In this document: one piece after another, positions 1 to 28,547 of the stretch | Layout of the letters: the number at the start of each line of letters is the position of its first letter | How positions within the stretch are numbered: the stretch's first letter is position 1 | IMG/VR virus record: IMGVR_UViG_3300006735_000162 | Location: 1 to 28,547 of that record | Length of the DNA: 28,547 nucleotides | Origin: a virus | Strand: one strand, 5' to 3' | Notes under the pieces: model-generated | Databases searched by the model: none | What the model was told of the DNA's origin: nothing | The model's input: the letters and a program-made list of their open reading frames with translations, nothing else | Made by a program: the position numbers and the translations under genes

Positions 1-1145
1 AAACTAGCATAACAAGTTTTCCAATTGTAATTCTTACCGGCATTGACTACTAATTGGTCTATGAAAGCACTCTTACCTTCTCCGGCATAGCCGGTCACTA
101 CATAAAGCAATCCGGTTTGTAGATTAAATACCTTATCAACAGACTCATATCCGGTGTTTATGCCCTGAGGTTTGCCTTCATCATACAAACTTTGGAATTC
201 ATCTGTGTAAAAACTTATATCGTTTAGACCATGCAAAGGTATTGGCTCTGCATTAATCACTTGCTTACGTACTGTCTCCTCGTCTGTCTCAATAAGCAAT
301 TCATTTGCGTCCTTGTATCCTTTGTAATCCATGCGATAGCACTTTGCTTTCCCTATCCTACGGCTCAACTCATGGGTCAATACATCTCCGGCTGAGTCTT
401 GGTCAGTAGCTAAGATAACTTTCTTCACATCAAGGAACTTATCTCTATCTTCCCACACATAAGCAAACCTTCCGTCCTCGCTTGGGTCAACCTTGCCCTC
501 AGTAATCTTGTTTGGACTTCCATTTGGCACAGAGTAAACAGCTATGTTGTAGTCTTTGAAAGCTTCTGCTATAGCTAATACGTCCATTTCCCCTTCGGTA
601 ATAACAACTGTATCCTCTATAGTTTCTTTGTTGCTATCGAATTCATGCTCTCCCCAAAACCTTTTTGCATTGTTCTCCCACCAAAAATCCTTGTCGCCAT
701 TGGCTTTCCTGAACTTCACAGCTTCAACTTCTCCGTCAGGATTGTAGAAAGAGAAACCTATTACCGGTAAATATTTTCTCTTTTCCCGTGCTACACGAAA
801 TTTATCTGCTGTTTCTAAACTAATCTTTCTATCAAGCAACCACTTGTTTGCTTTCTCTTCTTGCTTATCTGCTAAAACTATTTTCTTCTGTGGCTTTTCT
901 GCCTTAACTACTTTCATAACTCCTCCCTTTTTGATAGCACTTTGGTATCTGTTTATAACTCCCTTGATGTTGCAATGATGACAATGGTAAACGACTTTGT
1001 ATTCGTCAATCTTTACGCTCAATGGTGTGTCATGTTTGTTTTTTGTTCTCTTATCTTGGCAATTCGGACATGAGATTTTTCTTTGTCCGTGACTCAGACC
1101 TGACGTATGCCGGTCTAATTTTTCATTTAATTCTTGGCTAATCAT
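1..1145 (-). CDS. Primase-helicase, Twinkle/T7 gp4-like (5' part only, cut by window edge)
   Basis: This gene makes RNA primers and unwinds DNA at the phage replication fork. About 381 residues are present, running off position 1. In order: a zinc-binding domain with C26-x2-C29 and C55-x2-C58; a TOPRIM fold with VVITEGEMD (E184, E186) and ATDQDSAG (D248, D250); and the start of a RecA-type helicase with Walker A GYAGEGKS (352-359). This order is that of T7 gp4 and mitochondrial Twinkle. The start ATG (1145-1143) sits a few bases after a perfect AGGAGG. The upstream gap holds a cluster of repeats that may regulate it or act in replication. The sequence stops just after Walker A, so Walker B and the helicase motifs are not visible. 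Function is near certain from the motifs; whether it is fused to other domains cannot be seen. Confidence 0.93.
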   Translation of the reverse strand, partial: MISQELNEKLDRHTSGLSHGQRKISCPNCQDKRTKNKHDTPLSVKIDEYKVVYHCHHCNIKGVINRYQSAIKKGGVMKVVKAEKPQKKIVLADKQEEKANKWLLDRKISLETADKFRVAREKRKYLPVIGFSFYNPDGEVEAVKFRKANGDKDFWWENNAKRFWGEHEFDSNKETIEDTVVITEGEMDVLAIAEAFKDYNIAVYSVPNGSPNKITEGKVDPSEDGRFAYVWEDRDKFLDVKKVILATDQDSAGDVLTHELSRRIGKAKCYRMDYKGYKDANELLIETDEETVRKQVINAEPIPLHGLNDISFYTDEFQSLYDEGKPQGINTGYESVDKVFNLQTGLLYVVTGYAGEGKSAFIDQLVVNAGKNYNWKTCYAS

Positions 1146-1154
1146 TTTTCCTCC

Positions 1155-1233
1155 TATATACTTAGTATATACTTACTAATGTATATACTTCCTAAATAAA
1201 TTACTTAGTACATACTACCTAGTATCTACTTCT
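1155..1233. promoter_or_regulatory. Cluster of five imperfect 11-bp repeats with nested dyads upstream of the primase gene
   Basis: Five copies of a unit close to TATATACTTAG lie at 1155, 1166, 1182, 1209 and 1223 (TATATACTTAG, TATATACTTAC, TATATACTTCC, TACATACTACC, TATCTACTTCT). The first two abut to form a perfect dyad, TATATACT-T-AGTATATA (1155-1171). Weaker dyads are TACT-T-AGTA (1202-1210) and TACTA-CC-TAGTA (1213-1224). Spacing is irregular (11, 16, 27, 14 bp). This looks like an operator array or an iteron-type binding region for a phage protein, placed directly upstream of the primase-helicase. The last unit overlaps the stop of the upstream gene. A promoter may be embedded, but no confident -35/-10 pair stands out. 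Confidence 0.55.
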
Positions 1234-1507
1234 CTACCTCAATAAGCTTACTAATTTTATTAGCTAACTTTTTCTTTGAAACGATTGGGTACTCATTCAA
1301 TTCAATGACTGCTAACTTAACTGTGTCTGAGTCTATAGAATTTCTTGTGCAAAGTTTCTCAAAATCCTGAGAAAGAAAGTAGGCTTTTGCCTCGGTAGAT
1401 GTTCTTGGATTTTTACTTGCGATATCTCTGACTGCTTGTTGTAAAACTTTCTTATCTAACGCCCTTGAAAAATCCATGGCTCGATTGTAGCCGAACAAAA
1501 AACACAA
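1226..1507 (-). CDS. Small unknown protein upstream of primase
   Basis: A 93-residue, lysine-rich, probably helical protein with no recognised domain. The TTG start at 1507 is chosen because it follows GAGGTATT at Shine-Dalgarno distance; the same GAGGTATT box precedes the divergent gene at 1588. An internal ATG at 1477 would give 83 residues but has no ribosome site. It is co-directional with the primase and separated from it by the repeat cluster. Its position beside an operator-like array makes a regulatory role possible, but no helix-turn-helix is obvious to me, so no function is assigned. Confidence 0.6.
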   Translation of the reverse strand: MCFLFGYNRAMDFSRALDKKVLQQAVRDIASKNPRTSTEAKAYFLSQDFEKLCTRNSIDSDTVKLAVIELNEYPIVSKKKLANKISKLIEVEK

Positions 1508-1519
1508 TTCAATACCTCA

Positions 1520-1533
1520 TTTACACTTGTAAA
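1520..1533. promoter_or_regulatory. 14-bp inverted repeat TTTACA-CT-TGTAAA in the divergent gap
   Basis: A perfect dyad (TTTACA, 2-bp centre, TGTAAA) lies in the 80-bp gap between the leftward gene ending upstream at 1507 and the rightward early operon starting at 1588. It overlaps the only space available for the divergent promoters, so it is a good candidate operator for a repressor. The rest of the gap is AT-rich (poly-T at 1537-1543; CATATACAG near 1560 could be part of a -10 box), and the rightward gene has a GAGGT ribosome site near 1579. The promoter elements themselves are not clear enough to place. Confidence 0.45.
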
Positions 1534-1587
1534 AACTTTTTTTATCCCTCATAATTACATCATATACAGTAAACCACGAGGTATTAT

Positions 1588-1839
1588 ATGGAATTTGAAA
1601 TCAAGAAGGGGATACCCTTGCCACGCAACAAAGGTAGACCCTCTAAATACAACCTTCCTCTCGAAGATATGAAAGTTGGAGACAGCATTGAGATACCGGT
1701 ATCAAAGAAAGACCTAGCAGTAGAAATAAAAATCTTGCGAAACGCAGTTGATAGATACAAAGCTAAAAGACTTGATACTAATTTTAGTGTTATGAAACTT
1801 TCAGATAACTCAGGGGTAGGAATATGGAGGACTAAATGA
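1588..1839 (+). CDS. Small basic phage protein, first gene of early operon
   Basis: An 83-residue protein containing KGRPSKY near residues 15-21, then a short segment (LEDMKVGDSIEIPVSKKD) followed by a basic helix and a C-terminal strand ending GVGIWRTK. Small proteins of this layout (basic N-terminus, 'M.VGDS..VP', C-terminal 'vWR' strand) are common in marine and other phages and are thought to bind DNA, but I know of no proven function. GAGGT precedes the ATG. The stop overlaps the next ATG (AAATGA), so translation is coupled. As the first gene of the rightward operon it may be an early regulator; that is inference. Confidence 0.8.
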   Translation: MEFEIKKGIPLPRNKGRPSKYNLPLEDMKVGDSIEIPVSKKDLAVEIKILRNAVDRYKAKRLDTNFSVMKLSDNSGVGIWRTK

Positions 1840-2360
1840 AAGACAAGATATTAATAGAGGCACTACAAAGCTACGTTGTATCTCTCAAGCTAGAGATAGA
1901 CGACTTGAAAAGTCAGTTGAAAGAAAAGGTAGTTAGTGTCAAAGAAGTACAACAGACAACACGAAAAAAATTAGCTGTTGTTGGAAACACTAAACCGATT
2001 GTTGTAGAAGAAAAACCACAAGAAGAGGTAGTAGTTATACCTCACAACCCAAGAGAGATTTTAAAAAGGATTGGTCATTGCAAGTACTCAGAACTAGACA
2101 TCATTGCCTCTATCTACAAAGACGCTGATTGGTTTTTAGCAACAGTTACAAGAAGACCTATGAACGCAAAGGCTGAGTTAGTTGCTCAACAATGTCTTGA
2201 TAGATTTAGGGACAACAACATAAGTGTCTATGAACTTAGGAAGGAGTCTTACAATATGTATACTCATACTGTTCTGTCTGCTCAAGGATTGATTTGCAGA
2301 ATTGGTAGAGCCATATATCATTGTGGCAACGAGGAGGAAAGAAAGCTTTGGGATTTCTAG
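1836..2360 (+). CDS. Unknown early protein with N-terminal coiled coil
   Basis: A 174-residue protein. Residues 1-45 form a probable coiled coil (leucine/lysine heptads), 45-70 a proline/valine/glutamate-rich linker, and 70-174 a compact helical domain with several aromatic residues. I do not recognise the family. The ATG overlaps the stop of the previous gene, and its own 3' end carries a strong GAGGAGGAAAG that would serve a short membrane peptide starting at 2348. Its place directly before the exonuclease suggests a replication, recombination or host-takeover role, with no direct support. Confidence 0.8.
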   Translation: MKDKILIEALQSYVVSLKLEIDDLKSQLKEKVVSVKEVQQTTRKKLAVVGNTKPIVVEEKPQEEVVVIPHNPREILKRIGHCKYSELDIIASIYKDADWFLATVTRRPMNAKAELVAQQCLDRFRDNNISVYELRKESYNMYTHTVLSAQGLICRIGRAIYHCGNEEERKLWDF

Positions 2361-2431
2361 ATTATTATTACGCAGTTGTGGGAACGACTTTGATTGTCGC
2401 TATTGTCATTATCATTTCATACACAAGATGA
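2348..2431 (+). CDS. Putative 27-residue membrane peptide coupled to exonuclease gene
   Basis: A short frame starts with TTG at 2348, nine or so bases after GAGGAGG (within the end of the previous gene), and stops at TGA 2429-2431, which overlaps the exonuclease ATG (ATGA). The product would be MGFLDYYYAVVGTTLIVAIV followed by IIISYTR: a short aromatic N-terminus, one membrane span of about 16 residues and a basic end. The good ribosome site, the ATGA junction and the hydrophobic content all argue that it is real. Without it the exonuclease ATG has no ribosome site of its own. Non-ATG start and tiny size keep confidence moderate. Confidence 0.5.
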   Translation: MGFLDYYYAVVGTTLIVAIVIIISYTR

Positions 2432-3324
2432 AACTTACTAACAAAAACAAACTACCCAAAGAAATAATACGTGCCATAAGTAATGATACTTACTCGAAGG
2501 GAGAGTCTACTATTTCTGTGTCAGGATTATTGTCTGCTCCTCGTCCAAGAATACTCGGAGTTGAATATCAAGACAGTATAGTTGTGGACGCAGTAGACCA
2601 AGTGTGGAAGATATTAGGCACGGCTACACACTCTATCTTAGAGAGGGCAAACGAAGGCTATGAAGATACTATGATTGAGGAAAGAATGTATGCCTCTGTA
2701 TTGGGGTGGACTATATCCGGTCAGACGGACTCTATTAGCCTTGAGGAGAACACTTTAAAAGATTATAAGGTCACGTCCGTCTACAAAGTTATGAAGGCTC
2801 AGAAGGAAGGAGACGACTCGTGGGAGGCACAATTGAACTGCTATGCTTGGCTGTATCAACACAACATAGGCAAGACCATAGATAAGCTACAGATTATTAC
2901 AGTAAACAGAGATTGGAATAAGAGTCAGAAGAAGAGAATGGGTAGTGATTATCCGGACTCGCCTATCTCAGTTATAGATATACCGGTATGGGATACCGAG
3001 ACACAAAAAGAATTTATAGAAGAAAGAGTCAAGCTACATCAAGAAGCTGAGGCTGACTTTCTAATAAATAGGGAACTACCTTTATGCTCAGAGGAGGAAC
3101 GTTGGAAAAGACCGGACTCTTTCAGAGTAATGAAGAAGGGTAGAAAGACTGCACTTAGAGTTTTGGATACTCAGTCAAAGGCTGATGATTACATTGCTAA
3201 GAGTAGTGATAATAACTTAACTATAGAGTTTGCAAAGGGAGAGTCAATCAAGTGTAAAGACTATTGTGATGTGGCACAATTTTGCGAACAGTACCAAAAG
3301 GAGGTAGCCAATGAAAGACTATAG
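2428..3324 (+). CDS. PD-(D/E)XK exonuclease of RecB/Cas4 type with Fe-S cluster cysteines
   Basis: A predicted 298-residue DNA exonuclease for phage recombination. Visible motifs: GTATHSILE with H68; GQTD with D101; DYK with D112 and K114, the metal-binding and catalytic residues of the PD-(D/E)XK fold. Four cysteines, C220 (LPLCSEEERW) and C276-x3-C280-x5-C286 (CKDYCDVAQFC), match the 4Fe-4S arrangement of Cas4/AddB-type nucleases. An in-frame upstream extension to 2302 exists but lies inside the previous gene; the ATG at 2428 is preferred because the conserved fold starts there and it overlaps the stop of the small membrane peptide. The annealing protein encoded about 0.75 kb downstream is its likely partner in a two-component recombination system. 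Confidence 0.88.
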   Translation: MKLTNKNKLPKEIIRAISNDTYSKGESTISVSGLLSAPRPRILGVEYQDSIVVDAVDQVWKILGTATHSILERANEGYEDTMIEERMYASVLGWTISGQTDSISLEENTLKDYKVTSVYKVMKAQKEGDDSWEAQLNCYAWLYQHNIGKTIDKLQIITVNRDWNKSQKKRMGSDYPDSPISVIDIPVWDTETQKEFIEERVKLHQEAEADFLINRELPLCSEEERWKRPDSFRVMKKGRKTALRVLDTQSKADDYIAKSSDNNLTIEFAKGESIKCKDYCDVAQFCEQYQKEVANERL

Positions 3325-3523
3325 TATGTTTAAGATACAGATTGAATTGCCTGACGGCTCTAAACAATTTGTATGGTCGAAGATTGTCGAAGGCGATATT
3401 CAATTTGATAGAGACATGGATAAAGAAGTTGCAAGACTTGAGGAGTCCGGTCACAAAGTTGTGTATTCAAGAAGAGCAATCTTTGGAAGTAAATCTTTGT
3501 TCGCCAAGGGGGTAATTCAATGA
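3311..3523 (+). CDS. Small unknown early protein
   Basis: A 70-residue protein with a beta-rich N-terminal half (MFKIQIELPDGSKQFVWSK) and a basic, helical C-terminal half. It has a textbook AGGAGG eight bases before its ATG and overlaps the end of the exonuclease gene by 14 bp. Its own end overlaps the next gene by ATGA. No family is recognised. The position between exonuclease and annealing protein suggests a DNA-metabolism accessory role, by context only. Confidence 0.72.
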   Translation: MKDYSMFKIQIELPDGSKQFVWSKIVEGDIQFDRDMDKEVARLEESGHKVVYSRRAIFGSKSLFAKGVIQ

Positions 3524-3879
3524 GGGAAGTATATTCAAAAGAAAACCAAATAGAATTCTTGAGACTAGGTGTACGTGATTTAAAAAAAGCAATGTCTAAA
3601 CTTGATGAATGTATAGGAGACTGCGACCAACAGACTGCTAACGCTGTTAGTGATGTATGGGACGAGATAGAGTATCTTGATGATACTTCAGACGTGACTA
3701 TAAACATTGATAGGTGGTGTGTAGAAAAATTCGGACACAATGATTGGGCATTTTTGGATACATATTCAGACCAAGAGAAGGTAGGTCTAGAAGATGTTGC
3801 AGATATAGTAGATTACAAAGGTCAAGCAATTGTAGTTTACTTTGAAGCTAGACCTGAGTTTGCTGACGGAGAAATCTAA
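3520..3879 (+). CDS. Unknown early protein with GHxxW motif
   Basis: A 119-residue acidic protein. The N-terminal half is helical with two close cysteines (C31, C35). The C-terminal half carries EKFGHNDWAFLD (G72-H73-x2-W76) followed by an acidic segment and a strand VVYFEAR. The same arrangement, GHxxW then an acidic stretch then an aromatic strand, recurs in the product of the gene at 4841, so the two look like distant paralogues. It starts in an ATGA overlap with the previous gene. Function unknown. Confidence 0.72.
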   Translation: MREVYSKENQIEFLRLGVRDLKKAMSKLDECIGDCDQQTANAVSDVWDEIEYLDDTSDVTINIDRWCVEKFGHNDWAFLDTYSDQEKVGLEDVADIVDYKGQAIVVYFEARPEFADGEI

Positions 3880-3881
3880 GT

Positions 3882-4052
3882 ATGAGTAGAGATTACAAGA
3901 TTGATATTCAGTACGAGAAAGTATCTGAGGAAAAACTATGTGATGTCTGTGGGGGTTTCTTACCTGACGTGGACGAACAAGAAATAAAAGAATTGTCTAT
4001 TACACACGGCATACAAGCTGATAAGTGTAGTGGATATAAATGTTGGATTTAA
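3882..4052 (+). CDS. Small putative zinc-binding protein (56 residues)
   Basis: A short gene two bases after the previous stop, with GGAGA upstream. The product has CDVCGG (C19-x2-C22) and a C-terminal CSGYKC (C50-x4-C55), four cysteines that could bind one zinc ion as a small ribbon or treble-clef. Many phages carry such mini zinc proteins, often of unknown role or DNA-binding. It fills an otherwise empty gap between two early genes, reads in the same direction and uses the same codon style. Confidence 0.65.
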   Translation: MSRDYKIDIQYEKVSEEKLCDVCGGFLPDVDEQEIKELSITHGIQADKCSGYKCWI

Positions 4053-4070
4053 TTATCAATGGAGAAAAAT

Positions 4071-4844
4071 ATGGATAATTTATTAGAAATAAAAGCAGAG
4101 AAGTTTCGTGAAATATGGAACACATTATCGAAAGTAGATGTGTCTGAATTCAAAGAGACTAAGATGAAGTTGGATTATCTCAGTTGGAGCAGAGCATGGT
4201 TTCTGCTTTGCGAGAAGTATCCTGAGGCTGAGTATGAATTCATGCCGTCAATTAAAATGGACGATAACACCATGGAAGTTTGTACTTCAATTAGGATTGG
4301 CGAATGTGTACGTATGATGTCATTACCAATCATGGACTATAAAAATCAACCAATAATAACACCTGACTCTAGGCAAGTATCTGATAACAGAATGAGATGT
4401 CTTGTTAAGAACATGGCTATGTTTGGATTAGGCATAGGTCTTTACATGGGATTAAGTGACGACTTACCTGACGAGGACAAAGATAAGGTGTCAGAAAAAA
4501 CACGCAAGAAAAATCCCGTTAAAGCAAAAGAGCCTGAGCAGACTGAGGCTAGTGGTGATGAGGAGAAAAATATTCCTAGTAAAGAAGTTTCTTCTGCTGA
4601 CTCAGAAAATCAAGTTGAGTATGATGAAGATTGGGCGAAGGTTTTTCTTGAAGGAGTTGATACGTTTATGCACTCCCCTCTATGTCAAACCAAGCAACAG
4701 TTGACTAACTACTACAAGGCTAATGCAAAAGACATAGGTATCTTAGGCGAGAAGTTTCCGGAGATGAAAGTTGAACTTGACCAAAGGTTTGTAAAGTACG
4801 CAGAAACTTTACCGGCTGACTCTGTTGAAAGGAACGCTCAATGA
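4071..4844 (+). CDS. Single-strand annealing protein, DUF1071/Sak-type
   Basis: Anneals complementary single strands during phage recombination, typically loaded on ends made by a partner exonuclease. The N-terminal 130 residues resemble the DUF1071 family: LDYLSWSRAWFLLCEKYPEA, then EVCTSIRIGECVRMMSLPIM, then RMRCLVKNMAMFGLGIGLYM. The family hallmark is 'YLSW..AW..l...yP.a.y'. A charged linker follows (about 140-190), then a helical C-terminal region. I place the start at 4071 rather than 4059 because GGAG lies about six bases upstream of it and nothing useful precedes 4059. The stop overlaps the next gene by ATGA. Confidence 0.8.
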   Translation: MDNLLEIKAEKFREIWNTLSKVDVSEFKETKMKLDYLSWSRAWFLLCEKYPEAEYEFMPSIKMDDNTMEVCTSIRIGECVRMMSLPIMDYKNQPIITPDSRQVSDNRMRCLVKNMAMFGLGIGLYMGLSDDLPDEDKDKVSEKTRKKNPVKAKEPEQTEASGDEEKNIPSKEVSSADSENQVEYDEDWAKVFLEGVDTFMHSPLCQTKQQLTNYYKANAKDIGILGEKFPEMKVELDQRFVKYAETLPADSVERNAQ

Positions 4845-5332
4845 TTGACGACATCAAGAAAGCTACTATAGATAGATATGTTATGAAGACCGAGGGTCAT
4901 ACCAATTGGATACTTTGGTCTATGCTTGATGAACATGAGGCTAACCACATACAGACTTGTATCAAGGAAGATTTGCCTATCGCTTGTCGCATTGTCGACA
5001 TACCGGTAGGCTCTACCGATACAGATTGTAAGTGGGAAATGGTCAAGGTAGTTGTCTATCACAAGAACACTTTGACTAACAACGAAAGAGAAGAGCTTGA
5101 CAAGATACAAGAAAAGCTGACTCTCAAGAAACACATAAGCAATTACTCTATTCTCAAGTACGGACACGACAGTTGGCAATACTATGACAATCTATCCCCT
5201 GAGATAAAACTTAATCCTTCAAGGTACGGATATCTTGAAGACAACATTCTTTTCTTTTACGAAGGAAAAGATTGGACGGAACTAACGGACGAGCATAACG
5301 TTTGTCCTCATTGTAATTCATTTCTAATATAG
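4841..5332 (+). CDS. Unknown early protein with two GHxxW motifs
   Basis: A 163-residue protein with two similar segments: TEGHTNWILWSMLDE (G19-H20, W23) and LKYGHDSWQYYDN (G108-H109, W112). The second is followed by an acidic/aromatic stretch like that in the protein encoded at 3520, so an internal duplication and a paralogous pair are likely. The C-terminus has CPHC, half of a zinc site. It begins in an ATGA overlap with the annealing-protein gene. No known family; a role in recombination or host takeover is possible from context. Confidence 0.72.
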   Translation: MIDDIKKATIDRYVMKTEGHTNWILWSMLDEHEANHIQTCIKEDLPIACRIVDIPVGSTDTDCKWEMVKVVVYHKNTLTNNEREELDKIQEKLTLKKHISNYSILKYGHDSWQYYDNLSPEIKLNPSRYGYLEDNILFFYEGKDWTELTDEHNVCPHCNSFLI

Positions 5333-5342
5333 CGAGGTAAAA

Positions 5343-5669
5343 ATGACGAATGAAAATAAACCACAATCGGACGGAGCAATCTATCCTAACAGCTTTAAGA
5401 AAGCACAAAACCAACCTGACCATACCGGTAAGATAGAACTCAACAAGAACTTGATGAAAGAACTTGTTGAAGAAATCAAAGCCGGTAAAGAGCCTATCCT
5501 TAGGGTGGCTTTATGGGATAGGGTAAGTAAGAATGACAACCCTTATATGTATGCAAGAGTTGACGTAGCACAACCAAAGCCTGAGACAAAGCCTGAGCCA
5601 CAGCCGGAAAAGAAAGCTGTCTCTAGCTTTGACCCTTATGGAGAAGATGATATTGAGGTACCTTTCTAA
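5343..5669 (+). CDS. SSB-like protein with acidic C-terminal tip
   Basis: A 108-residue protein. The central part (KEPILRVALWDRVSKNDNPY then MYARVD) resembles the short 'W...k.g.pY.....' strands seen in phage OB-fold-like single-strand-binding proteins. A proline/lysine/glutamate linker follows, and the last residues are DPYGEDDIEVPF. An acidic tail ending in hydrophobic PF is the hallmark of bacterial and phage SSB proteins, which use it to recruit replication partners. Its place among recombination genes fits. GAGGT lies before the ATG. The OB fold is not proven from sequence alone. Confidence 0.55.
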   Translation: MTNENKPQSDGAIYPNSFKKAQNQPDHTGKIELNKNLMKELVEEIKAGKEPILRVALWDRVSKNDNPYMYARVDVAQPKPETKPEPQPEKKAVSSFDPYGEDDIEVPF

Positions 5670-5935
5670 TGGATAACATTGTAAATTTTGTGGATATGGA
5701 GATTGATAACAATGTCCTTGTTAATTGGGTAGACCATAGAAACGCTTTGCTCCGAGAGTTTGCTAGGATTATTGAATTGATGAACAAGGCAGTAGAAGAA
5801 GGCACATTAGATGTTAAGGGTGTAGAAGTTTTAGACCCTGATGTTCTTATGTCTATCTATCTTGGCAGTATCGTAGGCTTGGGCAGAGTCAATGGGAACT
5901 TTGACTTACGTGAGTTGGAGGAGGCTGAGAAATAG
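5669..5935 (+). CDS. Small unknown acidic protein
   Basis: An 88-residue, mostly helical, acidic protein (VDHRNALLREFARIIELMNK is the clearest helix). It starts in a TAATG overlap with the SSB-like gene, so translation is coupled. The 3' end is purine-rich (GGAGGAGG) and can act as the ribosome site of the next gene. No family recognised. Confidence 0.7.
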   Translation: MDNIVNFVDMEIDNNVLVNWVDHRNALLREFARIIELMNKAVEEGTLDVKGVEVLDPDVLMSIYLGSIVGLGRVNGNFDLRELEEAEK

Positions 5936-5937
5936 AT

Positions 5938-6165
5938 ATGGAAGAATTTGTTTGGTCTAATGATGAAACATACGAAGAGAACTTTGAACGTTGGTATCGT
6001 ATGCAGAGTAGAGAACGTTATATGTGGAAAGATAATATAGACCCTCGACCTTTGGCTGAAGCAAAGTTTGATGAACTCTACGGAGATAGAACTGCACTCT
6101 CAGTTTCTAAAACCAAAGAGGTATTGAATGTCTTTGATACATATAAGAGGGAGGAAGATAGCTGA
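5938..6165 (+). CDS. Small unknown early protein
   Basis: A 75-residue, strongly charged protein rich in Glu, Arg, Trp and Tyr (FERWYRMQSRERYMWKDN). No known domain is recognised. It sits two bases after the previous stop, with GGAGGAGG a little further upstream than ideal, and its own stop overlaps the next start (TGATG). Confidence 0.68.
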   Translation: MEEFVWSNDETYEENFERWYRMQSRERYMWKDNIDPRPLAEAKFDELYGDRTALSVSKTKEVLNVFDTYKREEDS

Positions 6166-6506
6166 TGTCAGAAGAACTAATTGAGAATTGGCAACATGAG
6201 ATTAGAAAACTTGCTCCGTTAATTGAACAAGCTATGTATCAGGTACATGAGAAGGAGGCTGATGTTAAGAAACTACAAGCAACCTTAAAACTCAGAGCCA
6301 TTGATATGGGTATCAAAACAAACTCAGGGCAAGAAACTCATGCTGAAGCTTCAGAAGATTTACACAAAGCTAGGCTGAAAGTTGGAGTTGCCAAAGGAAC
6401 TCTTGAGGCAATACGAGTTAAACTCAAAAGCTTAGAGATAGGCTACGAGGTTTGGCGAACAAGAGAAGTCTCTCAGAGAAGAGAACAAGCTAGGTATGGA
6501 GCATAG
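6165..6506 (+). CDS. Coiled-coil early protein of unknown function
   Basis: A 113-residue protein that is almost entirely helical with two coiled-coil stretches (about 5-45 and 62-100) around a short polar loop. It ends in a basic tail (SQRREQARYGA). Small antiparallel coiled-coil proteins like this are common beside phage recombination nucleases; some inhibit host nucleases, but this sequence gives no direct evidence for that. GGGAGGAAG lies at good distance before the ATG. Confidence 0.7.
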   Translation: MSEELIENWQHEIRKLAPLIEQAMYQVHEKEADVKKLQATLKLRAIDMGIKTNSGQETHAEASEDLHKARLKVGVAKGTLEAIRVKLKSLEIGYEVWRTREVSQRREQARYGA

Positions 6507-6548
6507 ACTTAATTGGTACTTTGCTATCTTCATACCTAGTCCTTCCTA

Positions 6549-6857
6549 ATGAAAGGCAAACCCCCCACAAAAGAAGAGCAAGAACACATGGACTTAGTCC
6601 GTGGCATTGGGTGTATCGTCTGTTATAACAATGGTTATCCGTATGTTCCGGCAGAGATACATCACATTGTAGGAAAAGAAAAAAGAAATCACATGAGAGT
6701 ATTACCTCTCTGTGACATTCATCATAGAAACGGCAGTCACAAAAGACCAATAAGCAGACACCCCAACAAGAAAAGATTTGAAGAGGCTTATGGCACGGAA
6801 GAAGAACTACTCGAACAGGTAGAGCATTTACTTAAAGAGCCAAGAGAACTACCATGA
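6549..6857 (+). CDS. HNH-type nuclease, Ref/DUF968-like
   Basis: A 102-residue protein with the compact zinc/HNH layout of the P1 Ref and DUF968 families: GCIVC (C22, C25), AEIHHIVG (H38, H39), LPLCDIHHRNG (C55, H58, H59), then FEEAYGTEEELLEQV. Ref is a RecA-dependent nuclease that helps cut displaced strands, and DUF968 members occur in recombination operons at the place where a resolvase might be. This fits the neighbouring genes. The ATG has no clear ribosome site; the preceding 42 bp gap (6507-6548) is pyrimidine-rich and could hold a promoter, though I cannot define one. The stop overlaps a tiny frame at 6854. Confidence 0.85.
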   Translation: MKGKPPTKEEQEHMDLVRGIGCIVCYNNGYPYVPAEIHHIVGKEKRNHMRVLPLCDIHHRNGSHKRPISRHPNKKRFEEAYGTEEELLEQVEHLLKEPRELP

Positions 6858-6913
6858 GAAAAGGTTTTACTAGTAAATATTTTCTCGCAGCGAAACGAGA
6901 TGGAAAAAAATGA
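6854..6913 (+). CDS. Possible 19-residue peptide
   Basis: A short frame begins in an ATGA overlap with the HNH nuclease stop and encodes a very basic 19-residue peptide (MRKGFTSKYFLAAKRDGKK) ending 16 bp before the next gene. It spans the repeat copy at 6867 and a weak TCTCG/CGAGA hairpin (6883-6900). The ATGA junction is typical of this operon, but the ribosome site is poor and the size is minimal. It may equally be untranslated leader of the next gene. Confidence 0.22.
   Translation: MRKGFTSKYFLAAKRDGKK
6867..6886. repeat. Copy of a 20-bp dispersed repeat TTACNRGTAAATATTTTCTC
   Basis: TTACTAGTAAATATTTTCTC here matches 761-780 (TTACCGGTAAATATTTTCTC) at 18 of 20 positions. A third copy, 7703-7720, shares the first 17 bases with the 761 copy. 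Each has a palindromic left part (TTAC..GTAA) followed by AAATATTTT. Copies sit in the primase gene, before the resolvase-like gene and in the convergent gap. It could be a protein-binding site; the function is unknown. Confidence 0.45.
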
Positions 6914-6929
6914 TGGTAAGTTTTAAGGT

Positions 6930-7283
6930 ATGAAAACACAATCTGCAAAAGCAAAAGGAAGGAAACTACAGAAGTGGGTTGTAGAAAAGTTGATAGAGAT
7001 ATTGAAACTAGACCCTGAGGATATAGAGTCTAGACCTATGGGAAGCCAAGGGGAAGATGTGATAATGGGTAAGCAATCAAGAGAGAAGTTTCCCTTTAGT
7101 ATTGAGTGTAAAAACCAAGAGGCTCTGAACATTTGGAAAGCTTACGAACAAGCTGAGGAGAATTGTAAAGGCTATGAGCCTATAGTTGTAATCAAAAGAA
7201 ACAAGACTAAACCTTTGTTGGTTATTGACGCTGAAAAGTTTATTAGATTTATAGGTATATTAGTTGAGGAGGAGGAAGAGTAA
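6930..7283 (+). CDS. PD-(D/E)XK endonuclease, Holliday-junction-resolvase-like
   Basis: A 117-residue protein with the pattern of small archaeal-Hjc-like and phage resolvases: a helical N-terminus (KGRKLQKWVVEKL), GSQGEDVIM (acidic residue D43), FSIECKNQ (E59, K61) and a following helix with conserved Gln (Q74). These are the metal-binding D, E-x-K and downstream positions of the PD-(D/E)XK fold. It likely cuts branched DNA made during replication and recombination, so packaging can proceed. AAGG lies very close to the ATG. The product ends in a run of glutamates, and its 3' end supplies GAGGAGG for the next gene. Confidence 0.75.
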   Translation: MKTQSAKAKGRKLQKWVVEKLIEILKLDPEDIESRPMGSQGEDVIMGKQSREKFPFSIECKNQEALNIWKAYEQAEENCKGYEPIVVIKRNKTKPLLVIDAEKFIRFIGILVEEEEE

Positions 7284-7630
7284 TGTCTATGTTGGTAGAA
7301 CAATTACAAGAAGAGTTGAAAGAACGGAAGAAGGCTTGGTGGGAATGGCATAAGAAAAACCCTCAGGTATGGGAGAAGTTTGAAGAGTACACCTTACAAG
7401 CGATAGCCTCAGGGAGAAAGAACTATTCTCAATGGGCAATCATCAATCGTATAAGGTGGAACGCTGAGGTCGAAACAAAAGGTGGGGACTTCAAGATAAG
7501 CAATGATTACATATCTTTCTACGCTAGACTCTTTCATGTTAGGTATCCACAGTATGAAGGCTTCTTCAGAACTAAACCATTCAAAGAAGAAAAGCTAATC
7601 GAAAGATTAGTTGTTGCTGAAATATACTAG
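7283..7630 (+). CDS. Conserved phage protein of unknown function
   Basis: A 115-residue protein with the pattern NPQVWEKFEEYTLQAIASGR ... IINRIRWNAEVETKGGDFKI ... YARLFHVRYPQYEGFFRTK. I recognise this pattern from many unrelated phages, where it often lies next to a resolvase or HNH gene, but I know of no assigned function. It starts in a TAATG overlap behind GAGGAGG and is the last gene of the rightward operon. Confidence 0.82.
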   Translation: MSMLVEQLQEELKERKKAWWEWHKKNPQVWEKFEEYTLQAIASGRKNYSQWAIINRIRWNAEVETKGGDFKISNDYISFYARLFHVRYPQYEGFFRTKPFKEEKLIERLVVAEIY

Positions 7631-7699
7631 CCTGAAAAAATTTGATTCGCAGGTGGGACGCTGTGTCCTAAAAAACTTTCAGACCCTAGCTAGAGAAAG

Positions 7700-7715
7700 T
7701 ATTTACCGGTAAATA
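7700..7715. promoter_or_regulatory. 16-bp perfect palindrome TATTTACCGGTAAATA in convergent gap
   Basis: This palindrome lies in the 123-bp gap (7631-7753) between the converging early and late operons and contains one of the TACCGGTA octamers found through the window. It is also the left part of the third copy of the 20-bp dispersed repeat. Its symmetry suggests a dimeric protein site. The rest of the gap holds a weak GGGAC/GTCCT hairpin near 7657-7671 without a T-run. Confidence 0.4.
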
Positions 7716-7723
7716 TTTTATGT

Positions 7724-7740
7724 CTGTATCATGGATACAG
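7724..7740. terminator. Short hairpin at the end of converging operons (weak terminator candidate)
   Basis: CTGTATC and GATACAG (7-bp stem, ATG loop) form a perfect hairpin 14 bp from the stop of the giant late gene. It is correctly placed to end transcription from either side, but neither strand has a proper U-run after it and the stem is not GC-rich, so intrinsic termination is doubtful. Confidence 0.25.
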
Positions 7741-7753
7741 CCCGGACTATCAC

Positions 7754-10700
7754 CTATTGCAATCCTAAATATGTTTCTTGTTGCCTTCTCATATCAGGAA
7801 TATACTGCAACAGTTGATTACGTCTCTCCTCTAGACTTCTAAGTGCTACTCTTTTTTGTTCAGGGTCTAGGGTTTCGCTACGATAAACTCCTTTTACTTG
7901 GTCTGCTATTCTCTTCAAGCCTCTGTCTATTCTTAATACTTGTTCCCTTGTTTGTAAGTATCCTTGGTTGTTATTTGCGTAAGCTTGATACTCGTCTACT
8001 CTGCCTTCTTTGACAAGCTTGTTCATAGTTGCTATCACTTTGTTGCTCTCTTCTCTCATTTCGTAATACTGTTGTTGCAAACCACCACCCAAAGGACTGC
8101 CAAAGAAACGTTTTAAGAGGGGTAATTGGTCTACCCTAGGTCTTATGTAGTCTCTACCGGTAAGACCCTTTAGAACTGTGTCTACGAGGCTCAGACCATA
8201 GCCACCGAGGGTACCTAAATATCCATTCAACGTATACTCTATTTTCATTGGACTTATGTTGAACGCCTCTCCAACAATCTTAGCTAACTCATTAGTCGTC
8301 TCTCTATATTGTTTTCCGTCCTCAATAGATTGCTCCATGTATGGAGGCACAATAGGACTTCCGGTAAAGCTACTACGATTGTAAACAAAAGCTTCCATGA
8401 ATGGTTTCAATACTTGGAAGTCAAGAGGGTTGAACTTTGCAGTATCTAGAAATGCTCTGCCCAAAGACTCTCCCGTTTCTCCGACACTTGCTTGTCCGGA
8501 TACTAAGTCCATAGTCCTTTCAGGTATTACTTTAAACATGACACCAATCTCAAAAGGAATAGGAAGCTTGAGAGGAGGAAGGTCTTTACCTGTGAAAATC
8601 AACCAATTGTTATCTCTCTCTTCTCTTCGTCTTGCTCTGTATTCATCTGTATCTCCAACCATTAAGTAATACAAAGCCGTAGCAAAAGTAAGCAACGCTC
8701 CATTTGCTACAAAACTTTTGATGACTCTGCTTTGTAATTCAGGGTCCTGACGAATACTAGCGTCAAATTCTTTTGCTGAGTATTGACCTGTGGCAGACCT
8801 ATAAAGAACATCAAGACCTTGTATCCTTGCGTTCATAAAAGGTATGGCAGTCGTCACAATTCTAAATATAGGATTGGCTCCTCTTCTTGAGAAGTTAATT
8901 ATTTCTTTGGCTTGATAAGCTGCCTCTGCTACATCTCCGGTTTCTTGCAAGACTTTTAGATATACAGCTTTTCTTGTTGCTCCGTCTGACTTATATGTTT
9001 GTTGTCCTAACCAATCCCAAAGTTTTACAGTAGCGTCAACAGGATTATATGACCCATTCTTACCTAAGCCTTGCAGTCTATATTGTTTCTTTAAAAAAGA
9101 TGAAATACTCATTGCGTCATTTGAATAATCATATCCACCTAACACACCAAACCTTTCTAGCTCAGTCATGTCAGAAGCAAAACCTTTGGCTGTATCCAAC
9201 ACAGGTATAAAGTTTGCACCACTTGTGACAAATGCTGATAACGTATCTCTAAACATATTGACCATCATAAATCCGGGGTCTCTTGTGACAGTCTCACGAA
9301 GTATAGAAGCCGGTACTGCTAAAGCTTTTAATAAAAATCCATCATCAGTCACACCTAAATTATTTAAACCTTCAAGGTATGGACCAAGCTCTGCGTCTAC
9401 TTCTAAAAATCTTCTTATCCCTTCTACATGAACAGGTATAACTTCTTTACCTATTCTGCCTCTGACTTCATCAGGTCTAATAAATCTACCTCTACCACTC
9501 AATACAAAGTTTCTAGCTAGTTTAGATAAGCCATCGTTCTTCATTCCGGCTGTAAGAATTGCAAGTTGATTTCTTAATATGGCATCTAAAAAAGGAATGT
9601 CTATATCTTTCTTACTACCTTTAAGTTCTATACCCAATGGATTACCTGTAAGCAATCCAGAGCCTATACGTGGAGCAGCCATATCTAAACTCTGATTTTC
9701 CATTTCTCTATAGAAAGGAAAGTGGTCTGCGTTTTCTCTCCAGATTTGTGCAGTACCTCTAGTTTCTATAAGCTCTCCTTCTTTTGCACGTGAGTTATAT
9801 ATTTCAACTGCTTTAAGAAGTGCCTCTCTGTTTCCAGATTTAGCTACATCAGTAAAGCCAACTTTATTCAGAGCAACCCTAAACTCATTGTCACTTCTTT
9901 CTTCCTGAAGTATACCGGTATCTACTCCATAGTTTATTGTGTACTCATTAAACTTTTGATAGTCGTCAAATACTTTTTCAATCCATTTATACTCCTGACC
10001 TATTTGCAATCCATCTTGTATTTCTTGGTCAGACAAAGGTATCTCTATAAGTCTTTCCTCTGTAATTGTTCCGTCCTTTTGCTGAACTTTAATTTTATCT
10101 TTTACTAATCTTCTACCTCTTCTAGCTATAAAATAAGCTTTGGCTAAAGACTCAAAGTCTATGCCGTACTCTGCAGAGTTTTGATAAATCGGAGCAAATA
10201 TATTTATTAAATTTAATTCAGAGTTTGTAAGTGTGGAAGTCAGACCATCTTTTAAGGTCACAGGTCCATGATTCATCATGGCAGATAAAACACCTCTAGC
10301 ATTATCTATAAATCTTAAAGCTTGAATTGCTCCGGTAGAAGCACGTCTTTCTAATTCAAGCACTTGACTAGAGTCACCGGCTAAAATCTTTTGACCGGTT
10401 AATAACATTTGTTTGTTATCTATAAGTTCTTGTCTAAATCTATTTATAAAAGAACGAACAGACTCTGCAGCATTTGTGACACTATCTAATGCGTCATAAA
10501 AACCACCTCCTAATGCAGGTTTGCTTCTGCCTCCTGTTTTGTCTACAACATTTTTATACTGTGAAGGTATAGTACCTGTGCCTCTCATGTATGGGTCCTC
10601 AGGTAATATATTCTCAGGCTTTAATCCATTCCTTACTTCTAGTGCAGTACGTATAGCTAGTCCACTAGCATTAGGATTTATTAAAGGCACGGCTCCGGCT

Positions 10701-13700
10701 GTATAATTTTCTGCTTCTGCCTTTGCAAAAGCTACAGCCTCTGCGTCTGCAAGTTCATCTTTGGTAGGTTTATTAGTAGTAGTTTGTGGATTAAAAGCCG
10801 AGTAAGGCATGGCAAAATTTCTACTTCTGCCTTGAGTCGGAACGCTAACTCCTAGTTCTTTTTGGAAACCTTGGAAGGCTCTAACGGCAGGGAGGTAGAG
10901 ATTACTGAGGAGGGCTCTCCGTATATCGGGTGCGTTGAAGGTAGAGGTGTAATCCCTAAGGTTTTCAATACCTCCTCTTGTTCCTGTTCTGTCATCTCTT
11001 GTTGGTCCGTAGCTGACGAGTTCTGATTTTTGTCCATAAGTATTTATATTATATCCTGAATTAGCAAACAAATCATTTAAGAAAGTCATGTATGTTTGAT
11101 ACATCTCTTTTGAATATGGCTCACCATTGAATTGTTTTTTGTCTGTGAAAGTCAAAGCATTGCCTGATGACTGTAAGACAAACTCTCCTATATCTCCGTT
11201 AGGGTCGCTTCTTTGTATTCTTTCTTGGATAGATTTTATTTCATCAACAGTAAAGCCTTCATTATTAGGCTTTGTTAATACAGCAGCTTGTCTCTTAGCA
11301 CCTTGTGCTGTAGGTGTAGTTATTAAAGTAGAGTCTAAATATAAAGCGTCAGTTAAAAACTGTGCAACTCCTCTAAGTGTTGCGTCACTTGCATTAGGCA
11401 TAGATAAATTAAATCCCGGAGTCAAATATCCACCATTGTATGTTCCTGCATTAAGAGTTATTGAGTGAGGTATCTTTAAAAATTTAAGAAACTTTAATTG
11501 ATTGCCTTCTGTTATTGAACGAAAAACAGTATTGAAATATTCTATTTTTTTTCTATAAGGAATAGATTTAGACTCAGACCAAACACCACGTATCTCAGTA
11601 CCGGGCATGATACCTACTTCAATTACAGGTGACATTTCTGCGATAGCTTCTTGATAGTTTCTTTGTGTCACACTTCCATATGTGCCTTTAACATTTTGAT
11701 ATGCAATGTTTTGTGGCGAGTTAATCATTCTATCTGTTAATGGAGTAGCAGTATCAAACTTACCTTCTCTTTGCATTTCTTGTATTTCAGATATTTGTTC
11801 TTGTGCTGCTGCTTCTGCTGAGGCATAGCTACCTTCGTTAGTAGGATTAGTTCCTCCTTCATATCTTTGTAATCCCCACAACATAGCTTGGATTTCTGAT
11901 GGCTCTTGATATTTTTTACGTACTCCATTGACGTTATAAACTTCTGTACTTAACAACCTCATTAAATCATTTTGAAATTGATACTCGATAGCAGTAGGAC
12001 TCTCTTGATTTTTCTCTGGTTTGTTTGGGTCTATCATTCCAAACTGCCTTCTCATATGAATGTCGTTAACTGTAAACGGAGTAAACCTACCCTGACTTGC
12101 TTCAAATATTTGATTAGCATAAAAAGCTGTCTTAGCTCCTGTATCTTTATTCTGAAATAAACCTGTCTTATAAAACTCTTGTATTTGTTTTAGTCGAGTT
12201 GGATTTTTCATACCAACATTTTTTTTTGCTATAGCATTTATAAATCTTTTAGGACTTTTAATAGGGTCTATCTGCCTAGCAATTATCATTGTATTTAAAG
12301 TATCTTGATAATTTTTTTCAGGAGTTTGTTGTGCAGATGTTATCCCAAAGACAGCACTAAACTCTGTCATGTTTGCGTCACCAATTAACAAAGGAACTTT
12401 CTGTGCCCATCTTGTATACCATAAATGGTCATAACCCATACGAGCAGCTTCAGCTACCTTCTTCTTTAATTCTTTATATGAAGGTATAGGTAAAAACTTT
12501 TTAGACTGTGGAGCAAACTGTTTAAATATCGCTCTCATTTCTGCAGAAGATATATCTCCTTTCTGAACTAAAGTATTCTCAAGCTCTTCAAATATAGCTG
12601 AACGATTTATTTCATCTTCGCTCAAGACCTCTCTCATTTGTGGGTCAACATCTTGTCCGGATAAAATATCTTGTGCTGTAGGTCTACCCTGAGTCCCTCC
12701 TTCTTCAAGTTCTTCTAACTCAACTGCAGGTTGTAAAAGTCTAGACTGATTACTTGCTGTCATTCGCAAGTTTCTTTTCACGCCTCTTTCTCTACTGCCT
12801 ATTTGTCCTGACGCAATCCTTTCTAATAAAACTGTAGGACTGCCAAACTCAGAAGCATTTATTGAAAATAAAAACTCTTGTAAAAAATTAAGTATTCTTT
12901 GGATTAAACTTCTTGGTTTACCAATAACTCCTTTAGGGTTATTTCTATAATATCGAAATAATTCTGCTACAAGTTCTTCCTCAAAACCTCTAGCTGTTAT
13001 ACCACCGGGTTGTCCTAGTCCATATGATTTAGCCATTTCATTTTGTATATCTTGAGACAAAGCTTTTTTTGCGTATCGTACAAGATTTAAAAATTCATCT
13101 TCAGTTATTAAATCCAATTGCATCATAGCGTGTATAGCTTCGTGGTCTATTCTGCCACTCAAAACGTCTATTAACTCTGCTTCAGATAGTTGATTATTAG
13201 GGTCAATACTTTCTAGCTTTAATAAAATAGTATTCAAAGCTTTGTCATATAGACCAACAGCTTCTTTATCAATCAAGCTCATATTCTCAGTACGATTTGG
13301 GTCAGCAATATAGATAAGTTTGCCATTGCCATCACGTTTTATATTTTGTGAACTAGCTAGAAAGTTTGTAATTCTAATTGCTACGTCTTTAAGACCTAAT
13401 TTATTTAATCTACCTTGCAATTCTTTTGCAAGATTAGGCATAGACTCATTTGTAATAGGTGGAGGCAATGCAGGTATATTGAATTGCTCTTCAGTCATAC
13501 CAAGGTTAGCTATTTGTTCAGCAGTTAAAACAGTAGATATTCTAGCTTTGTAATCTTCTACAGTTTCTCCTTCTTTCCTAGAAGCCTTAGACATTTCATC
13601 TGTTTTAAATTGACTGTTGCCTAATGTTTTGCCTTTTACTTTTTTTAGTCTGCCACTATTTATTAAATCTTCTTTAAACTGTCTTATATTTTGTTGACTC

Positions 13701-16060
13701 TTTTTAATATTTTGATTATCAAAAAATGTTTTTATATCATTTTCAGTTATAGCTTGACCTCTAGCTAAACCAAACAGCTCGTAAAAAGAATTCATTTGTT
13801 GTGCTGTATAAGTTCTAGGAGTAAGTAAAGGTAATTTAGTTTTTACATCTAGCCTAGGCATACTATATATACGACTTAACAAGACCATCTTCTGTCCTTT
13901 GTTCATCTTGTTATAGTTTTTTTCGCCTGTAAGTTGTTCTGCAAAATATTGAAACTCTTTGCTGTTTATTTTTGCTTCAAGGTTTCTACTTTCTAATGCT
14001 TCATATATTGCTTGTCTACTTGTATCTTCAAATCTATTAGGAGAAAAATTATATCTTTGTATACTGGCTCCTCTTGGATTTAATCCGGACGCTACCCTAT
14101 CTCCTTTCCTTTCATTTCTTCTGCCGGTTGGTAAATATGCTCCTTCTTTTTCAGAATACTTAAAGATGATGTTCGCTTTTTCCATCATCAATTGATTGAA
14201 GTCATCAGGCTTTAGAATTTTTTTAGCTTCTTGATAAGTGTAAAAATTCTTACGAGGCAATCCAACTTGTTCAGCTCTGTCTTGCAAAAGTTGTACCAAA
14301 CTTTTTTGTTCGTCTGTTTGCTTGTCAACAGTAATTTGTTTCAAAGGAGATATATCTAAAGCTCCTTCCGTACTGTCTAATTCACCCGGTCTATCTAGCT
14401 GTTTAAATCTTTGGTCTGGCTGACCACTTTTAGTAAGTCTTGTTTTACCTTCTCTTCTATCTTTTAATCTTTTAGCTTTTAGTCTTTCAGCTTGTTTATT
14501 TAATTTTTCTAATTTTGCAGCTTGTTTTTGTCTAGCCTCACTTATCCTTGAGTCCATTACAGACAGCGTTCTAACATCTATTACATTAAACAAAGGCGAT
14601 AAAACTCTTTTGCCTAAACTTTTTATAGAGCCACTTTCTTTTAGACCTGCAATATCTAATACATTATCAATTGCATCATTTACAAATTTTGTTCTATTTT
14701 TCTTTTCTTGTTCTACAGCAGATTGTGCAGCTTCATTTATTGTAGCTATAGGGTCAAAGTCAAATTTTTGAACACGCTGTCCCTCTTCATCTAAAAGTGG
14801 ATTGCCCTGAGCATCTATTTCAAATCCGGCAGCAACTTCAACTTTGTGTGTACTATATATCTTTCCTGTATCTTCACCTATAACTAATACACTTCCATCA
14901 GTTTGCTCTTCAAGTTTTAATTGCTCAATAACTTGTAATTCTTTTTTTTCTTCTGGCTCTATAGTTTCTTCATATTCTACAGCTAAATCTTCTTCACGAA
15001 TTATTGCAGGACCTGTAGCCTGTAGCTCTTCATCATCTTGTTTTCTTTCTTCAAAAATTTCTTTTTCGCCACTTTCTTCAACAGCTTGTTTCTCTAAGTC
15101 AAGAGTATATTTATTAGCGACAGGTCGTCTACCTGTAAAACCTCTAACTAATAAGTCAGCTATTGCTCCTGTACCACCACCTACAGTAAAGTCATCAAAC
15201 ATACTGTCCCCAATAGGTATCTCGTCACTATACAATCCACGAGCTACAGCATCTTGTGCAATACTTGCCATAGTTTCTTGAACAGCTTCTACAGTACCTG
15301 TGCCTAATGCTGACCTAATACGTGCTGCTACATCTAAAACTTCGCCATCACTTTTAGTAATCTTTCTTAAAAGTCGGTCAGGTGCAAACAATTCTGTAAG
15401 ACCTATAACACCACCGGCAGTTTCTGCAGCAAATTCTTGAAATGGACTAACCTCTTCTCCTAGCTGTCTAGCTTGTTCTATCCTGTCTCCTTGTTCTGAT
15501 ATACCCAAAGGCACAGCTAATGAGGCACTAGCAATCGTAGGTCCTCTTTGGACAGCTCTTATCATTTTATCAATTTTTTGTATCTCAGAAAGCTCAGTTG
15601 CTTTTGCTCTTAGATTGCCTAGCTTTCTTAGTTTTTCTGTAGTATTTAATACTTTAGCTGCACCAAATCCCGGAACAAAGAAAGAAGCAAAACTACCAAG
15701 ACCTTGTCCTAGTTTAGTAGTGTACAAATCTTCATAGCCTTCTTCTGTGGGAAGAAGAGTTTCATTAAGGTATCTTTGCATACCTCTAAGTCCATCACCA
15801 ATAGCACTATCATTACCACTATCAAAGAAGTTTACTAATCCTTCTGCACCTCCAAGAAATCCTCCGGCTAATCCTTTAGCAACTCCTTTACTAAACTCAC
15901 TAACCCTACCACCAATAGTAGGGTCTACCTCTTCTTTATATGGAGTATAGTAATCAGGATATTGTTCTGACAAAAAGTTTTGTAAACCAATGACATATTC
16001 TCTAGAAGGATTATCTTCTATCTCTATATATTTGCCATCTGGTAAATTAAATCTTTGCAT
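7754..16060 (-). CDS. Giant virion (ejection/polyvalent-type) protein, 2,768 residues
   Basis: By far the largest gene here. The first 60 residues (FNLPDGKYIEIEDNPSREYV) resemble the N-terminal tag of large phage ejected proteins. Residues about 60-300 are glycine/alanine-rich and hydrophobic, like membrane-inserting ejection proteins. Residues 973-977 are HEAIH, with EELVAELFRYY downstream, the pattern of a zincin-type metallopeptidase. About 2240-2430 (LRETVTRDPGFMMVNMFRDT; ATRKAVYLKVLQETGDVAEA; AIPFMNARIQGLDV) resembles LPD38-type domains of large polyvalent proteins. Such proteins are packed in the capsid and enter the cell with the DNA, carrying enzyme domains that protect the DNA or alter the host. 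It overlaps the next gene by one base. A 120-bp GC-rich patch near 10,860-10,980 interrupts its AT-rich codon use. Confidence 0.8.
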   Translation of the reverse strand: MQRFNLPDGKYIEIEDNPSREYVIGLQNFLSEQYPDYYTPYKEEVDPTIGGRVSEFSKGVAKGLAGGFLGGAEGLVNFFDSGNDSAIGDGLRGMQRYLNETLLPTEEGYEDLYTTKLGQGLGSFASFFVPGFGAAKVLNTTEKLRKLGNLRAKATELSEIQKIDKMIRAVQRGPTIASASLAVPLGISEQGDRIEQARQLGEEVSPFQEFAAETAGGVIGLTELFAPDRLLRKITKSDGEVLDVAARIRSALGTGTVEAVQETMASIAQDAVARGLYSDEIPIGDSMFDDFTVGGGTGAIADLLVRGFTGRRPVANKYTLDLEKQAVEESGEKEIFEERKQDDEELQATGPAIIREEDLAVEYEETIEPEEKKELQVIEQLKLEEQTDGSVLVIGEDTGKIYSTHKVEVAAGFEIDAQGNPLLDEEGQRVQKFDFDPIATINEAAQSAVEQEKKNRTKFVNDAIDNVLDIAGLKESGSIKSLGKRVLSPLFNVIDVRTLSVMDSRISEARQKQAAKLEKLNKQAERLKAKRLKDRREGKTRLTKSGQPDQRFKQLDRPGELDSTEGALDISPLKQITVDKQTDEQKSLVQLLQDRAEQVGLPRKNFYTYQEAKKILKPDDFNQLMMEKANIIFKYSEKEGAYLPTGRRNERKGDRVASGLNPRGASIQRYNFSPNRFEDTSRQAIYEALESRNLEAKINSKEFQYFAEQLTGEKNYNKMNKGQKMVLLSRIYSMPRLDVKTKLPLLTPRTYTAQQMNSFYELFGLARGQAITENDIKTFFDNQNIKKSQQNIRQFKEDLINSGRLKKVKGKTLGNSQFKTDEMSKASRKEGETVEDYKARISTVLTAEQIANLGMTEEQFNIPALPPPITNESMPNLAKELQGRLNKLGLKDVAIRITNFLASSQNIKRDGNGKLIYIADPNRTENMSLIDKEAVGLYDKALNTILLKLESIDPNNQLSEAELIDVLSGRIDHEAIHAMMQLDLITEDEFLNLVRYAKKALSQDIQNEMAKSYGLGQPGGITARGFEEELVAELFRYYRNNPKGVIGKPRSLIQRILNFLQEFLFSINASEFGSPTVLLERIASGQIGSRERGVKRNLRMTASNQSRLLQPAVELEELEEGGTQGRPTAQDILSGQDVDPQMREVLSEDEINRSAIFEELENTLVQKGDISSAEMRAIFKQFAPQSKKFLPIPSYKELKKKVAEAARMGYDHLWYTRWAQKVPLLIGDANMTEFSAVFGITSAQQTPEKNYQDTLNTMIIARQIDPIKSPKRFINAIAKKNVGMKNPTRLKQIQEFYKTGLFQNKDTGAKTAFYANQIFEASQGRFTPFTVNDIHMRRQFGMIDPNKPEKNQESPTAIEYQFQNDLMRLLSTEVYNVNGVRKKYQEPSEIQAMLWGLQRYEGGTNPTNEGSYASAEAAAQEQISEIQEMQREGKFDTATPLTDRMINSPQNIAYQNVKGTYGSVTQRNYQEAIAEMSPVIEVGIMPGTEIRGVWSESKSIPYRKKIEYFNTVFRSITEGNQLKFLKFLKIPHSITLNAGTYNGGYLTPGFNLSMPNASDATLRGVAQFLTDALYLDSTLITTPTAQGAKRQAAVLTKPNNEGFTVDEIKSIQERIQRSDPNGDIGEFVLQSSGNALTFTDKKQFNGEPYSKEMYQTYMTFLNDLFANSGYNINTYGQKSELVSYGPTRDDRTGTRGGIENLRDYTSTFNAPDIRRALLSNLYLPAVRAFQGFQKELGVSVPTQGRSRNFAMPYSAFNPQTTTNKPTKDELADAEAVAFAKAEAENYTAGAVPLINPNASGLAIRTALEVRNGLKPENILPEDPYMRGTGTIPSQYKNVVDKTGGRSKPALGGGFYDALDSVTNAAESVRSFINRFRQELIDNKQMLLTGQKILAGDSSQVLELERRASTGAIQALRFIDNARGVLSAMMNHGPVTLKDGLTSTLTNSELNLINIFAPIYQNSAEYGIDFESLAKAYFIARRGRRLVKDKIKVQQKDGTITEERLIEIPLSDQEIQDGLQIGQEYKWIEKVFDDYQKFNEYTINYGVDTGILQEERSDNEFRVALNKVGFTDVAKSGNREALLKAVEIYNSRAKEGELIETRGTAQIWRENADHFPFYREMENQSLDMAAPRIGSGLLTGNPLGIELKGSKKDIDIPFLDAILRNQLAILTAGMKNDGLSKLARNFVLSGRGRFIRPDEVRGRIGKEVIPVHVEGIRRFLEVDAELGPYLEGLNNLGVTDDGFLLKALAVPASILRETVTRDPGFMMVNMFRDTLSAFVTSGANFIPVLDTAKGFASDMTELERFGVLGGYDYSNDAMSISSFLKKQYRLQGLGKNGSYNPVDATVKLWDWLGQQTYKSDGATRKAVYLKVLQETGDVAEAAYQAKEIINFSRRGANPIFRIVTTAIPFMNARIQGLDVLYRSATGQYSAKEFDASIRQDPELQSRVIKSFVANGALLTFATALYYLMVGDTDEYRARRREERDNNWLIFTGKDLPPLKLPIPFEIGVMFKVIPERTMDLVSGQASVGETGESLGRAFLDTAKFNPLDFQVLKPFMEAFVYNRSSFTGSPIVPPYMEQSIEDGKQYRETTNELAKIVGEAFNISPMKIEYTLNGYLGTLGGYGLSLVDTVLKGLTGRDYIRPRVDQLPLLKRFFGSPLGGGLQQQYYEMREESNKVIATMNKLVKEGRVDEYQAYANNNQGYLQTREQVLRIDRGLKRIADQVKGVYRSETLDPEQKRVALRSLEERRNQLLQYIPDMRRQQETYLGLQ

Positions 16061-17472
16061 TATTTAGTAAAGTTTACTCCTGCAATACCGGTACTAGGAC
16101 TTGCCATTGCATTGCCTGATGAAAGATAACTTTCTAATTGACCTAAATATAGCTTAGTTTTTTCTGGGTCTAAACTTATTGTTGGGTCTTGCAATAATTC
16201 AAGAAGCAACTTTGCATTTTCCTGTGCTATTTGTCGTTCTTTTATATCATTGCTTCTTATTCTAGCTCCTATATCTTGCAGACTAGAAATGATTTGTATT
16301 TCGCTTACAACATCTGCACGTTTAGATTTTAAGAATTCGGCATCTTCTTTTCTATCAGCAGCAGATTTACCAATTGCTAAAGCTGTTGCATCAGCAAATC
16401 CTTCACCTATGCCTGATAGATTAGTTGCACTACCAATATTCTTGGCTAGTGTAGAAAAAATTAAAGCTTGTTTTTCTCTATTTCTTTGTTCTTCAGAAGG
16501 TGGAGTCGAAGCAGTAGAAGATAAACCAAATTTACCCATTTGACCTTTAACTATATCTGTAATGTTTTGTTTTTCCTCTGTTGTTTTAGGAGGGTCCTCT
16601 TTAACAGGAGGAGCTTTAAAAATACTACTATCACTTCCATCTCCACTAACAGGAGCTTGAGGAGTAGGCATACCTAGTGCGTCAAAATCTATAGGAGTAA
16701 AATCTTTTTTATCTTTATTTAATTCGTTGTACTCTTCAATTTTACCTTTCAAGTTCTCTGGACTATATATAAGAGTATTCAGAAAACTTCTTCTTTGTTT
16801 TTCTGGTGATACCCTTGTATTCAATCCACCGGGTCTGCCTAAGTAATCAATATTATAAAGATTAGTGAATGTTTGACGTAAAGCAGGATTACTTATTATT
16901 CTTCCAAACTGTGTTGTTTCTTCTGAATTCAAAAATCCTGTGACCGGAGATACAACATTTCTAAACTGAGAAGCAAAAGTTGTATCAGCACCTGTATTGA
17001 AGCCTAGTAAACCATCTTCTTTCATACCAATAACTTTAATAAATTTGTTCAATCCACCAGACTGCCTTAATGCTTCTAAACCATCGAGTTCATTGCCTTC
17101 TTCATCAAAAATTGTTGGTCCGGTGTATTCCATTTTACCACCACGTAAGTAGCCACCGGCAGCTAAACCGGAGGCAGGTATTCCTCTATCCTCATATACA
17201 GTTTGGGAGGAGGGGGGGAGAGGAATATCTGTTGACATTCCTTGAGGCATACCTGCCAAGCCTTGTGGTTGTGCAAACTCTGATACTACTTCTTGAGCGA
17301 CAGTAGTATTAGGTTTAGGTTGCATGACCATGTTCTCTAGTTGTGTTCTTCTTTGTATTTCAGATAATACTAAGTAAGGAGGATATTTCATATCTCCTTG
17401 TTCCATCATACGTACTAACTCTTCTTTAGGAACGTACTCTAATTCTTCTGCTGCTTGTACTAAATTTGACAT
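16060..17472 (-). CDS. Putative internal virion/structural protein
   Basis: A 470-residue protein. The N-terminus (EYVPKEELVRMMEQGDMKYP then PYLVLSEIQRRTQLE) is a motif I associate with marine-phage virion proteins. The centre (RGGKMEYTGP) is followed by a proline/serine-rich linker and then long helices (330-440). It lies between the giant protein and two other virion-protein candidates and overlaps both neighbours, so it belongs to the head-tail or ejection set. The exact role is unknown. Confidence 0.6.
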   Translation of the reverse strand: MSNLVQAAEELEYVPKEELVRMMEQGDMKYPPYLVLSEIQRRTQLENMVMQPKPNTTVAQEVVSEFAQPQGLAGMPQGMSTDIPLPPSSQTVYEDRGIPASGLAAGGYLRGGKMEYTGPTIFDEEGNELDGLEALRQSGGLNKFIKVIGMKEDGLLGFNTGADTTFASQFRNVVSPVTGFLNSEETTQFGRIISNPALRQTFTNLYNIDYLGRPGGLNTRVSPEKQRRSFLNTLIYSPENLKGKIEEYNELNKDKKDFTPIDFDALGMPTPQAPVSGDGSDSSIFKAPPVKEDPPKTTEEKQNITDIVKGQMGKFGLSSTASTPPSEEQRNREKQALIFSTLAKNIGSATNLSGIGEGFADATALAIGKSAADRKEDAEFLKSKRADVVSEIQIISSLQDIGARIRSNDIKERQIAQENAKLLLELLQDPTISLDPEKTKLYLGQLESYLSSGNAMASPSTGIAGVNFTK

Positions 17473-18509
17473 TATGCTCTGCCTCCACCTTGTGTAGCTC
17501 TATACAAACCAAGACCACCTAATCCTGCAGAAAGTGCAGTTTGGAAAAGTCCGGGTTGTTGTGTATATGTGCTAACTGATTGGTCAGGTTTAATAGGTAC
17601 ACCCTGTAATATAGAACTTAAATAATTAAGTTGGTCTCTAGTGTAATCTCTTTGACGGGTAAAATCATCATAGCCAATATCTAGACCTGCTTGTCGCATA
17701 GCTCTTTCTTGTTCACCTATTTGTGCAAGAGCAGCTATTCTTCTTAGAGCGTCATCTTGTATTGTGCTTCCAACATCTGTCATTAATTGTTGTTGTTGCA
17801 AACCAAGTTTTCCTGCACCTTGGTCAACTAGTGCTGCTTTTTGTGCAAGTTCTTCTTGTTTTAAACCTAGCTGTTCAAACAGTTGTTGCTCTGCTAAACC
17901 GGTTTGCCTTTCTGCTTGTAATTGTTTCATGGCATTTTGGAAAGCTAAGTTGCTACCTTTAAGCTGTATATCATCTAATCTTTGACCTAGTCCTCTCTCA
18001 CGTTCAGCTTGTAAAATTGCTTCTCGATATCCACCTAATCCACCAGACTGTGCAGCTTTAGACTCTATTTGATTAGCTAAAATTTCTGAGTCTCTTCTTG
18101 CCTCTCGTTTAGCAATGTCTGTTACACCTTGTTGAAAAGGATTAGTAAATCTATTTACACCTTCTTCAAAAGATACTCTTTGATATGGGTCAACAGAAAA
18201 CCTTCTGTCATACATAGAGTCTCCTCTTTGAAAAGCAGTTGGGTCCATTGCAGATAAATTTTCTGCAGCTTGATTATATAAATCAGGTGTTCCTTGTGTA
18301 GCAAATCCTCTTGTCATAGCTTGTGCTAATCCTTCATCACCACTAAACTCTGCAATACGTTGTCCTCCATAAGGAGTGTATCCTTGTAAACTTTCTCCCT
18401 CAGCTCTACCTAATAACCTAGTAAAATAAGGCTCTGCATAAGAGGGCAGTTTAGTTTGTACAATCTCTTGTTTGGCAGGAGTACCACCACCACCTTTAAA
18501 TCTTCTCAT
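17472..18509 (-). CDS. Putative virion protein, marine-phage family
   Basis: A 345-residue protein, Gln- and Ala-rich and mainly helical after residue 60. The N-terminal region LPSYAEPYFTRLLGRAEGES then YTPYGGQRIAEFSGDE is a pattern seen repeatedly in marine phage and metagenome structural operons. Helices rich in Gln (residues 180-300) suggest an oligomeric internal or scaffold-like component. The start ATG overlaps the preceding gene by 14 bp. It has no known enzymatic motif. Confidence 0.6.
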   Translation of the reverse strand: MRRFKGGGGTPAKQEIVQTKLPSYAEPYFTRLLGRAEGESLQGYTPYGGQRIAEFSGDEGLAQAMTRGFATQGTPDLYNQAAENLSAMDPTAFQRGDSMYDRRFSVDPYQRVSFEEGVNRFTNPFQQGVTDIAKREARRDSEILANQIESKAAQSGGLGGYREAILQAERERGLGQRLDDIQLKGSNLAFQNAMKQLQAERQTGLAEQQLFEQLGLKQEELAQKAALVDQGAGKLGLQQQQLMTDVGSTIQDDALRRIAALAQIGEQERAMRQAGLDIGYDDFTRQRDYTRDQLNYLSSILQGVPIKPDQSVSTYTQQPGLFQTALSAGLGGLGLYRATQGGGRA

Positions 18510-18975
18510 CTTCTACCTCAAAATTATATTCAATGAAAATTGCTAATTTAGACCAATCTCTATCTTTAACCCAATTCCAAAAACCTGCACGACCTATACC
18601 TTCAATGCCATCACAACCATCTTTTTTGCCAACTTCTTCTAAGGCATCAAGAACAGTTGGTGCCCAACCTTCCATGTTATTACCTGTTATATGCTCTACG
18701 CTCAACATAGTCTTGCCTGTTGGATAAACTATTTTTTGTGTAACTGCAATACCACGTATATCAAATGAGCCTGTATCATAGACAATCCAAAGTCTATGAC
18801 TGCCATTTAAACAATCATAAAAAATATCTTCTGGTCTAATGCGACCATTAGAACGCTTACAAGATTTTTCTAAATACTTTTTAGCTCCTTCCCAAATTAA
18901 TATAAGTTGGTCATTGTTTACTATAGAAAAATCATATTCACCCGAAGGCTCTTGATTTAGTGCTACGTTTGTCAT
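18496..18975 (-). CDS. GNAT-acetyltransferase-like virion protein (T7 gp13-like position)
   Basis: A 159-residue protein with the feel of a GNAT fold: an N-terminal helix with a long basic segment, strands around RLWIVYDTGSFDIRGIAVTQ and TMLSVEHITGNNMEGWAPTV, then GCDGIEGIGRAGFWNWVKDR near the C-terminus. In T7-like and many marine podoviruses a GNAT-like protein sits in the same place among internal virion proteins (T7 gp13). The acetyl-CoA-binding loop is not clearly conserved, so the activity may be lost. It overlaps both neighbours. Confidence 0.5.
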   Translation of the reverse strand: MTNVALNQEPSGEYDFSIVNNDQLILIWEGAKKYLEKSCKRSNGRIRPEDIFYDCLNGSHRLWIVYDTGSFDIRGIAVTQKIVYPTGKTMLSVEHITGNNMEGWAPTVLDALEEVGKKDGCDGIEGIGRAGFWNWVKDRDWSKLAIFIEYNFEVEDEKI

Positions 18976-20690
18976 ACAGGAAATACCTCATTAAAGTTTA
19001 TTGGGTTTACTTGTTTTGTTGTGCCTGTTCCTTTTTGTCTTATCTTGTCCATCATGTCATAAAACTTAGCAGCACCAGAGTCAGTATCTCCACCACCTGC
19101 AATAGAAACTACATCTGCAGGTATAATAAATTCTCCTTGTGATACAGCTACAGTTTCACCACCCATATCAGCCATGACATCATCAGCTTGACCACCTAAG
19201 TTATTACCTTCTATTTTACCTTCTACTAATTCTGCTGAAGGTGTGTTTTCTAAAAGTACAGATTGTCTAAAAGCACTATAAGCTTCAGCTCCATATTTAT
19301 CTATAAACTCAGCTACAACGCTATCATCTTCTGACCTACCTTCAATGTAATCTCTAACTTTATTCATTAACTCTAGGTCAGTAATCCCACCTTCATTAAA
19401 TTGCATTGAGCCAAGAACAGGCATATTTGCAAAACTTGCTACTGATGAACTTATGTCAGGAGTAAAATTATATGAAGCTTCTGCTGTATCAACTTGTTCT
19501 AACATAGGGGGTGCAATACCTGTATATGCTTTAAATGGGTCTACAGTCTGAGACGGCATTGGTGTATTCATTGGAGCACCAAAACCACCTAAAGAAGTTT
19601 GAGGTGTCATAGCTAATTCTCTATTTGATACTTCTGGTCCTTGATTTATTGCAGAGTCGGTAGGAGCACCTAGGTTTTGGAATGGGTCAATAATATCGTT
19701 AGGATTAAAGTTTGTTGCAATCTGTTCAGTTATAGGAACGTTAAGAGTGCTTGGGTCAAAATACAAAGCTTCAGGATTTATTCCCGGCATGAACTCTGGA
19801 TTTACCGGTACAGTTTTTCTTTGTGGTGCAGTCCTTACTACTTCTCCACCTTCGTTATATCCTGTAAGTCCACCAATAGCTGAGTATAAAATTGGCTCAG
19901 GATTATTAAGATAGTTCATTCTTCTTTCTTCTTCTGCTGCCATATCTCTAGCAAGAACATCTCTTTCAAAAGCTTCTTGTGCTTGTGTTATAGCTAATCC
20001 ACCACCACCAATAGTAAGAGGAATGTATGCTCCGGGTTGGGAAGCTCCTGCTGCAATAGCATCAAATCCTGCTCTAGCTCCACCTTCAAATGGAGTAGCA
20101 AATAAATCTTTAGCTCCACTTGCAAAGTTTGCAGCAGGATTAGTTAATGAAGCAGCTCCTTGTTTGAAAGTTTCTTCTGCTAAAGTTTTTGCTGCTACAT
20201 CTCCACCTGTTTCAATTACCTTTGCTGCTGCGTCTTGAGCTGCTGTTTTAAGTGCTTCTCCTGTTACTTCTTCAAATCCTTGTTTCAGAACAGTATCTTG
20301 AACTGCTGCACCGGCAGCATCTGTGACTGCTCCTGTAGCAGCCTGAGCTCCTTTAGCTGCAGCACCGGCTCCTTGGAATATTGCACCCAAGCCATAACTT
20401 GTAAGACCTGCCATCAAACCTTTTTTCAAATCACCTTCTAGTATTCCGGTTGCAAGACCTGAGCCAAGACCTGCACCTACAGGTCCACCAAACACACCAC
20501 CTACAATACTTGCAGCAATAGGTATTGCGTCCCTTAAACCAAATGCTTCAGGCAATCCTGTTTGTGGATTAATTGTCATCTGACCCATTTGTGCTAACCC
20601 TGCAACTTCAGATGGAGCCATATGTACTAATGTACTGTCTCCATATCTTCCTTGTTGAGCTATGCTCTTTACTTGATTTTGTATAGTCAT
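18972..20690 (-). CDS. Large virion-associated protein with Ala/Gly-rich N-terminus
   Basis: A 572-residue protein. Residues 45-200 are Gly/Ala-rich with hydrophobic stretches (IPIAASIVGGVFGGPVGAGL), suited to membrane insertion or a fibrous part. The C-terminal third has VSQGEFIIPADVVSIAGGGD followed by KFYDMMDKIRQKG, a pattern I recognise in many marine phage structural proteins ('GEFv.pa.VV...G.G....G...l..mm..vR'). The start is in an AATG overlap with the next gene. It is likely an internal or tail-tip virion protein; role unknown. Confidence 0.6.
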   Translation of the reverse strand: MTIQNQVKSIAQQGRYGDSTLVHMAPSEVAGLAQMGQMTINPQTGLPEAFGLRDAIPIAASIVGGVFGGPVGAGLGSGLATGILEGDLKKGLMAGLTSYGLGAIFQGAGAAAKGAQAATGAVTDAAGAAVQDTVLKQGFEEVTGEALKTAAQDAAAKVIETGGDVAAKTLAEETFKQGAASLTNPAANFASGAKDLFATPFEGGARAGFDAIAAGASQPGAYIPLTIGGGGLAITQAQEAFERDVLARDMAAEEERRMNYLNNPEPILYSAIGGLTGYNEGGEVVRTAPQRKTVPVNPEFMPGINPEALYFDPSTLNVPITEQIATNFNPNDIIDPFQNLGAPTDSAINQGPEVSNRELAMTPQTSLGGFGAPMNTPMPSQTVDPFKAYTGIAPPMLEQVDTAEASYNFTPDISSSVASFANMPVLGSMQFNEGGITDLELMNKVRDYIEGRSEDDSVVAEFIDKYGAEAYSAFRQSVLLENTPSAELVEGKIEGNNLGGQADDVMADMGGETVAVSQGEFIIPADVVSIAGGGDTDSGAAKFYDMMDKIRQKGTGTTKQVNPINFNEVFPV

Positions 20691-21025
20691 TATCTTTCCT
20701 CTGTTGTTTCACAACCAAACGCATTAAAGCTAAAGTCTGCTGTACTTGCGTATACTCTTATTTTATCAGCCTCATTAAGAGTTATGCCAATAACAATAGT
20801 ATCGGAAGTATTTGCGTTCACCGATTTGTCATAAAATAAATACTGTGGATTAGCAGTTGTCGCTCCTGCTACTGCCACAGATATTCTATAAGTTCCTGTA
20901 CTACCTCTATTACAAACTACTATAGAACTTACAGTTGTTTGTGTTTGAGAAGGTACTGTATAAAAATCTGTTTCTGTAGTTGCACTAGGTGCTGACTGTC
21001 CTAGAACTTTTAAACTATCAGACAT
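20690..21025 (-). CDS. Small beta-rich virion protein
   Basis: A 111-residue protein, Thr/Ser/Val-rich, with regular strands (FYTVPSQTQTTVSSIVVCNR; TYRISVAVAG; ADKIRVYASTADFSFNAFGC). Such all-beta proteins are common in phage structural operons as head decoration or fibre-associated components. The last residues are TTEER. It overlaps the previous gene by 8 bp. There is no enzyme motif. Confidence 0.6.
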   Translation of the reverse strand: MSDSLKVLGQSAPSATTETDFYTVPSQTQTTVSSIVVCNRGSTGTYRISVAVAGATTANPQYLFYDKSVNANTSDTIVIGITLNEADKIRVYASTADFSFNAFGCETTEER

Positions 21026-21224
21026 TTCCTTTAGACCCCATTAATAAAAACTGATGTCTTCGCATAGCCTTAGAAACTATCGCTGACTTCAATTCATCTA
21101 TCAAACCTATATCACTATGTATGTCTTGAATTATTTGCTCAATAGTTCTGCGTGTAATTAATTCATTATCCATTACATATTCAGGTGTTGGTATAGGTAA
21201 AGGTATGGAAGATTTATTAGCCAT
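21018..21224 (-). CDS. Small conserved virion-operon protein
   Basis: A 68-residue helical protein ending SKAMRRHQFLLMGSKGNV; the 'SKA..RwQFLLMG' ending is common in marine phages next to gp10-like tail genes. It is probably a structural or chaperone-like component. It starts in a one-base TAATG overlap with the gp10-like gene. Confidence 0.6.
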   Translation of the reverse strand: MANKSSIPLPIPTPEYVMDNELITRRTIEQIIQDIHSDIGLIDELKSAIVSKAMRRHQFLLMGSKGNV

Positions 21225-23077
21225 TATTTTTCTCCGTCAGCTCTTATATCTAATCTTAAATCACCAAGTCGCCAACCAAAGTCTCCTGATGTAGATTGTA
21301 TTTTAAGTGCAGTTTGTCTTGACCTTCCTCGTGTACTTACAAAAGTAGTAGATGGAGTTACGTTAGAAGTTGAAAGAGTAGCTAAATCTTCTAAAGGATA
21401 TTTTCTTCCTCTTAAAATAAAACTTACTGTGTCATTAGTACTGCTTGATTCTAAAAATTTTAAGTCTGGTATAACTTTTGAAATAAACATAAGCTGTTCT
21501 CCGGCAGGGTCTAAATCAAAATCTGCAGTTTCTACATATGATGTAAAGCCAGAGCCATCAGCTAAATTGCCATCTTCTTGATTATATAAATAATTAAGAT
21601 TTGTGTTGTCTAACTTACCTGCAGCTAAAGGAAAATCTAATGTAGGAGCTTGTGACCAAGCTGTTCTCGTATAACCATCTGCCGTTGTACCAACTGCCCA
21701 AGCATTTTCTAAATAATTATAAGAAACATATCTATCTATTTCGTTGCTACCTGAAGAAGGATAAAACCAAATTATTTCATTGTAAGCAGAATTGTTCGCT
21801 GCAAAAACTTTATATTTTTGTGACAGATTAAAGTCACTAAATACATAATCTAAAACTGTACATGGCAGTTTTCCTACACTACCTTCAGCTTTATAGAAAG
21901 CACCATCGTCCATAAAATATACTGCAGTTCCTATAGCTATACCTGCATTAGGTCCAATCATGCCTAAACCTGTAGCAACTTCATTAAAAGAGAAATAAAA
22001 AGGTGAGCCAACAAATCTCATAGAAACTACACTTGTATCGGTAAATACTAAAGTTTCTTGTCTAGTAGGTATGGCTCCAATAATCTGACTACCTGAAGAA
22101 AGTTTTACTCCACCGGCACTATTAGTTGCTTTAGGTGTCCAATCTAAAAAAGACTCAGAGTCTGACCATCTAACAAATAATGGGTCTACTACAGCAGAGC
22201 CTATAGGGTTAGCTCCAAAAGCAACACAATGCCTATCCACATCAGAAATCATTACTTGTAGTATTGCAGTAGGTATATCACTAGCACCCCCTAAAGAACT
22301 AGCAAGAACTGCACGAGTTGTAGTTCCATTGCTTTCGTCCCACAAATAAAGTGGACCACCTCTAGGTGCTGCTAAAGTATCTTCTCCAAAATTATCTATT
22401 GTCCAAATTCTTAATTGGCTGTTTAATGCAATTGGATTTGTACTACCAAAACCACCTGCACCCCATGCACCTGACCCCCAACCTGAGCCTGAAACAAATG
22501 TATCTAAACCACCGGTTATTTGATATGTACCAACAGTATTACTTCCACCTGACTGCCCTACATCATTTGCAGTAGCTGTTACTGTAGCTGTAATCGTATA
22601 TGTATTTGCAGTCGGTGTTGTTTGAATTTGATATTCTTTATTTAAAACTGCTGCTGTTATGTTTCCACCTAAACTTTGTGCACCACTAAAGGTAACAAAG
22701 TCTCCCGGATTAGCTCCATGGTTTGCATCTGTTACAGTAAGAGTGCTTGAGTTTTCTGTTGCTGCAAATGTGACATCTCCTGCAGCAGTTGTTTGACGTA
22801 AAGGAGTAATATCATTGTAAGCATTACCTTCTTTTACATAAAGCTTTTGATGTGTTCCAAGAATTGTATAGTTTGTTAAACCCGTATCACTATAGTTATG
22901 TATTTTTCTGCAAGTTCCAATGAAAGTATTTGTACTGTTTTTTGTCCAGCCATTAATTTTTTCAGGAACGCCTTTGCTAAATCTTATTTTTTCTGAGTCA
23001 ACATAACCACCCTCTGCAGCATAGGCTGTAGACTCTTTATTTATTCCGGGTTTAAATTGAAACTTTACTAATGCCAT
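21224..23077 (-). CDS. Tail accessory / DNA stabilization protein, P22 gp10-like
   Basis: A 617-residue beta-rich protein. N-terminal KFQFKPGINKESTAYAAEGG and SEKIRFSKGVPEKINGW, mid-protein FGEDTLAAPRGGPLYLWDES, and repeats of VRWSDSESFLDWTP and YNYLENAWAVGTTADGYTRT are the marks of the P22 gp10-type tail (packaged-DNA stabilization) proteins of short-tailed phages, which plug the portal and support the tail needle. An insert of about 80 residues (105-185) looks like a separate Ig-like, Thr/Ala-rich domain. GAGGTAT lies before the ATG, at the end of the endolysin gene. Confidence 0.75.
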   Translation of the reverse strand: MALVKFQFKPGINKESTAYAAEGGYVDSEKIRFSKGVPEKINGWTKNSTNTFIGTCRKIHNYSDTGLTNYTILGTHQKLYVKEGNAYNDITPLRQTTAAGDVTFAATENSSTLTVTDANHGANPGDFVTFSGAQSLGGNITAAVLNKEYQIQTTPTANTYTITATVTATANDVGQSGGSNTVGTYQITGGLDTFVSGSGWGSGAWGAGGFGSTNPIALNSQLRIWTIDNFGEDTLAAPRGGPLYLWDESNGTTTRAVLASSLGGASDIPTAILQVMISDVDRHCVAFGANPIGSAVVDPLFVRWSDSESFLDWTPKATNSAGGVKLSSGSQIIGAIPTRQETLVFTDTSVVSMRFVGSPFYFSFNEVATGLGMIGPNAGIAIGTAVYFMDDGAFYKAEGSVGKLPCTVLDYVFSDFNLSQKYKVFAANNSAYNEIIWFYPSSGSNEIDRYVSYNYLENAWAVGTTADGYTRTAWSQAPTLDFPLAAGKLDNTNLNYLYNQEDGNLADGSGFTSYVETADFDLDPAGEQLMFISKVIPDLKFLESSSTNDTVSFILRGRKYPLEDLATLSTSNVTPSTTFVSTRGRSRQTALKIQSTSGDFGWRLGDLRLDIRADGEK

Positions 23078-23521
23078 TTATACCTCATGCCATTGCTCTC
23101 CTTGAAATAAAAGAGCTTCTGCTTCTCGCCTTCTTACTAATCCGTTAAGCACTTCTCCTCCTGCTTTATTCCATCTTTTAATTTGATATGGAACTTCTTC
23201 ATACATACCTTTATTTAAAACTTTAAGCATTGTAGAACTAGATAAATTTGTTGGTCCTAAGTTATATGTCCAACATACTAGTGCATCAAACTGACATTGT
23301 TCTAATTCTACATCTACTAAATCTTCTACATAGCTTTCAAATTCTTCAAGTTCTATTTCTAAAAATGCTTCTGCTTCTTCTTTAGATATTTCCATGCCTT
23401 CAAATACTTCTTTAGTATGACCCCAACCTATAGTCCAAACTCCAACACTATCTTGATATGCTGTAAGTTTTAAGCCTTCAAACTTTTTTATAAGGGCAAT
23501 ACCCTCTTTAGATATTTTCAT
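23078..23521 (-). CDS. Endolysin, GH24 lysozyme
   Basis: Cuts peptidoglycan glycan strands at the end of infection. The 147-residue product has the T4-lysozyme-family triad E15-x8-D24-x5-T30 in FEGLKLTAYQDSVGVWTIGW (starting at residue 14). Later it shows the conserved VCWTYNLGP and LVRRREAEALLF. The start at 23521 is chosen over 23581 because GAGGAGTAA lies just upstream and residues before it would be an overlap artefact of the Rz1-like gene. No signal peptide or SAR segment is obvious, so it needs a holin. The gene lies directly after the spanin pair. Confidence 0.92.
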   Translation of the reverse strand: MKISKEGIALIKKFEGLKLTAYQDSVGVWTIGWGHTKEVFEGMEISKEEAEAFLEIELEEFESYVEDLVDVELEQCQFDALVCWTYNLGPTNLSSSTMLKVLNKGMYEEVPYQIKRWNKAGGEVLNGLVRRREAEALLFQGEQWHEV

Positions 23522-23525
23522 TTTC

Positions 23526-23900
23526 TTACTCCTCATAGGTAGTGACTTTTCTATAGTAGACCACCACTTCTTTAAGTTCATTTATATACCTCTTTAGTTC
23601 TTGCATATTGTAAGACATCAATTCATAGTCAGGAATTGACATAGCTACAAAGACTATTCGACCTTCTTCTTTTTTAACTCTTTCCAAAAATTCATCTACA
23701 TTAAGTTCAGAAACTACAAACCAATATGGCTCATTGAGATTTATCTCTCTCGGCATAACCGGTTGAGCTATTGTTCTTTTTAAAGGTTTACTAATTATAT
23801 CTACTTGTTTAGGGATTAGACTGCAACTGTAAGCCGTCATCAAGACTATCGATGATACGACTATCTGCTTCAATACCATTAAATACTTCTTTAGTTCCAT
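23526..23900 (-). CDS. Outer-membrane spanin lipoprotein, Rz1-like
   Basis: A 124-residue protein with an N-terminal hydrophobic signal and lipobox TAYSC (C26), so the mature lipoprotein would anchor in the outer membrane. It overlaps the Rz-like gene by 92 bp in another frame, the classic Rz/Rz1 layout. It is longer than the usual Rz1 (about 40-60 mature residues) and its second half (after residue 65) looks like a helical/strand domain with no obvious proline-rich region. Together with the Rz-like partner it should fuse inner and outer membranes in the last step of lysis. GAGGG precedes the ATG. Confidence 0.72.
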   Translation of the reverse strand: MELKKYLMVLKQIVVSSIVLMTAYSCSLIPKQVDIISKPLKRTIAQPVMPREINLNEPYWFVVSELNVDEFLERVKKEEGRIVFVAMSIPDYELMSYNMQELKRYINELKEVVVYYRKVTTYEE

Positions 23901-24201
23901 TGTTCACCCTCTTTTCTATTAACCCCGGTTTAGCTGCTGCTAACTTGCTAAGATTATGTCGTTTAAAAATATCAAGATACCTATTCATTTCTTGTTGAAT
24001 CTCTTGATTTCTGGATTGTAGTTCTACTAATCCCCTTGTTTGCATTTCAAAATCTTGTTGCATACTTTCAATAGCTTCTTTTTGTTCTTGATTTCTTAAC
24101 TCATAAGCTTTGTTTAAAGATTGCAAAGAAGAATTTTGCCAATACAAAAATCCACATATAGAAATCAAAACTGCTATTACACCTAATAAAATTTTACTCA
24201 T
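23809..24201 (-). CDS. Inner-membrane spanin, Rz-like
   Basis: A 130-residue protein with an N-terminal membrane span (ILLGVIAVLISICGFLYW, residues 4-21), then a long coiled coil (about 25-85, rich in Gln and Glu), as expected for the type II inner-membrane spanin that spans the periplasm. It begins in an ATGA overlap with the FecR-domain gene and its tail overlaps the Rz1-like gene. This pair, with the endolysin, defines the lysis cassette into which the curli-like genes are inserted. Confidence 0.75.
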   Translation of the reverse strand: MSKILLGVIAVLISICGFLYWQNSSLQSLNKAYELRNQEQKEAIESMQQDFEMQTRGLVELQSRNQEIQQEMNRYLDIFKRHNLSKLAAAKPGLIEKRVNNGTKEVFNGIEADSRIIDSLDDGLQLQSNP

Positions 24202-25343
24202 TGACTTTGCCTTATTACAATTACAGAAGAGCCACCACCATTTACTTTAACTTGATTAGTGACACCATCTTGTTCTAAAACTACTAAGTAGCTTTCTCCA
24301 CTATCTATTTGTATTGATGTAGATGAAGCGACTGACCTTGTTAATTTTACTTCTTGTCCAGAAACTATTGTAGTTATTTGTGTTTTTTGGTCTTGCCCTA
24401 TAGTAGTGCCTTCTATATTTACTGCTGATATTGTTTGAGTTAATTCTTTCTCATTATCCAAAACATCAAGTTCAGTAATTATATCTAACAAATCTTCTAA
24501 AAAATTTACATTCAAAGCATCATAGTCTAATTCTGTAAATTCTAGTTCGTCTTTATCTAGCGAGTCATCAGCTAAATAATCTACATCTAGTTCATCAAAA
24601 TCTAATAAATTATTCTCTTGTTTTTTTTCAGTACTTTCTTCTATATCCTTATCTTCTTCGGGTGGAGCAATCAATAACATATTGTTTATAAAATCCAAAG
24701 ACAAATCTAAAATAACCGGATTACTTGGTGGAGCTTCATAAACTCTAGTAGTTGTAGCCTGATAAGGTTTATTAAGTATTACTGTACCCATTGCTGTTGT
24801 CACGGATATTTCACCTGATGGGTTGCCATCTTTGTCAGGTAATAATATAAACAAACTTTTTCCTGTATCTGGCTCTACTGTTATTGTAAAGTCTGTTCCT
24901 CTAATTCCTACTACTGCACTATTTGTTGTAAGCTTTATATTTTTTTTAGATATTTTATTAGTAAGACTTGAAGTAAATCTTGCTGTACCTTTTACAAAAT
25001 TTAAAGCTAATCTAGAATTATCTGGGTTTGCATCAAATACAAATTCATCTATGACTACCATTGAATGTTCAGTAATCCGAATACTTGTATCGTCTATAAA
25101 TCTAATACCCATACGACCTGCTTCTGTTTGTGCTTTGTCGTAAGACTGTATGCCAAAGTCTGTAATTACATCATAATCTTTGTCACGTTCTATTCTGGCA
25201 TATCCTGATACTTGTTCTACAGTTCCTATATCAACAGCTTGTGCTAGTGCCTTGGTCGTTTTGATTGACACAGAAAGTACCATTAGAGCCATTAGAAGTA
25301 ATCTTAAGCCAATCATTATCAAGTGTGCTTTGTTGTGTAACAT
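24198..25343 (-). CDS. Secreted FecR-domain protein with acidic repeat
   Basis: Up to 381 residues. A hydrophobic segment (LRLLLMALMVLSVSI) with a likely cut near ALAQA gives Sec export. About 38-190 is a FecR-type domain: GTVEQVSGYARIER, GIRFIDDTSIRITEHSMVVI, NSAVVGIRGTDFTITVEPDT and ISVTTAMGTVILN. FecR domains bind or signal at the envelope. Residues 235-300 are an Asp/Glu/Leu repeat (FDELDVDYLADDSLD, then FTELDYDALNVNFLEDLLD). The C-terminal 70 residues are beta-rich. The start is uncertain: 25343, 25316 or 25292 are possible ATGs, all overlapping the curlin-like gene by 62-113 bp, and none has a clear ribosome site. It likely acts with CsgG/CsgF and the curlin-like protein. Confidence 0.75.
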   Translation of the reverse strand: MLHNKAHLIMIGLRLLLMALMVLSVSIKTTKALAQAVDIGTVEQVSGYARIERDKDYDVITDFGIQSYDKAQTEAGRMGIRFIDDTSIRITEHSMVVIDEFVFDANPDNSRLALNFVKGTARFTSSLTNKISKKNIKLTTNSAVVGIRGTDFTITVEPDTGKSLFILLPDKDGNPSGEISVTTAMGTVILNKPYQATTTRVYEAPPSNPVILDLSLDFINNMLLIAPPEEDKDIEESTEKKQENNLLDFDELDVDYLADDSLDKDELEFTELDYDALNVNFLEDLLDIITELDVLDNEKELTQTISAVNIEGTTIGQDQKTQITTIVSGQEVKLTRSVASSTSIQIDSGESYLVVLEQDGVTNQVKVNGGGSSVIVIRQSQ

Positions 25344-25938
25344 TTATTGTTCTTGACCCTCCTGTATGAGTCAAATGAAAATATGCTCCTTGATACCCGT
25401 CACCATCAAATGTCACAGTATTATCAGACCCATCTATGTTCATATAGTTTGTAGCTAAGTCTTGGTCAATTGCAGATGTAATTGAATTGTTAGAGCCATT
25501 TATTGTCCAATCTAAATCTAATGTAGAAGCTTGTGCATTAGTCGCTTGATTAAAAGTAAAAGCATTTGATGACCCAGACACTTGTACATTTATATTAGAA
25601 CTGTCTGCACCATAAGTATTATTAGGGTCTGTCTGTATGGCAAATGTATTAGAGTCTCCGGTAAATTCAAAAAAGCCTGTATAACTATCAGCATATATAT
25701 CGCCTTTAAATATATTTGAATTACCTAGTTGGTTTACATCAAGTGTCATTGTTGCACCATCTAAATCTAATGGTGTCATAGTACCTGATACAGCAGTAGC
25801 ACCACCGATTAAGTTTCCAGACCCAAGCTGCTCAATATCTATATTTGCCGTAGCTCCTGCTTGGTCTATAGATATTTCATTGTCTGTAGCAAAAATATTT
25901 ATACTTAAAAAAATAATTACTGGTAAATACTTTTTCAT
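25231..25938 (-). CDS. Curlin-repeat-like secreted protein (candidate CsgA/CsgB-type subunit)
   Basis: A 235-residue protein with signal peptide MKKYLPVIIFLSINIFA, then a run of curlin-like units of about 20-30 residues, each with Gln/Asn-Gly-Asn patterns: ISIDQAGATANIDIEQLGSG, LDVNQLGNSNIF, FTGDSNTFAIQTD, NVQVSGSSNAFTFNQATN, TINGSNNSITS, INVTQQSTLDN. This is the spacing of the CsgA/CsgB amyloid repeat ('S.....G..N.....Q'), but degenerate. The C-terminus has two cysteines (TFCVNQNDQGTSTSC) that may pair. It is the natural substrate for the adjacent CsgG pore. GGAG precedes the ATG, and the ATGA junction couples it to CsgG. No nucleator/major-subunit distinction can be made from sequence. Confidence 0.7.
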   Translation of the reverse strand: MKKYLPVIIFLSINIFATDNEISIDQAGATANIDIEQLGSGNLIGGATAVSGTMTPLDLDGATMTLDVNQLGNSNIFKGDIYADSYTGFFEFTGDSNTFAIQTDPNNTYGADSSNINVQVSGSSNAFTFNQATNAQASTLDLDWTINGSNNSITSAIDQDLATNYMNIDGSDNTVTFDGDGYQGAYFHLTHTGGSRTINVTQQSTLDNDWLKITSNGSNGTFCVNQNDQGTSTSC

Positions 25939-26738
25939 TCTTTATAGCTCCAATATTGTTTTTCAATTCCTTTTTTGATTGTAGACAAAATAGCTTCTTC
26001 AATGGCTGCTTGTACAGCTATCGTTACGCTTTCATTTTCTACATCACCATTTTCTATTTCAATCAATTCGGTTTTATTTTCTATAAATCTAAAAGCGTCT
26101 TGATTAGTACCAACACTTAATATCGTTTTAGATACTGTGACTTCTATAAGAACTCTACCGGTCAAAACAGATACAGTTCTTAAAGACAGCGTGACAGTAT
26201 CTTGTCTATATTGTTTTGATAACCCTATGCCTAAAAGTCTAGCTCCACGACCTCCACTTCTTGTATTGGTTTCATAGCCGACTATAGCTCCTTCCATTAT
26301 AAGACCTGCAAAAACTAATGGTTTTAATTTTTGTGGGTCATCAAATGTTTCTCTGGTACTTCTTATTAGTTGTCTTTCTTTGGTTAGATTATCTAAACCT
26401 ATTCTTTCTACAACTTCAAAAAACTCTCCGTTAGATACAGCTTTTAAAGTCTTTATCAAAAGCACATATGGTGCTTGTGTGACTGCTGTGCTAAACGTTG
26501 CAAAATTACTATTACTTCTTCTTTGTCCTGTTTGGTCTGTAAAAGAAGTTGGGTATATAGCTACTATAGGTTTTTTACCTGCCGGTAAAATAGTTTCTAT
26601 TTCTTTATTGATAACTCCAACTCTTTCAGCATACTTTGAAATCTTTTGATTTTGTAAAGCATCATCATAAAAGACAGTACAGCTAGAAAGTAAAACTATT
26701 AAGAGGAAAAGTAATAACTGTTTGTTTGTTAGCTTCAT
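25935..26738 (-). CDS. csgG: Curli secretion channel lipoprotein CsgG
   Basis: A 267-residue outer-membrane pore-forming lipoprotein. Lipobox LLSSC (C20) follows an N-terminal signal. Alignment by eye with E. coli CsgG shows the same order of blocks: DQTGQ..., FSTAVTQAPYVLLIKTLKAV, LDNLTKERQLIRSTRETFDD, IMEGAIVGYETNTRSGGRGA then RLLGIGLSKQYRQDTVTLSL RTVSVLTG, VSKTILSVGTNQDAFRFIEN and SVTIAVQAAIEEAILSTIKK. Nine copies form a channel that passes unfolded curlin. In the constriction loop, the position of E. coli F56 (just before STAV) is kept, but N55 becomes T and Y51 becomes S. The ATG overlaps the CsgF gene by 56 bp with no ribosome site, so coupling is expected. Confidence 0.92.
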   Translation of the reverse strand: MKLTNKQLLLFLLIVLLSSCTVFYDDALQNQKISKYAERVGVINKEIETILPAGKKPIVAIYPTSFTDQTGQRRSNSNFATFSTAVTQAPYVLLIKTLKAVSNGEFFEVVERIGLDNLTKERQLIRSTRETFDDPQKLKPLVFAGLIMEGAIVGYETNTRSGGRGARLLGIGLSKQYRQDTVTLSLRTVSVLTGRVLIEVTVSKTILSVGTNQDAFRFIENKTELIEIENGDVENESVTIAVQAAIEEAILSTIKKGIEKQYWSYKE

Positions 26739-27225
26739 TAGTAACTGTCAAAATTATATTGGTTTCATCAACCTTATAGTCAATAGTATTCCCCTCAAGT
26801 TCTATTGTCCCGTTATCTTGTGCAGTTTCTCCAAACAACTTATCAACTAATTGTTGAGATAGTTTTGCATAAACTCTTGTTTCAAAGTTTCTTATAAATC
26901 TTGCAGTTGTAGTATTCTGTTCATCTCTTTCTGCTTGTTCTATTAAAGCCTCTATTTCTTCTTGCAATGTTTTATATCTAGTATGTTCTTGATTTTCTAT
27001 TGTCAAATAATGTTGAGATGTATTTATACCTGAAAAACTTGGCGACTTAAATTTAAAATTCATTTCATCTGCTAATGCTAAATTTACACATAAAGCTATA
27101 ACCATAAATAAACCTACATACATACAAATAATTAAAGCTACGTCTTTATCTCTTGCTTTCTTTCTAGCAGCTAGTTCTGCATTAGAAGGTCTGCCTCTTT
27201 TTCTTTTAATCTTTTCTTTGGTCAT
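26683..27225 (-). CDS. csgF: Curli assembly protein CsgF with long basic N-terminal extension
   Basis: A 180-residue protein. Residues 54-140 begin with DEMNFKFKSPSFSGIN, matching the E. coli CsgF N-terminus ('GTMTFQFRNPNFGGNP') that plugs the CsgG channel. The C-terminus (NTIDYKVDETNIILTVTNEA then NKQTVITFPL) matches the CsgF end. The signal segment is residues 29-52 (VALIICMYVGLFMVIALCVN LALA). Residues 1-28 add a highly basic, AT-hook-like stretch, KRKRGRPSNAELAARKKARD, not found in ordinary CsgF. The ATG at 27225 overlaps the upstream gene by 20 bp with weak AGAG before it; a start at 27117 (Met37) would shorten the export signal. CsgF and CsgG form the core pore unit. Confidence 0.85.
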   Translation of the reverse strand: MTKEKIKRKRGRPSNAELAARKKARDKDVALIICMYVGLFMVIALCVNLALADEMNFKFKSPSFSGINTSQHYLTIENQEHTRYKTLQEEIEALIEQAERDEQNTTTARFIRNFETRVYAKLSQQLVDKLFGETAQDNGTIELEGNTIDYKVDETNIILTVTNEANKQTVITFPLNSFTF

Positions 27226-27556
27226 CTCTATCTGCCTTTGCTATTTTATCGTTCTGTACTAGATTAGGTACACCTAACATAGTCTTAAGTAAAGTATCTT
27301 GTCTAATAATTTCATTATCTACACTTCTAACTCTGTCTATCAAAGCAATCAATATTCCATGTTGTGCTTCTAATTTAGCATCTAGCCTACCTTCCATAGC
27401 TTTTAATTGTTCATTTACTTTATCATCAACAACATCAATCTTAGATTCCATGCCATCTATAATTCTATTAATTAGTTTCCAAACAAATACACCTAGTCCT
27501 AATGCTGCAGCAACAGGAAATCCTAACTCAGTTATTAACTTTACAATATCGTCCAT
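27206..27556 (-). CDS. Holin-like protein: one N-terminal membrane span plus coiled coil
   Basis: A 116-residue protein with a single membrane span (about 10-28, LGFPVAAALGLGVFVWKLIN) followed by a long charged coiled coil (38-95). This is the layout of small phage membrane proteins of the BhlA/holin-like group and of some spanin-type helpers. It lies one gene before the pore proteins, in the lysis region, and starts in a TAATG overlap with the nuclease gene. It is a good holin candidate, but topology alone cannot prove pore formation. Confidence 0.5.
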   Translation of the reverse strand: MDDIVKLITELGFPVAAALGLGVFVWKLINRIIDGMESKIDVVDDKVNEQLKAMEGRLDAKLEAQHGILIALIDRVRSVDNEIIRQDTLLKTMLGVPNLVQNDKIAKADRDDQRKD

Positions 27557-27978
27557 TATTCAACAGGCTCAAACAAACCTAACTCAATAAGTTTAGTTCT
27601 ATTAGATTGATGTACAGCTTCTATTGCAGTTTTGTTTTGTCCAAAATATTTTGCTGCCATAAAATTTTCTATCATAGAATTATTTATATCTATACCATCA
27701 CAAACAATTGTGCCTAAAACTCTGCCAAACTTTCCTCTAGAGTCTCTTAGTTCTGTACGTATAACTACAGTATCTGCTTTATCTATAGCATCACTTAAAA
27801 ATTTAGCAGCTAGTTTACCTCTAGCTTTTTCATCTTTATTTCTTGTTCTAGACTCAGGAGTATCTATACCAAAAAGCCTTACTCTACTTTTGTATAAAAC
27901 AGAAAATCCTAAATCAAGAGTAGCGTCTACAGTATCTCCATCTACTACTCTATCTATTGTGCATTTATATTCGTACAT
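27556..27978 (-). CDS. Staphylococcal-nuclease-like protein (SNase fold)
   Basis: A 140-residue nuclease with all key residues of the SNase family: VDGDTVDATLDLGF then RVRLFGIDTPES (R34, D39, E42) and SRGKFGRVLG (R86), equivalent to R35, D40, E43 and R87 of the staphylococcal enzyme. Family members cut DNA and RNA without sequence preference using calcium. No signal peptide is visible, so it should act inside the cell or be released at lysis. It is co-directional with the lysis genes and may help degrade host nucleic acid. The C-terminal IELGLFEPVE is typical of the fold's end. Confidence 0.88.
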   Translation of the reverse strand: MYEYKCTIDRVVDGDTVDATLDLGFSVLYKSRVRLFGIDTPESRTRNKDEKARGKLAAKFLSDAIDKADTVVIRTELRDSRGKFGRVLGTIVCDGIDINNSMIENFMAAKYFGQNKTAIEAVHQSNRTKLIELGLFEPVE

Positions 27979-28120
27979 TATATTTTCTCTTGTGTCTTAA
28001 ATATCTTAGATAAGCTTTCATATTTCTTTCAGCTTTTCTTTTCAAATAAAATTTTAATCCTAATAAGCCTATTAAGAATATTACATTTAAAGCTATTACA
28101 AAAACTAACTCGCTATTCAA
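27965..28120 (-). CDS. Putative small membrane protein (51 residues, TTG start)
   Basis: A frame between the SNase gene and the 64-residue gene, starting at TTG 28120 (overlapping the preceding TGA) and stopping at 27965. The product, read MNSELVFVIALNVIFLIGLL then GLKFYLKRKAERNMKAYL, has one membrane span (5-22) followed by a very basic tail. That shape fits a small holin or anti-holin or a membrane anchor. No clear ribosome site, and the non-ATG start lowers confidence, but the 138-bp gap is otherwise empty and this operon shows no other gaps of this size. An overlap of 14 bp with the SNase gene also fits the operon's packing. Confidence 0.4.
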   Translation of the reverse strand: MNSELVFVIALNVIFLIGLLGLKFYLKRKAERNMKAYLRYLRHKRKYNVRI

Positions 28121-28311
28121 TGCAAGACTTTGTCTTCGTCAGCTTCCCATAGTGACTCTAAAACTACTGAAACTAAACTGTCTAGTTCCCCTACTACTTC
28201 TACACCTAGGTCTGCAGCAGAGTCTTCTGCCATTTGTAGACTCTCAGCAACTATAGTAGGTCCTGAGTATCTTTTTTTATCATGTGTAAATTCTGTTAAA
28301 AATAATTTCAT
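28117..28311 (-). CDS. Small acidic conserved protein
   Basis: A 64-residue acidic protein starting MKLFLTEFTHDKKRYSGPTI, then VAESLQMAEDSAADLGVEVV. The pattern 'MKLfLTEFth..krY.Gp.i.a.s...A...A..lGv.vvGel' is one I recognise in phages as a small, function-unknown protein. It begins in an ATGA overlap with the 58-residue gene upstream. Confidence 0.7.
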   Translation of the reverse strand: MKLFLTEFTHDKKRYSGPTIVAESLQMAEDSAADLGVEVVGELDSLVSVVLESLWEADEDKVLH

Positions 28312-28484
28312 ATTAACCTCGAAGTTATTTCTATTGCTGCCATACCTGCATATAAACCATATATAAGCAATTCAATACGTACAAATCTTTTAGAGCCTTC
28401 CTCTAATCTTTTTTCTAAATTCTCATATCTAATAGTACATTCTCTTTCGTGTGAATGTATTTTATTTAAAGCTTCATCTTTCAT
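28308..28484 (-). CDS. Small protein with coiled coil and C-terminal hydrophobic segment
   Basis: A 58-residue protein: charged coiled-coil region (MKDEALNKIHSHERECTIRY then ENLEKRLEEGSKRFVR) followed by a hydrophobic end (IELLIYGLYAGMAAIEI). This resembles XhlA-like holin helpers, which have a coiled coil followed by a membrane span, but the span here is short. The ATG (28484) has only a weak TGGA before it. Stop overlaps the next start (ATGA). It is the first complete gene of the leftward cluster visible here. Confidence 0.55.
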   Translation of the reverse strand: MKDEALNKIHSHERECTIRYENLEKRLEEGSKRFVRIELLIYGLYAGMAAIEITSRLI

Positions 28485-28547
28485 GCTATGTCCAATGTAC
28501 GTAGTTTGTTTGACTATTATTAAAATAAATTGTATTGACAGAAGGAG
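28485..28547. other. Window end: AT-rich sequence upstream of the lysis cluster
   Basis: Sixty-three AT-rich bases before the 58-residue gene. On the minus strand TATTTTAATAAT could be part of a -10 box of a promoter for the cluster; a TTGACA on the plus strand (28534-28539) may be chance. The plus strand ends GAAGGAG, possibly the ribosome site of a gene beyond the window. Nothing here can be placed with confidence. Confidence 0.2.

Follow-up and report, generated by a model that had tools for sequence, protein, structure and literature searches.

Curli-type genes with a constant curlin-like protein and FecR-domain protein beside phage lysis genes: a candidate late exporter

A set of curli-type secretion genes adjoins the lysis genes in the viral DNA analyzed here (the window: all 28,547 nt of IMG/VR record IMGVR_UViG_3300006735_000162), which raises the question of whether such a module serves lysis, exports a product of its own, or simply occupies a permissive site. 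All of these genes lie on the minus strand. A 116-aa membrane protein whose role in the module is unassigned, here called HOL (27206..27556), is followed by homologs of CsgF (26683..27225) and of the outer-membrane pore lipoprotein CsgG (25935..26738), by CUR, a curlin-like predicted β-solenoid and likely export substrate (25231..25938), and by a FecR-domain protein, secreted as judged by eye, with an acidic linker and a curlin-like C-terminal motif (24198..25343). Directly downstream of the FecR gene, where the initial annotation had placed them, are an Rz-like inner-membrane spanin (23809..24201; phrog_739, E 2e-15), an Rz1-like outer-membrane spanin with a lipobox seen by eye (23526..23900; phrog_812, E 5.9e-11), and an endolysin of the phage lysozyme family (23078..23581; Pfam PF00959, E 2.6e-47; phrog_7, E 2.1e-60). 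Successive genes from HOL to Rz overlap by 20, 56, 4, 113, and 4 nt, and the overlaps among the four genes at 24198-27225 are those originally described; the starts of CsgF, CsgG, CUR, and FecR are the first possible codons, and later codons could be used. A shared operon is probable because the genes overlap and no terminator-like site was listed on the minus strand from 27556 to 23078. A promoter scan was uninformative, with 30 hits against 31.3 expected from shuffles.

The same gene order has a published precedent. As far as the available text of Wittmers et al. 2022 (PMC9599517) goes, podo- and myo-pelagiphages carry CsgF-CsgG-curlin-FecR in the order of the window, preceded by one or two genes and with no CsgE, CsgC, or CsgD reported; such modules are described there as widespread among marine phages that infect hosts without curli. 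In many, though not all, pelagiphages an adenylate cyclase and a second curlin come next; the window has neither, and Rz follows FecR instead. The initial annotation had presented a unit with its own substrate and FecR protein as new; this was set aside, the order being published (PMC9599517), present in HTVC008M, and annotated in Melnitz. The functions proposed in the literature are hypotheses, and it is the lysis link, the constant substrate, and HOL that narrow the question.

CsgF, CsgG, and the FecR protein all scored above their Pfam cut-offs, in agreement with the first gene calls. CsgF matched PF10614 (E 1.1e-14; residues 41-174 on profile positions 6-132 of 132) and phrog_35372 (E 4.6e-37), and by eye it has a signal sequence and an unusual basic N-terminal extension; searched by sequence against PDB chains, it gave chance-level rows only and reached no CsgF chain. 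CsgG matched PF03783 (E 4.8e-45, and 4.0e-47 in another search), and a profile of 13 phage CsgG proteins matched solved CsgG chains at E 3.9e-65. In the alignment, the segment that we take to be the constriction, or eyelet, of the solved pore differs from the phage consensus. CsgE, already thought missing, was not found at E up to 1 in any of nine related records (two, HTVC008M and Melnitz, searched in full, and seven that may be fragments), and the same search gave a match in E. coli; phrog_2 was not found in nine virus records. CsgF was detected in 7 of 385 alphaproteobacterial genomes, six above the cut-off and one (G193) below it. One of the six, G011, holds only contigs with the phage gene order, and a scan of genome contigs gave five loci, all in that order, which we take as phage contigs in bacterial bins. 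All four genes from CsgF to FecR are under purifying selection, with dN/dS values over non-overlapping parts, window versus locus L013, of 0.095 for CsgF, 0.077 for CsgG, 0.092 for CUR, and 0.047 for FecR.

The curlin identity of CUR is established less firmly than the identities of these three proteins. Searched alone, the window protein scored 14.3 bits against Curlin_rpt, under the cut-off of 20.7 (E 0.041), so that the curlin call, unlike the other three, did not hold at this level. At the family level it fared better: Curlin_rpt matched 4 of 14 CUR members at E 0.1, the window protein included (best E 8.6e-6), the AlphaFold2 model is a β-solenoid (pLDDT 78.6), and the top BFVD matches are phage proteins named 'Curlin associated' (E 3.7e-7), all of which favors a curlin-like substrate. 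CUR contains six G-x-x-N-x-[FIVLY] motifs, a number reached by 0 of 20000 shuffles for a motif picked after viewing the sequence, and GxxN by itself is a weak signal (6 versus 2.62 expected; 163 of 5000 shuffles reach 6). Against the PDB, Foldseek returned nothing under E 0.001 for the model, and the sequence gave chance-level rows only; the solved CsgA fibril aligned to the model with Z 11.9 (rmsd 8.8 over 110 residues, rank 11) and was outranked by other β-helices, up to Z 17.7. No clear N-terminal targeting stretch ahead of the first repeat was visible by eye. In a small set of bacterial loci, the CUR profile found ORFs adjoining csgF/csgG in three of five (E 2e-5 to 2e-6).

The FecR protein matched PF04773 at E 5.6e-9, and all 13 members of its family examined, the window protein included, hit this domain. 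Classical FecR carries an N-terminal cytoplasmic anti-sigma part; at E 0.1 the window protein hit PF04773 and no second Pfam domain, and therefore no such part was recognized, its N-terminus reading by eye as a signal sequence. Of the 93 unique FecR proteins longer than 340 aa, all contain a terminal [IV]x[IV]xQ, and 76 have Q.G..N within the last 45 residues, the QxGxxN part not being visible in HTVC008M and Melnitz. A profile built from the final 48 residues did not find CUR, so the likeness of this tail to curlin is one of motif. A structure prediction of the protein reached pLDDT 44, and its sequence had no matches in the PDB.

Phage csgG loci were sampled by CsgG similarity (46 distinct loci, plus the best 80 of at least 585) and by similarity to the stabilization protein (the best 80 of at least 594). 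The profiles used to label genes started from the window proteins and two HTVC008M proteins and were then iterated across the sampled loci, so distant forms may have escaped them; those for CUR and CUR2 overlap, and a hit to either one was counted. Bacterial loci (L068-L071, L073, L085-L088, and L091) were left out of the counts, L085-L088 and L091 being kept as the outgroup of the CsgG tree, and duplicates or re-fetched pieces were excluded (L001, L072, L075, L077, L079, L083, L089, L161, L162, L179, and L235). Among the matches listed, CUR was present in 118 of 118 and FecR in 110 of 110 phage csgG loci with enough sequence, a constancy that argues against a bare pore.

HOL proved to be similarly constant. 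Among the matches listed, 101 phage loci were informative, and in 98 of these one or two copies stand directly upstream of csgF (two copies in 27; L029, L030, and L031 are the sole exceptions), HTVC008M and Melnitz included, and HOL therefore travels with the csg module. HOL, CsgF, CsgG, CUR, and FecR thus form a definite gene set. By eye, HOL has a single N-terminal membrane segment followed by a coiled coil, and to that extent the original description as holin-like stands; in profile searches the best holin PHROGs reached E 0.13 and 0.2 only, and no holin family in Pfam or NCBIfam matched 15 HOL members at E up to 0.5. Its best PHROG is phrog_18771 (E 2.2e-16), of unknown function. We rejected HOL as simply the holin of this cassette, as it also accompanies csgF in two phages, HTVC008M and Melnitz, that have no module neighbor annotated as a lysis gene; holin activity may still belong to it. 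For the same reason, the module, which had been described as lying inside the lysis cassette between a holin and the rest, does adjoin the cassette but is placed upstream of it. In the accessible text of PMC9599517, a gene labeled 'histidine kinase' occupies the place of HOL; no kinase family in Pfam was found among the 15 HOL members, and we infer that both names refer to one gene.

Our preferred reading, to which we give an even chance, is a late curli-type exporter whose product would coat the infected cell before it bursts. The module, a type VIII (curli) secretion system, would have been acquired before this phage lineage arose and would be read through together with late structural and lysis genes, a timing suggested by its position. 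CsgG and CsgF would together make up a host outer-membrane pore, through which the CUR β-solenoid would exit late in infection, possibly joined by the FecR-domain protein and its curlin-like tail. The exported material would assemble into fibers and coat the cell; the presumed benefit is that sister cells or debris would be kept near the burst, or other phages kept off. The Pfam-level CsgF, CsgG, and FecR, the kept substrate, the purifying selection, the bacterial CUR-like ORFs, and the structural-gene context (module and structural genes share a single strand in a close 58-kb relative) argue for the exporter. Against it stand the sub-cut-off score of CUR alone, its weak PDB fold matches, the absence, by eye, of an evident targeting stretch at its N-terminus, the CsgE search result, and the statement, in the available text of PMC9004378, that no cell clumping was seen in Melnitz cultures.

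The surroundings of the module bear on the alternatives. In 73 of 85 loci among the matches listed, or 34 of 44 with one locus per 90% CsgG cluster, the start of a lysis-type gene lies no more than 1 kb downstream of the module, so the csg-lysis neighborhood first noticed in the window is kept in most relatives; HTVC008M, Melnitz, L057, and L058 fall outside this set, having less than 1.2 kb after the module. Six csgG loci entered through the stabilization protein only and are biased toward lysis neighbors; without loci so derived, the counts among the matches listed are 69 of 81 and, clustered, 30 of 40. The 73 neighbors are Rz/Rz1 in 48 loci and a tentative 3TM-holin-like gene, counted as a lysis gene solely for its weak similarity to an annotated holin, in 25, never both. 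On the CsgG tree (quick method; rows under 200 aa dropped; 24 of 67 inner branches open; HTVC008M and Melnitz set to 'none' by hand from annotation), the two types switch at least 9 times, or 7 on a reduced, less biased locus set, as in the sister pairs L154/L148 (99*) and L046/L184 (95*).

It is possible, though doubtful, that the slot beside the lysis cassette is a permissive late site for accessory genes and that position says nothing of function. Consistent with such a site, L174 has other secreted-looking proteins there, one rich in Asn/Thr repeats; small ORFs between FecR/AC and Rz come and go; the cyclase state changes at least seven times on the CsgG tree; the module follows the stabilization protein in L092, L220, and L229; and lysozyme lies upstream of it in L115, L119, L122, L134, L139, L146, L147, and L159. 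However, the module keeps lysis-type neighbors in most loci despite repeated changes of cassette type.

That recurrent neighbor and its switching would also suit a role in lysis itself, in which CUR or FecR would gate or plug a CsgG/CsgF pore that, together with spanins, holin, and endolysin, weakens the outer membrane or times its opening; PMC9004378 had already put forward a part in lysis for Melnitz. We consider this unlikely: 10 of the 85 loci, among the matches listed, have no recognized lysis gene on either side, HTVC008M and Melnitz have none annotated there, the window already has its own spanins and lysozyme, and a conserved substrate and FecR protein would be superfluous for a bare pore. 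Moreover, lysis genes stand before the stabilization protein also where no csgG lies within 7.5 kb upstream (L164, L174, L189, L191, L192, and L225). Quite unlikely, too, is an envelope-spanning lysis-phase device, in which CsgG/CsgF gated or plugged by CUR, with HOL in the inner membrane, would set outer-membrane opening or hold the burst cell, and which would be kept beside whichever cassette a phage has, spanins or 3TM holin. Uptake of nutrients or cofactors through the pore (suggested in PMC7029224 and, in its available text, PMC9599517, which casts FecR as an iron regulator) is very improbable: the FecR domain and the CsgE gate not found in nine related records would fit, but the FecR protein has a signal sequence by eye and no second Pfam domain at E 0.1, and the conserved curlin-like substrate would be left unexplained.

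The recurring position by lysis genes, the HOL linkage, and the constant substrate and FecR protein are additions to the published module; the words spanin, endolysin, lysozyme, and holin are absent from the main text of PMC9599517, as far as available. Two published labels, at least as they appear in the accessible text, are called into question: 'histidine kinase', and the statement in PMC9004378 that csgA and csgB are lacking in Melnitz, whose GenBank record names curlin repeat proteins in the curli region. HTVC008M and Melnitz (PMC7029224; PMC9004378, available text) share HOL (two copies in each), CsgF, CsgG, CUR, and FecR with the window, whose CsgG is 51% and 45% identical to theirs, respectively, over 82-84%. 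They differ in being 141-147 kb phages with a second curlin and a CHASE2-cyclase after the module and, unlike the window, no module neighbor annotated as a lysis gene. The second curlin of HTVC008M combines PA14 with Curlin_rpt (E 5.2e-8), a combination that would suit a surface adhesin and so the exporter reading.

In alphaproteobacterial curli operons, CsgF adjoins CsgG as in the window, and curlin-like ORFs occur in three of five loci; unlike the phage module, these loci (~16 kb) contain neither HOL nor FecR (0 of 5 for each). Bacterial FecR and CHASE2-cyclase genes were paired in 3 of 30 short loci, two with FecR ahead of the cyclase as in the phages, with no csg genes in the 30 (the first five spanning 2.7-4.1 kb). 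The portal of the close 58-kb relative is 41-44% identical to those of HTVC027P, HTVC023P, 023Pt_psg01, and DSL-LC04, and 43% also to those of Planktothrix and Synechococcus phages. The stabilization protein is 33-35% identical to HTVC023P types and 42% to DSL-LC04, and the identities of both proteins suggest kinship with HTVC023P-type phages.

The genes discussed all lie on the minus strand of the window, a virus record of 28,547 bases. From 27556 to 23078 each gene overlaps its successor in the order HOL (a small membrane gene, 116 aa), CsgF, CsgG, CUR (the curlin-like protein, 25231-25938), FecR, Rz, Rz1 and lysozyme, and the stabilisation protein gene (21224-23077, minus strand) abuts the lysozyme gene with no gap. 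The csg block beside lysis genes described in the initial annotation was confirmed: CsgF, CsgG and FecR scored above Pfam cut-offs, and Rz, Rz1 and the endolysin matched PHROG lysis families. Among the four csg-block proteins, only CUR fell short in the HMM searches, the window protein alone giving a weak Curlin_rpt match in Pfam.

Four lines of evidence agree in suggesting that CUR is curlin-like. Curlin_rpt was matched at E 0.1 by 4 of 14 CUR members, the window counted among the 14 (best 8.6e-6). The protein contains six G-x-x-N-x-[FIVLY] motifs, a count equalled by 0 of 20000 shuffles for a motif picked after sequence inspection. In 3 of 5 bacterial loci, a CUR profile found ORFs adjoining csgF/csgG. 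AlphaFold2 models CUR as a beta-solenoid (pLDDT 78.6); this model has four BFVD matches below E 0.001, of which one is unnamed and three are phage proteins called 'Curlin associated' (best E 3.7e-7). Against curlin identity, the model's top solved matches were other beta-helices (Z up to 17.7), and the CsgA fibril ranked 11th (Z 11.9, rmsd 8.8, 110 residues). A second curlin gene in phage HTVC008M (L002:8471-9796) encodes a PA14 domain and curlin repeats in one protein.

The survey of relatives comprised 130 phage csgG loci in 65 clusters at 90% CsgG identity, each gene being counted over loci with enough sequence on that side. CsgF lay upstream of csgG in 115/115 loci, CUR was kept in 118/118 and FecR in 110/110. 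Purifying selection acts on all four genes. HOL was present in 98 of 101 loci, in two copies in 27, and absent from L029, L030 and L031. A curli module of this kind is already known from phages. PMC9599517 describes nine podovirus genomes in which CsgF, CsgG, curlin and FecR keep a constant order behind one 'histidine kinase' gene or two, and the same arrangement in myophages; the substrate and FecR unit is no novelty. In those podovirus modules FecR frequently has a second curlin gene and an adenylate cyclase gene after it, whereas the window lacks the cyclase, which follows the module in 31 of 67 surveyed loci. The window lineage is kin to HTVC023P-type phages, and to no lesser extent to DSL-LC04 and some cyanophages. 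Pelagimyophage csgF/csgG had been reported earlier, with 'sibling capture' suggested as a role (PMC7029224). No further phage curli-module work was recognised by title or abstract among the literature matches listed. The window holds a confirmed module of known kind; what this analysis adds is that the module recurs beside lysis cassettes and that the small gene before csgF is read differently.

Spanin, endolysin, lysozyme and holin have no mention in the main text of PMC9599517, and hence no adjacency to them is described there. We counted as lysis-type any Rz, Rz1, lysozyme or 160-aa HOL3 gene (3TM-holin-like) starting within 1 kb after the module on the same strand, over the 85 loci whose sequence runs 1.2 kb or more past it. 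The expected lysis neighbourhood recurred in relatives: such a gene followed in 73/85 loci (Rz 48, HOL3 25), lay only within 3 kb upstream in 2 and on neither side in 10, or 34, 2 and 8 with one locus per cluster (n = 44). Leaving out six csgG loci that came via the stabilisation protein gives 69, 2 and 10 (n = 81), or 30, 2 and 8 with one locus for each cluster (n = 40). HOL3 matched a phage DSL-LC04 protein annotated as 'Holin of 3TMs' (E 2.5e-4), and its holin label is tentative because the two members searched had no Pfam match. When HOL3 is disregarded and the distance allowed is 2.5 kb, the module is followed by a lysis gene in 53/67 loci and 23/36 clusters. HOL3 occurred together with Rz/Rz1 at 0 of 45 HOL3 loci. 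As lysis genes frequently adjoin the module in this phage group, a lysis-phase role is possible; PMC9004378 puts one forward for the pore of phage Melnitz.

A roughly 60-aa ORF, a lipoprotein by eye, lies between FecR and Rz at L010:12541-12717, L022:8358-8534 and 17 other loci, with a FecR-Rz gap of 175 nt in close relatives; it is absent from the window and 7 loci, where FecR and Rz overlap by 4 nt. At L031:6829-9486, several small lysine-rich proteins follow FecR in place of lysis genes, beside a CsgG 84% like that of the window.

On the CsgG tree, no fewer than 9 changes of the Rz/HOL3 state are needed across 34 tips (7 across 30 with stabilisation-protein-scan tips removed) and no fewer than 8 of the lysis/none state across 46, in counts from a quick tree in which cassette exchange and module movement look alike. 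In the stabilisation-protein scan (best 80 of 594), a lysis-type gene lay upstream in 34 of 50 loci holding 1.5 kb upstream, and csgG within 7.5 kb in 8 of 16 holding 6.5 kb. The 8 loci without csgG carried Rz, Rz1 and lysozyme (L174, L189, L191, L192), lysozyme without Rz (L164, beside a PF11351 holin, and L225), or neither Rz/Rz1 nor lysozyme (L211, L235); L235 and L040 are one record, whose module is located elsewhere, in L040. The module's position could also be a mere late accessory slot, as hinted at by L174, where another apparently surface-type gene pair occupies the slot before Rz. The products of this pair (L174:4309-7637) are a secreted-looking repeat protein of 372 aa, rich in Asn/Thr, and a secreted-looking protein of 745 aa; for neither did any Pfam match exceed the cut-off.

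Beyond gene identity, the most likely reading is that CsgG/CsgF would serve as an exporter of CUR onto the infected-cell surface, acting late in infection. That the substrate is so strictly kept argues against CsgG/CsgF as a bare pore.

The FecR protein has a secreted-looking N-terminus by eye. Its C-terminal end, [IV]x[IV]xQ, is conserved in 93/93 unique proteins, and Q.G..N occurs nearby in 76/93; this tail is reminiscent of a curlin repeat, for which a sequence profile gave no confirmation. Of 30 bacterial loci with a FecR of the phage-module type, 3 have it adjoining CHASE2 proteins, and none of these pairs has csg genes beside it; the phage module therefore looks like two bacterial parts joined. 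HOL, initially called holin-like, gave no kinase match; where it lies and its occurrence as one copy or two suggest that it may correspond to the gene labelled histidine kinase in PMC9599517.

Contigs with the phage gene order (L055-L059, L089, L090) occur in bins labelled as genomes of Maricaulis, Neomarinimicrobiota, Synechococcus, Flavobacteriaceae and Pelagibacter; they are probably phage contigs in MAGs, which can mislead searches for bacterial curli. A relative of CsgG is also encoded in OR851715.1, a record of 1,499 bases that bears the name Salmonella phage S.Kent 1-2-1 and may be a host chromosome piece. In the window, CsgF (26683-27225) bears its clade's basic N-terminal extension ahead of the signal sequence, with a weak AT-hook model match (E 0.042), and positions 7754-16060 encode a 2768-aa protein whose sole recognised domain is LPD38, near the C-terminus.
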